Positions 1 to 64,000 of a DNA stretch of 64,000 bases are shown here, one piece after another (positions within the stretch are counted from its first letter, which is position 1; each line of letters begins with the position of its first letter). Below the pieces are notes generated by a model. It saw only the letters and a list, made by a program, of their open reading frames with translations. It had not been told where the DNA came from and ran no database searches. Position numbers and translations under genes: made by a program. Origin of the DNA: Actinomycetospora soli (GTDB lineage Bacteria; Actinomycetota; Actinomycetes; Mycobacteriales; Pseudonocardiaceae); NCBI RefSeq assembly GCF_021026295.1, contig NZ_JAJNDA010000013.1:124001-188000 (forward strand), read 5' to 3'.

Positions 1-132
1 CACCCCGAGCACCGCGCCCGCCGCCACGACCGCGGCCAGGAGCATCCCGGCCGCGCGCGACCGGCGCCGCCGGTGACGCGGTCGGTACCGCGTCCGTGGG
101 GGAGCCGGGTTCCTGCGCACCACCACTCGCAC
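1..132 (-). CDS. N-terminal part of a membrane-anchored or secreted protein (cut by window edge)
   Basis: Only the first 44 codons are inside the window. A GTG at 132 has an AAGGAG ribosome site six bases upstream; in-frame GTGs at 126, 123 and 120 are alternatives. The product opens with an Arg-rich stretch of about 28 residues followed by a hydrophobic run (MLLAAVVAAGAVLGV). This fits a signal anchor or signal peptide of a cell-envelope protein. The frame stays open to the edge. No function can be given. Confidence 0.55.
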   Translation of the reverse strand, partial: MRVVVRRNPAPPRTRYRPRHRRRRSRAAGMLLAAVVAAGAVLGV

Positions 133-143
133 CGCTCGCTCCT

Positions 144-157
144 TCCCGACGCCGGGT
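144..157 (-). repeat. Copy of iterated palindromic motif ACCCGNCGTCGGGA
   Basis: Exact copy (N=G) on the minus strand. It ends in GGGA that runs directly into the AAGGAG ribosome site of the partial gene starting at 132, so the copy lies 11 bases before that start codon and reads toward it. Confidence 0.7.
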
Positions 158-221
158 CGGGGCGCGACGCGTGCCCCCGATCTCCCGGCCGGGAAGTGTC
201 GGCGCAGGTCGGAGCCGTGTG

Positions 222-235
222 ACCCGTCGTCGGGA
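222..235 (+). repeat. Copy of iterated palindromic motif ACCCGNCGTCGGGA
   Basis: Exact copy (N=T), in the 235-base gap between the partial gene (start 132) and the stop of the MFS gene (368). Apart from this, the copy at 144-157 and a hairpin at 346-364, I see nothing else in the gap. Confidence 0.7.
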
Positions 236-345
236 AGGCCCACCCGCCAGGAGCACCAGGACCGCTCCGACGGACGATCACGGGCTCGCGGAGAGGGACG
301 ACGGCCCGGGGGAGGACACCCGGACGACCCCGCCTGACGCCGGGT

Positions 346-364
346 CGGGCGGGGTATCCGCCCG
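346..364 (-). terminator. Hairpin downstream of the MFS gene
   Basis: CGGGCGG and CCGCCCG form a perfect 7-bp stem around GGTAT, starting a few bases after the MFS stop codon on the minus strand. Flanking GCCGGG and CCCGGC could add an outer stem. There is no T-tract, as is usual in such G+C-rich genomes. Probable terminator of the two-gene HAD-MFS unit. Confidence 0.45.
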
Positions 365-367
365 GCT

Positions 368-1567
368 TCAGGCCCGGCGCTCGAGGGCCACGCTGACGCC
401 GAACACGACCAGTCCGAGCAGCGGCAGCACCGCGCCGACGAGGGCGGGGGCGTCGTAGCCGAGGCCCGCGGCGAGCACCGCCCCGCCGAGGGCGGCGCCG
501 ATCGCGTTGGCGACGTTGAACGCCGAGTGGAAGCTGGCCGCGGCGAGCGAGGGGCCGTCGGCGGCGAAGTCCATGAGCCGGCCCATGAGCGCCGGACCGG
601 CCGACATCCCGACGAAGCCCAGCAGGAACAGCCCGACGGTCGCCGTCAGCGCCTGGTGGGCGGCGAACACGAACGCCACGAGGACCAGCGTGTAGATCCC
701 GAGCGCGCCCGCGATGGTGGCGCGCGGCGCCCGCTCGGCGAGCCGGCCGCCGACGACGTTGCCCACCGTCATCCCGACGCCCAACGCCCCGAGCAGCAGC
801 GGGACCGTTCCCGCGTCGACGCCGGCCTGGTTCGTCAGGATCGGGTTGATGTAGCTGTACACCGCGAACAGGCCGCCGAAGCCCGCGCTGATCGCGCCGA
901 GCGTGAGCCACACCTGCGGGCGGGTGAGCGCGGTGAGCTCGCCGCGGACGCTGCCGCCCTGGGCGGACGCGGCATCGGGCACGAGGAACGTCACCGCGAG
1001 GACGGTGATCACCGCGATGACCGTGACCGCGAGGTACGCCGACCGCCAGCCGAACGTCTCGCCGAGCCAGGTCGCGGCGGGGACGCCGACGATGTTGGCG
1101 ATGGTCAGGCCCAGCATCACCGCGGCCAGGGCGCGGGCCCGCCGGGCGGGTTCGACCAGCGCGGCCCCCAGCACCGCGGCCGTGCCGAAGTAGGCGCCGT
1201 GCGGCAGCCCGGCGAGGAAGCGCAGCGCCACGAACGGCAGGAACGCGGGCGCGAGCGCGGACAGCGCGTTGAACACCACCAACGCGGTCGCGAGGGCCAC
1301 GATCAGCTTCTTGCGGGCCCACCGGGCGCCGGCGATCGCGATCAGCGGGGCGCCGACGACGACGCCGAGCGCGTAGGCGCTGATGGCCACACCCGCCGTC
1401 GGGACGGAGACCCCGAGATCGGCGGCGAAGCCGGGCAGCACGCCCATGCTGGCGAACTCGGTGGTACCGATGGCGAGCCCGCCGAGGCTCAGCGCGGCGA
1501 GGCTCACGCCGGTGGGGACGGAACGACGGCGGGTGTCGCCGGTCGTGTGCTCGAGGACGGCGCTCAT
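368..1567 (-). CDS. MFS efflux transporter, DHA1/AraJ-like
   Basis: A 399-residue inner-membrane transporter of the major facilitator superfamily, predicted to export small molecules by proton antiport. After a short cytoplasmic head it shows about twelve hydrophobic segments. The motif after TM2 (IAGARWARKKLI) matches the MFS loop 2-3 signature, and the TTEF segment in TM1 is typical of the AraJ/YdhP subgroup of DHA1. The ATG at 1567 overlaps the stop of the upstream phosphatase gene by four bases, so the two are co-transcribed and translationally coupled. The substrate cannot be read from sequence; sugar derivatives, arabinose-like compounds or drugs are all possible. Confidence 0.85.
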   Translation of the reverse strand: MSAVLEHTTGDTRRRSVPTGVSLAALSLGGLAIGTTEFASMGVLPGFAADLGVSVPTAGVAISAYALGVVVGAPLIAIAGARWARKKLIVALATALVVFNALSALAPAFLPFVALRFLAGLPHGAYFGTAAVLGAALVEPARRARALAAVMLGLTIANIVGVPAATWLGETFGWRSAYLAVTVIAVITVLAVTFLVPDAASAQGGSVRGELTALTRPQVWLTLGAISAGFGGLFAVYSYINPILTNQAGVDAGTVPLLLGALGVGMTVGNVVGGRLAERAPRATIAGALGIYTLVLVAFVFAAHQALTATVGLFLLGFVGMSAGPALMGRLMDFAADGPSLAAASFHSAFNVANAIGAALGGAVLAAGLGYDAPALVGAVLPLLGLVVFGVSVALERRA

Positions 1568-2157
1568 CGCGTCAGCTCCAACAGGTCGGTGAGGCTGGGG
1601 AGGGGGAGATCCGCGTCGATCCCCTTGAGTCCGGCGACCCGCGCGCCGGCGGCCTTCCCGGCGGCGGCGCCGGTGGCGGTGTCCTCGACGACGAGGCAGC
1701 GGGTCGGGTCGACGCCGAGCAGCTCGGCGGCCCGCAGGTAGCCCTCGGGGTGGGGCTTGCCGTGGGTGAGCAGGTCGCGGGTGACGAGCAGGGGCGGGGT
1801 GATGCCCGCGGCGCCGAGGCGGAGCTCGGCGAGCCGGGTGTCGGCGCTGGTCACGACCGCCCAGGGCACCTCGGCCCGCGCGAGCGCGACGAGCAGCTCG
1901 TGGGCGCCGGGGGCGGCGACGACGCCGTCGAGGTCGACGTACTCACGCTCGAGCTGGGCGCGGCCGTGCGCCTCGGCGTCCAGGTCGGGGCGCAGCGCAC
2001 GGACGGTGTCGGCGGCGGGGCGACCCGGCATCGTCGCGAGGACGAGGTCCTCGTCGACGTCGTTCTCGCGGGCCCACGCGCGCCACACCCGCTCGACGAC
2101 GGCGTCGGAGTCCACGAGCGTGCCGTCCATGTCGAACAGCACCGCGTCCGGCGTCAT
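1564..2157 (-). CDS. HAD-superfamily sugar-phosphatase-like hydrolase
   Basis: A 197-residue cytoplasmic phosphatase of the haloacid dehalogenase superfamily, subfamily IA with a helical cap. Motif I is FDMDGTLVD with nucleophile D9 and acid/base D11, motif II is the TS pair near 103-104, motif III the Lys of HGKPHP, and motif IV the ED of VVEDTATG. The fold resembles 2-deoxyglucose-6-phosphate phosphatase and beta-phosphoglucomutase relatives. The ATG at 2157 is chosen because GGAGG lies just upstream and the protein then begins right before motif I. It forms an operon with the MFS transporter and is divergent from the ROK gene. The substrate is inferred only by family. Confidence 0.82.
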   Translation of the reverse strand: MTPDAVLFDMDGTLVDSDAVVERVWRAWARENDVDEDLVLATMPGRPAADTVRALRPDLDAEAHGRAQLEREYVDLDGVVAAPGAHELLVALARAEVPWAVVTSADTRLAELRLGAAGITPPLLVTRDLLTHGKPHPEGYLRAAELLGVDPTRCLVVEDTATGAAAGKAAGARVAGLKGIDADLPLPSLTDLLELTR

Positions 2158-2201
2158 CACCCCTCCGTTCATCTCGTGGTCGCTTTTTCTCGCCAACCGA
2201 G

Positions 2202-2207
2202 CATAAT
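2202..2207 (+). promoter_or_regulatory. -10 element CATAAT of a leaderless promoter
   Basis: CATAAT lies six bases before the GTG at 2214 in an unusually A/T-rich patch, so transcription would begin at or next to the start codon of the ROK gene. No convincing -35 is seen. Confidence 0.5.
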
Positions 2208-2213
2208 GGTCGT

Positions 2214-3491
2214 GTGTTCCCGACGACGGGTCCCGACCCCGGATCCCGGTGTGAACCCGGTCGCGCCGCGGTCGACCGCTGGCGCACCGCGGCCCGCGTG
2301 CTGGACGCGGTCCGGTGCGCGCCCGGGCTGACGCGGGTCGCCCTCGCCGACGAGCTGCGGCTGTCGAGCGCCACGACCACCGAGACCGTGGCCCGGTTGC
2401 GCGCCGCCGGCTGGGTCGAGGAGGAGCGGGCGCCGGTCTCGGGCCGGGGCCGCCCGACGACGCGCCTCGTGCCCGCTCCCGACGGGCCGACCGTGCTCGG
2501 GCTGGACCTGCGGCACGAGGACTGGCGGCTCGGCGTCGCGGGACTCGACGGGGTGCCCACGGTGGTGGCTTCCGGACGGCGGGCCCGCGCCTGCCCCGAG
2601 GAGGTGGCCCGGGCCGTCGGCGCCCGGGGCGCGCTGGCGCTGGCGGTGTCGTTCCCGGCGCCGCTCGCCGACGGCCGCGTGGTCCGCTCCGGGGAGCTCG
2701 ACTGGACGACGCTGGACCTCGCGCGGCTCACCGGGACCGGGTCGCTGCCGGTCCTGCAGGGCAACGACGCGACCCTCGCCGGGCTGGCCGAGGCACGGTC
2801 GGGGGCCGCGGCGGGCGTGGGGACGGCGCTCACGGTGCTGGTCGAGGTCGGCCTCGGCGGCACGCTGCTCATCGACGGTCGCCCGCAGACCGGGGCGCAC
2901 GGGGCCGCGGGGGAGTTCGGGCACCTGCCGTTCGGCGACCCGGCGGTGGTCTGCGCCTGCGGGGCGCGCGGCTGCTGGGGCCCCGAGGTCGACGGGTACG
3001 GCCTGGCCCGCCGCCTCGGCGTACCTGCGCCGACGGACCCGCGCACGTTCGCGGCGACGGTGCTCGACCGGTCCGACCCCGCCGCCGCGGCCGCGGTGTC
3101 CGGGGCGTCGGCGGCGCTCGGTCGCGGCCTCGCGGGCCTGGTCAACGCGCACGACCCCGACGTCGTCGTCCTCGGCGGCCTCGCCCCGCGCCTGCGCGGC
3201 GCGGCGTTCGACGAGACCTACCGGGCGGGCCTGATGAGCTGGCGCCGGGACGCGCCGCCGCCGGTGCGCGACGCCGTGCACGGGTCGGACGCCGCCCTGC
3301 ACGGCGCGGTCGCCCTGGCCCTCGACGAGGTGACGAGCGCCGAGGGGCTGGCCCGTGCGGCGCTCGCGGCCGAGTCCGTCCCGACGGCGGGTCCCGCCGC
3401 GCGGCTGGACGCCCTGGACACCGAGGTGCGCCGCGGCCGGCGCGCCCGGCGGAACACCCCCGAGGAGACCGACCATGACCGCACCGGCTGA
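2214..3491 (+). CDS. ROK-family transcriptional regulator / sugar kinase-like protein
   Basis: A 425-residue ROK (repressor, ORF, kinase) protein. Residues about 25-65 form a winged helix-turn-helix, so it is more likely a sugar-responsive regulator than a kinase. The ROK domain follows, with the zinc motif CACGARGC near 246-253 and the GEFGHLP segment. The GTG start at 2214 is favoured by a -10 hexamer six bases upstream; a copy of the iterated motif (2218-2231) then forms codons 2-6. The gene diverges from the HAD-MFS unit, a plausible target. Its 3' end overlaps the SRPBCC gene by 17 bases. The last 30 residues are Arg-rich and family-atypical. Confidence 0.8.
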   Translation: MFPTTGPDPGSRCEPGRAAVDRWRTAARVLDAVRCAPGLTRVALADELRLSSATTTETVARLRAAGWVEEERAPVSGRGRPTTRLVPAPDGPTVLGLDLRHEDWRLGVAGLDGVPTVVASGRRARACPEEVARAVGARGALALAVSFPAPLADGRVVRSGELDWTTLDLARLTGTGSLPVLQGNDATLAGLAEARSGAAAGVGTALTVLVEVGLGGTLLIDGRPQTGAHGAAGEFGHLPFGDPAVVCACGARGCWGPEVDGYGLARRLGVPAPTDPRTFAATVLDRSDPAAAAAVSGASAALGRGLAGLVNAHDPDVVVLGGLAPRLRGAAFDETYRAGLMSWRRDAPPPVRDAVHGSDAALHGAVALALDEVTSAEGLARAALAAESVPTAGPAARLDALDTEVRRGRRARRNTPEETDHDRTG

Positions 3492-3915
3492 GGACCTCGT
3501 GGTCCGACGGACCTACCCCGACCCGGTGGAGGACATCTGGTCCGCCCTGACCGAGTCGGACCGACTCGGGCGCTGGTTCGGCACCTGGACCGGGGACCCC
3601 GCGACCGGCACGGTCCGCCTCACCGTGACGGGCGAGGTCGACGCGGGTGGTGCGGTCGACGATCCGGTCGACGTGGTGATCGAGGTCTGCGAGCCCCCGC
3701 ACCGCCTCGTGGTCGACCTCCCGTCCGGCTCGGACTCGTGGCACCTCGACGTCACGCTCTCCGCGCACGGCGACGGCACCGAGCTCGTCCTCACCCAGCG
3801 CCTCGACGGCACCGTCGCGCGCGAGGACCTCGCCGCCGGCTGGACGTGGTACCTCGCCCGGCTCGCCGCCGCGCAGTCGGGCGAGCCGATGCCGCCGTGG
3901 GACCCCGCGGCCTGA
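3475..3915 (+). CDS. SRPBCC (AHSA1-type) domain protein
   Basis: A 146-residue single-domain protein of the START-like SRPBCC superfamily, AHSA1/polyketide-cyclase type. The early pattern YPDPVEDIWSALTESDRLGRWF and the later W-Y-L motif in the C-terminal helix are the family marks. Such proteins bind hydrophobic ligands; many in actinobacteria sit next to regulators and have no known substrate. The ATG at 3475 overlaps the end of the ROK gene in another frame, which suggests coupled translation. Confidence 0.8.
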   Translation: MTAPAEDLVVRRTYPDPVEDIWSALTESDRLGRWFGTWTGDPATGTVRLTVTGEVDAGGAVDDPVDVVIEVCEPPHRLVVDLPSGSDSWHLDVTLSAHGDGTELVLTQRLDGTVAREDLAAGWTWYLARLAAAQSGEPMPPWDPAA

Positions 3916-3976
3916 CCACCCGCGTGCAGGGTCTGCCGACCCGTCCGCTTTCTGGCCCGCGCACCGCGGCGCGGCC

Positions 3977-3982
3977 TAGCGT
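3977..3982 (+). promoter_or_regulatory. -10 element TAGCGT, leaderless promoter
   Basis: TAGCGT is followed by eight bases and then the GTG at 3991. There is no ribosome site before that start, which fits a leaderless transcript of the activator gene. Confidence 0.45.
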
Positions 3983-3990
3983 CCGGGGGT

Positions 3991-5802
3991 GTGACGGCGG
4001 CCCGCGTGCTCGACGCCGCCCGCGAACGTTTCCGGCGCGGCGGTCGGGCGGCGCTGCCCGACGGGGTCGTCCGCGAGGAGATCGTGGCGTCCTGGGAGCG
4101 CTCGCCCACCGTCCCGGCGGACCCCCCGTTCGTCGGGCACCACGACGGCGGCCCGCTCGTCGCGGCCGCCGACGCCGTCCTGCACCGGTTCGCCCGCGAG
4201 AACGGCGGGTCGGGGTGGTCGGTCGCGCTCGTCGGTGACGACGGCGTCGTCCGGGTGCGCTACGACACCGACCCGGCGCTCGGCGAACTCCTCGACGCGG
4301 CCGGGTTCGTGCCGGGTCACCGCTGCGACGAGGAGTCCGTCGGGACCACGGCGGCGGCGGTCGGCGGACGCCTGCGCCGCACCGTGCTCGTCGAGGGCCC
4401 GGAACACCTCCACCCCGCCTGGCGGGTGTTCCGGGAGGCGGCCGCCCCGGTCGTCGGCGGCGGAATCGTGCTGGTCGCGCACGCCGGGGACCCCGCCCCG
4501 CCCGCCGTGGCCCGGCTGCTCGCCGACGCCGTGGCAGACCACGACGAGCGCGACCGGCGCCGCCGGGTGCTCGCCGTCCACGACGCGATGTCCGCCCTCC
4601 GCGCGGAGGGCGTGCCGTGGGTGGTCGCGGCGACCGGCGACGAGACCTGGCTGGGCCGCGAGGTGGCCGGGCTGCCCGACGCCGACCGGCGCACCCTCGG
4701 CGACACGCTCACCGCCTGCGTCCTGCTCGACGAGACCGGCGGCCCCCGCCACCTCGACCTGCCGTCCGGGACGTGCGCCGAGGTCGACCTGCGGGAGATC
4801 CGCGGGGAGGACGGCGAACTGTTCGGCGCGGTCCTGGCGGGCGGCCCGGTGGCGGTGCACGCGGGCGCCGGGCGGGTCAGCGTCGCGGCACGCGAGGCGC
4901 GGCGCCGGCAGGGCTCGCACGTCGCGCCCACCGCCCGGCGGGACTTCGCGGCGGACCTGCGCCGCGACCCGACGTCGGGGGAGGAGGCGCGGCGACGCGC
5001 GACGCAGGACCTGTTCGGGCCCTACGACCGGATGCGCCGCGACGCCACCGCCGCGCTCGGCCGCCGGCGGCACCTACTGCTGGTGGGCGAGACCGGGGTG
5101 GGCAAGCGGACCCTCGCGCGCGAACGCTTCCTCTCGCTGTTCCCGCGCGGTACGTCGACGACCGTGGACTGCTCCGGCCCGGTCGACGACCTGCGCCTCG
5201 ACCCCGCCGGCGCCGACGCCCACCTGGTGCTGCTCGACCAGGTGCACGCCCTGACCCCGGTCGCGGCCCGCCGGCTCGACGAGGCGCTCCGCCCGCTGAC
5301 CGCGATGCCCGGCCGCGTGGTGGTCGTCGGCTGTCTCGACTCGAGCGCGGTCGACGCCGGGCGTCCGTACGGCCTGCTCCTGCGCCACTTCCACGACACG
5401 GTGCGTGTCCCCGCCCTGCGCCACCGCACCGACGAGCTCGCCGGGATCGCGCAGGCGGTGCTGCGCTCGACCAGCGGCGGCCGGTCGGTGCGGCTCTCCC
5501 ACCAGGTCGTCCGGGTGCTCGAGGGCTACGCGTGGCCCGGCAACATCGCCGAGCTCGAGGACGTGCTGCGCTACGTCGTCGCGCGCAAGCCGGTCGGCAT
5601 CGTGCAGCCGCCCGACCTGCCGGCGCTGTGCTTCACGAGCGCGCCGCGCCTGACGATGCTCGAGACCGCGCAGGCCGACGCCATCATCCACGCGCTCTAC
5701 GAGACGCGTGGCAACCGCTACAAGGCCGCCGCGATGCTCGGGATCGCGCGCTCGTCGCTCTACCGCAAGATCGACGCCTTCGGGATCAGCTACATCGCCT
5801 GA
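3991..5802 (+). CDS. GAF / AAA+ / Fis-type transcriptional activator (AcoR-MimR-like)
   Basis: A 603-residue regulator of the acetoin/glycerol-metabolism activator family. Residues about 70-200 form a GAF-like sensor, about 340-530 an AAA+ domain, and 560-600 a Fis-type helix-turn-helix (RYKAAAMLGIARSSLYRKI). Walker A is GETGVGKRTL near 365. The Walker B position reads LLDQV instead of the usual LDE, and the GAFTGA loop that contacts sigma-54 is absent. Actinobacteria lack sigma-54, and MimR-type relatives work without it. It ends 149 bases before a zinc alcohol dehydrogenase with an inverted repeat in its promoter, so that gene is the likely target. Confidence 0.82.
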   Translation: MTAARVLDAARERFRRGGRAALPDGVVREEIVASWERSPTVPADPPFVGHHDGGPLVAAADAVLHRFARENGGSGWSVALVGDDGVVRVRYDTDPALGELLDAAGFVPGHRCDEESVGTTAAAVGGRLRRTVLVEGPEHLHPAWRVFREAAAPVVGGGIVLVAHAGDPAPPAVARLLADAVADHDERDRRRRVLAVHDAMSALRAEGVPWVVAATGDETWLGREVAGLPDADRRTLGDTLTACVLLDETGGPRHLDLPSGTCAEVDLREIRGEDGELFGAVLAGGPVAVHAGAGRVSVAAREARRRQGSHVAPTARRDFAADLRRDPTSGEEARRRATQDLFGPYDRMRRDATAALGRRRHLLLVGETGVGKRTLARERFLSLFPRGTSTTVDCSGPVDDLRLDPAGADAHLVLLDQVHALTPVAARRLDEALRPLTAMPGRVVVVGCLDSSAVDAGRPYGLLLRHFHDTVRVPALRHRTDELAGIAQAVLRSTSGGRSVRLSHQVVRVLEGYAWPGNIAELEDVLRYVVARKPVGIVQPPDLPALCFTSAPRLTMLETAQADAIIHALYETRGNRYKAAAMLGIARSSLYRKIDAFGISYIA

Positions 5803-5871
5803 CGCGCCGCCCCGGTCCGTCCCGCCTGCGGGACACCTGCCCTCGTGGGCCCGCGGACGGCCGTCGCGGAG

Positions 5872-5888
5872 TGTCCCGGAATCGGACA
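5872..5888. promoter_or_regulatory. Inverted repeat TGTCC-N7-GGACA, candidate activator site
   Basis: A perfect 5-bp inverted repeat with a seven-base spacer, centred about 33 bases upstream of a TAGCGT -10 hexamer. The position and its place right behind the activator gene suggest a binding site for that Fis-type protein. A partial half-site (GGACAC) lies at 5831-5836. Confidence 0.45.
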
Positions 5889-5909
5889 GTCGGGCTGTGG
5901 CCCACGCCA

Positions 5910-5915
5910 TAGCGT
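5910..5915 (+). promoter_or_regulatory. -10 element TAGCGT of the alcohol dehydrogenase promoter
   Basis: TAGCGT preceded by an A/T-richer patch. Start of transcription would be near 5922, giving a leader of about 30 bases with GGAGG before the ATG at 5952. Confidence 0.45.
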
Positions 5916-5951
5916 CGAGGACGCTCAGCGGGCGAACCAGCGGAGGTCGCG

Positions 5952-6995
5952 ATGAAGGCCCTTGTGTACCACGGACCCGGCCAGAAGGCGTGGGAGGACG
6001 TTCCCGACGCCGCGATCGTCGAACCCACCGACGTCGTGGTCAAGGTCGACACCACCACCATCTGCGGCACCGACCTGCACATCCTGCAGGGCGACGTGCC
6101 GGCGGTGACCGACGGCCGCATCCTCGGGCACGAGGCCGTCGGCACGGTGACCGAGGTCGGCGGCGCGGTCCGCGGGTTCTCGGTGGGCGACCGGGTCCTC
6201 GTCCCGGCGATCACGAAGTGCGGGCGCTGCGAGTACTGCCAGCGCGGCATGCCGTCGCACTGCCAGACCGTCGGCGGGATCGGCTGGATCTTCGGCCACC
6301 TCATCGACGGCACGCAGGCCGAGTACGTGCGCGTGCCCTACGCCGACACCTCCCTCTACATCGTGCCGCCGGAGGTCACCGACGAGCAGGCCATCTTCCT
6401 GGCCGACTCGCTGCCCACCGGGTACGAGGTCGGCGTGCTCGCGGGCGGCGTCCGACCCGGCCACACCGTGGCGGTGGTCGGGGCCGGGGCGGTCGGGCTC
6501 TCCGCGGTCCTGACGACGGGTCTGTGGGGCGCCTCCAAGGTGATCGCCATCGACTCCAACAAGTTCCGGCTCGAGAAGGCCCTCGAGTTCGGCGCGACCG
6601 ACGCGGTCGAGGTCGGCCCGGGCACGGTCTCCGACGTGGTCGGCCTGACCGACGGACTCGGGGTCGACGTCGCGATCGAGGCCGTCGGCTACCCGGAGAC
6701 CCTGCTGACCGCGGCCTCGCTCGTGCGGCCCGGCGGGACGATCGCGAACGTCGGCGTGCACGGCACCCCGGTCGAGATCCCCATGCAGGACATGTGGATC
6801 GCCAACGTGACCCTGACGATGGGCCTGGTCGACACCGTGTCGATCCCGACCCTGCTCAAGATGGTCGCGTCGGGACGCATCCCCGCCGAGAAGATGGGGA
6901 CGCACTCGTTCACGTTCGACCAGATCGACGAGGCGTACGACGTGTTCGGCAACGCCGCGGCGAACCTGGCGCTGAAGGTCGTCATCACGCCCTGA
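5952..6995 (+). CDS. Zinc-dependent alcohol dehydrogenase
   Basis: A 347-residue NAD(P)-linked medium-chain alcohol dehydrogenase. Catalytic zinc ligands are C38 (CGTDLH) and H60-E61 (GHEAVG); four structural-zinc cysteines are at 90, 93, 96 and 104 (CGRCEYCQRGMPSHC). The Rossmann signature VVGAGAVGLS follows near 175. The closest types I recall are secondary-alcohol or isopropanol dehydrogenases beside AcoR/MimR-type activators in propane and acetone metabolism, so a role in short-chain alcohol oxidation is inferred. GGAGG lies eight bases before the ATG. It has its own promoter with an inverted repeat behind the activator gene. Confidence 0.88.
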   Translation: MKALVYHGPGQKAWEDVPDAAIVEPTDVVVKVDTTTICGTDLHILQGDVPAVTDGRILGHEAVGTVTEVGGAVRGFSVGDRVLVPAITKCGRCEYCQRGMPSHCQTVGGIGWIFGHLIDGTQAEYVRVPYADTSLYIVPPEVTDEQAIFLADSLPTGYEVGVLAGGVRPGHTVAVVGAGAVGLSAVLTTGLWGASKVIAIDSNKFRLEKALEFGATDAVEVGPGTVSDVVGLTDGLGVDVAIEAVGYPETLLTAASLVRPGGTIANVGVHGTPVEIPMQDMWIANVTLTMGLVDTVSIPTLLKMVASGRIPAEKMGTHSFTFDQIDEAYDVFGNAAANLALKVVITP

Positions 6996-7068
6996 CCCGG
7001 CACCGGCGGGGGTGGGCGGACGTGCCGCGCACCGGTGGCGGGGGCGGGTTCCGGTGGGGGTGCCCGCC

Positions 7069-7765
7069 CTACCCGGCGGCACCGATGGGTGTCGGCGACC
7101 GACGATCCGGTGGGCAGGGACCCTGGCCGGCGCAGCCCTGGGTCGAGGTGGGCGCCGGGGCTCTCGCGTGCGATCGGGCGCACCGGGCGTCGACGCCGGA
7201 GCCGTCCGGCAGCAGGTCGACCGCGGACGACGGGCAGTCGGAGCGGCCCGCGCTCGTGCGGTCCGACGTCGGCGACGGGGACGGGCGCACAGGGCGCGGG
7301 CCCGTCGGTCGCGGGTGCGAGCTCGTCGTGGCGCAGCTCGTCGTGGGCCTCGGCGGATGCCGGCGCGTCGGGCCGAGCCGTGGCGATCGCGGGCCGGACG
7401 GCGGCGGGCTCCTCGAACCGGAGCTCGTCGTCGAGTTCGTCGTCGAGTTCGTCGTCGTCCAGCTCGTCGGTGCCGGTCTCGTCGAGGTGCGGCCGCAGGA
7501 CCTCGTCGCAGTGCACGCGCAGTTCCCGCGCGACATGTGCCGGGTCGGTGGCCGCGGCGATGGCGGTCAGGAACTCCTCGGCCTCCGCCAGGGCGCCGTC
7601 GTCGTGGCCGTCGGCGGCCAGCGAGGCCAGGCAGTCGAGTACCGCGCGCACGCCGGGGCCGCTGACGGCGCCCGCCGCGACGGCGCGCGCGAGCAGCGGC
7701 AGACCCGAGTCGGCGAGCATCGTCGCCAGCTCGGTACGGGGGTCCGACGGCAGGTCCTGCGGCAT
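7069..7765 (-). CDS. Hypothetical protein, probable frameshift in its second half
   Basis: The first 150 or so codons from the ATG at 7765 have strong G/C third positions. They encode an alpha-helical head, then an acidic repeat (DDELDDELDDEL, from a 12-bp DNA repeat near 7433-7457) and a Pro/Ala-rich part. In that frame coding quality collapses near 7230-7290 and the frame runs on into the antisense of the dehydrogenase gene. The frame whose stop is at 7069 instead shows good coding quality from there (SAVDLLPDGSGVDARC). A single-base indel, or a decayed end, is inferred. The coordinates join both frames. A -10 hexamer at 7773-7778 makes it leaderless. No family recognised. Confidence 0.4.
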
Positions 7766-7772
7766 GATTCGA

Positions 7773-7778
7773 ACACTA
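7773..7778 (-). promoter_or_regulatory. -10 element TAGTGT, leaderless promoter
   Basis: On the minus strand TAGTGT is followed by seven bases and the ATG at 7765, with no ribosome site. Confidence 0.45.
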
Positions 7779-7851
7779 GTACGAGGGTCCGACAGTCACG
7801 CTTCGTCGCGAAGGACGCGGCTCGACCCTCCGCGAGACGCCGCCGTCGGGA

Positions 7852-9096
7852 TCAGCCCGCGGCGACCGGCGTGCGCAGGTCCGCGGCCGGGAAAGGCGGC
7901 AGCTCGTCGGCGCGCAGCGACGCCCTGCCCGCCAACCGCCAGGCGCGGGCGACCACGTCGTGGTCCTCCTCCGTGACGAGGTTCCCCATCACCCGCAGGG
8001 CCACCGTCATCAGGGCCTTCGACCGCATGCCCACCGGGCCCGCGACCGGCAGCAGCTTCGGCACCGTCAGGAGCTTGGCGAGGCGGCGGGCGATGGAGAA
8101 CGCCGAGCCGTAGTGCTCCCGCAGCGTCGCGGGCCATGCGAGCGACCAGTCGTCCTCGGGCAGCAGGCCCACGACCAGCCGGCCGGTCTCGAGTCCGTAG
8201 TCGATCCCCTCGCCGTTCAGCGGGTTCACACAGCCCGCGGCGTCACCGACCAGCGCCCAGTTCCGCCCCGCCACGCCCGAGACCGCCCCGCCCATGGGCA
8301 GCAGCGCCGACGCGACGTCGCGCACCTCGCCGGAGAGCTGCCAGTCCTCCCGGCGCTGCGCGGCGTAGTGCGCGATGAGCGAGCGCAGCCGCACGTTGGC
8401 GGGCCGCTTGTCGGTGGCGAGCGTGCCGACGCCGATGTTCACGGACCCGTCGTGCAGCGGGAACACCCAGCCGTAGCCGGAGAGCACCTCGTTCTCGGTG
8501 CCGCGCAGCTCGAGGTGCGAGGAGATCCACGGGTCGTCGTGGCGGCCGGACGTGATGTAGCCCCGCGCCGCGACCCCGAAGGCGGTGTCCTTGTGCCAGA
8601 CCCGCCCGAGCACGCGGCCGAGGGTGGACTTCGCCCCGTCGGCCACGATCAGCCGCCGGCAGGAGATGCGCGACCCGTCGTCGAACACGACCGCGGACAC
8701 CGCGTCCCCGGCGAACTCCACGTCCACCGCGCGGCGGCCCTCCACGGGCACAGCACCGCGGTCGAGCGCCACCGACCGGATGCGCGCGTCGAGCTCGGTC
8801 CGGGCCACCGCGCCCCCGTGGGCGGGGAGCGAGCCTCCCGGCCACGGCAGCGTCAGGAGCTGCCCGAAGCCCGCGGCGCGCAGGCCGCGGTTCTCCCCGC
8901 GGCCACGGACCCACTCGCCGAGCCCGAGCTTCGTCAGCTCGGCGATCGCGCGGGGCGTCAGCCCGTCGCCGCAGGCCTTGTCGCGGGGGAAGACGGCGGC
9001 GTCGGCGAGGACGACGTCGTGACCCGCCTGCGCGGCCCACGCGGCCGCGGACGAGCCGGCCGGGCCGGCGCCGATGACGAGGACGTCGGTGTTCAC
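7852..9096 (-). CDS. menJ: Geranylgeranyl-reductase-family FAD oxidoreductase (menaquinone reductase type)
   Basis: A 414-residue FAD-dependent reductase. It starts with the dinucleotide motif VIGAGPAGSSAA, then KACGDGLTPRA, and a late FAD motif GDAAGCVNPLNGEGIDYG near 285-300. All are typical of the geranylgeranyl reductase family and close to mycobacterial MenJ (Rv0561c type), which saturates one isoprene unit of menaquinone at the membrane. Length fits the family. The gene stands alone on this strand, with the frameshifted hypothetical gene downstream. MenJ versus a reductase of other polyprenyl lipids cannot be decided from sequence. Confidence 0.75.
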   Translation of the reverse strand: MNTDVLVIGAGPAGSSAAAWAAQAGHDVVLADAAVFPRDKACGDGLTPRAIAELTKLGLGEWVRGRGENRGLRAAGFGQLLTLPWPGGSLPAHGGAVARTELDARIRSVALDRGAVPVEGRRAVDVEFAGDAVSAVVFDDGSRISCRRLIVADGAKSTLGRVLGRVWHKDTAFGVAARGYITSGRHDDPWISSHLELRGTENEVLSGYGWVFPLHDGSVNIGVGTLATDKRPANVRLRSLIAHYAAQRREDWQLSGEVRDVASALLPMGGAVSGVAGRNWALVGDAAGCVNPLNGEGIDYGLETGRLVVGLLPEDDWSLAWPATLREHYGSAFSIARRLAKLLTVPKLLPVAGPVGMRSKALMTVALRVMGNLVTEEDHDVVARAWRLAGRASLRADELPPFPAADLRTPVAAG

Positions 9097-9120
9097 GTGC
9101 TCCAGGATGCCAAGATCCGC

Positions 9121-9531
9121 TCAGCCCGCGAGCAGGCTGAGACGAATCTTGCGCGACGGGTTGTCGGTGTTGGTGTCGACCAGGCACACCGACTGCCAGG
9201 TGCCGAGGGCCATCCGGCCACCGAGCACCGGCACCGTCATCGACGGGGCGACCAGCGCGGGGAGCACGTGGTCGCGCCCGTGGCCGGGGGAGCCGTGGCG
9301 GTGGCCCCAGCGGTCGTCGGCGGGGAGGAGCTCGCGCAGCTGCGCCAGCAGGTCCGTGTCCGACCCGGCGCCCGTCTCGATCACCGCGATCCCCGCGGTC
9401 GCGTGCGGGACGAACACGTGCAGCAGCCCGTCCTCGGCGCCCGCGTCGCGCAGGAACCGCTCGCACTCCGCCGTGACGTCCCGGACCGTCTCCTGGCCGC
9501 CGGTGCGGACCTCGATCTCCTCGCTGCGCAT
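9121..9531 (-). CDS. YjbQ family protein (UPF0047)
   Basis: A 136-residue protein with the family pattern HVFVPHATAGIAVIETG, a second histidine cluster (WGHRHG, GHGRDHVLPAL) and LGTWQ near the end. YjbQ proteins are small trimeric enzymes; thiamine-phosphate synthase activity was shown for some members, but the main role is unsettled. The ATG at 9531 follows GTG at 9534, which could also serve. It lies directly upstream of the menJ-type gene on the same strand with a 24-base gap, so the two may be co-transcribed. Confidence 0.85.
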   Translation of the reverse strand: MRSEEIEVRTGGQETVRDVTAECERFLRDAGAEDGLLHVFVPHATAGIAVIETGAGSDTDLLAQLRELLPADDRWGHRHGSPGHGRDHVLPALVAPSMTVPVLGGRMALGTWQSVCLVDTNTDNPSRKIRLSLLAG

Positions 9532-9553
9532 CACGACGAGCCTACGTCCGCGC

Positions 9554-9567
9554 TCCCGACGTCGGGT
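9554..9567 (-). repeat. Copy of iterated palindromic motif (N=A, fully symmetric core)
   Basis: TCCCGACGTCGGGT on the plus strand. The copy reads toward the YjbQ gene, 22 bases before its start codon. Confidence 0.7.
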
Positions 9568-9655
9568 GCGCGAGACTCCGGCGCGAGGAAGCGGCTCCAC
9601 TGCCACTGGATGACAGCAACGACGCTTCGCTGCCACGGAGGAGAGGGAGGACCAC

Positions 9656-10441
9656 ATGACCGACGTCGCCGTCGTCACCGGTGCGGGACGGGGGATCGGT
9701 GCCGGGCTGGCCCGGGCGCTGAGCGAGCGCGGGTTGCACGTCGTGGTCACCGACGTCGACGGCGCCGCCGCCACGCGCACCGCCGAGGCCCTGCCCGGCC
9801 CGTCGACCGCGCTGCCGCTCGACGTGCGCGACGCCGGGGCCCAGCGCTCGGTGGCCGCCGCCGCGGCCGACCTGGGCGAGGTCACGGTCTGGGTGAACAA
9901 CGCGGGCGTGCTCTCCACCGCGCCGGTCTGGGACGCCACGGACGCCGAGGTGACCGCGACGATCGAGATCAACACCCTCGGGGTCGTCCACGGCTGCCGC
10001 GCGGCGGTCGACGTCATGCGCCGCGGCGACATCCTCAACGTCGTCTCGCTCTCCGGGCTCGGCCCGACGCCGGGTCTCGCGATCTACGGCGCGTCCAAGG
10101 CCGCGGCGCTGTCCTACGTCCAGGCCCTGCACACCGAGCTCGGTGGTGCCCGCCGGCCGATCCGCTGCCTCGCGCTGTGCCCGGACGCGGTCTCGACCGA
10201 CCTGCTGCGCGCCGTGTCGGACCGTCCGTCGTCGGCCCTGCTCTTCACCGGCCCGCGCGTGCTCGGCGTCGACGAGGTGGTCGCCGCCGGGATCGCGATG
10301 CTCGACGGGAAGCGGGAGCTGCGGGTCCTGCCGGGGTGGCGGGGCTGGCTCACCCGGACGCAGTCGCTGCTCCCCGTGGCAGCCCGCACGCTCACCCCGA
10401 TGGTCGCGCGCATCGGGGAGCGGCGTCGGCCGACCGGGTGA
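9656..10441 (+). CDS. Short-chain dehydrogenase/reductase
   Basis: A 261-residue classical SDR. NAD(P)-binding GAGRGIG is at residues 9-15, NNAG near 83, the catalytic Ser in VVSLSG, and YGASK with the Tyr-Lys pair. The last 30 residues (after WLTRTQSLLPVAART) are basic and hydrophobic, as in actinobacterial SDRs thought to bind lipids or membranes. A strong GGAGG lies seven bases before the ATG. It is divergent from the YjbQ gene. Substrate unknown. Confidence 0.85.
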   Translation: MTDVAVVTGAGRGIGAGLARALSERGLHVVVTDVDGAAATRTAEALPGPSTALPLDVRDAGAQRSVAAAAADLGEVTVWVNNAGVLSTAPVWDATDAEVTATIEINTLGVVHGCRAAVDVMRRGDILNVVSLSGLGPTPGLAIYGASKAAALSYVQALHTELGGARRPIRCLALCPDAVSTDLLRAVSDRPSSALLFTGPRVLGVDEVVAAGIAMLDGKRELRVLPGWRGWLTRTQSLLPVAARTLTPMVARIGERRRPTG

Positions 10442-10463
10442 CACGCGGGGCACACCGGGGTCC

Positions 10464-10494
10464 GTGACACTTCCGTGATCTCGCGGGCTACCGT
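10464..10494 (+). promoter_or_regulatory. Promoter GTGACA ... TACCGT
   Basis: A -35-like GTGACA (10464-10469) and a -10 TACCGT (10489-10494) with a 19-base spacer, upstream of the membrane-protein gene at 10531, which has its own GGAGG. Confidence 0.45.
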
Positions 10495-10530
10495 GAGCGC
10501 CGCCCGCTGTCACCCGATCGTGGAGGTCGG

Positions 10531-11844
10531 ATGCTCCTCGTCGCCCCGGATCCCCGACACGGGATCGCACCGGAGCGCGTGCGTCGGATCCGTCGCCTGC
10601 TCGACGGGCTCCCGACGGCCCCCGGGGTGGCCGTGGCCCTGCCCGGCGGCCCGGACGGCGTCCTCGACGCCCTGGTGCTGCGGCCGGACGGGGTCCTCGG
10701 CCTCGTCCCGGCGGCGGTACGGGTCCCGGTCGGGGTCCCGACGACGGGTGGCGCGGGTCCGCAGGGCTCGCAGGACCGGGCGGCCGCGGAGATCGACCGC
10801 CTGCTCGCGCTCGCCGACCCGACGCCGACCGCCCCCCGGCAGGTCGTGCCCGTCGTCGACCGCGCCGCGCCCGACCGGGCCGACCCGGAGCGCACGGCCG
10901 AGGACGCGGGGATCGGGGTGGCCACCGCGGCGACCCTGGTGCTGACCGCCTCGTCCGGCCCCACCGTGCTCGACGCCGCCGAGGTGCGCCGGCTCTTCGC
11001 CGCCTGGCGGCTCGCCGAGTTCGTGCCCGACGCGGCCGACCTCGCGGCGGCCGGGTTCGAGGTGTCCCTGCCCCCCGGGGCGGTCCCCTCGGCGCGCTCC
11101 GCCGCCGTCTCCAACCCGGGCGGCCCCCTCGCGCGCCCGACCACCACCCCGATCCCGGCGGTGCCCGCGGCGCCGGCGGCCCCGGCCGGTCTGCCCGCCA
11201 CGCCCGAGGAGTCCCCGCGGCTCGGCAGCGTCCCCGCCGACACCCGCCGTCGCCGTCGGGCCCGCCGCACGGTGGCGCTGCCCGCGTGGATGGCCTCGTG
11301 GCGCGGTCTCGGGCTGGCCGCCGTCGCCGCGTTCGGACTCGCGCTCGGCGTCGCGGTCCTCGTCGTGCGGGGGACCGGGGCGGCACCCGAGGAGATCTCG
11401 GCCGACCCGGTCCGGGTGGTGGACGGCGTCTCCTGGACCCAGCGGGTCGTCACGACCGACGCCACCTGCGAGGGCCACGCCTACGGCCTCGCGGTGCAGT
11501 TCCTGCGCGAGCGGCCCTGCACCCGGCTCGACCGCGCGCTGTGGACCGGCGACGCGGACGGGACCGCGGTGGTCGCGTCCGTGGCGGTGGTGCAGATGCA
11601 CGACGCCGCGTCGGCCGCCGCGCTCAAGTCGCTGGTCGACTCCTCGGGCACGGGCAACGTCGCGGATCTGCTCCGCGAGGGCCGCGGCTACCCGGGCGCC
11701 CCGGCCGGGCTCTCCGGCGCGGGGTACTCGTCGACGCAGCTGGGGGAGACGGTCGTCATCACCGAGACCGACGGCACCGGTGGCGCGCGGGTCCCGGAGT
11801 CGACGCTCGACCGTCTCGCCCGCACGGCCCTCGGCCTGCGGTAG
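10531..11844 (+). CDS. Hypothetical membrane protein with one central transmembrane helix
   Basis: A 437-residue protein I do not recognise. Residues 1-190 form an Ala/Val-rich, probably globular cytoplasmic part. About 190-245 is a Pro/Ala-rich linker ending in an Arg cluster (RRRRRARR). A hydrophobic helix spans about 255-278. The rest, with two Cys at about 311 and 330 that could form a disulphide, would lie outside the membrane. The N-terminal opening (LLVAPDPRHGIAPERVRRI) suggests a coding region with no start ambiguity; GGAGG precedes the ATG. It converges with the DUF4439 gene, leaving a 12-base gap. Confidence 0.75.
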   Translation: MLLVAPDPRHGIAPERVRRIRRLLDGLPTAPGVAVALPGGPDGVLDALVLRPDGVLGLVPAAVRVPVGVPTTGGAGPQGSQDRAAAEIDRLLALADPTPTAPRQVVPVVDRAAPDRADPERTAEDAGIGVATAATLVLTASSGPTVLDAAEVRRLFAAWRLAEFVPDAADLAAAGFEVSLPPGAVPSARSAAVSNPGGPLARPTTTPIPAVPAAPAAPAGLPATPEESPRLGSVPADTRRRRRARRTVALPAWMASWRGLGLAAVAAFGLALGVAVLVVRGTGAAPEEISADPVRVVDGVSWTQRVVTTDATCEGHAYGLAVQFLRERPCTRLDRALWTGDADGTAVVASVAVVQMHDAASAAALKSLVDSSGTGNVADLLREGRGYPGAPAGLSGAGYSSTQLGETVVITETDGTGGARVPESTLDRLARTALGLR

Positions 11845-11856
11845 CCGGCGCCGATC

Positions 11857-12315
11857 TCAGGCCGGCGCCGACCCCGGCAGGCTCGGCACCGTCGGCGTGA
11901 CGCCGGCCAGGATCCGCCAGCGCCGTCCCACCGTCGTCGCGGCGGTCATCGCCTCCACCCCGGTGGTGCGCAGGTCGCGGTCGTCGGTCCGCTCCAGGAG
12001 CGCGCGCCAGGCGCCCGCCACGTCGTCCTCGGCGGTCACCAGCAGCGCCGCGGCACTCGCCGCGTCGGTCACCGGCCGCGGCGTCGCATAGGCGGCCGCG
12101 GCGGGCACCGGCTGCTCCCCGGACGCCTCGAGGCGGGCGACCAGGGCGTCGCGGCGCTGCCGGTGCGCCAGGGCCGCGTCCGCGAGCGGCTGGGCGGCCG
12201 AGGCGGGCAGGAAGGCGGTCGCGAGCCCGCAGCACCACACGGCCGCGTGCTCGGCGCCCAGCGCGGCCTGGGCGGCCGCGGGCGCGCCGTCGGAGTCGGG
12301 GACGGGTGCACTCAC
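11857..12315 (-). CDS. Ferritin-like DUF4439 domain protein
   Basis: A 152-residue helical protein matching the DUF4439 family, a ferritin-like four-helix bundle common in actinobacteria. Helix 1 is AAAQAALGAEHAAVWCCGLA and a later helix carries HRQRRDALVARL. Function is unknown. The GTG at 12315 shares GTGA with the stop of the upstream lipoprotein gene. The pair lies just upstream of, and divergent from, rimP, a position also found in related genomes. Confidence 0.72.
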   Translation of the reverse strand: MSAPVPDSDGAPAAAQAALGAEHAAVWCCGLATAFLPASAAQPLADAALAHRQRRDALVARLEASGEQPVPAAAAYATPRPVTDAASAAALLVTAEDDVAGAWRALLERTDDRDLRTTGVEAMTAATTVGRRWRILAGVTPTVPSLPGSAPA

Positions 12316-12770
12316 GACGCGAGCGCCTCCGCCCAGCCCGCGCAGGAGGCGGCGACCGACGCGACGAGCCCCGCCCGGTACCGCGCCGTGGTGACGGCGA
12401 GGGCGGCCCCGGCGTCGCGCGCGGCGCCCAGCGACCGCGTCAGCGCCGCCACGGCGTCCGCCGCGGACGACGGGTTCCCGACGGCCGGTGGGGGCGCGTC
12501 GAGCACCTCCGCCCGGTCCGGGCGGGCCCGCCGGATCTCGATCGCGAGCGCCTCGGCGTGGGTGCGCCGCGCGTCGGCGACGGGGGTGAGGCGGGCCGCC
12601 GCGTCGGGGAACGCGCCCGCCGCCGCCGTGGCCAGCGCGGCGTCGGCGCGGGCCGCCGTCCAGGGCGCCTCGAGCTCGTCCGGCCGGTCGTCCCGCGCGC
12701 ACCCCGCGGCCCCCAGGGTGGCCACACCCGCCGTCAGGACGACGAAGGATCGGCGGGAGAGGTGCGGCAT
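12312..12770 (-). CDS. Small exported lipoprotein with twin-arginine signal
   Basis: A protein of about 152 residues. The signal has a twin-arginine pattern (SRRSF), a hydrophobic stretch and a lipobox LGAAGC, so it is probably exported by Tat and anchored through a lipid on that Cys near residue 24. The mature part is Ala-rich and helical with no recognised domain. ATG at 12770 is preceded by GTG at 12773. It overlaps the DUF4439 gene by four bases, so the two likely act together, perhaps as a surface protein and helical partner; this is inference. Confidence 0.7.
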   Translation of the reverse strand: MPHLSRRSFVVLTAGVATLGAAGCARDDRPDELEAPWTAARADAALATAAAGAFPDAAARLTPVADARRTHAEALAIEIRRARPDRAEVLDAPPPAVGNPSSAADAVAALTRSLGAARDAGAALAVTTARYRAGLVASVAASCAGWAEALAS

Positions 12771-12834
12771 CACCGGTCATCGTGCCAGTCGCCGGGCGGG
12801 GCGAGCGGAGCGACGGGGCGTCGGAGGGCGGGAC

Positions 12835-12840
12835 TACTGT
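12835..12840 (+). promoter_or_regulatory. -10 element TACTGT upstream of rimP
   Basis: TACTGT about 38 bases before the rimP GTG. The expected leader holds CTGGAGG seven bases before the start codon. This is probably the main promoter of the rimP-nusA unit. Confidence 0.45.
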
Positions 12841-12878
12841 GGGGACACCGCTCCCTCACCCGTCCTGGAGGCAGACCC

Positions 12879-13484
12879 GTGCCCGTGGGCCCACCCACCG
12901 GTGCCGCCGCGACCGCCCTGACGCCCGTCGTGACCGACGTCGTCGAGCGGGCCGGCTTCGTGCTCGACGACCTCGACGTGCGGCCCGCCGGCCGCCGTCA
13001 CGTCGTCCGCGTCACCGTCGACACCCCTGACGCGCCCGCCGTCGACGACGGGCCCGCCGGCGGCGTCGACCTGGACGCCGTCGCGGCCCTGAGCCGCGAC
13101 GTGTCGTCCGCGGTCGACGCCCACGAGGCGGCGCAGGGGGCGGTGCTCGGCGAGTACACCCTCGAGGTCTCGACGCCGGGCACCGACCGGCCGCTCACCG
13201 AGCCGCGGCACTGGCAGAAGGCGTGGCTGCGCCGCGTGGCGGTCACCCTCGACGACGGCACGAAGCTCTCGGGCCGGGTCGGTGCCGTGACCGACGCGAC
13301 GGTCACGCTCGCCGTCGAGAAGGGGTTGCAGGAGATCCCGCTGGAGCGGGTGGAGCGGGCCGGGGTCGAGGTCGAGTTCAAGCCGGCGCCCGAGGCGCAG
13401 GTCGAGGCCCTGCGGGACGATCGACGGCAGAAGGACGCGCAGCGCGGCGGAGCCGGACCCACCGAGAAGGAGCAGCAGCAGTGA
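12879..13484 (+). CDS. rimP: Ribosome maturation factor RimP
   Basis: A 201-residue protein needed for maturation of the 30S subunit. The N-terminal alpha/beta domain ends in [20 protein letters not shown], the family signature; an SH3-like domain follows ([16 protein letters not shown]). The C-terminal tail is charged and Gln-rich. The GTG at 12879 is chosen for its GGAGG seven bases upstream. Its stop overlaps the nusA GTG by four bases. It is divergent from the DUF4439 pair. Confidence 0.93.
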
Positions 13485-14479
13485 AGGTCGACCTGATGGC
13501 CCTGCGCGCGATCGAGCGCGACAAGGACATCGCCTTCGAGACGGTCGTCGCGGCCATCGAGTCGGCCCTGCTGACCGCCTACCGCCAGGCCGGGAACGAG
13601 ACCCCGGGTGCCCGCGCCGAGGTCGACCGCACCTCCGGCGAGATCCGCGTGCTCGTCCCCGAGACCGGCGAGGACGGCGAGACCGTCGGCGAGGTCGACG
13701 ACACCCCGGCGGGCTTCGACCGGATCGCGGCGACGACCGCCCGGCAGGTGGTGGTCGCGAAGCTGCGCGACGCGGAGAACGACCGCAGCTACGGCGAGTA
13801 CGCCACCCGCGAGGGCGAGGTCGTGTCCGGGGTCGTGCAGCGCGACGCCCGGGCGAACGCCCGCGGCGTCGTGGTCGTCGACATCGGCACGATCGAGGGC
13901 GTCATCCCGTCCGCCGAGCAGGTGCCCGGCGAGAAGCTGGAACACGGCGAGCGGGTGCGCTGTTACGTCGTCGGTGTCAGCCGGACCCCGCGGGGCACGG
14001 CGGTGACGCTGTCGCGGACGCACCCCAACCTCGTCCGGAAGCTGTTCGCCTTCGAGGTCCCCGAGATCGCGAGCGGGGCCGTGGAGATCACCGCCATCGC
14101 GCGCGAGGCGGGGTACCGCTCGAAGATCGCCGTCCGGTCCACCGTGCCCGGCCTGAACGCCAAGGGCGCCTGCATCGGCCCGATGGGCGCGCGGGTGCGC
14201 GGCGTGATGGACGAGCTGCACGGTGAGAAGATCGACATCATCGACCACTCGGACGACCCGGCGGAGTTCGTGGGCAACGCCCTCTCGCCGTCGAAGGTGG
14301 TCTCGGTCGAGGTCGTCGACCTCCGGGCCCGCGCGGCCCGCGTCGTCGTGCCCGACTACCAGCTCTCGCTGGCGATCGGCAAGGAGGGCCAGAACGCCCG
14401 CCTCGCCGCCCGGCTCACCGGCTGGCGGATCGACATCCGCTCGGACGCCGAGCCCGGGTCCGACCTCGTCGCACCCTGA
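13481..14479 (+). CDS. nusA: Transcription termination/antitermination factor NusA
   Basis: A 332-residue NusA of the short actinobacterial form. It has an N-terminal RNA-polymerase-binding domain, an S1 domain ([11 protein letters not shown] to [14 protein letters not shown]) and two KH domains, with [13 protein letters not shown] and [16 protein letters not shown] as their GxxG loops. It lacks the acidic repeats of the E. coli protein, as expected. GTG at 13481 overlaps the rimP stop (GTGA). Confidence 0.96.
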
Positions 14480-14518
14480 GGGTGGGTACGGGGCTTCGGC
14501 GCCGCGGGGAGAACGCGG

Positions 14519-14524
14519 TAGAGT
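14519..14524 (+). promoter_or_regulatory. -10 element TAGAGT, leaderless promoter of ylxR
   Basis: TAGAGT is followed by five bases and the ATG at 14530, with no ribosome site. It would allow ylxR and infB to be transcribed apart from nusA. Confidence 0.5.
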
Positions 14525-14529
14525 CAGAC

Positions 14530-14919
14530 ATGGCCCGGACCCGTCCGGCTCACCACGAGGTTCCACCGATCGAAGGACCGGTGCGCACCTGTGTGGGGTG
14601 CCGATCGCGGGGGCCGGTGTCGGAACTGCTGCGAGTGGTGGCCGTGGACGGGACCTGTGTGCCCGACCCACGGCGTCGCGAGCCGGGGCGGGGTGCCTGG
14701 GTGCACCCCGACACCGACTGTCTGCACCGCGCGGAGCGCCGATCGGCGTTCCCCCGGGCGCTGCGCGTCCCGGGGCCGCTGGACCTCGACGCCCTGCACG
14801 CACTGCTCGCGCCGCAGCCGACACCGACCGACCCGAGCGCAGGCCCCGACGCCCGTCGGGGTCGGAACACCAGGAAGCAGGTCGACCCCCATGAGCCAGC
14901 CGTGAAGCACTCGCGATGA
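14530..14919 (+). CDS. ylxR: YlxR family RNA/nucleoid-binding protein
   Basis: A 129-residue member of the YlxR (DUF448) family, almost always between nusA and infB. The signature [11 protein letters not shown] is at about 19-29 and [12 protein letters not shown] follows. YlxR proteins bind RNA or DNA, and one is reported to affect RNase P. The last 30 residues are Pro- and Arg-rich and not conserved; they contain a perfect 8-bp inverted repeat in the DNA (14844-14861), CCCCGACG-CC-CGTCGGGG, related to the iterated motif. Confidence 0.9.
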
Positions 14920-14980
14920 GCGCGCAGGCGTAGGACACGAGGTCGCGGGCACGCCGCCGACCTCGAGAATGAGGAGATCA

Positions 14981-17900
14981 GTGGCAGGCAAGGCCCGGGT
15001 GCACGAGCTCGCGAAGGAGCTCGGCGTCACCAGCAAGCAGGTACTTTCGCAGTTGGAGTCCCTCGGCGAGTTCGTGAAGTCCGCGTCCTCGACGGTGGAG
15101 GCTCCGGTCGCGCGCAAGCTGCGCGACTCGATGGGCAGCGGCGGCAACGGCGGGTCCTCCCGCGGGCCGCGCCCCGGTGGCCGCTCCGGCGGCCCCTCCG
15201 CCGGCGGCAACGGCTCCGGCAACGGCTCCGGCAACGGCTCCGCCCCGGCTCCGGCCCCGGCGACGCCCGGTCCGCGCCCCGGCGCGACCCCGACGCCCGG
15301 TCCGGCCGCGCCGGAGGCGCCCGCCGCCTCCGCGCCCGCGGCCCCCGCCGCGCCGACGCCCGGTCCGGCGGCCCCGAAGCCGTCCGACGCCCCGCGCCCC
15401 GGCGCCGAGCGTCCCGGCCCGCGCCCCGGTTCCGGCCCCGCCGACCGCGGCCCGCGCCCGAGCGGCACCGACCGCCCCGACCGCCAGCAGCGCGGCATCC
15501 CGAAGCCGGGCAGCCAGCGCGGCGGCTCCGTCGAGCGCGGCGGCGACCAGCGTCAGGGCGGTCCCCGTCCCGGCCAGGGTCGTCCCGGCGAGCAGCGCGA
15601 CCAGCGCCCGGGTGCACCGCGCCCGGGGCAGGAGCGTCCCGCCGCCGCGAGCGCCGGCTCCGACTCCACGGTCGCGCCGCGGCCGGCCGCGCCGCGTCCG
15701 GGTCCGAAGACCCCGCGCGTCGGCAACAACCCGTTCGGCGTCGGCTCCGGGGCCCCGCCCCGTCCGCAGGCGCCGCGTCCCGGCGGTGGTGGCTCGGGCG
15801 AGCGCCCGCCGCGTCCGCCGCGTGACGGCGAGGCCCCGATGCCGCGTCCGCCGCGGGACGGCGAGCGGCCCGCGGCGGGCGACCGTCCGCCGCGTCCCGG
15901 TGGCACCGGGGGCGCGACCCCCGGCAACATGCCGCCCCGTCCGAACCCCGGCATGATGCCGGCCCGTCCCGCCGGCGCGCCCGGTCGTGGCGGACCCGGT
16001 GGACCCGGCCGTGGCGGCCCCGGCGGTCGTCCCGGTGGCGGCGGTCGTCCCGGTGGTGGCGGCGGTGGCTTCCGTCCCGGTGGCGGTGGCCCCGGTGGCG
16101 GTGGCGGCGCGCCCGCGGGCGGTTTCCGCGGTCGTCCCGGCGGCGGCGGTGGCCGCGGCCGTGGCGGTGGCGCCGCCGGTGCGTTCGGTCGCCCGGGCGG
16201 TCCCGCGCGTCGGGGGCGCAAGTCGAAGCGGCAGAAGCGTCAGGAATTCGACAACATGCAGGCGCCGTCGGTCGGCGGTGTCCGCCTGCCGAAGGGCAAG
16301 GGCGAGACCGTCCGGCTGCCCCGCGGCGCGTCGCTGACCGACTTCGCCGAGAAGATCGACGCCAACCCGGCGTCGCTGGTCCAGGTGCTGTTCCACCTGG
16401 GCGAGATGGTCACGGCCACCCAGTCGGTGTCCGACGACATCCTCGAGCTGCTCGGCAGCGAGATGAACTACGACGTGCAGGTCGTGTCCCCCGAGGAGGA
16501 GGACCGCGAGCTGCTGGAGTCGTTCTCCATCAGCTACGGCTCCGACGAGGGCGACGAGGAGGACCTGGCGGCCCGTCCGCCGGTCGTCACCGTCATGGGT
16601 CACGTCGACCACGGCAAGACGCGCCTGCTGGACACCATCCGCAAGACGAAGGTGGCCGAGGGCGAGGCCGGCGGCATCACCCAGCACATCGGCGCCTACC
16701 AGGTCGAGACCGAGCTGGAGGGCCAGGAGCGGCTCATCACCTTCATCGACACCCCGGGTCACGAGGCGTTCACCGCCATGCGTGCCCGTGGTGCGAAGTC
16801 CACGGACATCGCGGTGATCGTGGTCGCGGCCGACGACGGCGTCATGCCGCAGACGGTGGAGGCGATCAACCACGCCCAGGCGGCCGACGTGCCGATCGTG
16901 GTCGCGGTGAACAAGATCGACAAGGAGGGGGCCAACCCCGCCAAGATCCGTCAGCAGCTCACCGAGTACAACCTCGTCGCCGAGGAGTTCGGTGGCGACA
17001 CGATGTTCGTCGACATCTCGGCGCGGCAGAACATCAACATCGACGGGCTGCTCGAGGCCGTCCTGCTCACCGCGGACGCCTCGCTGGACCTCCGGGCCAA
17101 CCCGGACATGGAGGCCCAGGGTGTCGCGATCGAGGCGCACCTCGACCGTGGCCGCGGCCCCGTCGCGACCGTCCTGGTCCAGCGCGGCACGCTCCGCGTC
17201 GGCGACTCGGTGGTCGCGGGCGACGCCTCCGGGCGTGTCCGACGGATGCTCGACGAGTTCGGCGAGGACGTGCGCGAGGCGCTGCCCTCGCGTCCGGTCC
17301 AGGTCATCGGCTTCACGTCGGTGCCCGGCGCGGGCGACACGTTCCTGGTCGTCGACGAGGACCGCGTGGCCCGGCAGATCGCCGACCGGCGTCGTGCCCG
17401 CGAGCGCAACGCGCAGCTGGCCAGCCGCCGCAAGCGCATCTCGCTCGAGGACCTCGACGCCGCGCTGAAGGAGACCAACGAGCTCAACCTGATCATCAAG
17501 GGTGACAACTCGGGTACGGTCGAGGCGCTCGAGGACGCGCTCGTGAAGCTCGACGTCGGCGACGAGGTCCAGCTCCGGGTGCTCCACCGCGGGGTCGGTG
17601 CGATCACCGAGGGCGACATCAACCTCGCGATCGCGTCGGACGTCATCGTCATGGGCTTCAACGTCCGTGCCGAGGGCAAGGCCACGGAGCTGGCCAACCG
17701 CGAGGGCGTCGACATCCGCTACTACTCGGTGATCTACCAGGCCATCGACGAGATCGAGGCGGCCCTCAAGGGCATGCTCAAGCCGATCTACGAGGAGGTC
17801 GAGCTCGGCACCGCGGAGATCCGCGACGTGTTCCGCTCCTCCAAGTTCGGCACGATCGCCGGCTGCCTGGTGACCGACGGGATCATCCGCCGCAACGCCA

Positions 17901-18091
17901 AGGCACGCCTGGTGCGCGACGGTGCCGTCATCGCGGAGAACCTGACCATCGCCTCGCTGCGACGGTTCAAGGACGACGCCACCGAGGTCCGCGACGGCTA
18001 CGAGTGCGGTCTGACGCTCGGGTCGTTCAACGACATCAAGGTCGACGACAAGATCATGACCTACGAGATGCGGGAGAAGCCGCGCGAGTGA
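14981..18091 (+). CDS. infB: Translation initiation factor IF-2
   Basis: A 1036-residue GTPase that places initiator tRNA on the 30S subunit. Residues 1-50 are the IF2N helix domain ([19 protein letters not shown]). Residues about 55-420 are a very long low-complexity stretch rich in Pro, Gly, Arg and Ala, which includes a three-fold [12 protein letters not shown] repeat. A second IF2N part comes before the G domain, which has GHVDHGKT near 542, DTPGHEAF and NKID. Domains II-IV follow. GTG at 14981 is chosen over ATG at 14969 because GAGGAG lies just before it. Confidence 0.97.
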
Positions 18092-18095
18092 TCTC

Positions 18096-18392
18096 GTGTT
18101 CGTAGGTGTGCTCGAGCTCGACCTGCTGCTCGGCGACGTCGGGAGCATCAAGGAGAAGCGCTCCGTGGTGCGACCGGTCGTCGCCGAGCTGCGGCGCAAG
18201 TACGCGGTCTCGGTCGCCGAGGCCGGACACCTCGACCTCCACCGCCGCGCCCTCATCGGCGTGGCGGTGGTGGCCGCGGACGCCGGGCACGTCGGTGACG
18301 TGCTCGAGAACTGCGAGCGCCTCGTGAGCTCCCACCCCGAGTTCCAGGTGCTCTCCGCGCGGACCCGCTGGATGGGCCCGCACGACGACTGA
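18096..18392 (+). CDS. YlxP / DUF503 family protein
   Basis: A 98-residue ferredoxin-like protein (DUF503), usually found between infB and rbfA. The core LKEKRSVV-type segment reads SIKEKRSVVRPVVAELRRKY and AEAGHLDLHRRALIGVAVV. Bacillus YlxP is linked to ribosome biogenesis, but its biochemistry is not settled. The GTG at 18096 lies four bases after the infB stop. rbfA follows after 21 bases with GGAGG. Confidence 0.88.
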   Translation: MFVGVLELDLLLGDVGSIKEKRSVVRPVVAELRRKYAVSVAEAGHLDLHRRALIGVAVVAADAGHVGDVLENCERLVSSHPEFQVLSARTRWMGPHDD

Positions 18393-18413
18393 TCTGTTGG
18401 AGGATGGCCCGAG

Positions 18414-18905
18414 ATGGCCGATGCACCCCGCGCCCGGCGCCTCGCCAAGCGGATCATCCAGATCGTCGCCTCGACGCTGGAGCACGAGGTGAAGGACCCG
18501 CGGCTCAAGCTGGTCACCATCACCGACGCCCGCCTCACCGCGGACCTGCGCGAGGCGACCGTGTACTACACCGTCTACGGCGACGAGACCGACCAGCAGA
18601 ACTCGGCGGCGGCGCTGGCCAGCGCCACCGGGGTCGTGCGCACCGCGGTCGGCCGTCAGACCGGGGTGCGCCACACCCCGTCGATCACCTTCGTGGCCGA
18701 CGCCGTGCCCGAGGGGGCCGCGCGCATGGAGGAACTGCTCGCGGGCGTGCGGGCCGCCGACCAGGAGGTCGCCTCGCTCGCCGCGGGCGCGACCTACGCC
18801 GGCGAGGCCGACCCGTACCGCACCCCGCACGAGGACGACGACCTCGACGACGAGCCCGCCGGGTCCGACGGGTCCCTCGACGGGGACGACCGGCCGCGGG
18901 GGTAG
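18414..18905 (+). CDS. rbfA: 30S ribosome-binding factor RbfA
   Basis: A 163-residue KH-type RNA-binding factor for 16S rRNA 5' end processing and cold adaptation. Marks are [24 protein letters not shown] at the start and [17 protein letters not shown] further on. The last 40 residues are acidic ([12 protein letters not shown]) and lie beyond the conserved domain, as in other actinobacteria. GTTGGAGG precedes the ATG. Confidence 0.95.
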
Positions 18906-18927
18906 CACCTCCCGGTGCCGGCAATGC

Positions 18928-18949
18928 GTCACTGCGTGCACCCAGTGAC
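18928..18949. promoter_or_regulatory. Inverted repeat GTCACTG-N8-CAGTGAC, possible operator
   Basis: A perfect 7-bp inverted repeat in the short gap between rbfA and the MATE gene, 28 bases before the transporter start. No T-tract follows. Size and position suit a repressor site for the transporter better than a terminator; the cognate regulator is not in the window. Confidence 0.35.
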
Positions 18950-18976
18950 AGGACATCCGACATCGTCGGGGAGCCC

Positions 18977-20293
18977 GTGACCACCTCGCTCGACGCCGGG
19001 CCGACCCGGGTGCTGTCGCTGTCCGCGGCCGCCCTGGTCGTGCTGGTCGCCGAACCGCTCTACCTGCTCGTCGACACCGCCGTGGTCGGGCGGCTCGGGG
19101 CGTTGCCGCTGGGCGCGCTCGCCGTCGGGGCGGTCGTCCTCGCGCAGGTGTCGTCGCTCGGCACCTTCCTCGCCTACGGCACGACCGCCCGCGCCGCCCG
19201 CGCCTTCGGGGCGGGCCATCGCGACCGGGCGGTGGCCGAGGGGGTGGCCGCCACCTGGCTGGCGTTGTTCGCGGGGATCGCCGTGATCGTGATCGGCCAG
19301 CTGATCGCCCGGCCGGTCGCCGACGGCCTCGGTGGTGGCGGGGTGCTGGCCGACGAGGCGGTCGACTGGATGCGGATCGCCCTGTTCGGCGCGCCCGGCA
19401 TCCTCGTCGCGATGGCCGGCAACGGCTGGATGCGCGGCGTGCAGTCGACCCGCGCCCCCGTCGTCGTGGTGCTGGCCGGCAACGGGGCCTCCGCGATCGT
19501 CTGCCCGATCCTGGTGCACGGCGTCGGCCTCGGGCTGGAGGGCTCGGCCATCGCCAACGTCGGGGCGCAGACGATCGTGCTCCTGCTCTTCGTCGGCGCG
19601 CTGGTCCGCGAGAGCGTCCGCCTCGGGGTGACGCTGCGCCCGGTCGCCGCCGACCTGCGCGCGCAGCTCGGCCTGGGACGTGACCTGCTGCTGCGCAGCC
19701 TCGCCTTCCAGGCGTGCTTCCTCTCGGCGACGGCCGTGTGCGCGCGCTTCGGGGCGGCGTCGGTGGCCGCCCACCAGGTCGTGCTGCAGCTGTGGACCTT
19801 CATGGCGACGGTGCTCGACTCGCTGGCCATCGCCGCGCAGCAGCTCGTCGGGGCGGCCCTCGGGGCGTCGGCGGCCGGGTCGGCGCGCACCGTCACCCGG
19901 CGTGTGACCTGGTACGGGATCGCGCTCGGCGTCGTCGCGGGCCTCCTGTTCGCCGCGCTCGCGGGCGTCCTGCCGCGGGTGTTCACCCCGGACGCGGCCG
20001 TCCTCGCGACGATCCCCGCCGCGTGGTGGTTCTTCGTCGCCCTGCAACCGGTCGCCGGCTTCGTGTTCGCCCTCGACGGGGTGCTGCTCGGCGCCGCGGA
20101 CGCGGCGTTCCTGCGCCGGCTCACGCTCGGCTGCGCGCTCGTCGGGTTCCTGCCCGCGATCTGGGCGTCGCTGGCGTTCGGCTGGGGCCTCGCCGGCGTG
20201 TGGGCCGGGCTGTCGCTGTTCATGCTCGGCCGGGCGGTCGGGGTGGGCCTGCGGGCGCGCGGGGACCGGTGGATGGTGACCGGTCAGGCGTGA
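18977..20293 (+). CDS. MATE-family efflux transporter (DinF-like)
   Basis: A 438-residue inner-membrane multidrug and toxin extrusion transporter of the DinF branch. About twelve hydrophobic helices are visible; AEPLYLLVDTAVVGRLGALPLGAL and NGWMRGVQSTRAP are the typical TM1 and TM4-5 segments. The GTG at 18977 follows GGGGAG. In mycobacteria and relatives a dinF-like gene also follows rbfA, but with nrnA in between; here nrnA is absent. Substrate unknown. Confidence 0.87.
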   Translation: MTTSLDAGPTRVLSLSAAALVVLVAEPLYLLVDTAVVGRLGALPLGALAVGAVVLAQVSSLGTFLAYGTTARAARAFGAGHRDRAVAEGVAATWLALFAGIAVIVIGQLIARPVADGLGGGGVLADEAVDWMRIALFGAPGILVAMAGNGWMRGVQSTRAPVVVVLAGNGASAIVCPILVHGVGLGLEGSAIANVGAQTIVLLLFVGALVRESVRLGVTLRPVAADLRAQLGLGRDLLLRSLAFQACFLSATAVCARFGAASVAAHQVVLQLWTFMATVLDSLAIAAQQLVGAALGASAAGSARTVTRRVTWYGIALGVVAGLLFAALAGVLPRVFTPDAAVLATIPAAWWFFVALQPVAGFVFALDGVLLGAADAAFLRRLTLGCALVGFLPAIWASLAFGWGLAGVWAGLSLFMLGRAVGVGLRARGDRWMVTGQA

Positions 20294-20301
20294 CCGGTCC
20301 C

Positions 20302-20315
20302 ACCCGTCGTCGGGA
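20302..20315 (+). repeat. Copy of iterated palindromic motif ACCCGNCGTCGGGA
   Basis: Exact copy (N=T) just after the MATE stop, reading toward the fabG-like gene 55 bases downstream. A CAGGAT hexamer at 20328-20333 could be that gene's -10 element. Confidence 0.7.
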
Positions 20316-20370
20316 ATGGAGCGGGTGCAGGATGGGGCCGAATCGACCCGTCCCTGGAGGTCCCTCTGTC

Positions 20371-21132
20371 ATGACCGCTCCCACCCCCCGCGTCGCGATC
20401 GTCACGGGTGCCGCCCGCGGACTCGGGGCCGCGACCGCGCTGCGTCTGGCCGCCGACGGGCTGGCCGTCGCGGTGATCGACCTCGACGAGTCGGCCGCCA
20501 AGGGCACCGCGGACGCCATCACCGAGGCCGGCGGGAAGGCCATCGCGGTCGGCGCGGACGTCTCGGACGCCGACGCCGTGACCGCGGCGGTCGAGCGGAT
20601 CGTCGCGGAGCTCGGCCCGCCCACCGTGCTGATCAACAACGCCGGCATCACGCGGGACAACCTGCTGTTCAAGATGACCGAGTCCGACTGGGACCAGGTC
20701 ATGGGCGTGCACCTGCGCGGCTCGTTCCTCATGACCCGCGCCGTGCAGGGGCACATGGTCGCCGAGCAGTTCGGGCGGATCGTGAACCTCTCGTCGACCT
20801 CGGCGCTGGGCAACCGCGGCCAGGTCAACTACTCCGCGGCCAAGGCCGGGCTGCAGGGCTTCACCAAGACCCTCGCCATCGAGCTCGGCCGCTTCGGCAT
20901 CACCGCCAACTGCGTCGCCCCGGGCTTCATCGCCTCGGAGATGACGAAGGCGACCGCGGAGCGGCTCGGGCAGGACTGGGAGGAGTGGCAGGCCGCGCGC
21001 GCCAAGGAGATCCCGGTGCAGCGCGTCGGGGTCCCGGAGGACATCGCGAACATGGTGTCCTTCTTCGTCGACGAGCGCGCCGGATACGTGTCCGGCCAGG
21101 TCATCTACGTCGCGGGTGGCCCGAAGACGTAG
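20371..21132 (+). CDS. 3-oxoacyl-ACP reductase FabG-like SDR
   Basis: A 253-residue classical short-chain dehydrogenase. It has TGAARGLG at the N-terminus, NNAGITRD near 90, the catalytic Ser in NLSSTSALG, YSAAK for the Tyr-Lys pair, and the C-terminal VSGQVIYVAGG of FabG proteins. These reduce 3-oxoacyl-ACP or -CoA with NADPH. With no fatty-acid-synthesis neighbours, a role in a side pathway is equally likely. CTGGAGG lies eight bases before the ATG. Confidence 0.85.
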   Translation: MTAPTPRVAIVTGAARGLGAATALRLAADGLAVAVIDLDESAAKGTADAITEAGGKAIAVGADVSDADAVTAAVERIVAELGPPTVLINNAGITRDNLLFKMTESDWDQVMGVHLRGSFLMTRAVQGHMVAEQFGRIVNLSSTSALGNRGQVNYSAAKAGLQGFTKTLAIELGRFGITANCVAPGFIASEMTKATAERLGQDWEEWQAARAKEIPVQRVGVPEDIANMVSFFVDERAGYVSGQVIYVAGGPKT

Positions 21133-21182
21133 GTCTCCTGCCGACGGGGGTGACTGTCGGGGGTGCGTGCTTCCCTGCGGTC

Positions 21183-21872
21183 ATGAGCGGGACGGTGTGG
21201 GACCCCGGGGCCATGGCGTGGCTCCGGGAGGTGCGGGACCGGTGGCGGGCCCTCGGGGTGCTCGGGCTCCTCGAGGAGGCCGTCGCCGCGGTGTGGGAGC
21301 ACAACGTCGCGCGCCACGACCCGGCCGTCGCGGGGGACACGGCGCTCACGCTCGGGCTCACGTCGTCGGAGAACCTGCGGATCCGGCTGCTCGCCGTGGC
21401 CGGGGAGTGGGCGGGTCGCGGGGTGCGGATCGGCGCGCCCCGCAACTCGCTGGTCGTCGAGCACGAGCACGTGGCGCTGCACGCGATGAAGGCGCCGCCG
21501 GGTCACGGCGCGGCCCCCGTCTTCGGTGCCCTGCGCTGGGACGGGACGATCCGGGCGGCGGCCGCGGCCGAGAACGGGGCGGGCTACGTGCCGGTCGGCG
21601 GACAGCTGGCCCTCGACGGGGTCCCCGCACCCCGGGACCCGCCCGAGGCCGCGCCCGGCCTGCGCCACGTCGTGCTCGTGTGGACCGGCACCCCGTCCAC
21701 CGTGACGACGACGGGGTGGCTCGCCGTGCCCTGGGAGGGCGCGCACGGCGGCGACCCGCCCGCCGCCGCGTGGCTCGCGGCGCTCCCGGTGTGGGCGCAC
21801 GGACCGGCGGACGTCCCGGCCCCGCCGTCCGTGCCCGCGGTGTCGATCCCGTTCGACCGCGTGTCCCCCTGA
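21183..21872 (+). CDS. Hypothetical protein
   Basis: A 229-residue protein with no signal peptide, membrane segment or domain that I recognise. The N-terminal third is helical with many Trp (WLREVRDRWRALGVLGLLEEAVAAVWEHN). The rest is rich in Gly, Ala and Pro and probably beta-structured. Third codon positions are almost all G or C, so it is real coding sequence. It sits between the fabG-like gene and truB on the same strand with gaps of 50 and 39 bases. Confidence 0.7.
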   Translation: MSGTVWDPGAMAWLREVRDRWRALGVLGLLEEAVAAVWEHNVARHDPAVAGDTALTLGLTSSENLRIRLLAVAGEWAGRGVRIGAPRNSLVVEHEHVALHAMKAPPGHGAAPVFGALRWDGTIRAAAAAENGAGYVPVGGQLALDGVPAPRDPPEAAPGLRHVVLVWTGTPSTVTTTGWLAVPWEGAHGGDPPAAAWLAALPVWAHGPADVPAPPSVPAVSIPFDRVSP

Positions 21873-21911
21873 CGCCGGTCGCCCGGCGCGGGCAGGGGAG
21901 GATCCGCGGCG

Positions 21912-22838
21912 ATGAACGCCCGCACCCCCCGCCGCCCACCTCCGCCGCCCGGCCTCCTCGTCGTCGACAAGCCGGGCGGGTGGACCTCGCACGACGTCGT
22001 CGGGAAGGCCCGTCGCCTCGTGGGCACCCGGAAGGTCGGGCACGCCGGCACGCTCGACCCGATGGCCACCGGCGTCCTGGTCCTCGGTGTGGAGCGGGCG
22101 ACCAAGCTGTTGGGGCACCTCGCGCTCGACACCAAGACCTACCTCGCGACGATCCGGCTCGGCGCCGCCACCGGCACCGACGACGCCGAGGGCGAGGTGG
22201 TCTCGTCGGCGGACGCGAGCGGGGTCACCGACGCCGCGGTCGACGCCGGGGTGGCCGCCCTGACCGGGGACATCGAGCAGGTGCCGAGCGCGGTGTCGGC
22301 CATCAAGGTCGACGGGCGCCGCGCGTACGAGCGGGTGCGGGCGGGGGAGGAGGTCGAGCTGCCCGCGCGGCCGGTGCACGTGGGGCGCTTCGACGTGCTG
22401 GCCCGCCGCCGCGAGGGGGAGCGGCTGGACCTCGACGTGCTCGTCGACTGCTCGTCGGGCACCTACGTGCGGGCGCTCGCCCGCGACCTCGGGGCCGGGC
22501 TCGGCGTCGGCGGGCACCTGACGGCGCTGCGCCGGACGCGCGTCGGGCCGTTCACGCTCGCCCACGCCCGCACCGTGGACGAGATGGTCGCGGAGGCCGA
22601 CGGCGAGGCCAGCCGCGCCGGACTCTCGCTCGACCTGGACGCCGCGACGGGCACGGCGTTCCCGCGGCGCGACGTCGACGCCGCCGGAGCGGCCGACCTC
22701 GCCCACGGGCGTCCGCTGCCGCCGACCGGCGGCCCGGGCACCACGGCGGTGTTCGGCCCCGACGGGCACGTGATCGGCCTCGTCGCCGATTCCGACGGCC
22801 GGGCGCGCCCGGTCCTGGTGCTCGCGCCCGCGACCTGA
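21912..22838 (+). CDS. truB: tRNA pseudouridine(55) synthase TruB
   Basis: A 308-residue enzyme that makes pseudouridine-55 in the T-loop of tRNAs. It shows LLVVDKPGGWTSHDVV, then the catalytic GHAGTLDPMATGVL with the Asp nucleophile near 48, then YLATIRLGAATGTDDAEG and SSGTYVRALARDLG. A PUA-like tail follows. GGGGAGG precedes the ATG. Confidence 0.96.
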   Translation: MNARTPRRPPPPPGLLVVDKPGGWTSHDVVGKARRLVGTRKVGHAGTLDPMATGVLVLGVERATKLLGHLALDTKTYLATIRLGAATGTDDAEGEVVSSADASGVTDAAVDAGVAALTGDIEQVPSAVSAIKVDGRRAYERVRAGEEVELPARPVHVGRFDVLARRREGERLDLDVLVDCSSGTYVRALARDLGAGLGVGGHLTALRRTRVGPFTLAHARTVDEMVAEADGEASRAGLSLDLDAATGTAFPRRDVDAAGAADLAHGRPLPPTGGPGTTAVFGPDGHVIGLVADSDGRARPVLVLAPAT

Positions 22839-22852
22839 GCCGGCGGCGGGAA

Positions 22853-22899
22853 CACCCGGGAGGTGACGCCGCCCCCGTCACCGGGAAGCCCCCCGGGTG
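22853..22899 (+). terminator. Nested hairpin between truB and ribF
   Basis: An outer 8-bp repeat CACCCGGG/CCCGGGTG (22853-22860, 22892-22899) encloses a 7-bp hairpin GGTGACG/CGTCACC with a seven-base loop. It lies right after the truB stop and just before a ribF -10 hexamer, so it probably ends truB transcripts. Confidence 0.5.
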
Positions 22900-22905
22900 C
22901 GCCCG

Positions 22906-22911
22906 TAGGCT
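22906..22911 (+). promoter_or_regulatory. -10 element TAGGCT upstream of ribF
   Basis: TAGGCT about 46 bases before the ribF GTG, directly after the nested hairpin. The leader carries GGGGAGG. Confidence 0.4.
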
Positions 22912-22957
22912 GAGCGCGATCCGACGACACCGCAGCGCGCGGGGAGGCCCGAAGCAC

Positions 22958-23899
22958 GTGCAACGCTGGCGCGGCCGTGACGGCGTCCCCCCGGGCTGGG
23001 GACGCTGCGTGGTGACCATCGGCGTCTTCGACGGCGTGCACCGGGGCCACCAGCAGCTCATCGGGTACGCGGTCGACCGGGCCCGCGAGCTCGGGGGGCT
23101 GCCCACCACCCTCATCACCTTCGACCCGCACCCCAGCGAGGTGCTGCGTCCCGGCTCGCACCCGGCGCAGCTGACCACGCTCGCGCGCCGCGCGGACCTG
23201 GTGGCCGAGCTCGGCGTCGACGCCTTCTGGGTCCTGCCGTTCACCACCGACTTCGCGCGCGTCGAGCCGGACGAGTTCGTCCACGAGCTGCTGGTGGACC
23301 GGTTGCACGCCTCGGCCGTGGTGGTCGGGAAGAACTTCACGTACGGCTACCGCGCCGCCGGCGACGTGCCGGAGCTGGAGCGGCTCGGCCAGCGGTTCGG
23401 GTTCGAGGCGATCGGGCTGGACCTGGTCGCCGACGGAGATCGGGGGCGCACGGTGACCTACTCGTCGACCTACATCCGCAGCTGCATCGCCGCGGGGGAC
23501 GTCGAGGCCGCCGCGGACGCCCTCGGCCGCCCGCACCGCGTGGAGGGCGTGGTGGTCAAGGGCGACCAGCGGGGTCGCGACCTCGGCTACCCGACGGCGA
23601 ACGTGTCGGTCACCGCGCACGCCGCGGTCCCCGCCGACGGCGTGTACGCGGGCTGGTTCCTGCGCGACGGAGAGAAGCTGCCGACGGCGGTCTCGGTGGG
23701 CACGAACCCGACCTTCTCCGGGCAGCAGCGCACCGTCGAGGCGTTCGTCCTCGACCACACCGAGGACTTCTACGGCCAGCGCGTCGGCGTCGAGTTCGTC
23801 GCCCGGGTGCGGGGCCAGGAGCGCTTCGACTCGGTGGAGGAGCTGATCACGGCCATGGACGGCGACGTCGCGAACACCCGGAAGCTCCTCGGGATCTAG
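22958..23899 (+). CDS. ribF: Bifunctional riboflavin kinase / FAD synthetase
   Basis: A 313-residue enzyme that makes FMN and then FAD. The N-terminal nucleotidyltransferase domain has TIGVFDGVHRGHQQLI and the later STYIRSCI segment. The C-terminal flavokinase domain has GRDLGYPTANVSV, GVYAGW and GTNPTF. GTG at 22958 follows GGGGAGG by eight bases. Its stop (TAG) overlaps the GTG of thpR by one base. Confidence 0.95.
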   Translation: MQRWRGRDGVPPGWGRCVVTIGVFDGVHRGHQQLIGYAVDRARELGGLPTTLITFDPHPSEVLRPGSHPAQLTTLARRADLVAELGVDAFWVLPFTTDFARVEPDEFVHELLVDRLHASAVVVGKNFTYGYRAAGDVPELERLGQRFGFEAIGLDLVADGDRGRTVTYSSTYIRSCIAAGDVEAAADALGRPHRVEGVVVKGDQRGRDLGYPTANVSVTAHAAVPADGVYAGWFLRDGEKLPTAVSVGTNPTFSGQQRTVEAFVLDHTEDFYGQRVGVEFVARVRGQERFDSVEELITAMDGDVANTRKLLGI

Positions 23900-24405
23900 T
23901 GCGGCTGTTCGTCGCGGTCCTCCCGGACGAGGCCGTGGACGCGGCCGTCGACGGGGCGGTCGCGGACCTCGACCGCGACCGGTGGCGCCCGGTCGCCCGC
24001 GAGCGGCGGCACGTGACCCTGCGGTTCCACGCCGACGCCGACCCGGACGCGGTGGCCGCCGGGCTGCGGGGTGCGCCGCTGCGGGCGCCCGCCCTCGCGT
24101 GCGGAGGCGCCGGGGTCTTCGGCACGGCGCTGTGGCTGGGGGTGCACGCGCACGACCGGGACACCTGGCACGCGCTGCTGCGCGCGGTCGGCACCGACCC
24201 CGCCGACCACGTCGCCCACCTGACCGTCGCGCGGTGCCGGGGACGCGCGCCGTCGGTGCCCCCGGGCCTCGAGGCCCACGCGGGCCCGAGCTGGACCCCG
24301 CGGGCGATCGTGCTGGTGGCGAGCGGGTCGCCCTACCGGGTGATCGAGGAGTTCCCGCTGGTCGCGCCCCCGGGCGCCGACGAGGCCGTCGGAGGTCACC
24401 GGTAG
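23899..24405 (+). CDS. thpR: RNA 2',3'-cyclic phosphodiesterase (2H family, ThpR/LigT type)
   Basis: A 168-residue 2H phosphoesterase. The two catalytic motifs are HVTLRF (near 38) and HLTVAR (near 112). The family opens 2',3'-cyclic phosphates on RNA; the in vivo substrate is uncertain. The GTG at 23899 overlaps the ribF stop by one base. Its own stop lies inside the rpsO -10 hexamer. Confidence 0.85.
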
Positions 24406-24408
24406 ACT
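24403..24408 (+). promoter_or_regulatory. -10 element TAGACT of the rpsO promoter
   Basis: TAGACT overlaps the thpR stop codon. Transcription from here would give an rpsO leader of about 140 bases, long enough for the self-regulatory structure known for many S15 genes. Confidence 0.45.
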
Positions 24409-24481
24409 CGACCACGATCCGGCTGCGGTCCGTGGCGGCCGGACACCGATCGGTACACGCGAGCGGCTCGATCGGCCGCCC

Positions 24482-24495
24482 ACCCGCCGTCGGGA
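24482..24495 (+). repeat. Copy of iterated palindromic motif ACCCGNCGTCGGGA
   Basis: Exact copy (N=C) in the rpsO leader, 61 bases before the start codon and reading toward it. The rest of the leader holds short inverted segments such as GATCGG/CGATCGG and CCGGGCTCGCCCCGG. Confidence 0.7.
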
Positions 24496-24556
24496 CGGCA
24501 CACGGTACCGGGCTCGCCCCGGGTACGACGACGAAGACACGAGGAGCACCACCGAC

Positions 24557-24826
24557 GTGGCCCTGACCACCGAGCAGAAGAAGTCGATCCTCTCCGAGTA
24601 CGGCGTGCACACCACCGACACGGGTTCGCCCGAGGCCCAGGTGGCGCTGCTGACCAAGCGGATCGTCCAGCTCACCGAGCACCTGAAGATGCACAAGCAC
24701 GACCACCACTCCCGCCGCGGCCTGCTGCTGCTGGTGGGTCGCCGCCGCCGGCTGCTGAAGTACGTGGCGTCGGTGGACATCAACCGCTACCGGACGCTGA
24801 TCGAGCGTCTCGGCCTGCGCCGCTGA
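24557..24826 (+). CDS. rpsO: 30S ribosomal protein S15
   Basis: An 89-residue S15, full length. [16 protein letters not shown] and the [21 protein letters not shown] segment are the family signature. It binds 16S rRNA early in assembly of the platform. AGGAGCACC lies before the GTG. It is followed by a strong terminator and then pnp, the common rpsO-pnp order. Confidence 0.98.
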
Positions 24827-24831
24827 TCCCC

Positions 24832-24861
24832 GGGCCGCCCGCGACACGTCGCGGGCGGCCC
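24832..24861 (+). terminator. Perfect 13-bp hairpin terminator after rpsO
   Basis: GGGCCGCCCGCGA and TCGCGGGCGGCCC form a perfect stem around the loop CACG, six bases after the rpsO stop. No T-run follows. It may also act as an RNase site on an rpsO-pnp transcript. Confidence 0.75.
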
Positions 24862-25039
24862 GATCTGCACTCCCACACCTGAACACGAGCCCCGCCGCCG
24901 TCGCCCCACCCGGGGAGGACCCGGTCCTCGACAGTGGCTCCCGGAACCGGCGTCCGGGGGCTTCGATCGAAGACCGGTCACGTCACCAGGTGGGAAGGCG
25001 CGGGACTCGCCAGTCCGTTCCCTCTGGAGGAACCCACCC

Positions 25040-27315
25040 ATGGCGAACTCCGCCACCCCGGCCGTCGTCGACACCGAGACCGGTGTCCACGAGACCACCG
25101 CCGTCCTCGACAACGGCACGTTCGGCAGCCGCACGATCCGCTTCGAGTCGGGCCGGTTGGCCCGCCAGGCGGCCGGCGCCGTCGTCGCGTACCTCGACGA
25201 GGAGACGATGCTCCTCTCGGCGACCACCGCGTCGAAGCGGCCGAAGGACAACTTCGACTTCTTCCCGCTGACCGTGGACGTCGAGGAGCGGATGTACGCG
25301 GTCGGGCGCATCCCCGGCTCGTTCTTCCGCCGCGAGGGCCGCCCGTCGACCGACGCGATCCTCACCTGCCGCCTCATCGACCGCCCGCTGCGCCCGACGT
25401 TCGCCGCGAACCTGCGCAACGAGGTCCAGGTCGTCGTCACGGTCCAGAGCCTGGACCCGAACGACCCCTACGACGTGCTGGCGATCAACGCCGCGTCGGC
25501 CTCCACCCAGATCTCCGGCCTGCCCTTCGAGGGCCCGGTCGGCGCCACCCGCGTCGCCCTGATCAACGGGCAGTGGGTCGCGTTCCCGACGTGGGAGCAG
25601 CTCGAGCACGCCGTGTTCGACATGGTGATCGCGGGCTCGATCACCTCCGACGGCAGCGACGTCGCGATCTCCATGGTCGAGGCGGAGGCGACCGACAAGG
25701 CCGTCTCGCTCGTCGCGGGCGGCGCCCAGGCGCCCACCGAGGAGATCGTGGCCGCCGGCATGGAGGCCGCGAAGCCGTTCCTGCGCACGCTGTGCGAGGC
25801 GCAGCAGAACCTCTACACCTCGCTCGGGGTGGCCACGAAGGACTACCCGACCTTCCCGCCGTACCAGTCCGACGTCCTCGACGCCGTGACCTCCGCCGCC
25901 GGCGACGAGCTCGACAAGGCGCTCGCGATCTCCGGCAAGCAGGAGCGCGACGCCGCCCAGGACGCGGTCAAGGAGCGTCTGGTCACCGAGCTCGCCCCGA
26001 AGTTCGAGGGCCGCGAGAAGGAGATCGGCGAGGCGTTCCGGTCGCTGACCAAGTCGACCGTCCGCAAGAAGATTCTCACCGAGGGCTTCCGCATCGACGG
26101 CCGCGGCGTCACCGACATCCGCCCGCTGGCCGCCGAGGTCGAGGTCATCCCGCGGGCCCACGGCTCGGCCCTGTTCGAGCGCGGCGAGACGCAGATCCTC
26201 GGCGTCACCACGCTGAACATGCTGCGCATGGAGCAGTCGATCGACTCCCTCACCCCGGAGACGACGAAGCGCTACATGCACCACTACAACTTCCCGCCGT
26301 TCTCCACCGGCGAGACCGGGCGCGTCGGCTCCCCGAAGCGCCGCGAGATCGGGCACGGCGCGCTCGCCGAGCGCGCGCTGGTGCCGGTCCTGCCGACCCG
26401 CGAGGAGTTCCCCTACGCGATCCGGCAGGTCTCCGAGGCCCTCGGCTCCAACGGCTCGACGTCGATGGGCTCGGTCTGCGCCTCGACGATGTCGCTGCTC
26501 AACGCCGGTGTGCCGCTGAAGGCGCCGGTCGCGGGCATCGCGATGGGCCTGGTCTCCGGCGAGGTCGACGGCAAGGACACCTTCGTCGCGCTGACCGACA
26601 TCCTCGGCGCCGAGGACGCGTTCGGGGACATGGACTTCAAGGTCGCCGGCACCAAGGACTTCGTGACGGCGCTGCAGCTGGACACGAAGCTCGACGGCAT
26701 CCCCTCCGAGGTCCTGGCCAAGGCCCTCACCCAGGCCCGCGGCGCCCGCCTCGCGATCCTCGACGTCATGGCCGAGGCCATCGACTCGCCGGACGAGATG
26801 AGCGAGTTCGCCCCGCGCATCACCACGGTGAAGGTCCCGGTCGACAAGATCGGCGAGGTCATCGGCCCGAAGGGCAAGATGATCAACTCGATCACCGAGG
26901 AGACCGGCGCCGACATCTCCATCGAGGACGACGGCACGATCTACGTCGGTGCGGCCGACGGGCCCAGCGCCCAGGCGGCGGTCGACAAGATCAACGCCAT
27001 CGCCAACCCGCAGATGCCGAAGATCGGCGAGCGCTACCTCGGCACCGTCGTCAAGACGGCCGCCTTCGGCGCGTTCGTGTCGCTGGTGCCCGGCCGCGAC
27101 GGCCTGGTCCACATCTCGAAGCTCGGTGGCGGCAAGCGGATCGGCAAGGTCGAGGACGTCGTGAACGTCGGCGACAAGATCCGCGTCGAGATCACCGACA
27201 TCGACAACCGCGGCAAGATCAGCCTGCTCCCGGTCAAGGAGGAGGACGCCTCGAACGGCACCGCGCCCGAGGCGACCGACTCCGCCGACGAGAAGGCCAC
27301 CGCGGAGGCGTCCTC

Positions 27316-27319
<4 letters not shown>
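25040..27319 (+). CDS. pnp: Polyribonucleotide nucleotidyltransferase (PNPase)
   Basis: A 759-residue trimeric 3'-5' phosphorolytic exoribonuclease. Two RNase-PH domains flank a helical domain, then a KH domain ([17 protein letters not shown] near 613) and an S1 domain ([26 protein letters not shown]). Active-site segments such as [19 protein letters not shown] are intact. CTGGAGG lies nine bases before the ATG. The 178-base leader from the terminator has a perfect palindrome CTTCGATCGAAG (24961-24972) and little else. The last 25 residues are acidic and poorly conserved. Confidence 0.97.
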
Positions 27320-29411
<2,092 letters not shown>

Positions 29412-29426
29412 GCCCGGGGCCGCCCG

Positions 29427-30011
29427 TCACAGCAGCGGCAGGCCCAGGTCCTCCGCGGTCGGCACCACGGCGAACCCGAGGTCGAGCGGCCCGCCGAGCC
29501 GGACCTCGCGTAGCGGGCGGCCACCGGCGTCGAGCGTGCGCACCGTGCCGTCCGGCTCCCACCCGGCCCGCGCGTAGAACGCCGGCGACGCGGCGTCGCG
29601 CTCGGGCACCCAGGTCACGCCCCGGGTGGCGCCGCCGGCGCGCAGCGCCTCGGCCGCGGTGACGAGCAGCCGACCCCCGTGCCCGCGGCGGCCCCAGCGT
29701 GGTGACACCAGGAGCGTCGCGACGAGGCCCACCGACCCGGCGTCGTCGGGGACGGAGCCGACGGCGTCGGCGAGGTCGTCGGAGGAGGCGGGTCCGGCGA
29801 GCGCGAACCCGGTCACCGCGTCGCCCTCGGTGGCCACGAGCAGCCCCTCGACGGAGCGGCCCCACGCGGCGGTCACGGCCTCGTCGTCGAACCCCTCGGT
29901 GAGGCCGGCGGGCAGGAAACCGGCCCAGGCGGTCGTCCAGACCTCGCGCTGCACCGCGGTGACGGCGGCGGCGTCGTCGGGGGTCGCGGGGCGGACGTGC
30001 GCGAGGGCCAT
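29427..30011 (-). CDS. GNAT-family N-acetyltransferase
   Basis: A 194-residue acetyl-CoA-dependent acyltransferase. Motif A is LLVSPRWGRRGHGGRLLVTAA (acetyl-CoA pyrophosphate loop near 118-126), and PAFYARAGWEPDG is the motif B region. The ATG at 30011 has a TAGTGT -10 seven bases upstream, so the gene is probably leaderless. Substrate unknown. It is divergent from the carbonic anhydrase gene. Confidence 0.82.
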   Translation of the reverse strand: MALAHVRPATPDDAAAVTAVQREVWTTAWAGFLPAGLTEGFDDEAVTAAWGRSVEGLLVATEGDAVTGFALAGPASSDDLADAVGSVPDDAGSVGLVATLLVSPRWGRRGHGGRLLVTAAEALRAGGATRGVTWVPERDAASPAFYARAGWEPDGTVRTLDAGGRPLREVRLGGPLDLGFAVVPTAEDLGLPLL

Positions 30012-30018
30012 GCCCACG

Positions 30019-30024
30019 ACACTA
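30019..30024 (-). promoter_or_regulatory. -10 element TAGTGT, leaderless promoter
   Basis: On the minus strand TAGTGT is followed by seven bases and the ATG at 30011, with no ribosome site. Confidence 0.5.
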
Positions 30025-30054
30025 GGACGAGGGTCACCGCCCGACGTCGACCCC

Positions 30055-30068
30055 ACCCGGCGTCGGGA
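30055..30068 (+). repeat. Copy of iterated palindromic motif ACCCGNCGTCGGGA
   Basis: Exact copy (N=G) between the divergent acetyltransferase and carbonic anhydrase genes, reading toward the latter, 43 bases before its GTG. Confidence 0.7.
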
Positions 30069-30111
30069 ATGATCACCGACGACGCATACCCCCGAGAGAC
30101 AGGGAGCTCCC

Positions 30112-30603
30112 GTGTCCGTCACCGACGAGCTGCTGGCCGCCAACGAGTCGTTCGCCGCGGGCTTCACCGACGGCGGGCAGCCCGGCCCGCCGTCGCGCCA
30201 CGTCGCCGTGGTTGCCTGCATGGACGCCCGCCTCGACGTCTACCGCACGCTCGGACTGGGGCCGGGGGAGGCGCACGTCATCCGCAACGCGGGCGGCGTG
30301 GTCACCGACGACGTGCTGCGGTCGCTGACGATCAGCCAGCGCAAGCTGAACACCACCGAGGTCGTGCTCGTTCACCACACCAGGTGCGGCATGGCGACCT
30401 TCGCCGACGACGACTTCGTGGGCGAGCTGGAGAGCGCCTGCGGGCAGAAGCCGTCGTGGGCCCCGGGCGCGTTCTCCGACACCGAGCAGGACGTCCGCGA
30501 CTCGCTGGCCGCGGTCCGCTCCTGCCCGTTCCTGCTGCACACCGACGCGGTGCGCGGGTTCGTCTACGACGTCGACGCCGGCACGCTCACCGAGGTCTCC
30601 TGA
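30112..30603 (+). CDS. Beta-class carbonic anhydrase
   Basis: A 163-residue zinc enzyme that interconverts CO2 and bicarbonate. CMDARLD supplies the first Cys and the Asp-Arg dyad, and HHTRCGM the His and second Cys; together they give Cys-His-Cys zinc coordination. HVIRNAGG is the conserved dimer segment. It is the short form of the family. GGGAG precedes the GTG at 30112. Confidence 0.9.
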   Translation: MSVTDELLAANESFAAGFTDGGQPGPPSRHVAVVACMDARLDVYRTLGLGPGEAHVIRNAGGVVTDDVLRSLTISQRKLNTTEVVLVHHTRCGMATFADDDFVGELESACGQKPSWAPGAFSDTEQDVRDSLAAVRSCPFLLHTDAVRGFVYDVDAGTLTEVS

Positions 30604-30612
30604 CCGCGCTGC

Positions 30613-30879
30613 TCAGGCCGGGCGCGGCAGCGGCAGCGCGGGCGGCTCGTCGTCGGCGAGCCGCACCGCCGAGGCCGGGTGCTCGACGAGGGCGAGCACG
30701 CGCGAGGACATGAACCGCGCGGTGCGCACCGGCGTGCCGCCGCGGGTCACCTCGCTCACCTCGACGACGCCGCGCCCGTGCGCCACTTCGACCCGACGGC
30801 CCGCCCGGGTGGCCGTGACGTCCCACGTGCGGGTGCTGCCACCGGCGTCCACGACGATCTCGACACGATCTCCGATCAT
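30613..30879 (-). CDS. Small hypothetical protein
   Basis: An 88-residue, mostly beta-stranded protein with no recognised family (opens MIGDRVEIVVDAGG; contains RRVEVAHGRGVVEVSEVTRGG). GAAGGAGG lies five bases before the ATG at 30879, which makes the start convincing. It converges with the carbonic anhydrase gene (nine-base gap) and diverges from the winged-helix gene. Confidence 0.6.
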   Translation of the reverse strand: MIGDRVEIVVDAGGSTRTWDVTATRAGRRVEVAHGRGVVEVSEVTRGGTPVRTARFMSSRVLALVEHPASAVRLADDEPPALPLPRPA

Positions 30880-30955
30880 GGGTCCTCCTTCAGCGTTCTC
30901 CCTGGTCAACGCCGGTGCGGGCAGCTCCATTCCGGTGGTTGTCGGGGGTGGCTGG

Positions 30956-30961
30956 CAGGAT
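30956..30961 (+). promoter_or_regulatory. -10 element CAGGAT, leaderless promoter
   Basis: CAGGAT is followed by eight bases and the GTG at 30970, with no ribosome site before that codon. Confidence 0.45.
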
Positions 30962-30969
30962 TCGGGCCC

Positions 30970-32244
30970 GTGGGAGCACCGGAGCGGATGGGCGCGGCGG
31001 CGGCGCGGCGGGCGGTGCTCGGCGCGCAGGGGCTGGACGCCCCGCCGCGGCCCGGCGCGCCGAACCGTGGCGGGCTCACCCGGCTCGTCCGCCACCTCGG
31101 TCTGCTCCAGCTCGACTCGGTGAACGTCGCGGTGCGGGCGCACTACGCGCCGGTCTTCGCGCGCCTCGGCGCGTACGACCGGGACGTCCTCGACGCGCTG
31201 GCCTGGCCGCACACGGCGGCCGACCGGCGCCGCCGGGCGTTCGTCGAGTTCTGGGCGCACGAGGCGAGCCTGGTGCCGGTGGAGGACTGGCCGCTGCTGC
31301 GCTGGCGGATGCGGGACAACACCGCGCGCACCAGCCGGTGGCTCGGCAACGCCATGGACCATCGGCCGGACATCCTCGACGCGGTGCACGACGCCGTCGC
31401 CGCGCACGGTCCGCTCGAGGCGCGCGAGGTCGAGGCGGTGCTCGGCGACGGCGGGGAGCGCCGCGCCCGCGCGCACGGCGGGTGGTGGCACCGCTCGGAC
31501 GTCAAGGTCGCCTGCGAGCACCTCTTCGCCACGGGGGTCCTGACGACGGGGACGCGGCGCGGCTTCCGCCGCGCCTACGCGGTGAGCGAGGACGTGCTCC
31601 CGCCCGACGTGTTCGCGCAGCACCCCGACCGCGCCGAGTCGATGCGGCGGCTCACCCTGCGGGCCGCGGCGGCGCACGGCGTGGCCACGGAACCCGACCT
31701 GCGCGACCACTACCGGCTGCCGCCCGCGGAGAGCCGGGTCGCGGTGGCCGAGCTGGTCGACGCGGGGGAGCTCGAGGAGGTGGAGGTCGCCGGGTGGGGT
31801 GCGCCCGCGTACCGGTTGCCGGGCACGCGCGTCCCGCGCCGGGTCACCGGGCGGGCGCTGCTCGCCCCGTTCGACCCGCTGATCTGGTTCCGCCCCCGCA
31901 CCGTGCGCATCTTCGGCTTCACCTACCGCATCGGCATCTACACGCCCGCCGAGCAGCGCACCCACGGCTACTACGTCTTCCCGTTCCTGCTCGACGGGCA
32001 GCTCGTGGGCCGGGTCGACCTCAAGACCGACCGGGCGGCCGGCGTGCTGCGCGTGCCGGCCGCGTTCGCCGAGCCGGAGTGCGTCGAGCGCGGCGCCGAC
32101 GAGGCCCGGGTGGCGGCCGAGCTCGCGGGCGCGCTGCGGGACATGGCCGCCTGGCTCGGCGTGGACGACGTCGTCGTCGAGGGCGGCCCGCTCGCGCCGG
32201 CGCTCTCCCGGGCGCTCGCGAGCGAGCGACTCACCGTGCCCTGA
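30970..32244 (+). CDS. Winged-helix DNA-binding protein, YcaQ crosslink-repair glycosylase family
   Basis: A 424-residue protein of the HTH_42/YcaQ family, which includes DNA glycosylases that unhook interstrand crosslinks (E. coli YcaQ, Streptomyces AlkX/AlZ types). LGLLQLDSVNVAVRAHYAPVFARLGAY is the signature near the N-terminus; EFWAHEASL, HGGWWHRSD and FDPLIWFRPRTVRIFGFTYRIGIYTP follow. The QLD catalytic-type Gln-Leu-Asp is present. GTG at 30970 is preferred for its -10; ATG at 30988 is an alternative. The 3' end overlaps the convergent epimerase gene by 14 bases. Confidence 0.85.
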   Translation: MGAPERMGAAAARRAVLGAQGLDAPPRPGAPNRGGLTRLVRHLGLLQLDSVNVAVRAHYAPVFARLGAYDRDVLDALAWPHTAADRRRRAFVEFWAHEASLVPVEDWPLLRWRMRDNTARTSRWLGNAMDHRPDILDAVHDAVAAHGPLEAREVEAVLGDGGERRARAHGGWWHRSDVKVACEHLFATGVLTTGTRRGFRRAYAVSEDVLPPDVFAQHPDRAESMRRLTLRAAAAHGVATEPDLRDHYRLPPAESRVAVAELVDAGELEEVEVAGWGAPAYRLPGTRVPRRVTGRALLAPFDPLIWFRPRTVRIFGFTYRIGIYTPAEQRTHGYYVFPFLLDGQLVGRVDLKTDRAAGVLRVPAAFAEPECVERGADEARVAAELAGALRDMAAWLGVDDVVVEGGPLAPALSRALASERLTVP

Positions 32245-33211
32245 CGAGCGCCGCCTCCCGGGCCGCGTCGAAGCCCGCGGCGAGGTCCCACCGCCCGGCG
32301 GCCTGCTCCAGCACGTCCCGGGCGGTCTCGACGGCGGGGCGGAACCGCAGTCCGGCCTGCAGGGCCGCGGAGGCGTCGATCGCGTCCTGCGGGATCTGGT
32401 CCTCGGGGAACCACAGCGGCCGCGCCTCCTCGTCGACGTCGCGCAACGACGTCCGGAGGTAGTCCTCGTCCGCCCACGCCCACTCGACGTCACCCGGCCG
32501 CCCGCCGGCGGCGACCACGCACTCCTCCAGCACCGCGGACAGCGGCTGCGCGCGGCCCGGGCCGACGGTGTCGAAGACGCCCGCGAGCCGGCGGTCGAGC
32601 GCCGACACCATGAAGGCGGCGATGTCGCGGGCGTCGCTGTACTGCACGACGCGGCCGGGGTCGCCGGGCGCGAGCACGGTGCGCGACGCCGAGCCCGCCA
32701 GGGCCCGGGCCGCCCGCACCGGCCACCACGTGAACCGGTCGGTGGGGTCGTGCGGCCCCACCATGATCCCGACCCGGAACACCGGTGCCGGCCCGTCGAA
32801 CCGGTCGGCCACGGCGGCCTCGGCGGCGAGCTTGTCGAGGGACCGGTCCTGCAGCACGTCGTCCGCGGCCCCGGGCCGCCGCACCGGGTCACCGGCGCCC
32901 GGCACCGTCGGGCCCTCCGGGTCGTAGACGCTCATCCCCGACACGTAGCCGTAGACCCCGGCCGCCCCGGAGAGCGAGGCCGCGGTGCGGGCCACCGCGT
33001 CGGGGTCGGAGAACGTGTCGAGCACGGCGTCGAAGCGGCGGCCGTCCAGGGCGGAGAGGTCGCCCTGCCGGTCCCCGGCCAGCGCCTCCACGCCGTCGAG
33101 GGGCGGCGAGCCGCTGCGGGAGAGCACGGTGACGGCGTGGCCGGCGTCGAGGCCCGCGGCCGCGACGTGGCGGCCGAGGAACCCCCCGCCGCCGAGGACG
33201 AGGAGGTGCAC
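32231..33211 (-). CDS. NAD-dependent epimerase/dehydratase-like reductase
   Basis: A protein of about 326 residues of the atypical SDR family. It starts HLLVLGGGGFLGRHVA, the NAD-binding signature, and resembles plant-type CSP41 and actinobacterial reductases that lack a full YxxxK; GYVSGMSVYDPEG is the equivalent region. GTG at 33211 is chosen because it falls right before the Rossmann strand; GTG 33244 is possible. It is divergent from the inositol operon with 158 bases between. That gap holds an imperfect hairpin (about 33331-33352) and no clear -10 element. Confidence 0.75.
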   Translation of the reverse strand: MHLLVLGGGGFLGRHVAAAGLDAGHAVTVLSRSGSPPLDGVEALAGDRQGDLSALDGRRFDAVLDTFSDPDAVARTAASLSGAAGVYGYVSGMSVYDPEGPTVPGAGDPVRRPGAADDVLQDRSLDKLAAEAAVADRFDGPAPVFRVGIMVGPHDPTDRFTWWPVRAARALAGSASRTVLAPGDPGRVVQYSDARDIAAFMVSALDRRLAGVFDTVGPGRAQPLSAVLEECVVAAGGRPGDVEWAWADEDYLRTSLRDVDEEARPLWFPEDQIPQDAIDASAALQAGLRFRPAVETARDVLEQAAGRWDLAAGFDAAREAALVRAR

Positions 33212-33369
33212 CCGCGCGGCTACCCACCCGCCGCGTCCGGTCACGCGCCCGCGTCGCCGACGCCACGGAGCAGGAGAACCGCCGTTTGCGCGGCCCGGCC
33301 GGTCGGGGAGCACACCGGAGTCGGTCCGCGGGGAACCGCCGGACCGCGCCTGCGACGAGGAGGACTCGG

Positions 33370-34545
33370 GTGTCGGACGAGCAGCGCAAGGTCGGTGTGG
33401 CCGTGGTCGGGGTCGGGGGCGCGGTCGCCACCACGGCCATCGCGGGGGTCGAGCTGCTGAAGGTCGGGGCGTGCGGCCACGAGGGCCTGCCGTTCGCGGA
33501 CGTGACCTCGCTGGTGCCCTACACCTCGCTGGTGTTCGGGGGCTGGGACCTCGACGGGGACGACCTCGCGAAGGCCGCCCACCTGCACGGCGTGCTCGAG
33601 CCGCGCGTGGTCGAGGCCGCCGGCGCGGGCCTCGCGGCCGTGGCGCCGTGGCCCGCCGTCGCGGACCCGGACTACTGCCGCAACGCGATCGGGGCGAACG
33701 TCATCCCGATCTCGACGCTGCGCGGGCGGGTCGACCACATCCGCAGCGACATCGAGCGCTTCCGCACCGAGCACGACCTCGACCGCGTCGTCGTCGTGAA
33801 CCTCGCGTCCACCGAGCGGTGGCCGGACCTGACGCTGCCGTCGCTGCAGACCCCGGAGGCGTTCGAGTCGGCGCTCGACGCGGACGACCCGGTGATCAGC
33901 CCGAGCATGATCTACGCCTACGCGGCGATCACCTCGGACTCGCCGTACGTGAACTTCACGCCGAGCGCGTCGGCGGACATCCCCGCCCTGCTCGAGCTGG
34001 CCCTCGAGCGCGGTGTCCCCGTGTCGGGCAAGGACGGCAAGACCGGCCAGACGATGATGAAGACGGTCCTCGCCCCGGCGTTCCGGTCGCGGTCGCTGCA
34101 CGTCGACGGCTGGTACTCCACCAACATCCTCGGCAACCGCGACGGCCAGATCCTCGAGGACGCCGACTCGCTGTCGAGCAAGCTGCAGACCAAGGGCACG
34201 GTCCTCGACCAGTGCCTCGGCTACGAGGTCGAGGACCACATCGTCCGGATCGACTACTACCGGCCGCGCGGGGACCAGAAGGAGGCCTGGGACAACATCG
34301 ACCTGACCGGCTTCCTCGGGCAGAAGATGCAGGTCAAGGTGGACTTCCTGTGCCGGGACTCGATCCTGGCCGCGCCGCTGGTGCTCGAGCTCGCGCGCAT
34401 GGTCGACGAGGCCGCCCGCCGCGGCGAGGGCGGTGCGCAGGAGCAGCTCGGCTACTTCTTCAAGCAGCCCATCACCCGCGACGGCTCCGAGCCCGAGCAC
34501 GCGCTCTACCGCCAGGAGCAGGTGCTGCGCGACTGGCTCGCGTGA
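33370..34545 (+). CDS. Inositol-3-phosphate synthase family protein
   Basis: A 391-residue homologue of myo-inositol-3-phosphate synthase, which converts glucose 6-phosphate to inositol 3-phosphate with bound NAD. It has GVAVVGVGGAVATT (NAD loop), NVIPISTLRG, SPSMIYAYAAI and the active-site strand SGKDGKTGQTMMKTVLAP with its Lys residues, then DGWYSTNILGNRDG. It differs from the short mycobacterial Ino1 type, so it is probably a second, pathway-specific paralogue. GTG at 33370 follows GAGGAGG. First gene of a nine-gene overlapping operon; its stop overlaps the next start. Confidence 0.88.
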   Translation: MSDEQRKVGVAVVGVGGAVATTAIAGVELLKVGACGHEGLPFADVTSLVPYTSLVFGGWDLDGDDLAKAAHLHGVLEPRVVEAAGAGLAAVAPWPAVADPDYCRNAIGANVIPISTLRGRVDHIRSDIERFRTEHDLDRVVVVNLASTERWPDLTLPSLQTPEAFESALDADDPVISPSMIYAYAAITSDSPYVNFTPSASADIPALLELALERGVPVSGKDGKTGQTMMKTVLAPAFRSRSLHVDGWYSTNILGNRDGQILEDADSLSSKLQTKGTVLDQCLGYEVEDHIVRIDYYRPRGDQKEAWDNIDLTGFLGQKMQVKVDFLCRDSILAAPLVLELARMVDEAARRGEGGAQEQLGYFFKQPITRDGSEPEHALYRQEQVLRDWLA

Positions 34546-35444
34546 TGGTCACCGCCGGTCCCGGCGAGCTCGTCGGGACGTTCCGGGAGATCGGCGACCT
34601 GAAGCGCGTGCACGTCGCCGGCCGCCCCGGCTCCCTTGCCGACCAGGCCTTCCTGCGCGCCTGGTCGGCGCTGGTCGCGGGGGCGGACCCCACGACGGTG
34701 GCCGAGGCGGAGTGCGCCGCCGCGGTCGCCGGGGCCCGCCTCGCCGGCCTCGACGGCGCGGTCCTGCGCGACGCCGGGCTCACCGACGACGAGGCGCGGG
34801 CCGTCCGGGCCCGGGCCGTCGCGGAGGTCGGCGCCGTCCTTCCCGCCGAGCTCCGGGCCCGGCTCACGAACGCGCCCGACCCGGTCGGCGACCCGCTGAC
34901 CGCCCCGCCCTTCGCGGTCACCCTCGTCGACCAGCCGCGGGCCGGGGCGACCGCTCCCGGCCGGCCCCGCCTGATCGTCGAGCCCCCGGAGGACCACGGC
35001 GAGCACTGCTGGGCGGTCGCGGTGTACGGCGCGCTGCTCGCCCCGGGCTACGGCGCGGACCTCGGCGAGGCGTTCCTGCTCGGGCTCGCCCACCACCTGC
35101 ACAACGTCGCGCTGCCCGACGCCGGGTTCGCCGGCGAGATCCTGCTCGGCGACCACCTCGACGGCGTGCTCGAGCGGCTCACCGAGCGCGAGCTCGCGGC
35201 GCTGCCCCCGCTGCTCGCCGACCGCCTGCGGCTGCTCCTCGCCGCGCGCACCGACGCCGACACCCCGCTCGGGCGCGCCTTCCACGCCGCCGACGTGCTC
35301 GACCGGGTGCTGCAGGTCCACCACCACGCGCGGGCCGCCGCGTTCACCGCCGCCGACGCGCTCGTCGACCTGGAGCTGGTGCACGTCTCGCCGGTCTCGG
35401 CCTTCCACGACGCCGTGCTCACCGAGGCGGGGCTGGCACCGTGA
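34545..35444 (+). CDS. HD-like alpha-helical protein, putative metal-dependent hydrolase or oxygenase
   Basis: A 299-residue helical protein. The pattern of His residues (EHCW near 150, GLAHHLHNVALPDAG near 180, FHAADVLDRVLQVHHHARAA near 245) looks like an HD-superfamily metal site. The classical HD doublet is not intact, so the assignment is inference. Known HD proteins include phosphohydrolases and diiron oxygenases such as myo-inositol oxygenase. Beside an inositol-phosphate synthase, either dephosphorylation or oxidation of the cyclitol is conceivable. Start is ATG 34545 (TGATG overlap) or GTG 34542 (GTGA overlap). Confidence 0.5.
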   Translation: MVTAGPGELVGTFREIGDLKRVHVAGRPGSLADQAFLRAWSALVAGADPTTVAEAECAAAVAGARLAGLDGAVLRDAGLTDDEARAVRARAVAEVGAVLPAELRARLTNAPDPVGDPLTAPPFAVTLVDQPRAGATAPGRPRLIVEPPEDHGEHCWAVAVYGALLAPGYGADLGEAFLLGLAHHLHNVALPDAGFAGEILLGDHLDGVLERLTERELAALPPLLADRLRLLLAARTDADTPLGRAFHAADVLDRVLQVHHHARAAAFTAADALVDLELVHVSPVSAFHDAVLTEAGLAP

Positions 35445-36577
35445 CGCTCCTCGACCCGCAATCGCGTCGCCCGCTGGTGGCGGACACCGTGCACTCGCTG
35501 TCCGACGGCGAGCGACGCCGGCCCGTCCTCGACGGCATCCCCTACCTGCGGACCGGCCGCGACGAGCTCGCGGCCGAGGCCCTGGCCGCCCTCGACGACG
35601 GCCGCGTGGCCGACGCCGCGGCCGTGCTGCTCGCCGACAACGACGACTGGTGGGACCAGCCGCCCCCGCCGCCCGAGCGGCTCGCCGCCGTCCACGCGGC
35701 GGCCGCCGACCCCACGACGACGCTGCGGGACGCGGCCGCCGCGCTCGGGCTCGGACGGGTCGGCGACTACTTCCTGCACCGCGACCACGACCCGTCGGGA
35801 CTCGCGGTGACGGCGCTCGTCGCCACCCACCCGCCCGCGGGCCGCGAGGTCGTCGACCTCGCGTGCGGTGCGGGACACCTGCTGCGCCGCCTCGTCCTCG
35901 AGCCGGGGGAGTGCGCCGGCGCCACCGGGATCGACATCGTCTTCGCCAAGCTGTGGCTCGCCCGCCGCTTCGTGCTGCCGGCCGACGCCGACGTCCGCCT
36001 GGTCTGCGCCGACCTCCGCTCGCCCTGGCCCCTGACGACCACCGGCGACGCCTGGGTCTCCTGCCACGACACCCTCTACTTCCTCGACGAGCCCGCGGAC
36101 GTCCTGCACCGCGCCGCGGACCTGGCGGGCCCCGGCGGTGCGGTGCTCGCCGCGCACTGCCACAACGCCGACCACCCGCTGGGGGCCGCCGGCCGTCCGC
36201 GCCGCCCGGCCGAGTGGGCGGCGATGCTGCCCGACGCGCGCACGTACACCGAGGAGGAGCTCACCCGCGCCGCGCTGGACGCCCGGCCCGCGCGACCCGC
36301 CGTCGGGACCGACCTCGACGCCACCGAGGCCGTGGCCCTGGCCCTCGACCGGGCCGCCGTGCCGCCGCGCCCGGCGCTGCTCGGGCCGTCGCCGGGCGCG
36401 GAGCTGCACCGCAACCCGCTCTACCGCGACGGCGTGCGGCACTGGCCGAACGCGCGGTGGGGCGCCGAGTACGGCGACCGGGTCGCGGACTACCTGCCCG
36501 AGCACGTGCCCGCCGACCTCGACCGCGAGCAGGCCGTGCGCCGCCGGGTCCTCGTCGAGCTGCCGACGCGATGGTGA
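35441..36577 (+). CDS. SAM-dependent methyltransferase with Trm112-like head
   Basis: A 378-residue class I methyltransferase. Residues 1-40 resemble the small Trm112p-like domain often fused to such enzymes (HSLSDGERRRPVLDGIPYL) but without its zinc cysteines. After a helical linker the SAM site VVDLACGAGHLLRRL begins near 138, with GIDIVFAKLWLARR and the CADLRSPWP acidic loop. A C-terminal part of about 100 residues has no match I know. GTG at 35441 shares GTGA with the HD-like gene stop. The acceptor is unknown; within the operon an O- or N-methylation of the inositol product is inferred. Confidence 0.8.
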   Translation: MTLLDPQSRRPLVADTVHSLSDGERRRPVLDGIPYLRTGRDELAAEALAALDDGRVADAAAVLLADNDDWWDQPPPPPERLAAVHAAAADPTTTLRDAAAALGLGRVGDYFLHRDHDPSGLAVTALVATHPPAGREVVDLACGAGHLLRRLVLEPGECAGATGIDIVFAKLWLARRFVLPADADVRLVCADLRSPWPLTTTGDAWVSCHDTLYFLDEPADVLHRAADLAGPGGAVLAAHCHNADHPLGAAGRPRRPAEWAAMLPDARTYTEEELTRAALDARPARPAVGTDLDATEAVALALDRAAVPPRPALLGPSPGAELHRNPLYRDGVRHWPNARWGAEYGDRVADYLPEHVPADLDREQAVRRRVLVELPTRW

Positions 36578-37575
36578 GCACCCGGTGGGGTGTCGTCGGG
36601 CTCGGCTGGGTGGCCCGCGACCACGTGCTCCCCGCGATCGCCGCCGACCCGCGGGCGCGGCTCGTCGGCGTCTGCGACCGCGACCCGGCCGCGCTCGACG
36701 GCCTGCCCGGGGACGTCGTCGCCACCACCGACCTCGACGTGCTGCTCGGGGAGCGGCCCGACGCGGTCTACGTGGCCACCCCCAACCACGCCCACCTGCC
36801 GGTGGTCCGCGCGGTCGCCGGGGCCGGCGTCCCGGTGCTGTGCGAGAAGCCGATGGCGCACACCCGGGAGGACGCGGGCGCCATGGTGGACGCCGCCGGT
36901 GAGGTGCTCGTGGCGACGGCGTTCGACCAGCGGTTCCACCCCGCCCACCGCCGGATCGCGGCGCTGGTCGCCGACGGTCGCGTCGGCACCGTGACGGCCG
37001 TCCGGATCGTCTACGGCTGCTGGCTGCCGCCGGCGTGGACCCCGCCGCACAGCCGCGCCGACACCAACTGGCGCGTCGACACCGCCCTGGCCGGCGGCGG
37101 CGCGGCGATCGACCTGGCGCCGCACGGCCTCGACCTCGCGGGCACCCTGCTCGGTGAGGACGTCACGAGCCTCACCGCCGTGACCCGCCGTCGGGTGCAC
37201 CCCTACGCCGACCCGGCGGCCGACGACGGCGCCGTGCTCGTGGGCGCCACCGCCACCGGCACGCTGTTCAGCGCCCACGTCAGCTTCGCCCTGCCCGACG
37301 CCCTGCCACGCCGGCGCCTCGAGGTCGTCGGCACCCGCGGGCAGCTGGTCGCCGAGGACACGCTCGGCCAGGTCGCGGGCGGGGCGCTGACGTTCCTCGA
37401 CGCCGCCACCGGCGACGCCGAGGTGATCGCGTTCGACTCCGACGGCCCCTTCGAGCGCCAGGTCGCGGCGTTCGGCGCCGCCGTGCGCGGCGAGGTGGCC
37501 TGGCCCTACCCGCTCGCCCGCGACCTCGCCCTCCACGACCTGCTCCTGACCGCCCTGGAGGCACCGTGCCCCTGA
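36571..37575 (+). CDS. Gfo/Idh/MocA-family oxidoreductase
   Basis: A 334-residue NAD(P)-dependent dehydrogenase of the glucose-fructose oxidoreductase/inositol dehydrogenase family. The Rossmann part starts RWGVVGLGWVARDHVLPAIA. The catalytic Lys is in CEKPMAHT near 92, and GGGAAIDLAPHGLDL gives the Asp-His pair near 180. Family members oxidise inositols, sugars and sugar nucleotides. Next to an inositol-phosphate synthase, oxidation of an inositol or glycosyl-inositol to a ketone is the simplest inference. ATG 36571 overlaps the methyltransferase stop by seven bases. Confidence 0.88.
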   Translation: MVSTRWGVVGLGWVARDHVLPAIAADPRARLVGVCDRDPAALDGLPGDVVATTDLDVLLGERPDAVYVATPNHAHLPVVRAVAGAGVPVLCEKPMAHTREDAGAMVDAAGEVLVATAFDQRFHPAHRRIAALVADGRVGTVTAVRIVYGCWLPPAWTPPHSRADTNWRVDTALAGGGAAIDLAPHGLDLAGTLLGEDVTSLTAVTRRRVHPYADPAADDGAVLVGATATGTLFSAHVSFALPDALPRRRLEVVGTRGQLVAEDTLGQVAGGALTFLDAATGDAEVIAFDSDGPFERQVAAFGAAVRGEVAWPYPLARDLALHDLLLTALEAPCP

Positions 37576-38396
37576 GCCCCTGGACCTGCACCAACTGCGG
37601 ACACTGGCAGCGCTGGTTCGCCACGCCCCCGGCCTGCCCGGTGTGCGTCGACGTCCGCAACGCCCTGCCCGACGACGGCTGGGACTTCCGGCCGCTGACG
37701 GAGATCGCCCGCGGCCGCGAGGCGCGCTGGGCCGAGGTGCGCCCCGGCATCACGGGGTTCTGGTGCGAGCCGCAGGTGGGGCTGGGCACGTGCGGCTGGG
37801 TCATCGAGACCGAGGCCGGTCTGATCGGCTGGGAGGGCGCGGGCTTCTACCCCGACGACGGGCTCGCCGAGATCCGCCGTCGCGGCGGCCTGGCGGCGCT
37901 CGCGGCGAGCCACGTCCACGGCTACGGCGCGCTGTTCCAGCTGCAGGACGCGCTCGACCCGCCGGTCCTGGCGATCGGGGTGCGCGACCTGGAGTGGACG
38001 AAGGCCTTCCGGGTCACCTGGCCCCTCGACGACCGCCACGAGTTCGCGCCCGGCCTCGTCGCCCACCGCACCGGCGGGCACTTCGACGGCCACATGGTCC
38101 TGCACGACGAGCGGCGCCGGGTCCTGTTCTGCGGCGACATGCTCAAGGCCGCGCTCGACGACGAGGGCCGCGCGACGGGGCTCTCCGCCCACAAGGCCTA
38201 CCACGCCCAGATCCCGCTCTCCCACCAGGAGATCCGGGACGCGTACAAGGTCATCGGCAACCTCGAGTTCGACGCCGTCGCCACGCCGTTCGAGTTCGTC
38301 GAGGGCGTCACCACCGCCCACGTGCTCGCGCTCTACGACCGTCTGCTGTCCGCGCAGCCGGTCGCCGGGCCGATCCCGCTGGCGGAGCTCTCGTGA
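37566..38396 (+). CDS. Zinc-ribbon plus metallo-beta-lactamase-fold protein
   Basis: A 276-residue two-domain protein. Residues 7-27 form a zinc ribbon (CTNCG ... CPVC). From about 55 a metallo-beta-lactamase fold follows, with GTCGWVIETEAGLIGWEG, SHVHGYGALFQL in place of the usual HxHxDH, HFDGHMVLHDE, and FCGDMLK. Several metal ligands of hydrolytic members are therefore missing or moved, so it may be a redox, scaffold or altered hydrolase. GTG at 37566 overlaps the Gfo/Idh end by ten bases. It directly precedes the YcaO gene, a likely partner. Confidence 0.75.
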   Translation: MPLSPWTCTNCGHWQRWFATPPACPVCVDVRNALPDDGWDFRPLTEIARGREARWAEVRPGITGFWCEPQVGLGTCGWVIETEAGLIGWEGAGFYPDDGLAEIRRRGGLAALAASHVHGYGALFQLQDALDPPVLAIGVRDLEWTKAFRVTWPLDDRHEFAPGLVAHRTGGHFDGHMVLHDERRRVLFCGDMLKAALDDEGRATGLSAHKAYHAQIPLSHQEIRDAYKVIGNLEFDAVATPFEFVEGVTTAHVLALYDRLLSAQPVAGPIPLAELS

Positions 38397-39922
38397 GCGT
38401 GCTCGACGCCCTGGACGCCACGGCCCGCGACTACACCGCGGCGCTGCCCCCGGGGGAGACCGACGAGATCGAGCTCCGGGAGGCCGACCGCACCGGGGTC
38501 CACGTGGTCGCCGCCGACTTCGCCGACCCCACCGGCGAGTGGCCGCGGTCGGGCTCGTTCGGCTACGGCCTGTCCGTCGAGCGCGCCCGGGTCGCGGCCC
38601 GCGCAGAGCTCGCCGAGGAGATGCTGCTCTCCCGGCACCTGCGGACCCTGACACGCACCCGCGACTCCTGGACCGCGCTGCGCGCCCGGTACGGCGACGA
38701 CGGCGTGGTCGACCCGCTCCGCCTGACGCTGCCGGCGGGCGGCACCTATGACCCCGACGCCGAGCGCTGGTGGCTCCCCGCCACCCGCGTGCGCACGGGG
38801 GAGACCGTCCTGGTGCCGGCCGAGTTCGCGGCCGCGTACCCCGTCGACCTGCCGTGGCAGGACCCGGCCGAGCGGCTCACCACCGTCATCACCAACGGCT
38901 GCGGCGCCGGCGACACCGTCGAGCGCGCCCTCGCGCACGCCCTCGGCGAGCTCCTCCAGCGCGACGGCAACAGCACCGCGTTCCGGGCCCTCGACCGCGG
39001 GATCGTCCTCGACACCGGGCCCGACGACGGGTTCGTGGCCGACCCGGACACCCGGGCGCTGCTCGCGCACCTGCGCTCGGTCGGGATCCGGGTCGTGCCG
39101 AAGCTCGCCACCACCGCCTTCGGCGTCACCGACCTGCACGTCGTCGGCCACGACGTGGCGGGGGACCCGCCGCACCCGATCGCCCTGACGGCCTGCGGGG
39201 AGGCCGCGCACCCCGACCGCGAGGTCGCCCTGCAGAAGGCGCTGCTCGAGTTCTGCTCCGCGCGGGTGCGCAAGACCTTCGCCCACGCCGCCCTCGACAC
39301 CGTCCGGCCGCTGGCGCCGACGAGCTACTGGGACCGCGAGCTCGCCCAGCCGCTGCCCGCGCAGGAGGCCCGCGCCTTCACCACCATGCAGGACTGGACC
39401 GCCCGCGGCGCCGACGAGCTGCGCGGCCTGCTCGAGCCCGTGCTCGCCGAGCACACGCGGATGCGCTTCGACGAGCTGCCCACCACCGCGGTCGGCGAGC
39501 CCGTCGCCCTCCTCGACGACCTCATGGGGCGGCTGCGGGAGTTCGACGTGCTCGCGGTCCTCGCCGACCGGGACGGCGCGTGTGCGGTCAAGGTGATCGT
39601 GCCCGGGCTCGAGGTCGAGACGATGTCCTACGGCCGGATCGGGCGCCGCGGCGTCGACCGGCTGCTCGACCGGGCGGCCGACCCGCACGACCCGGCGTTC
39701 GGCCTCGTCGGGCTGGGCGCCCCGCCGTCGCCCGGGGCGCGGCCGGTGCTCCTGCCCGACGACGAGGCGGCGCGCCTCGGCGACGAGCGTGGCGACGACC
39801 GCGCCTGGCTCGACCGCGACCGCGTCGACCGGGTGGTCGGCGACCTCTACCCCCTCTACCGCGAACCGACCCGGCACGCCGTCGCCCGGGTCGCCGCGGG
39901 CGAGGAGGTGGAGCTGCGATGA
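38393..39922 (+). CDS. Stand-alone YcaO-domain protein
   Basis: A 509-residue YcaO protein. The family activates amide backbones with ATP to make azolines, thioamides or amidines. Recognisable are GYGLSVERARVAARAELAEEML (near 58), NGCGAGDTVERALAHALGELLQRD (near 170), the ATP/Mg region VALQKALLEFCSARVRK (near 278) and the late VIVPGLEVE. No E1-like or TfuA partner and no RiPP precursor or protease is nearby. The substrate may thus be a small molecule, not a peptide; this is inference. GTG 38393 shares GTGA with the previous stop, and the next ATG overlaps its own stop. Confidence 0.85.
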   Translation: MSVLDALDATARDYTAALPPGETDEIELREADRTGVHVVAADFADPTGEWPRSGSFGYGLSVERARVAARAELAEEMLLSRHLRTLTRTRDSWTALRARYGDDGVVDPLRLTLPAGGTYDPDAERWWLPATRVRTGETVLVPAEFAAAYPVDLPWQDPAERLTTVITNGCGAGDTVERALAHALGELLQRDGNSTAFRALDRGIVLDTGPDDGFVADPDTRALLAHLRSVGIRVVPKLATTAFGVTDLHVVGHDVAGDPPHPIALTACGEAAHPDREVALQKALLEFCSARVRKTFAHAALDTVRPLAPTSYWDRELAQPLPAQEARAFTTMQDWTARGADELRGLLEPVLAEHTRMRFDELPTTAVGEPVALLDDLMGRLREFDVLAVLADRDGACAVKVIVPGLEVETMSYGRIGRRGVDRLLDRAADPHDPAFGLVGLGAPPSPGARPVLLPDDEAARLGDERGDDRAWLDRDRVDRVVGDLYPLYREPTRHAVARVAAGEEVELR

Positions 39923-40755
39923 GCCTGCGCTGGGCCTACAACACGAACGGCCTGTCGTCGCACCGGCTCGACGACGCCCTCGCGCTGCTCGCCGACCACG
40001 GCTACGCCGGCGTCGCGCTGACCCTCGACGTCGCCCACCACGACCCCTTCGCCCCCGAGCTCGCGCGCCGCACCGCGGCCCTGGCCGACCGGCTCCGGGG
40101 ACTCGGGCTGTGCAGCGTCGTCGAGACCGGTGCCCGGTTCCTGCTCGACCCGCGGCGCAAGCACCACCCGACACTCGTCAGCGCCGAGCCGGCCGACCGG
40201 ACCCGCCGCGTCGCGTTCCTGCGGCTGTGCGTCGACGTCGCGGCCGACCTCGGGAGCGAGGCCGTCTCGTTCTGGGCCGGTGTGCTCGCCGCCGGGCTCG
40301 ACCGCGACGAGGCGTGGAAACAGCTGGTGCACGGGGTCGCCGCCGTCACCGAGTACGCCCGAGGCCGGGGCGTGACGGTCGCGGTCGAGCCGGAGCCCGG
40401 CATGCTCGTCGACGACCTCGACGACTGGTCCGCGCTGCAGGCCGAGGTGCCGGGCATCGCGCTCGCGCTCGACACCGGGCACTGCATCGTGTCCGGGCGC
40501 TGGGACCCCGCCGACGCGGTCCGGGCGTTCGCCCCGCAGCTCGGGGCGGTCGCCGTCGAGGACATGCCGCGCGGCGTCCACGACCACCGCGCCCCCGGCG
40601 AGGGGGACATGGACCTCGGCGCGGTCGTCGCGGCGCTCGGCGCGGTGGGGCACGACGGGCTGGTCAGCCTCGAGCTCTCCCGCGACTCCCACCGCGCCGA
40701 CCGGCTCGTGCCGGAGGCCATCGCGACGCTGCGCGCCCTGGAGGACGCCCGATGA
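39919..40755 (+). CDS. TIM-barrel sugar phosphate isomerase/epimerase
   Basis: A 278-residue member of the xylose-isomerase-like TIM barrel family (IolE/IolI, EboE and relatives). The pattern YNTNGLSSHRLDDALALLADHGYAGVAL opens the barrel. Metal ligands probably include the Glu of VAVEPEPGM, Asp-His in LALDTGHC, His in GVHDHRAPGEGDMD, and the late Glu in SLELS. Members epimerise or dehydrate keto-inositols and sugars, which suits a product of the Gfo/Idh enzyme. ATG 39919 overlaps the YcaO stop (ATGA). Confidence 0.85.
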   Translation: MSLRWAYNTNGLSSHRLDDALALLADHGYAGVALTLDVAHHDPFAPELARRTAALADRLRGLGLCSVVETGARFLLDPRRKHHPTLVSAEPADRTRRVAFLRLCVDVAADLGSEAVSFWAGVLAAGLDRDEAWKQLVHGVAAVTEYARGRGVTVAVEPEPGMLVDDLDDWSALQAEVPGIALALDTGHCIVSGRWDPADAVRAFAPQLGAVAVEDMPRGVHDHRAPGEGDMDLGAVVAALGAVGHDGLVSLELSRDSHRADRLVPEAIATLRALEDAR

Positions 40756-41996
40756 GGATCTGTTTCGTCTCGCGCCGCTACTGGCCCGCGGTGTCGGGCA
40801 TGAGCGCCTACGCGGAGAACCTGCTGCGCCACCTGGTGCGGGCGGGCCACGACGTCACGATGATCTCGCAGTACCGCGGCGACCCGGCCGGACGCGCGGT
40901 GTACGGCGGCGGCCCCCCGCCGCCCGAGCGCGTCCCCGCAGGCGTCGAGGTGGTGGCGCTGGAGGCCCACGGCGAGCAGGAGGTCGTCGCGGGCCGGCCC
41001 GCCGCGTTCGAGGCCGACGTCGCGACGATGCAGGCCACGATCGCCCGCCTGCACGCGCAGCGGCCGTTCGACGTGCTGCACGCCCAGTACGCCTACCCCA
41101 ACGGGCTGGCGGTGCTGCGGGCCGCGCACGGTCTCGGGCTGCCCGCGGTGGTCAGCGTGCAGGGCGGCGACGGCCACTGGGTCGGCACCTGCTGCGACAC
41201 CCACCGCGACCTCGTCCGCGCGGTGTTCACGCACGCCCCGGCGCTGGTGATCGGGTCGCCGTCGTTCGCCGCGGAGGTGTCGGCCCGGCACGACGTCGAC
41301 CCGGCCCGCTGGACGATCGTCTCCGGCGCCACCGACACCGAGCGCTTCACCCCGGCGCACGAGCCGGGGGCCCTGCGCGAGCCCCCGACGCTGCTCTACC
41401 ACGGTCGCGTCGACGCCCGGAAGGGCGTGCTCGACCTGCTCGAGGCGCACCGCACCCTGCTCGACGGCGGGCGCGACGTCCGCCTCGTCGTCTCCGGGAT
41501 CGGGCCGGACACCGCCCTCGTCGCGGAGCGGGTCACCGAGCTGGGCCTGGACGACCACGTGTCCCAGCTCGGCTACACGCCCTACGAGCGGGCCCACGAG
41601 GTGTACGGGCTCGGCGACGTCTTCGTCAGCCCCACCTACGCCGAGGGCTTCTCCAACACCATCCTCGAGGCGATGGCCTCCGGCCTGCCCGTGGTGTCCA
41701 CCGACGTGGTCGGGGTCCGCGACTGCGTCCGCCCGGACGACAACGGTGTCCTCGTCCCGGCCAAGGACCCCGCGGCCCTCGCGGCCGGGATCGCGCGGGT
41801 GCTCGACGACGGGTCCCTGCGGCGGGCCATGGCCGCCCGTGCCCTCGACGAGGTGCGGGCGGTGTGGTCCTGGCCGGTGATCGCCGACCGGGTCACCGAC
41901 GTGTACGACACGGTCCGCGACGTCCCCGTGCCCGCGATCCCCGACCCGCCCGTGGACCCGTCCTGCCGGTTCCGCGCGGCGCCCCACCTCCTGTGA
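40752..41996 (+). CDS. GT4-family glycosyltransferase (MshA-like fold)
   Basis: A 414-residue retaining glycosyltransferase of the GT-B fold. N-terminal FVSRRYWPAVSGMSAYAENLLRHLVRAGHDV is the acceptor-domain glycine loop. The C-terminal part has LLYHGRVDARKGVLDLLEA and the EGFSNTILEAMASGLPVV E-x7-E motif near 297. MshA of mycothiol synthesis (GlcNAc transfer to inositol phosphate) is of the same family, and this gene is followed by a PIG-L deacetylase. Transfer of an amino sugar to the inositol unit is inferred. Donor and acceptor cannot be read from sequence. ATG 40752 overlaps the previous stop. Confidence 0.87.
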   Translation: MRICFVSRRYWPAVSGMSAYAENLLRHLVRAGHDVTMISQYRGDPAGRAVYGGGPPPPERVPAGVEVVALEAHGEQEVVAGRPAAFEADVATMQATIARLHAQRPFDVLHAQYAYPNGLAVLRAAHGLGLPAVVSVQGGDGHWVGTCCDTHRDLVRAVFTHAPALVIGSPSFAAEVSARHDVDPARWTIVSGATDTERFTPAHEPGALREPPTLLYHGRVDARKGVLDLLEAHRTLLDGGRDVRLVVSGIGPDTALVAERVTELGLDDHVSQLGYTPYERAHEVYGLGDVFVSPTYAEGFSNTILEAMASGLPVVSTDVVGVRDCVRPDDNGVLVPAKDPAALAAGIARVLDDGSLRRAMAARALDEVRAVWSWPVIADRVTDVYDTVRDVPVPAIPDPPVDPSCRFRAAPHLL

Positions 41997-42778
41997 CGCG
42001 GGTCGTGGCGGTCAGCCCGCACCTCGACGACGCCGTGTTCTCGGTGGGCGGCACCCTGGCGCGGCTCGCGGGATCGTCGGACGTCACCGGGGTCACCGTC
42101 GTCACCTGCTTCACCGGCTCGGTCGACCCCGCGGTGGCGACCCCGTTCGCCCTGTCGACCCAGCTCGACAAGGGCCTGGCCGCGGACGTCGACTACATGG
42201 CGCTGCGCCGCACGGAGGACCGCGACGCGCTCGACGTCCTCGGCGCGGCGCCGCGGCACCTGGGCCTGCTCGAGGCGCCCCACCGCGGGTACGACTCGGC
42301 CGCGGCGCTGTTCGCGGGCCGGCGCGGGGGCGACGTCGTGGCGCGCCCGCTCACCGAGGCCCTGGCCCCGGTGCTCGCGGGTGCCGACCTCGTGCTCGCC
42401 CCGCAGGCCCTCGGCGACCACGTCGACCACCAGTGGGTGTCGGCGGTCGTGGCCGGGCTCGTCGATCCCGCGCGCTGCGGCTGGTGGCGCGACACCCCCT
42501 ACGTCGCGCGCCGCCCCGACGCGACGCCGATGGACCACGTGACGGGGCGGGAGGTCGCCGTCGACGTCACCGGCGAGCTGGACCGCAAGGCCGCCGCGGT
42601 CGCCTGCTACCGCACCCAGGTGCCGTTCCAGTTCGGGTCGGCCGACGCCGCCGGCCCGGCCCTCGAGGCCCTGGCCCGGGACGAGGCCGCGCGGACCGGG
42701 ACGGGGACCGCGGTGGAGGCACTGCGGGTCGGCCCGCGCGCGGGCGGGGTGCTGGCCGCGCTGCTCGGGGCGTCCTGA
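41993..42778 (+). CDS. PIG-L/LmbE-family deacetylase
   Basis: A 261-residue zinc amidase of the PIG-L family (MshB, BshB). SPHLDDAVFSVGG near 8-20 gives H10, the base D12 and ligand D13; GDHVDHQW near 142-149 gives the remaining His ligands. The family usually removes acetyl from GlcNAc bound to inositol or another acceptor. This is the last gene of the nine-gene operon; GTG 41993 shares GTGA with the glycosyltransferase stop. Together with the previous gene it parallels the MshA-MshB step, though no MshC or MshD homologue is present. Confidence 0.87.
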   Translation: MTRVVAVSPHLDDAVFSVGGTLARLAGSSDVTGVTVVTCFTGSVDPAVATPFALSTQLDKGLAADVDYMALRRTEDRDALDVLGAAPRHLGLLEAPHRGYDSAAALFAGRRGGDVVARPLTEALAPVLAGADLVLAPQALGDHVDHQWVSAVVAGLVDPARCGWWRDTPYVARRPDATPMDHVTGREVAVDVTGELDRKAAAVACYRTQVPFQFGSADAAGPALEALARDEAARTGTGTAVEALRVGPRAGGVLAALLGAS

Positions 42779-42832
42779 CCCGCGGGGTGGAGCGGGCGCG
42801 GCCGTGGGTACCCGCCGTCAGGATCGAGTGAC

Positions 42833-43804
42833 CTAGGACGACGGATGGATGAACCGGACTCCCGGCGGCAGGCCGCCGGTGCGCGAGGTGCGGGCCAGCA
42901 CGGCCAGGAGCGTCTCGCGGAACGCCTCCGCCGCCCGCGTGGGCGCGACGTCGGTGCGGTGCGCCAGCACGATCGTGCGGTGCGTCCAGCCGGTGCCGTC
43001 GAGCCGCGTGGTGTGCAGCCCCGTGCGGCCCGCGAGGACCAGGCTCGGCACGATCGCCACGCCCAGCCCGCGCTCCACCATGCGCAGCACCGCGTCCATC
43101 TCGCCGCCCTCCACGGCGATCCGCGGCGTCACCCCGGCCGCCGCGCACGCGGACAGCACCGCCTCGCGCAGCTCGTAGCCGGGGCGGTTCAGCACCAGGG
43201 GGTGCCGGGCGATCTCGGCGATGCCCGCGTGGTCGCCGAGCACCTCGTCGAGCGGGGCCCGGCCGGCCGTCGCGGAGACCGCCACCAGCTCCTCGCGCAG
43301 GACCGGGGTGAGCGCGAGGGGGACCCCCGCCGGACCCGTCGTCGGGAACCCGTCGGCCTGGTGGATGACCAGCGCGAGGTCGAGCTGCCCGTCCTCCAGG
43401 TCGCCCACGAGATCCCGCGACCCGCCCTCGGAGATCTGCAGGGAGACGCCGGGGTAGGAGTCGTGGAACACCGCGAGGACGTCCGCGACGACGCTGACGC
43501 AGAGGGAGGGCGTGGCCCCCAGCCGGAGGCGCCCGCGGCGCAGGTTCGCCAGCTCGGCGATCTCCAGCCGGGCGGTCTCGACGTCGGCCACGATGCGCCG
43601 CGCGAGGGGCAGCAGGGTCTCGCCCGCCGATGTGAGTGTGACGTGATCCCTACCCCGCGTGAACAAGGTCTCACCGAGATCATCTTCGAGTGCCTGGACC
43701 TGTCGGCTCAGCGTGGGCTGGGCGACCCGCACATCCGCCGCTGCCTGCACGAACCGTCCCGTGTCCGCCACAGCGAGGAAGTAGATGAGCTGTTTGAGGG
43801 TCAC
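42833..43804 (-). CDS. LysR-family transcriptional regulator
   Basis: A 323-residue LysR regulator. The winged helix-turn-helix is LKQLIYFLAVADTGRFVQAAADVRVAQPTLSRQVQALEDDLGETLF, followed by a linker helix and a periplasmic-binding-like co-inducer domain. It is divergent from sdhCAB with 77 bases between, so it probably controls that operon and itself. GTG 43804 has a TAAGCT -10 six bases upstream. A copy of the iterated motif lies inside the gene (43334-43347). Confidence 0.88.
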   Translation of the reverse strand: MTLKQLIYFLAVADTGRFVQAAADVRVAQPTLSRQVQALEDDLGETLFTRGRDHVTLTSAGETLLPLARRIVADVETARLEIAELANLRRGRLRLGATPSLCVSVVADVLAVFHDSYPGVSLQISEGGSRDLVGDLEDGQLDLALVIHQADGFPTTGPAGVPLALTPVLREELVAVSATAGRAPLDEVLGDHAGIAEIARHPLVLNRPGYELREAVLSACAAAGVTPRIAVEGGEMDAVLRMVERGLGVAIVPSLVLAGRTGLHTTRLDGTGWTHRTIVLAHRTDVAPTRAAEAFRETLLAVLARTSRTGGLPPGVRFIHPSS

Positions 43805-43810
43805 CTCGAT

Positions 43811-43816
43811 AGCTTA
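43811..43816 (-). promoter_or_regulatory. -10 element TAAGCT of the LysR gene
   Basis: On the minus strand TAAGCT is followed by six bases (ATCGAG) and the GTG at 43804. The GAG could also serve as a weak ribosome site. Confidence 0.4.
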
Positions 43817-43830
43817 AGAGCATCGCTGAA

Positions 43831-43855
43831 CCGACTTGCATGCATTGGCAGTCGG
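43831..43855. promoter_or_regulatory. Inverted repeat CCGAC-N15-GTCGG around TGCATGCA, candidate LysR site
   Basis: A palindromic TGCATGCA (43837-43844) sits inside a wider CCGAC/GTCGG repeat in the LysR-sdhC gap. It overlaps the -35 region of the sdhC promoter, as expected for a LysR-type activator site. Confidence 0.4.
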
Positions 43856-43875
43856 CGTGTTCCCGGGCTTAGCGT
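43845..43875 (+). promoter_or_regulatory. sdhCAB promoter TTGGCA ... TAGCGT, leaderless
   Basis: A -35 TTGGCA (43845-43850) and a -10 TAGCGT (43870-43875) with a 19-base spacer. Six bases separate the -10 from the sdhC GTG at 43882, and no ribosome site is present. Confidence 0.5.
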
Positions 43876-43881
43876 GTCGCC

Positions 43882-44571
43882 GTGGTCCTGACCCAGCAGC
43901 GCAACATCGTGACGAGGACGTGGGGTTCGTCCGTCGGCAAGAAGTTCGTCATGGCCGTGACGGGCGTGATCTTCTTGCTGTACGTGATCGCCCACATGAT
44001 CGGCAACCTGAAGATCTTCTTCGGGCAGGAGACGTTCGACGCGTACTCCGAACACCTCCGGACGCTCGGGGCCGAGATCTTCGGCTACGAGGGCGTCCTG
44101 TGGATCATCCGCGTCGTCCTGCTCGCGTCCGTCGTGCTGCACATGGCCGCGGCCTTCAGCCTCTGGTACAAGGCGAAGCGCGCGCGGCCGGTCGGGTACC
44201 AGCACAAGGGGCACCAGGGCAGCTACGCGGCCCGCACCATGCGGTGGGGCGGCGTGATCATCGCGCTGTTCGTGATCTGGCACATCCTCGACCTCACCCT
44301 CGGCACCGTGAACCCGGACCCCGCCGGGGGCGCCTACGCCAAGCTCGTGGCGAGCTTCGACCGGCCGATCGTGGCGATCTTCTACATCGTCGCGATGGTC
44401 GCCCTGAGCTTCCACATCAGCCATGGCCTGTGGTCGGGCATCCAGACGCTGGGCGGCAACAGTGCCGTCAAGCAGCACGCGTTGAAGTCGTTCTCGATCG
44501 TCGTCGGCGTCGTCATCGCCGTCGGCTTCGCGATCATCCCGGTGTCCGTCATGTTCGGTCTGGTGAGGTGA
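43882..44571 (+). CDS. sdhC: Succinate dehydrogenase cytochrome b subunit (five-helix, dihaem type)
   Basis: A 229-residue membrane anchor of complex II, of the single-subunit five-helix type that carries two haems and faces menaquinone. Helices are visible at about 21-40, 74-95, 112-133, 155-180 and 198-220; His residues in [19 protein letters not shown] and FHISHG are likely haem ligands. Type B enzymes such as those of Bacillus and mycobacterial Sdh1 share this layout. First gene of sdhCAB; leaderless GTG. Confidence 0.92.
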
Positions 44572-44573
44572 CC

Positions 44574-46552
<1,979 letters not shown>

Positions 46553-46556
<4 letters not shown>

Positions 46557-47308
46557 GAATCACGCTGCGCGTCTGGCGTCAGAAGAACGCCGACGCCAAG
46601 GGCAAGATGGAGAAGTACAAGCTCGACGACGTCGACGAGGACATGTCGTTCCTCGAGATGCTCGACGTGCTCAACGAGAAGCTCATCCTGCAGGGCGAGG
46701 ACCCGGTGTCCTTCGACCACGACTGCCGCGAGGGCATCTGCGGCTCGTGCGCGATGGTCATCAACGGGACCCCGCACGGCCCGCAGAAGAACACCACGAC
46801 GTGTCAGCTGCACATGCGGCACTTCAAGGACGGCGACACGATCGACGTGGAGCCGTGGCGGGCCCGGGCCTTCCCGGTGATCAAGGACCTGGTGACCGAC
46901 CGGTCGGCGTTCGACCAGATCATCCAGGCCGGCGGCTACGTCAGCGTCAACACCGGGTCCGCGCCGGAGGCGCACGCGACCCCGGTCGACAAGGTCTCGG
47001 CGGACGACGCGTTCGACGCCGCCACCTGCATCGGCTGCGGCGCCTGCGTCGCGGCGTGCCCGAATGGCAGCTCGATGCTGTTCACGGCCGCCAAGGTCAC
47101 GCACCTGGGGCTGCTGCCGCAGGGCCAGCCCGAGCGCCAGACCCGCGCGATCAGCATGCTGGCCAAGCAGGACGAGCTCGACTTCGGTGGCTGCACCAAC
47201 GTCGGCGCCTGCGCGGAGGTCTGCCCGAAGGGCATCCCGCTGGCCTCGATCTCGCGGCTGAACCACGACGTCCTCGGCGCCACCCTCGCGGGGGCGCGCG
47301 CGGACTAG
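46553..47308 (+). CDS. sdhB: Succinate dehydrogenase iron-sulfur subunit
   Basis: A 251-residue electron-transfer subunit. The 2Fe-2S site is [16 protein letters not shown] plus a later Cys in TTCQLH. The cluster motifs [15 protein letters not shown] and [15 protein letters not shown] carry the 4Fe-4S and 3Fe-4S clusters. GTG at 46553 overlaps the sdhA stop (GTGA). A strong terminator follows. Confidence 0.95.
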
Positions 47309-47322
47309 CCCGACCCACGAGC

Positions 47323-47358
47323 GGCCCGTCCGTCACGGAAGATCGTGACGGGCGGGCC
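47323..47358. terminator. Bidirectional terminator between sdhB and the DUF4097 gene
   Basis: GGCCCGTCCGTCACG and CGTGACGGGCGGGCC pair over 15 bp (one G-U) around a six-base loop. It sits between two convergent genes and can serve both. Confidence 0.8.
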
Positions 47359-47368
47359 GTTCGTGCGT

Positions 47369-48316
47369 TCAGGCCCCGGCGCGGACCACCCGGGTGTCGC
47401 CCGCCGCGGCCCGGCCGCGGATGCGGACCGTTCCCGACGACGGGTCGCCCTCCGGTCGCGTCGGGGTCACCGGCAGGTCGGACGCCGCCGTGCCCGCGGC
47501 CGAGCGCAGGTCGACCGAGGCGTCGACCCCGGCGTGCACGCCGACGCGCACCGACCCGGCGCCGGTCGACAGGTCGAGGTCGCCGCCCGAGGCGTCCCGG
47601 ACGGTGACGTCGCCGCTGCCGCAGCGGACGGCGAGATCGGCGTCCACGCGCCCGGCCGTCACCGAGCCGCTGCCGGTCACCACCTCGACGCCCGCGTGGA
47701 CCTCGTCGAGGACCACGTCCCCGGCGCCGCCCTTCACGCGCAGGGCGCCGTCGACACGGCCGACGGTCACGTCGCCCGCGCCGCACCTGATGCGGCTCCG
47801 GGCGGCCACGCGGTCGACCGTGACGGCGCCGGTGGTCGCGATCTCCACGGGCCCCGGTCGACCGGTCACGTCCACGGGCGCCGCGCCCGCGCGGACGGTC
47901 ACCGTCGACGACTCCGGGGCGTGCACGGTGACCGACAGCGGGACGGTGCGCAGCGCGACCTCCCGCGGCGACCGGACGTGCAGCGCCCCCTCGGTCCACG
48001 CGACGGTGGTCTCCGCCACCGCCCGTGCCGCCCGCTCCTCGGGGGACTCGTCGCGCCGCACGCCGAGCCCGGCGACCGTGCTGAGGTCGACGCCGAAGCG
48101 GCGCTCCAGGCCGCCCGCGGCGTCCACGAGGCCGGCCAGGCCCTGCACCCAGCCGGGTGCGCCCTCGCGGTCGGCCACGATCTCGACGGTCACCGCGGCG
48201 GCGTCGTGCCCGGCGTCGAGCCGCACGTCCACGCGGCCGGCGTCGATCTCCAGCACCAGATCGGCGGGCCCGGCCGCGTCGAACCGTTCGGTCCGGGACT
48301 GTCCCGTGGCGTTCAT
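47369..48316 (-). CDS. DUF4097 family beta-repeat (adhesin-like) protein
   Basis: A 315-residue protein with regular beta-repeats in its second half (DVTVGRVDGALRVKGGAGDVVLDEVHAGVEVVTGSGSVTAGRV), the DUF4097 pattern that forms a beta-helix. No signal peptide or membrane helix is visible, so it is probably cytoplasmic here. Its ATG shares ATGA with the upstream ribbon-helix-helix gene, so both proteins are made together. Role unknown; many relatives sit with regulators or envelope-stress genes. It contains a copy of the iterated motif at 47432-47445. Confidence 0.8.
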   Translation of the reverse strand: MNATGQSRTERFDAAGPADLVLEIDAGRVDVRLDAGHDAAAVTVEIVADREGAPGWVQGLAGLVDAAGGLERRFGVDLSTVAGLGVRRDESPEERAARAVAETTVAWTEGALHVRSPREVALRTVPLSVTVHAPESSTVTVRAGAAPVDVTGRPGPVEIATTGAVTVDRVAARSRIRCGAGDVTVGRVDGALRVKGGAGDVVLDEVHAGVEVVTGSGSVTAGRVDADLAVRCGSGDVTVRDASGGDLDLSTGAGSVRVGVHAGVDASVDLRSAAGTAASDLPVTPTRPEGDPSSGTVRIRGRAAAGDTRVVRAGA

Positions 48317-49008
48317 CCGCGCACCCACCCGGAGACGCCCGAGCCGCCGGAGCCGTCGTCGTCGTCGCGACCGGGGTCCGGCTTCCCGGACGGGCTCTCG
48401 TCGGACGGGGACGCGGGCGGCGGCCCGGGGCGCTCGTCGGAGCGCTGCTGCGGGTCCCAGGAGCCCTCCCACCGGCGCTGGCCGTGCCGTCCCAGGTTGT
48501 CGCGCAGGGCGCCCTGGACGGCCTGGGAGATCCAGGAGTTGAGCGACATGCCCTGCGCGGCGGCGGCCTGCTCCGCCTGGCCCTTGATCTGGTCGACCAG
48601 CCGCAGGGTCATGCGGGAGATGTCGCCCATGTCGGCGCCGCGACCGGCGGCGCCGGGCGCGTCGAAGCCGGGGCGGCGGAAGGGGCCGCCGGGCCCGGCG
48701 AACGGGCTCGACGACGGGCCGGCGAAGAACCCGGACGCGGGTTCCTCGGCGGCGGCCGTCGCGGGCCCCTCCTGATCCACGACCACCTCCACCTCGCGGC
48801 CGCGCAGCCGCAACGAGACGGAGCGGTCGTCGAGCTTCGCGGAGATCTCGGCGGTGAGGTCGGCGAGGGCGCTCTGGAGGGCGAGGCGGACGGCGGGCTC
48901 GAGGGCACCGGCCAGCGCGGTGCCGGCCCGGGCGGTCTGCTCGTCGCCCACGGACGCGGCCGCGGCGAGGTCGTCCCGCAGCGCGGTGACGTAAGGCGTG
49001 AGGTCCAT
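48313..49008 (-). CDS. HicB-like ribbon-helix-helix protein with disordered tail
   Basis: A 231-residue protein. Residues 1-85 are a helical/beta domain with LRLRGREVEVVVD, then a Gly/Pro-rich linker. A ribbon-helix-helix follows at about 145-175 (SRMTLRLVDQIKGQ ... GMSLNSWISQAV), like HicB/Arc antitoxins. The last 55 residues are charged and disordered. No HicA-type toxin is adjacent, so it is more likely a DNA-binding regulator that acts with the DUF4097 protein. ATG 49008 has a CACTGT -10 six bases upstream. Confidence 0.75.
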   Translation of the reverse strand: MDLTPYVTALRDDLAAAASVGDEQTARAGTALAGALEPAVRLALQSALADLTAEISAKLDDRSVSLRLRGREVEVVVDQEGPATAAAEEPASGFFAGPSSSPFAGPGGPFRRPGFDAPGAAGRGADMGDISRMTLRLVDQIKGQAEQAAAAQGMSLNSWISQAVQGALRDNLGRHGQRRWEGSWDPQQRSDERPGPPPASPSDESPSGKPDPGRDDDDGSGGSGVSGWVRG

Positions 49009-49014
49009 GCCACC

Positions 49015-49020
49015 ACAGTG
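49015..49020 (-). promoter_or_regulatory. -10 element CACTGT, leaderless promoter
   Basis: On the minus strand CACTGT is followed by six bases and the ATG at 49008. Confidence 0.4.
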
Positions 49021-49105
49021 ACACCACCACGACACCACCGCAACGACTTCTGCTGTCAGCGGACGACACCACCGATGCCCCAGGGAGATCGTCGGGGGTG
49101 GCGGT

Positions 49106-49111
49106 TACCGT
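49106..49111 (+). promoter_or_regulatory. -10 element TACCGT, leaderless promoter of thyX
   Basis: TACCGT, six bases, then the thyX GTG at 49118. No ribosome site is present. Confidence 0.5.
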
Positions 49112-49117
49112 GGCGCC

Positions 49118-49906
49118 GTGGCCCAGGCAGGAGACGTAGCGCAGCGGAGCTCGACCGTGGACACCGTGACGCCCCGGGTGCAGCTGATCGCGAAGACCGA
49201 GTTCGTCCCGCCGGCGGACGTGCCGTGGGAGACCGACGCGGACGGCGGCCAGGCGCTCGCCGAGTTCGCGGGGCGGGCCTGCTACCAGTCGTGGAGCAAG
49301 CCGAACCCGGCGACGGCCACGAACGCGGGCTACCTGCGGCACATCCTCGAGGTCGGGCACCTCTCGGTGCTCGAGCACGGCACCGTGAGCTTCTACCTCA
49401 CCGGGATGTCGCGCAGCCTCACCCACGAACTGATCCGCCACCGGCACTTCTCGTACTCGCAGCTCTCGCAGCGCTACGTGCCGGAGTCGGACGCGGCGAT
49501 GGTCGAGCCGGCCGTCGTCGCGGAGGACCCGGAGCTGCACGCGCTGTTCGAGGAGGCCTCGGCCGCGGCGCTCGCCTCCTACGAGAAGCTGCTGGCCGGG
49601 CTGGAGGAGCGCTTCGCCGACGAGCCGAACCGCACGCTGCGCCGCAAGCAGGCCCGCCAGGCCGCCCGGGCCGTGCTGCCCAACGCCACCGAGACGCGCA
49701 TCGTCGTCACCGGGAACTACCGCGCCTGGCGGCACTTCGTCGCCATGCGGGCCTCGGAGCACGCCGACGTCGAGATCCGGGATCTGGCCATCGCGTGCCT
49801 CGAGGTGCTGCAGGCCGAGGTGCCCAACGTGTTCGCCGACTTCGTCATCAGCGAGCTGCCCGGCGGGTCGCGCGTGGCGTCGAGCCCCTTCGTCGCGGAG
49901 GGGTAG
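49118..49906 (+). CDS. thyX: Flavin-dependent thymidylate synthase
   Basis: A 262-residue ThyX, which methylates dUMP with methylenetetrahydrofolate and FADH2. The signature RHRxxSxxxxSQRY appears as [14 protein letters not shown] near 108-121. [19 protein letters not shown] and the late RNxRHFxxLR-type [12 protein letters not shown] are present. In mycobacteria thyX is followed by dapA and rnj; here dapA is absent. GTG 49118 has a -10 six bases upstream. Confidence 0.95.
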
Positions 49907-49936
49907 ACCGGTCCGCGGACCGGGTAGGGAACGCGC

Positions 49937-50569
49937 ATGAGTGGAGCATCAGTGGCGGCCGCCGAGCGCAACGCCCTCGCGGACTCGCTGCTGCGCGAGG
50001 GGCCCGACGCGCCGACGCTGTGCGGGGACTGGACCACGCGCGACCTCCTGGCCCACCTCGTCGTCCGGGAGCGCCGGCCCGACGCGGCGCCCGGCATCCT
50101 GCTCAAGCCGCTGTCGTTCTGGACCGAGCGCGTGCAGAACCGCGCCGCCGCGCAGGACTACGGCACCAACATCGCGGCGATCCGCAGCGGGCCGCCGCTG
50201 TGGAGCCCGATCGCGCTGCCGTTCCTGGTCGGGGTGGACGTGCAGGAGTACTTCATCCACCACGAGGACGTGCGACGCGCCCAGGAGGGCTGGGCGCCCC
50301 GGCCCGCCGACGACGAGCGCGACCGCATCCTCTGGTCGCAGCTCGGGCTGCTGGGGCGGATGGCGTACCGGTCGAGCCCGGTCGGCGTGACGCTGCAGCG
50401 TCCGGACGGCGCGGAGCACGCCGTGAAGAGCGGCCCGCGCACCGTGACGATCGTCGGCGAGCCGGGGGAGCTGCTGCTGTTCACCGCCGGGCGGGAGCAG
50501 GCCGTCGTGTCGTTCACCGGTGAGCCGGCCGACGTCGCGGCGGTGAAGGGCACCGACCGCGGGTTCTGA
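49937..50569 (+). CDS. TIGR03085-type metal-binding DinB-like protein
   Basis: A 210-residue protein of the DinB/maleylpyruvate-isomerase-like four-helix group. LCGDWTTRDLLAHLVVRERRPD near 29-50 is the typical first-helix segment; EYFIHHEDVRRAQ near 105-117 supplies the metal His residues. Relatives use mycothiol or other thiols in some cases; for this subgroup no activity is known to me. It lies between thyX and rnj, where dapA is usually found. Confidence 0.78.
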   Translation: MSGASVAAAERNALADSLLREGPDAPTLCGDWTTRDLLAHLVVRERRPDAAPGILLKPLSFWTERVQNRAAAQDYGTNIAAIRSGPPLWSPIALPFLVGVDVQEYFIHHEDVRRAQEGWAPRPADDERDRILWSQLGLLGRMAYRSSPVGVTLQRPDGAEHAVKSGPRTVTIVGEPGELLLFTAGREQAVVSFTGEPADVAAVKGTDRGF

Positions 50570-50706
50570 CGGGTGGTCTACGTCCCTGCCGTCACACCCG
50601 TCGCAGCCGGGCGCGGTACGGTGAGCACGGCATGAGCACGACCGTGGACCCCGGCCCGAGGCGGCCGACGAGGCGCGACGTCGCTGATCGCCATCCGAGA
50701 CTTCCC

Positions 50707-50746
50707 GCGACTGCCGAGCAGTCGCACCCGCGGGCGGCTGCCCGCG
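50707..50746 (+). ncRNA. Two consecutive hairpins in the rnj leader
   Basis: A perfect 8-bp stem GCGACTGC/GCAGTCGC with a CGA loop (50707-50725) is followed three bases later by a 7-bp stem CGCGGGC/GCCCGCG (50729-50746). The iterated motif comes next. RNase J and RNase E genes often control their own mRNA through leader structure, so a cis-regulatory leader is a fair inference. The gap 50570-50833 holds nothing else I can support. Confidence 0.4.
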
Positions 50747-50747
50747 C

Positions 50748-50761
50748 ACCCGGCGTCGGGA
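50748..50761 (+). repeat. Copy of iterated palindromic motif ACCCGNCGTCGGGA
   Basis: Exact copy (N=G) in the rnj leader, 72 bases before the start codon and reading toward it. Confidence 0.7.
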
Positions 50762-50833
50762 ACGAGCCTGCCGGGAGCCGCCCCCCGACCAGGAGGAACC
50801 CATTCCCCCCGTGAACCACGCCGGAGCTGCCCG

Positions 50834-52627
50834 GTGAGCCGATCGACCGCACAGCGCCGCCGCAACGGCGGCGGCCAGCAGCAGCAGCCCGACCAGGCCC
50901 CGAAGCACGATCACGACTGCGGCGCGACGGGCACGCCGACCCAGTCGGTGCCCGACCCCGACGCCCACCCGAAGCCGCTCGCCGAGGGCGCGCTGCGCGT
51001 CGTCGCGCTCGGCGGCGTGGGCGAGGTCGGCCGGAACATGACCGTGCTGGAGTACGGCGGCCGGATGCTGATCGTCGACTGCGGCGTGCTCTTCCCCTCG
51101 GAGGACTCGCCCGGCGTCGACCTGATCCTGCCCGACTTCCGCGCCATCGAGGACCGCCTCGACGACGTCGACGCGCTCGTGCTCACGCACGGGCACGAGG
51201 ACCACATCGGCGCGGTGCCGTTCCTGCTGCGCCAGAAGCCCGACCTGCTGATCGTCGGGTCGCGCTTCACCCTCGCGCTGGTCGAGGCGAAGTGCCGCGA
51301 GCACCGCCTCACCCCGCACCTGCTCGAGGTCCGCGAGGGCGAGCGCAGCCACTACGGCTCGTTCGACTGCGAGTTCTTCGCGGTGAACCACTCGATCCCC
51401 GACGCCCTCGCCGTCGCGGTCCGCACCCCCGGCGGGACGGTGCTGCACACCGGGGACATCAAGCTCGACCAGCTGCCCCTCGACGGGCGGCTCACCGACC
51501 TCGCCGGGTTCTCCCGCCTCGGCGACGAGGGCGTGGACCTGCTGCTCGTGGACTCCACGAACGCCGAGGTCCCCGGCTTCGTCACCCCCGAGCGCGACAT
51601 CGCCCCCGTGATCGACGACGTGTTCCGTCGCGCGCCGAGCCGCCTCATCGTCGCGTGCTTCGCGAGCCACGTGCACCGCGTCCAGCAGGTGCTCACCGCG
51701 GCGCAGAAGCACAAGCGGAAGGTGTGCTTCACCGGCCGCTCGATGGTGCGCAACATGGGCATCGCGGCCGACCTCGGTCTGCTCGACATCCCCGATGGGC
51801 TCCTGGTCGACCTCGACGACGCGCTGGCGATGCCCGAGCGCGACGTCGTCCTCGTGTCGACCGGGTCGCAGGGCGAGCCGCTCTCGGCGCTCGGCCGGAT
51901 GGCGCGCGGTGACCACCGCCAGATCACGATCACGCCGGGCGACACGGTCGTCCTGCTGTCCTCGCTGATCCCGGGCAACGAGACCGCCGTGTTCGCCGTG
52001 ATCAACGGCCTGACGCGGCTCGGTGCCGAGGTCGTGCACTCCGGCGTCGCCAAGGTGCACGTCTCCGGGCACGCGAGCGCCGGCGAGCTGCTCTTCCTCT
52101 ACAACGCGCTGCGTCCGCGCAACGTCATGCCGGTGCACGGCGAGTGGCGCCACCTGCGGGCGAACGCCGCCATCGCGCAGCGCACGGGCGTGCCCGCCGA
52201 GCGGGTCGTCATCGCCGAGGACGGCGTGGTCGTCGACCTCGTCGAGAAGAAGGCCGCGATCGCCGGGCGCGTCGAGGTCGGGCACGTCTACGTCGACGGC
52301 AACCAGGTCGGCGACGTCGGCGAGTCCACGCTCTCCGACCGCCTCGTGCTCGGCGAGGGCGGCTTCATCGCCATCACGGTGGCGGTCGAGGCCGCGACCG
52401 GCCGGGCCGTCGCCCCGCCGCGCATCTCCGGTCGCGGCTTCTCCGACGACCCGAAGGCGCTCGAGAACGTCGTCTCGCTCGTCGAGATGGAGCTCTCGCG
52501 CACCGAGGCGGAGGGCATCACCGACACCCACCGCATCGCCCAGGCGGTGCGCCGGGTGGTGGGCAAGTGGGTCGGCGAGACCTACCGCCGCCGTCCGATG
52601 ATCGTGCCGACGGTGCTGCCGGTGTAG
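50834..52627 (+). CDS. rnj: Ribonuclease J
   Basis: A 597-residue metallo-beta-lactamase/beta-CASP nuclease with 5'-3' exo- and endonuclease activity. The first 50 residues are basic and Gln-rich, as in actinobacteria. LTHGHEDHIGA (near 118) is the metal motif, followed by HTGDIKLDQLPLDG, STNAEVPGF, SHVHRVQQV, STGSQGEP, HVSGHAS and PVHGEWRHLRANA. All catalytic positions are intact. The GTG at 50834 follows GGAG by about eight bases. A nested palindrome lies behind the gene. Confidence 0.95.
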   Translation: MSRSTAQRRRNGGGQQQQPDQAPKHDHDCGATGTPTQSVPDPDAHPKPLAEGALRVVALGGVGEVGRNMTVLEYGGRMLIVDCGVLFPSEDSPGVDLILPDFRAIEDRLDDVDALVLTHGHEDHIGAVPFLLRQKPDLLIVGSRFTLALVEAKCREHRLTPHLLEVREGERSHYGSFDCEFFAVNHSIPDALAVAVRTPGGTVLHTGDIKLDQLPLDGRLTDLAGFSRLGDEGVDLLLVDSTNAEVPGFVTPERDIAPVIDDVFRRAPSRLIVACFASHVHRVQQVLTAAQKHKRKVCFTGRSMVRNMGIAADLGLLDIPDGLLVDLDDALAMPERDVVLVSTGSQGEPLSALGRMARGDHRQITITPGDTVVLLSSLIPGNETAVFAVINGLTRLGAEVVHSGVAKVHVSGHASAGELLFLYNALRPRNVMPVHGEWRHLRANAAIAQRTGVPAERVVIAEDGVVVDLVEKKAAIAGRVEVGHVYVDGNQVGDVGESTLSDRLVLGEGGFIAITVAVEAATGRAVAPPRISGRGFSDDPKALENVVSLVEMELSRTEAEGITDTHRIAQAVRRVVGKWVGETYRRRPMIVPTVLPV

Positions 52628-52638
52628 GTGCGCTGCGC

Positions 52639-52686
52639 GCCCGTGAGTAGTTGTGACGGTGATAGCCGTCGGAAGTACTCACGGGC
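52639..52686. terminator. Nested palindrome between rnj and the NUDIX gene
   Basis: GCCCGTGAGTAGTT and AAGTACTCACGGGC pair over 13 of 14 positions and enclose a second stem GACGG/CCGTC with a TGATAG loop. The outer right arm contains the stop codon of the minus-strand NUDIX gene. It can end transcription from both sides. Its A/T-rich, elaborate shape differs from other terminators here and suggests a dispersed element. Confidence 0.6.
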
Positions 52687-53047
52687 CGAAGGCACCTCTG
52701 ACGAACGACGGCAGGTCCGGCAGCACCAGGTCGACCTGCTCCGGGCGGTACCAGGCGACGTGCAGGCTCACGGCGACCTGGCCCGCCGGGGGGTCGACGA
52801 CGGGCCGCGCGGCCACGTAGGTGGTCGCGATCCCGTCGACGACCTCGCGCCCGAGGACCGTGCCGGCCCGGATCCGCACGCGGGTCTCCTCGAGGCACCC
52901 CCGCTCGGCGGTCGCGCCGGGCGACTCACGCGGCTCGGGGCGCCCGCCCGGCAGCACCGCCGGGGGCGTCTCGCCCGGGCGGTGCAGCAGCAGCAGGCCG
53001 GGGCGCGCGACGACCACCGCCAGGACGAGGTGGTTGGCCCGGCTCAT
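52679..53047 (-). CDS. NUDIX hydrolase domain protein
   Basis: A 122-residue protein with a NUDIX-like helix: GGRPEPRESPGATAERGCLEETRVRI, which matches the box except that the RE pair reads RG. A second strand pattern (LLLLHRPGETPPAVLPGG) fits the fold. Family enzymes cleave nucleoside diphosphates linked to other groups; the altered box may lower activity. ATG at 53047. Substrate unknown. Confidence 0.78.
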   Translation of the reverse strand: MSRANHLVLAVVVARPGLLLLHRPGETPPAVLPGGRPEPRESPGATAERGCLEETRVRIRAGTVLGREVVDGIATTYVAARPVVDPPAGQVAVSLHVAWYRPEQVDLVLPDLPSFVRGAFGP

Positions 53048-53072
53048 GGCGCCTTCCTACCGCGCCGGCGGC

Positions 53073-53927
53073 CTACCCGACGAGCCCGACCGCGCCCAGG
53101 ACCCCCGTCGCCGCGCGGCCGCCCGCGCCCGCGGCGGGCCAGTCCACGACGTCGACGGCCGGACCGACCACGGCGAACGCCTCGCGGACCTGGTGCGGGC
53201 TGCGCAGGCAGAGGCCGGCCAGGCCGCGGACGTAGAGGGCGTCGAGGTTCGGGACGACGTCGCGGGTCACCGTGGTGCCGTGCGTCGCGGCCAGCAGGCT
53301 GCCGGGGGCGAGGAGCCGGCGCCAGCCCGCGAGCACGGCGGCGATGTCGTCGTGGACGAACTGCAGGGCCCCGCCGACCAGGAGGGCCACGGGCCGGGCC
53401 AGGTCGAGGTGGTCGCCGACGCCGGGCGCGGTCGCGACACAGGCGGGGGCACGCAGGTCGCCCCAGGTCACGCTCACGGTGGGACGGTCGGCGACGAGGT
53501 CGCGCGCGTGCGCCACGACGACCGGGTCGAGGTCGACGTAGGCGACCCGCGCCGCGGGGTCGCGGCCGAGGACGACGTCGTGCACCGAGTGCACGGAGGG
53601 GATGCCGCAACCGAGGTCGAGGAACTGGTCGATGCCCCGGGCCTGCGCGTGACGCACGACGCGGCGGGTGAACCCCCGCTGGGCGCGGGCCCGGACGTCG
53701 GCGAGCGGGTCGAGGTCCAGGAGCGCGTCGGCCGCGTCACGGTCCACCGCGAAGTTGGCGCTCCCGCCGAGCAGGGCGTCGACGGTGCGGGCGAAGTTCG
53801 GGAGCTCCAGGTCGGCCGCCGTGGCGACGATCGCGTCGAGCTCCAGGCCGGTCTCGTGGGACAGCTCGCCCGACCCGCGGGGGCCCGGCGGCGGCGGGGC
53901 GGGGTAGTACTCGACGCGCATGCTCAC
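53073..53927 (-). CDS. DUF574-type S-adenosylmethionine methyltransferase
   Basis: A protein of 284 residues in the Methyltransf_19 (DUF574) family, which is expanded in actinomycetes. It shows PNFARTVDALLGGSANFAVDRDAAD, RGFTRRVVRHAQARGIDQFLDLGCGIPSVHSVHDVV, VAYVDLDPVVVAHARDLV and a final LGAVGL. No acceptor is known for the family. It starts at GTG 53927 or ATG 53921. It is on the same strand as, and upstream of, the NUDIX gene with a 25-base gap. Confidence 0.85.
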   Translation of the reverse strand: MSMRVEYYPAPPPPGPRGSGELSHETGLELDAIVATAADLELPNFARTVDALLGGSANFAVDRDAADALLDLDPLADVRARAQRGFTRRVVRHAQARGIDQFLDLGCGIPSVHSVHDVVLGRDPAARVAYVDLDPVVVAHARDLVADRPTVSVTWGDLRAPACVATAPGVGDHLDLARPVALLVGGALQFVHDDIAAVLAGWRRLLAPGSLLAATHGTTVTRDVVPNLDALYVRGLAGLCLRSPHQVREAFAVVGPAVDVVDWPAAGAGGRAATGVLGAVGLVG

Positions 53928-54061
53928 GTTCCGCCGACATCGTTCCCCCGGTGCCGTGACGGCGGGCCCGGTCGATTCGCACGGTCGAGTGGTGCGATGA
54001 CGTGCCGTGGTCGGGTCGATCCATGATCGGCGCCGTCGGCGCGATGGTCGACACTGGAGCG

Positions 54062-54637
54062 GTGACCGTCGTCGCCACCCGGGTCAGCACGGCGACCTCG
54101 CCGACCCTCCTGCTCGCCGTGCTCTACCCCGTGGTCGGTGCCCTGGCGGCCGGACCGCCCGGCATCGCGTGGTCGCTGCTGGGCATGGTGTTCACCGTCG
54201 TCATCCCGGCCGCGATCGTCGACGTCGGGGTCCGGCGCGGCCGCTACACCGACCACCACCTCTCCCGCCGCGAGCAGCGCGCGGTGCCGCTGGGGCTCGC
54301 CGCCCTGTCGGTGCTGGTGGGCCTGGGCGTGCTCTGGCTCGCCGGAGCGCCCCGCGCGATCGTCGCGCTGCAGGTCGCGGTCCTCGCGACGACGGTCGTG
54401 GCCACCACCGTGACGCTCTGGTGGAAGGTCAGCTTCCACGTCGCCGTGGTCTCCGCCGCGGCCTGCGTGCTGACCCTGCTCGGCGGGGGCTGGTGGGCGC
54501 TCGCGTGGCTCGCGGTGCCGCTGGTGGGCTGGGCGCGGCTGCGCCTGACCGCCCACACGCTCGCGCAGGTGATCGTCGGCGGCCTGCTCGGCGCCGGCGT
54601 CAGCGGGCTCGTGCTGATCATCGCGGGCGTAGCGTGA
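54062..54637 (+). CDS. PAP2-like integral membrane protein
   Basis: A protein of about 191 residues with five or six hydrophobic helices. WWKVSFHVAVVSAAACVL resembles the SxxxSxHxA motif of PAP2 lipid phosphatases, and GWARLRLTAHTLAQVIVGGLLGAG the third motif, with Gln where Asp normally stands. Substitutions leave catalysis in doubt. GTG 54062 begins right before the first helix; ATG 54002 is an alternative. Its stop overlaps the next gene by four bases. Confidence 0.7.
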   Translation: MTVVATRVSTATSPTLLLAVLYPVVGALAAGPPGIAWSLLGMVFTVVIPAAIVDVGVRRGRYTDHHLSRREQRAVPLGLAALSVLVGLGVLWLAGAPRAIVALQVAVLATTVVATTVTLWWKVSFHVAVVSAAACVLTLLGGGWWALAWLAVPLVGWARLRLTAHTLAQVIVGGLLGAGVSGLVLIIAGVA

Positions 54638-55386
54638 GTCGCGTGGCGAGCACCTCCTGGGACCCCGCGCTCTACCTCGACTTCGACGACCACCGGTCCC
54701 GGCCGTTCGCCGACCTGCTCGCCCGCATCCGCGCGACGGCCCCGGACCACGTGGTCGACGCCGGGTGCGGACCCGGCCACCTCACCGCGGTGCTGCAGGC
54801 GCGCTGGCCCGACGCGCGGGTGACCGCCTTCGACTCCTCGCCCGACATGGTCGCCGCCGCCCGCGAGCGCGGCATCGACGCGACCGAGCAGGACGTGGAC
54901 ACGTGGACCCCGGTGGGCGACGTCATCGTCTCGAACGCCGTGCTGCAGTGGGTCCCCGGCCACCGCGCGCTGCTGCGGCGCTGGCTGGCGGCCCTGCCCG
55001 ACGCCGGGTGGCTCGCGGTCCAGGTGCCCGGCAACTTCTCCGCGCCCTCGCACGTGCTCGCCCGGGACGTCGCCGACCGCTTCGACGTGACCCTGCGCGA
55101 CGCGGCGACCGTCGCCGAGCCCGCCGACTACGCGGAGGACCTGGCCGGCGCGTCGGTGGTCGACGTGTGGGAGACGACCTACCTGCAGCGGCTCACCGGC
55201 GAGGACCCCGTCCTGCGCTGGATCTCGGGCACGGCGCTGCGCCCGGTCCGCGACGCCCTGTCCGACGCCGCGTACCGCGACTACGTCGAGGTCCTCGCGC
55301 CCCGGCTGCGCGAGGCCTACCCGACGAACGCCGACGGCTCGACCTGGTTCCCGTTCCGCCGGATCTTCCTGGTCGCCCGCCGCTAG
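54634..55386 (+). CDS. Trans-aconitate 2-methyltransferase-like protein
   Basis: A 250-residue class I methyltransferase closest to Tam. It starts TSWDPALYLDFDDHRSRPFADLL, then has the SAM site VVDAGCGPGHLTAVLQARWP near 42, VTAFDSSPDMVAAAR, DVIVSNAVLQWVPGH and a late YPTNADGSTWFPFRRIFLVARR. Tam methylates trans-aconitate that forms from aconitate. GTG 54634 shares GTGA with the PAP2-like gene. Confidence 0.88.
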   Translation: MSRVASTSWDPALYLDFDDHRSRPFADLLARIRATAPDHVVDAGCGPGHLTAVLQARWPDARVTAFDSSPDMVAAARERGIDATEQDVDTWTPVGDVIVSNAVLQWVPGHRALLRRWLAALPDAGWLAVQVPGNFSAPSHVLARDVADRFDVTLRDAATVAEPADYAEDLAGASVVDVWETTYLQRLTGEDPVLRWISGTALRPVRDALSDAAYRDYVEVLAPRLREAYPTNADGSTWFPFRRIFLVARR

Positions 55387-55441
55387 GTCACGACCTCACG
55401 GGGGAGAGGACGGCGGACCCGGCCGCGAGCGGTCGCACGGG

Positions 55442-55488
55442 CAGGTCACGCCAGGTCACGCCAGGTCACGCCAGGTCACGCCAGGTCA
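55442..55488. repeat. Tandem repeat, 10-bp unit CAGGTCACGC x 4.7
   Basis: Four exact copies from 55442 to 55481 and a partial fifth to 55488. The last partial copy holds the stop codon (TCA on this strand) of the pseudokinase gene. A related AGGTCACG occurs at 55385-55392. Copy number may vary between strains. Confidence 0.85.
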
Positions 55489-56790
55489 GGCCGAGGAGTC
55501 GCGGTGCCCGCGGTCCGAGCGGTCGCCGCGGTCCTTCCGGTCACCGTCCCGCTGATCGCCGTCCCGCGCGCGGTCGCGGTCCCGGTGCGACGAGTCGTCG
55601 TCGCGGGGCCGCTCCCGCGTCGTCGTGCGGTCGCCGCCCCGACGGTCGGAGTCCTCCCGATCCGGCTCGGGACGCACGGCGTGCTCGGTCCGCTCGCGCC
55701 GCTCGTCCGACCCCTCCTGGGAGCGCGACGGGGGCCGCTCCTCGTCGTGCGAGGTGTCGCGACGGTGCACGGCCTGCACCGGGGCGCGGACGGGACGCGG
55801 GGCCTCGGCGGCAGGGGTCTCGGCGGGAGCCTCGACGGCGGGGACCTCGTCGACGTCGCGCACCACGTCCGCGTCCACGGCGGGTGCCGGACCCGGCACC
55901 GGCGGCGCGGCGGCCACCGTCGGCGGCAGCGGCACCCCCGGCACGAGGGTCGGCTCCACGGCCGAGGCGTACGCGGTGCTGCTCCCGCCGCCCGCCGCGG
56001 ACACGACGGCCCCGAGCCCGACCCCGGACCCGAGCAGCAGCGCCGCGGCCGCCACCACCACGGCCCTGCGACGGCGGGCCCCGGCGGCGCCGACCCGCCG
56101 TCGGGACGGCACCGGGAGCGCCCGCAGGCGGTCGGCGACGACGGCGATGTCCGGGCGCGCGGCGGGATCCGCGGCGGTCATGTCGGTCAGCAGGGTCCGG
56201 GTGGCCGCCGGGAGGCGTCGCGGTGCGAGTTCGTCGAGGAGCCGGCCGACGGCGTACACGTCCGCGGCGGTCGCGGGGCCGTCCCCGGGGGCGGGGTACG
56301 GCGGGTCGAGTCGCACGTCGGACCACCGCGCGAGCCAGGGCAGCAGCCCGACGTCGGAGAACACGGCCCCGCGGTCCGTCCGGGCGACCGTGCCCGGTCC
56401 GATCCCGCCGTGCGCGCGGCCGTGCCGGTGCAGCGGCGCGAGGGCGTCGGCGACGGCGAGCCCGAGGTCGCGGACCTCGACGGCCGACAGCCCGGCCGGC
56501 GGTGTGGTCTCCGCGAGCGTCGCCCCGGGGTGCTGCGTGACGAGGAAGAGCCGGCCGCGCCAGGCGCCGCCGTCGTACACCTCGGCGACCTCGGGCGACC
56601 GGCCCTGCCAGGACTGCTCCGGGAGCACGAGGCCCTCGCCCTCGACGAGGGCCACCGACACGGTGCGCCGCAGCAGCCGGTCGGTCGCGCGATGGGCGCA
56701 GCAGCCGGGTGAGCGCCGTAGGACCGGTCCGAGCCGGTAGCGGCCGGCGATCTCGTCGGGGTGGTCACGGCAGAGCTCGGCGGCGCTCAT
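55486..56790 (-). CDS. Membrane-anchored serine/threonine pseudokinase
   Basis: A 434-residue protein. Residues about 15-230 resemble a bacterial Ser/Thr kinase, but the catalytic loop reads HGRAHGGIGPGTV in place of HRDLKPxN and the DFG site reads SDVG. A Gly-rich loop and the Val-Ala-Lys lysine are also unclear. It is therefore probably a pseudokinase. After an Arg-rich stretch comes one transmembrane helix (about 242-262), a Pro/Val/Ala-rich outer part, and about 100 residues almost wholly of Asp, Arg, Ser and Glu. It is divergent from the DksA-like gene. Actinobacterial pseudokinases such as MviN/FhaA-linked ones act as scaffolds; a similar role is inference. Confidence 0.78.
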   Translation of the reverse strand: MSAAELCRDHPDEIAGRYRLGPVLRRSPGCCAHRATDRLLRRTVSVALVEGEGLVLPEQSWQGRSPEVAEVYDGGAWRGRLFLVTQHPGATLAETTPPAGLSAVEVRDLGLAVADALAPLHRHGRAHGGIGPGTVARTDRGAVFSDVGLLPWLARWSDVRLDPPYPAPGDGPATAADVYAVGRLLDELAPRRLPAATRTLLTDMTAADPAARPDIAVVADRLRALPVPSRRRVGAAGARRRRAVVVAAAALLLGSGVGLGAVVSAAGGGSSTAYASAVEPTLVPGVPLPPTVAAAPPVPGPAPAVDADVVRDVDEVPAVEAPAETPAAEAPRPVRAPVQAVHRRDTSHDEERPPSRSQEGSDERRERTEHAVRPEPDREDSDRRGGDRTTTRERPRDDDSSHRDRDRARDGDQRDGDRKDRGDRSDRGHRDSSA

Positions 56791-56965
56791 CTCGGTGACG
56801 GGGCCCTTCTGGTGGGAGACCGGACGGCGGCCGCGCTCGTGGACCGAGAGGCGGTTAGCCGGGTCGTCGTCCCGTCAACCGTCCGGGGACCGACGAATCG
56901 AGAGCGCGTGTGGCCGCCGCCCGCGGCTGGTATCCGAGGCGCCCGCCGTCACGGAAGGAGCACGC

Positions 56966-57322
56966 ATGGACGCCGAGCAGGCCCGCCGTACGTTGACCGA
57001 GGAGCGCCACCGGCTCGTCGAGCTGGGTGCCTTCAACCAGGAGCAGAAGCCCGAGCCCGCGGTGCAGCAGGAGGGCGCGATGGGCCAGCACCCGGGCGAC
57101 TACGGCACCGAGGTCGAGGAGTTCATGGACGCCGAGGCCATGGAGGACCTCACGGCTCGCCAGGTCACCGAGATCGACGAGGCGCTCGCCCGGATCGAGG
57201 ACGGGTCGTGGGGGCGCTGCGTGGTCTGCGGCCGCGACATCGACGCCGAGCGGCTCGAGGCCCGCCCGCAGGCGGAGCGGTGCCGGGAGCACCAGGAGGA
57301 GCTCGAGCGCTCCTCCCGGTGA
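56966..57322 (+). CDS. DksA/TraR-type zinc-finger protein
   Basis: A 118-residue protein with a coiled helical head and a C-terminal TraR/DksA zinc finger, RCVVCGRDIDAERLEARPQAERCREH; the fourth ligand is probably His or absent. DksA relatives bind the RNA polymerase secondary channel; the short actinobacterial types are not well studied. GGAAGGAG lies six bases before the ATG. The 175-base gap before it holds a possible -10 (TATCCG, 56931-56936). Confidence 0.85.
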   Translation: MDAEQARRTLTEERHRLVELGAFNQEQKPEPAVQQEGAMGQHPGDYGTEVEEFMDAEAMEDLTARQVTEIDEALARIEDGSWGRCVVCGRDIDAERLEARPQAERCREHQEELERSSR

Positions 57323-57326
57323 GCCG

Positions 57327-57767
57327 CTACGGCCGGATGTCGTCCTCGTCGATCTCGTGGACCGCCGCCTCCTCGGCGGCCGCCACCCCGCCGGACATGC
57401 CCGCGTCGTCGGCGTCGAGGACGTCGGTCGCGCGGGTGTCGGGCGCGATGTCGTCGGCGACGAGCCGGCCGGCGCGGGCGTCGCCGGCCTCACCGGTGTC
57501 GTCCTCGGCCGTGATCTCGCCGTCGGCCAGGGTGTCCTCGGGCACCTCGCGGGCGAGCCGTTCGTCGACGGTCTCGCGGTTCCGCTGACCCTCGGGCGTG
57601 GTGTCCGGGTCGTCCAGGCCGAACGGCCGGTTCGGGGCGACCGTGAGGGCGTCCATCGCGTCGGTGCCGGGCTGCCCGTCGAGGGTCTCGCCGCTCTCCA
57701 ACTGGATGGCCGAGCCGAGGTCGGGCTCCTCCGGCACGGCGTCGTCCTGCTGCTCGGGGTGCGTCAT
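57327..57767 (-). CDS. Acidic DUF5709-type protein
   Basis: A 146-residue, strongly acidic and probably disordered protein. PEGQRNRETVDERLAREVPE in its middle and RAGRLVADD further on match the DUF5709 group of actinobacterial proteins of unknown function. It converges with the DksA-like gene with a four-base gap. ATG at 57767. Confidence 0.72.
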   Translation of the reverse strand: MTHPEQQDDAVPEEPDLGSAIQLESGETLDGQPGTDAMDALTVAPNRPFGLDDPDTTPEGQRNRETVDERLAREVPEDTLADGEITAEDDTGEAGDARAGRLVADDIAPDTRATDVLDADDAGMSGGVAAAEEAAVHEIDEDDIRP

Positions 57768-57818
57768 CCGGTCCGGCTACCCCCGAACCGGCCGCGCCGA
57801 TGTGCCCGATTGCCGTGC

Positions 57819-57832
57819 ACCCGTCGTCGGGA
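57819..57832 (+). repeat. Copy of iterated palindromic motif ACCCGNCGTCGGGA
   Basis: Exact copy (N=T) only 12 bases before the ATG of the HAD gene at 57845 and reading toward it; so close that it cannot be a -35 element for that gene. Confidence 0.7.
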
Positions 57833-57844
57833 ACCCGCGCGACC

Positions 57845-58501
57845 ATGCCCGACACCGTCATCCTCGACGTCGACGGAACGCTGGTCGACTCCAACTACCA
57901 CCACGCGGTGGCCTGGTACCGGGCGTTCCGCCGCCACGACGTCACCGTCCCCCTCTGGCACCTGCACCGCGCCATCGGCATGGGCGGCGACCAGCTCGTG
58001 GCGCACGTGTCGAGCCAGGAGATCGAGAACGCCCACGGCGACGACCTGCGCGCGCAGCACTCCGAGGAGTTCGACGGCCTGATCGACGAGGTCGCCCCGT
58101 TCGCCGAGACCGAGCAGCTGCTGCGCGGACTGCGTGACCGTGGCCTGCGACTCGTCCTCGCGACCTCGGGCGGCAGCAGGCACGCGGAGCACTTCCTCGA
58201 CCTGATCGACGGTCGCACCCACGCCGACGACGTGGTCACCTCCGCCGACGTCGAGGCCAGCAAGCCCGCGCCCGACCTCATCGAGCTCGCCCTCGAGCGG
58301 GAGAACAGCCACGACGCCGTGCTCATCGGCGACTCGGTGTGGGACGGCCGGGCGGGGGTGCGCGCCGGGGTGCCGTTCCTCGCGGTGCGCACCGGCGGGT
58401 TCTCGGTCGACGAGCTCGTCGAGGCCGGCGCGGAGTACGTGGCGCACGACCTCGCCGACCTGCTCGACCACGTCCGCCGCGAGGTGTCCGCCCCCGCGTA
58501 G
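57845..58501 (+). CDS. HAD-superfamily hydrolase, phosphoglycolate-phosphatase-like
   Basis: A 218-residue phosphatase. Motif [17 protein letters not shown] has its nucleophile Asp at residue 8 and the second at 10. TSGGS is motif II, KPAPDLI motif III and [11 protein letters not shown] motif IV. Its helical cap is of the phosphoglycolate type. The ATG at 57845 places motif I at the normal position. Alone on this strand between a DUF5709 gene and ftsK. Substrate unknown. Confidence 0.85.
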
Positions 58502-58532
58502 GACCCGGGTGCGGTGCGCACCGGGCCGATCG

Positions 58533-58546
58533 TCCCGACGGCGGGT
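58533..58546 (-). repeat. Copy of iterated palindromic motif ACCCGNCGTCGGGA
   Basis: Exact copy (N=C) on the minus strand in the 140-base gap before ftsK. It is the one intergenic copy apart from 222-235 that does not read toward the nearest start codon. Confidence 0.7.
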
Positions 58547-58628
58547 CGGTGCCCGGAGCGCCCGACCGCGAGTCGTCCGACACCCGGCCGGACGCGTGTG
58601 GCTGCCGGGGCGGATGGGGCGCCGCGGT

Positions 58629-58634
58629 TACCGT
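58629..58634 (+). promoter_or_regulatory. -10 element TACCGT, leaderless promoter of ftsK
   Basis: TACCGT, seven bases, then the ftsK ATG at 58642, with no ribosome site. Confidence 0.5.
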
Positions 58635-58641
58635 GTCCGCC

Positions 58642-61281
58642 ATGGCCCGTACCGACACGCGTTCGCAGCGCAGCCGCCCGCTCACCGGTGGGCGCACGCC
58701 GGGGCGCACGGTGGCGACCGGCCAGTCGTCGCGGTCGGGCCGCAAGGCACCCGCGCGCAAGCCGCCGGCGCGCAGGCCGGCGCCGCGCCGCTCCGGGCCG
58801 GGCCCGATCGCCCGTGGGGTCCGCGGTGCGTGGACGCTGACCGCCCGCGGACTCGGGTCGCTGGCCCGCACGATCGGCCGCGGCCGGGAGATCGACGCCG
58901 CGCACCGGCGGGACGGGATCGCCCTCGCGCTCGTCGTCCTCGCGCTGGTCACCGCGGCCGGGCTGTGGCTGGGCGCCGGCGGTCCGATCGGCACGGGCAT
59001 CCAGATCGCGTTCCGCACCGTGCTCGGCTCGGTGGCCCTCGCGCTCCCGGTCATCCTGCTCGGGATCGCCGTGCTGCTCATGCGCACCGACCCCGACCCG
59101 GAGACCCGGCCGCGCACGGTCGTCGGCGCCCTGCTGCTCACCCTCGGTGTGCTCGGCGCCTGGCACCTCTCGGTCGGCGCCCCCGCGCTCCTCGCCGGGC
59201 GGCAGGCCGGGGGAGGGGTGCTCGGTGCCTGGCTGGCCGACCCGCTGACCGCAGGCGTCACCGTCTGGCTCGCGATGCCGGTCCTCGTGCTGATCGCCGC
59301 GTTCGGCCTGCTCGTGCTCACCGGGACCCCGGTCCGCGACGTCCCGCGCCGCGTGCGCTGCCTGGTCACGGGCGAGGCGTTCGACGAGGAGTACGACGAC
59401 GAGTGGGGCGGCGCCGAGGAGGTCGACGAGGAGCCGGTCGCCGAGACCGAGGTCATCGAGAAGCCGCGCCGCCGCCGGAAGAAGGACGAGGTCGCGGCCG
59501 ACGACCTCGACGCCGACGCCCACCCCGCCCGCCACCGCGCGCTCGCCGACGAGGCCGTGCCCGACGCCACGCCGGAACCGCCGGCCGAGGTGCCCGAGCC
59601 GGCCGCACCCGCCGTCGGGAAGAAGGCCCCGAAGAAGCGCGTCCCGGCCGCCGAGATCCCCGAGACGCCGCCGGTGGTGGAGGACTCGGAGACCGACCCG
59701 CAGGCCGCGCAGTCGTTCTCCAGCCACCGCGAGCCGCCCGAGGGCGAGCAGGACTACCACCTGCCGCCGCCGGACCTGCTGGTCGCGGGCGACCCGCCGA
59801 AGGCCCGCTCGGCCGCGAACGACGCGATGATCGACGCGATCACCGGCGTGCTGGAGCAGTTCAAGGTCGACGCGCAGGTCACCGGCTTCGTGCGCGGCCC
59901 GACGGTCACGCGGTACGAGGTGGAGCTCGGCCACGGGGTGAAGGTCGAGAAGATCACCCAGCTCCACCGCAACCTGGCCTACGCCGCGGCCACCGACAAC
60001 GTCCGGCTGCTCGCGCCGATCCCCGGGAAGTCGGCGGTCGGCATCGAGGTGCCGAACTCCGACCGCGAGATGGTGCGGCTGGCCGACGTGCTCTCGTCGA
60101 ACACGGCCCGTCGCGAGACGCACCCGATGGTCATCGGCCTGGGCAAGGACATCGAGGGCCAGATGGTGCTGGCCAACCTCGCGAAGATGCCGCACCTGCT
60201 CGTGGCGGGGTCGACCGGCTCCGGTAAGTCCAGCTTCGTCAACTCGATGCTGGTCTCGCTGCTGGCGCGGGCGACGCCGGACGAGGTCCGGATGATCCTC
60301 ATCGACCCGAAGATGGTCGAGCTGACGCCCTACGAGGGCATCCCGCACCTGATCACGCCGATCATCACCTCGCCGAAGAAGGCCGCCACCGCCCTGCAGT
60401 GGCTCGTCGAGGAGATGGAGCAGCGCTACGCGGACATGCAGGCCAACCGCGTGCGCCACATCGACGTGTTCAACGAGCACGTGCGCTCGGGCAAGATCAC
60501 CGCGCCGCTCGGCTCGGAGCGGGTGTACCGGCCCTACCCGTACATCATGGCGATCGTCGACGAGCTCGCCGACCTCATGATGACCGCCCCGCGCGACGTC
60601 GAGGACGCGATCGTCCGCATCACGCAGAAGGCGCGCGCCGCCGGCATCCACCTGGTGCTCGCGACGCAGCGTCCCTCGGTCGACGTCGTCACCGGTCTGA
60701 TCAAGACCAACGTGCCGTCCCGGCTGGCGTTCGCGACCAGCTCGCTCACCGACTCGCGCGTCATCCTCGACCAGCCGGGCGCCGAGAAGCTGATCGGCAT
60801 GGGCGACGCGCTGTTCCTGCCGATGGGCGCGGGCAAGACGAACCGTCTGCAGGGCGCGTTCGTCGGCGACGACGAGATCGCCGCGATGGTCGACTTCTGC
60901 AAGGAGCAGGCCGACCCGGACTACGACGACTCCGTCACCACCGAGGCCGCCGCCGAGAAGAAGGAGATCGACCCGGACATCGGGGACGACCTCGAGGTCC
61001 TGTTGCAGGCCGCCGAACTCATCGTGACGAGCCAGTTCGGCTCGACGTCGATGCTGCAGCGCAAGCTGCGCGTCGGCTTCGCGAAGGCGGGCCGGCTGAT
61101 GGACCTGCTCGAGACCCGCGGCGTCGTCGGGCCCAGCGAGGGCTCGAAGGCCCGGGACGTGCTGTTCAAGCCCGACGAGCTCCCGGAGCTGCTCGCCTCG
61201 ATCCGCGGCGAGCCCGCGCCGGCCCCCGTCCCCGACGACGGGGGCGCGGACGTCGGGGACCCGGATCGGGTGGAGGCCTGA
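58642..61281 (+). CDS. ftsK: DNA translocase FtsK/SpoIIIE
   Basis: An 879-residue septal DNA pump. A basic head of about 80 residues comes before four hydrophobic helices (about 92-230). A charged linker (250-370) leads to the motor domain, with Walker [12 protein letters not shown] near 527 and Walker [10 protein letters not shown] near 637. The C-terminal gamma winged helix ([30 protein letters not shown]) recognises polar DNA signals. Length is typical for actinobacteria. Leaderless ATG. A copy of the iterated motif lies at 59607-59620. Confidence 0.96.
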
Positions 61282-61367
61282 ACGGGTCCGCGTGTCCTGC
61301 GAGGCCACACAGGGTGTTCTGCCAGGCTGCCCCCGGCTGGTTCCTCCGGGGGTCGGGAGTGGCGGAC

Positions 61368-62681
61368 ATGATCGGTGACGAGGCAGAGAACGCCGGACAC
61401 GCGGGCGTCCCGGACGTGCCCGGGACCGTCGCCCGCGAGCGCGACCGCGTCGCCGCCGACCTCCGCGCCGTCGTCGTCGACCACCTGCACCGCCTCGAGA
61501 CCGAGCCCGAGGACGCCGAACCCGCGCACGCCGCCGCCGCGCTCGACGCGACCCGGCGGGCCGCCGCGCTCGGCGGGCTCCCGACCGTCGAGGCGCCGAC
61601 GCGCGTCGGCGGCCGCCGGTGGCCGTGGCTCGTCGTCGGGACCGCCGTCGGGGCGGCCGTGCTGGCGCTCCTCGCGCTCGTCGCGGTCCTGCTGCCCGCG
61701 TCGGTGTCGGCCGGACCGGTGCTGGTGCTCGTCCTCGCGGTCGCCATGGCCCTCACGGCCCGGCACGCGCCGCCCCTCGCCTCCGCCCTCGGGCTCGCCG
61801 TGGTGCTCGGCGTCCTCGCCGTCGCCGCCCCCTTCGCGACGACGGCCGCGCCCGCGGCCGGGATGGTCGCCGGGGCGGTCGACCTGCCGACCGGCACGGC
61901 CCCGCAGTCCGGCGCCTGCCTGCTGCTCGGCGTCGTCCTCGCCGCGGCGTGGGGGATCGGGCTGCACCGCCGCCGGTGCGCCACGGCCGCCCGACGACGG
62001 CGCTGGCTCGGCGCGGTCGACGCGCTCGGCCGCTGCGACGCCCACGGCCGGCTCGGCCTCGCGCCCGTCGTGCACCGCACCCTCGTCCACGAGCTGGCGG
62101 TGCTGGCCTCGGGGGCCGCGGAGCCGCGACGGATCCGCGTCGCCCGGCACCGCCTCGCCGGGGTGCTGCCGGCCCTGACCGCGGTCGACCTCAGCCCGCG
62201 CCCGCAGACGGTGGTGGACGGGGCCCTCGACGCCGGGCGGGTCGCGATGCTCGTCGCCGACGCCCAGCAGGCCGCGCACGCCGAGGCGCGGCGCGCCGGA
62301 CGTCCGCCGTCGGTGGTGGTGTGCGGCGTGCCGGACACGAGCCGCCCCGAGGTGGGCCTGCTCGCCGCGCGCCTGCTCACCGACCTCGTCGTCGACGTCG
62401 CCTCCTGCCCCGGCCCGGTCCCGGCCAGCGTGTCGGTGGAGCACCGGACGGACGCGATCACGCTCGAGGTGGCGCGCGGCCACGCCCGCCGCGCCGGCGA
62501 CGTCCCGCCCGCCCTCGCCGAGCGCGCCGCGGTCCTCGGCGGCACCGTCGCGGTGACCGACACGAGCGGGACGCTCGCGGTGCGGGTCGTCCTGCCGACG
62601 GGCGGGGGCGCCGAGGTCACCCCGATCCCGCAGGCGCTCCCCGACACCGGCGCCGACGCCGACACCGCCCGCGCCGCCTGA
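61368..62681 (+). CDS. Degenerate histidine-kinase-like membrane protein
   Basis: A 437-residue protein. Residues about 20-70 resemble the HisKA_3 dimerisation helix (ARERDRVAADLRAVVVDHL), but the His-Asp pair reads Arg-Ala. About four or five hydrophobic helices follow (85-200). The C-terminal 100 residues end in LAERAAVLGGTVAVTDTSGTLAVRVVLP, like the last strand of a kinase ATPase domain, but the N and G boxes are poor. It is probably not an active kinase. ATG 61368 has GGGAG eight bases upstream; GTG 61359 is possible. No response regulator is adjacent. Confidence 0.6.
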   Translation: MIGDEAENAGHAGVPDVPGTVARERDRVAADLRAVVVDHLHRLETEPEDAEPAHAAAALDATRRAAALGGLPTVEAPTRVGGRRWPWLVVGTAVGAAVLALLALVAVLLPASVSAGPVLVLVLAVAMALTARHAPPLASALGLAVVLGVLAVAAPFATTAAPAAGMVAGAVDLPTGTAPQSGACLLLGVVLAAAWGIGLHRRRCATAARRRRWLGAVDALGRCDAHGRLGLAPVVHRTLVHELAVLASGAAEPRRIRVARHRLAGVLPALTAVDLSPRPQTVVDGALDAGRVAMLVADAQQAAHAEARRAGRPPSVVVCGVPDTSRPEVGLLAARLLTDLVVDVASCPGPVPASVSVEHRTDAITLEVARGHARRAGDVPPALAERAAVLGGTVAVTDTSGTLAVRVVLPTGGGAEVTPIPQALPDTGADADTARAA

Positions 62682-62682
62682 G

Positions 62683-63198
62683 CTACAGGTCGAGCAGCAT
62701 GCGGGTGTTGCCGAGGGTGTTCGGCTTGACGTACGCGAGGTCGAGGAACTCCGCGACGCCCTCGTCGGCCGACTGCATCATCTCGAGGTAGATCTCCTGG
62801 CTCACCGGGGAGCCCTCGATCTCGCGGAAGCCGAGGCGCTCGAAGAACGGCACCTCGAAGGTGAGCACGAACAGGCTCGCCAGCCCGAGGGCGCGGGCCT
62901 GCGCGATCAGCTCCTCGACGAGGGTGTGGCCGACGCCACCACCCTGGGTCGACGGGTGCACCGCGATGGTGCGGATCTCACCCAGGTTCTCCCACAGCAC
63001 GTGCAGCGCACCGCACCCGACGACGTCCCGCCCCCGCACCGCGACCCGGAACTCCTGCACGGTCTCGTACAGGGTGACCAGCGGTTTGCGCAGCAGGATG
63101 TTGTCGTCGGCGAACGAGTCGACCAGCGCCTTGATGCCGCGGACGTCGGCCGTCCGGGCACGTCGCAGCAGGACCGGGGACGACGGCGACGATGACAC
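62683..63198 (-). CDS. ArgA-type amino-acid N-acetyltransferase (GNAT)
   Basis: A protein of about 171 residues of the stand-alone N-acetylglutamate synthase type found next to ftsK in mycobacteria (Rv2747 type), for the first step of arginine synthesis. [29 protein letters not shown] is the family opening. [21 protein letters not shown] is the acetyl-CoA loop and [15 protein letters not shown] the later motif. GTG 63198 has a TACAGT -10 eight bases upstream; ATG 63225 is possible. It is divergent from rimO. Confidence 0.85.
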
Positions 63199-63206
63199 GG
63201 GGTGCC

Positions 63207-63212
63207 ACTGTA
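63207..63212 (-). promoter_or_regulatory. -10 element TACAGT, leaderless promoter
   Basis: On the minus strand TACAGT is followed by eight bases and the GTG at 63198 of the acetyltransferase gene. Confidence 0.4.
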
Positions 63213-63247
63213 GGCACCGGAGCACCGGCGGTCGGTTCCGGTGCGTC

Positions 63248-63253
63248 TACCCT
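63248..63253 (+). promoter_or_regulatory. -10 element TACCCT, leaderless promoter of rimO
   Basis: TACCCT, six bases, then the rimO GTG at 63260. Confidence 0.45.
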
Positions 63254-63259
63254 GGACGG

Positions 63260-64000
63260 GTGCCACAGCGTTCTGGGGATACCCACGCGGGCGCATCCGA
63301 GGAGCAGGCCCGGGGCCGTGTGGCGCTCGTGACCCTGGGGTGCGCGCGCAACGACGTCGACTCCGAGGAACTCGCCGGGCGGCTCGCCGCCGAGGGGTGG
63401 GACATCTCGGCGGACGACGACGGCACGGCCGACGTCGTGCTCGTCAACACCTGCACCTTCGTCGAGCAGGCCAAGAAGGACTCGGTCGACGCCGTGCTCG
63501 CGGCCGGCGGGCCGGACACCAAGGTCGTCGCGGTCGGCTGCATGGCCGAGCGCTACGGCGCGGAGCTCGCCGAGGCCCTGCCCGAGGCGACCGCGGTCCT
63601 CGGGTTCGACCACTACGGCGCGATCGGGGAGCGCCTCGACGACGTGCTGGCCGGCCGGCCGCTCGCCTCGCACCAGCCCGCCGACCGTCGCACGCTGCTG
63701 CCGATCAGCCCGGTCAAGCGCCCCGAGGCGGTCCGCGACGGCAGCATCCCCGGCCACGACTGGCTGCCCGAGGTGCCCCGCAAGCGCCTCGACGACGCGC
63801 CGGTGGCCCCGCTCAAGCTCGCGTCCGGCTGCGACCGGCGCTGCGCCTTCTGCGCGATCCCGTCCTTCCGCGGGGCGTTCGTCTCCCGCGCGCCGCAGGA
63901 CGTCGTCGCGGAGGCCGCCTGGCTCGCCGACCACGGCGTGGCCGAGGTGACGCTGGTCAGCGAGAACTCGACCTCGTACGGCAAGGACATCGACGCCCGC
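63260..64000 (+). CDS. rimO: Ribosomal protein S12 methylthiotransferase RimO (3' end beyond window)
   Basis: The first 247 codons of a radical-SAM methylthiotransferase that modifies S12. The N-terminal domain has [26 protein letters not shown] and VGCMAERY, whose Cys residues bind the auxiliary cluster. The radical-SAM motif is [13 protein letters not shown] near 191-203. It reads on through the edge. RimO is preferred over MiaB because of the ARNDVDSE and FVEQAKKDS segments. Confidence 0.93.

Follow-up and report, generated by a model that had tools for sequence, protein, structure and literature searches.

Our analysis of a 64,000-nucleotide stretch of the Actinomycetospora soli genome (hereafter, the window) revealed what is almost certainly a real and conserved biosynthetic operon that is as yet unexplained. 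Tentatively, we propose that its product is a hexosaminyl-cyclitol, small and polar, whose enolone or enamine core absorbs UV; it would be finished by a YcaO enzyme that acts on a small molecule, and it would serve in UV protection. Even without a UV role, a nine-gene pathway that is conserved across phyla and lacks a described product marks a clear gap in our picture of bacterial metabolism.

Gene content and cohesion of the operon

As the first-pass annotation had described, nine genes run in one direction across positions 33370-42778, and they belong to the families that it had named (Table 1). The overlaps, present at eight of eight junctions, measure 4-10 bases.

Table 1. Genes of the operon, with their coordinates in the window and the matches that name them
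Gene product	Position	Strand	Match
INO, inositol-phosphate synthase, dedicated second copy	33370..34545	+	PF07994 1.7e-63, PF01658 4.7e-33
HD-fold protein (HD)	34542..35444	+	HD_3 below cut-off; predicted structure resembles HD phosphohydrolases
Class I methyltransferase	35441..36577	+	PF13649 3.8e-8
Gfo/Idh/MocA oxidoreductase (Gfo/Idh)	36571..37575	+	PF01408, PF22725
MBL-fold protein with CxxC...CxxC start (MBL)	37566..38396	+	
YcaO	38393..39922	+	PF02624 2.5e-44, sole Pfam family
TIM-barrel isomerase or dehydratase, IolE/epimerase kind (TIM)	39919..40755	+	PF01261 8e-35
GT4 glycosyltransferase (GT4)	40752..41996	+	PF00534 3.4e-35
PIG-L type deacetylase (PIG-L)	41993..42778	+	PF02585 3.6e-13

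Solved relatives give these assignments further shape. The best for INO is the inositol-3-phosphate synthase 7nwr (4.9e-87); those of Gfo/Idh include anhydrofructose reductase and inositol dehydrogenases, and those of GT4 include BshA and MshA. For the TIM-barrel protein, the epimerase UlaE (1.1e-11) and IolE (1.8e-11) tie, and it could be an epimerase instead of a dehydratase. From its predicted fold, the HD protein is probably a phosphatase: HD phosphohydrolases came out on top in VIA-align, and MIOX was missing among the matches listed, although the protein may yet be a MIOX-like oxygenase. The methyltransferase is missing in some relatives (e.g., L019, L063, L078, L085, L090, and L093).

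Mycothiol biosynthesis likewise draws on an inositol-phosphate synthase, a GT4 glycosyltransferase, and a PIG-L deacetylase, but the operon's three counterparts fall far under the corresponding NCBIfam cut-offs: INO reached 38.9 of 638 bits on the mycothiol INO1 model, GT4 82.4 of 462.5 bits on MshA, and PIG-L 18.9 of 224.35 bits on MshB. The same genome holds another INO on contig C22, together with MshA at 630.8 bits and MshB at 244.4 bits. Because INO1, MshA, and MshB are thus present elsewhere, the operon is not one for mycothiol; duplicate mycothiol genes were rejected on both counts, and the view that the pathway is a dedicated one stands.

The nine families also appear to belong together, as their pairwise divergences correlate at r 0.71-0.96 with species kinship ignored. 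Of 18 Actinomycetospora genomes, 12 carry YcaO, and it is exactly these that carry HD. GT4 is present in all but one of the 12, and that one genome is 84% complete. In one sub-group of the genus, TIM, GT4, and PIG-L do not follow YcaO. GT4 lies approximately 16 kb off on the same strand in G005, G009, G011, and G012, and approximately 15 kb separate YcaO from TIM in G011, the sole genome of the split sub-group that was read through. Regulator, chaperonin, dehydrogenase, and putative propane-monooxygenase genes, named by eye, lie in that interval (L147, 6128-11549).

Spread across phyla and exchange of the ring-forming enzymes

A scan of genome contigs yielded 234 confirmed YcaO relatives, and the best 80 of these, a choice biased towards this YcaO, were examined together with four plasmid loci. 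In 48 of the resulting 84 loci, HD, GT4, and PIG-L are accompanied by INO or by another ring enzyme in its stead, and the gene order is mostly that of the window. HD, GT4, and PIG-L occur together in 55 loci: 45 with INO and TIM; three that have a sugar phosphate cyclase but lack TIM; four with TIM and no ring enzyme seen, among them L061, which starts at HD, and L075, which has only a piece of HD; and three, from Kineococcus, with neither. Two of the latter (L043 and L047) carry a divergent TIM-like gene on the opposite strand, and the third (L049) starts near HD. A further 10 loci combine HD with at most one of GT4 and PIG-L, namely, seven from Actinomycetospora, two cut by contig ends (L051 and L086), and L052, in which INO, HD, and the methyltransferase run off the contig. 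Of the 19 loci without HD, 14 are stand-alone YcaO genes and four are partial operons that a contig end cuts short; the remaining one, L094, holds just PIG-L and YcaO.

Among these best 80 of 234 and four plasmid loci, those with HD come from eight phyla: Actinomycetota, Pseudomonadota, Bacteroidota, Myxococcota, Chloroflexota, Planctomycetota, Verrucomicrobiota, and Armatimonadota. An actinobacterial framing of the operon was therefore too narrow. In a sample of Actinomycetota, scored at six candidates per genome, HD was found in 7 of 396 genomes, these being the present genome and six of one family. Such near-constant gene content over eight phyla would be unusual for an antibiotic, and this argues against a kasugamycin-like aminocyclitol, be it antibiotic or signal, whose amidine YcaO would make. 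An inositol-derived ring, an amino sugar, and a methyltransferase are typical of such compounds, but the nine genes include neither a resistance gene nor an exporter, UV-repair genes neighbor the operon (see below), and we consider this alternative improbable.

The plasmid search placed loci in Roseomonas, Hymenobacter, and Methylobacterium, and two HD queries returned the same four records as the four best matches of YcaO. The Roseomonas locus retains all nine genes in the same order; in Hymenobacter, no methyltransferase was found and Gfo/Idh and GT4 are in two frames, and no MBL was found at the loci of two Methylobacterium replicons. Locus L020 lies on replicon NZ_AP014705 of the laboratory strain Methylobacterium aquaticum 22A. 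This self-contained operon has probably been spread by gene transfer. Splits of Gfo/Idh, GT4, or PIG-L over two frames were seen in L019 (12844-13826 and 17086-18323) and L044 (8003-8973 and 13574-14281), which may reflect decay or sequencing error.

In L048, L078, and L085, from metagenome-assembled genomes (MAGs) of Isosphaeraceae, Verrucomicrobia, and Armatimonadetes, respectively, the gene before HD encodes a cyclase of the dehydroquinate-synthase superfamily (483-549 bits on NF004852, cut-off 333, a model that covers EboD), whose solved relatives include dehydroquinate synthases and the valiolone synthase ValA. All three loci lack both INO and TIM. No INO was found in the L078 and L085 assemblies, one at 39% identity is present in that of L048, and each of the three holds one more gene of the cyclase family, at 31-34%, which is presumably AroB. 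Since INO and TIM are replaced together, the two routes look interchangeable, with INO, Gfo/Idh, and an IolE-like dehydratase seeming to reach the same kind of ring as the cyclase and Gfo/Idh. In the tree, the L048 cyclase does not join those of L078 and L085, but its position is without support, and the exchange may have happened once or twice. The earlier description of the pathway as inositol-derived was too narrow, because a cyclase takes the place of INO in three loci and the ring need not be inositol. In four Kineococcus and two Acetobacteraceae assemblies, neither an operon-type INO nor a cyclase beyond AroB-like matches was found.

UV-repair neighbors and host habitat

Spore-photoproduct-lyase (SPL) family genes flank 6 of the 84 loci. 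Given the length of the flanks and 1-3 copies per 5.5 Mb genome, 0.2-0.6 would be expected (Poisson chance of six 5e-8 to 3e-5, for a family picked after the fact). The six loci are from Roseomonas, Rubrobacter, Isosphaeraceae (pieces only), two Aureimonas, and Microvirga; the distance of the SPL gene to the operon or YcaO ranges from 214 bases to 8 kb, and in Aureimonas pseudogalii it adjoins YcaO. Relatives of the window's genome within Actinomycetospora carry an SPL gene right behind PIG-L. It stands beside GT4-PIG-L in G004, G005, G006, G009, and G011, overlapping PIG-L by 4 bases in the last, and in pieces in G012. In the genome of the window, SPL lies on another contig, and nearer kin likewise keep it elsewhere; further mismatches are G017, with the operon and only a weak SPL relative, and G001 and G010, with SPL and no operon. 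Five scanned SPL genes score above the TIGR03886 cut-off, and two others fall under that of TIGR04070, leaving the reaction of these two uncertain. In Roseomonas, UvsE lies approximately 10 kb from the operon, and 19 loci have a UDG-superfamily gene close by, of which 16 are from Methylobacteriaceae, 2 from Skermanella, and 1 from elsewhere (three of the genes were checked with Pfam).

Leaves, air, or lichen are the habitat of many of the hosts; soil myxobacteria and Micromonospora are hosts that are not clearly sun-exposed. Taken by itself, a role of the operon in UV protection seems to us an even call. Many hosts are also known to be desiccation-tolerant, and the MdoH-like glucosyltransferase genes close to 8 loci, together with the GalE-like genes close to 9, would suit a compatible solute or a cell-surface glycoconjugate for desiccation tolerance. 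We find this quite unlikely, as an ATP-using YcaO, of which L078 and L085 carry two divergent copies each, is hard to fit to a plain glycoconjugate. In Modestobacter sp. Leaf380, YcaO is followed by a bacteriorhodopsin-like gene (L066, 9977-12393).

The YcaO enzyme and a candidate product

The YcaO retains long invariant motifs in ten relatives. Its best NCBIfam match is SagD-type, at 73.5 of 219.25 bits, a score that does not place it among the TOMM proteins, and its sole solved relative at 1e-5 is MJ1094, the McrA thioamidation enzyme. YcaO proteins are best known from RiPP pathways, and together with the SagD-type match this could suggest a RiPP cluster with an overlooked precursor gene. 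However, that match is far under the cut-off, Pfam found no RRE among the nine proteins, and the overlaps between genes leave no room inside the operon for a precursor peptide gene, making this reading very improbable; a plain RiPP cluster was rejected on Pfam content and on the SagD-type score.

With MJ1094 as the nearest solved YcaO, sulfur insertion may be the reaction involved. This would fit a sulfur-bearing redox protectant, in which GT4 and PIG-L, distant kin of MshA/BshA and BshB/MshB, build an amino-sugar cyclitol and YcaO adds sulfur as a thioamide, thione, or azoline, so that the product would act as an antioxidant and not as a UV screen; oxidative damage accompanies UV. We nevertheless regard it as unlikely, given that on the McrA model YcaO scores only 62 bits where 365 are required, that Pfam found neither TfuA, the mark of thioamide systems, nor another sulfur-transfer gene among the nine, and that the ring exchange and the methyltransferase suit an enolone better. 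The operon differs from McrA-type systems also in that its neighbors act on sugars or cyclitols. The azoline, thioamide, or amidine suggested by the first-pass annotation is one set of options among others.

Returning to the enolone product that we tentatively favor, the steps can be set out from the enzyme families. INO would form inositol phosphate and HD would strip the phosphate, after which Gfo/Idh would oxidize the ring and the IolE-like enzyme would dehydrate it to a deoxy-diketo cyclitol. The enol of this compound resembles the core of 4-deoxygadusol, and an equivalent ring would be reached in other lineages by the sugar phosphate cyclase and Gfo/Idh. Where a methyltransferase is present, it may cap the enol, a step also known from the making of gadusol and mycosporines. 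GT4 would then attach an N-acetylhexosamine, and PIG-L would free its amine. Finally, YcaO, using ATP, would activate the vinylogous acid of the ring, so that an amine or sulfur donor could replace oxygen, an activation that ATP-grasp enzymes perform for mycosporines. The scheme assigns no step to MBL.

Gadusol and mycosporine pathways begin with an enzyme of that same sugar phosphate cyclase superfamily, and the parallels with them are several: a cyclitol ring (predicted here), a methyltransferase and an NAD-type oxidoreductase (both found here by Pfam family), an ATP-dependent last step (proposed here for YcaO), and, in three relatives of the operon, a cyclase of the same superfamily. The differences are that the window uses INO, with no DDGS or EEVS cyclase among the nine genes, that the cyclase of L048, L078, and L085 is of another subfamily than DDGS and EEVS, that the nine genes include no ATP-grasp ligase or NRPS-like enzyme, and that GT4, PIG-L, HD, MBL, and YcaO are extra. 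In vertebrates, gadusol is reported to be made by a related cyclase and a methyltransferase-oxidoreductase (PMC4426668). The ebo cluster of cyanobacteria and others, reportedly linked to the sunscreen scytonemin (PMC6282210), also combines a sugar phosphate cyclase with a TIM-barrel enzyme, but in relatives of the operon, the cyclase replaces the TIM gene instead of joining it. The ebo cluster was rejected as a match, as no EboC UbiA-type prenyltransferase is among the nine.

Among the matches listed in searches of the open-access literature that linked YcaO to inositol, to PIG-L or SPL, to Methylobacterium, or to sunscreens and mycosporines, the operon is not described, in line with the earlier claim that no described pathway combines these families. 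UVA-absorbing compounds and methylobamine have been reported from Methylobacterium, and in the same literature we found no biosynthetic pathway reported for them. A bolder and rather doubtful extension of the UV-protection proposal is that the operon makes an undescribed class of UV-A screens, built from inositol or, convergently, via the cyclase, with YcaO activating a carbocyclic vinylogous acid and not a peptide. Such screens could be the source of UV-A-absorbing compounds such as methylobamine, a guess because it is drawn from taxonomy only. If the proposed UV-protective product is right, the operon would represent a second, convergent natural route to a sunscreen core, one that bacteria from leaves, air, lichen, and rock share across several phyla; it would extend YcaO chemistry from peptides to small carbocycles and provide candidate genes for the Methylobacterium compounds. 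Against a UV screen stand the restriction of the ring exchange to three loci, all from MAGs, the missing methyltransferase in several lineages, the imperfect match between SPL and the operon, the Kineococcus and Acetobacteraceae assemblies in which neither ring enzyme was found, the hosts not clearly sun-exposed, and the thioamide made by the nearest solved YcaO.

The stand-alone YcaOs of Aureimonas and Microvirga cluster with those of the Methylobacterium operons, and no HD was found in eight assemblies with a stand-alone YcaO. Were the UV-A screen reading true, bacteria such as Aureimonas, whose stand-alone gene lies next to sugar importers, would be scavengers finishing an imported precursor. 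Sugar-type ABC importer (permease) genes lie near 13 of the 14 stand-alone loci (including L050, L062, L059, and L067), perhaps for precursor uptake. Tandem YcaO genes, two or three in number, were observed in myxobacterial loci (L051, 5178-8144; L055, 275-4812; L057, 5208-8157).

A promoter and terminator scan gave nothing informative, and a LexA-box search found no site upstream of the operon. One LexA-box-like site with a single mismatch lies at 7769-7784, and at up to two mismatches the window holds 7, against a mean of 2.8 in shuffles. Before the operon, a block at 33284-33310 (GTTT, 17 bases, GGGG) is kept in four of five aligned Actinomycetospora upstream regions and resembles, with low confidence, the consensus of a general-stress sigma promoter. 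An ordinary Actino-pnp RNA (24920-24978, plus strand, 53.8 bits) lies just 5' of the PNPase gene at 25040-27319.
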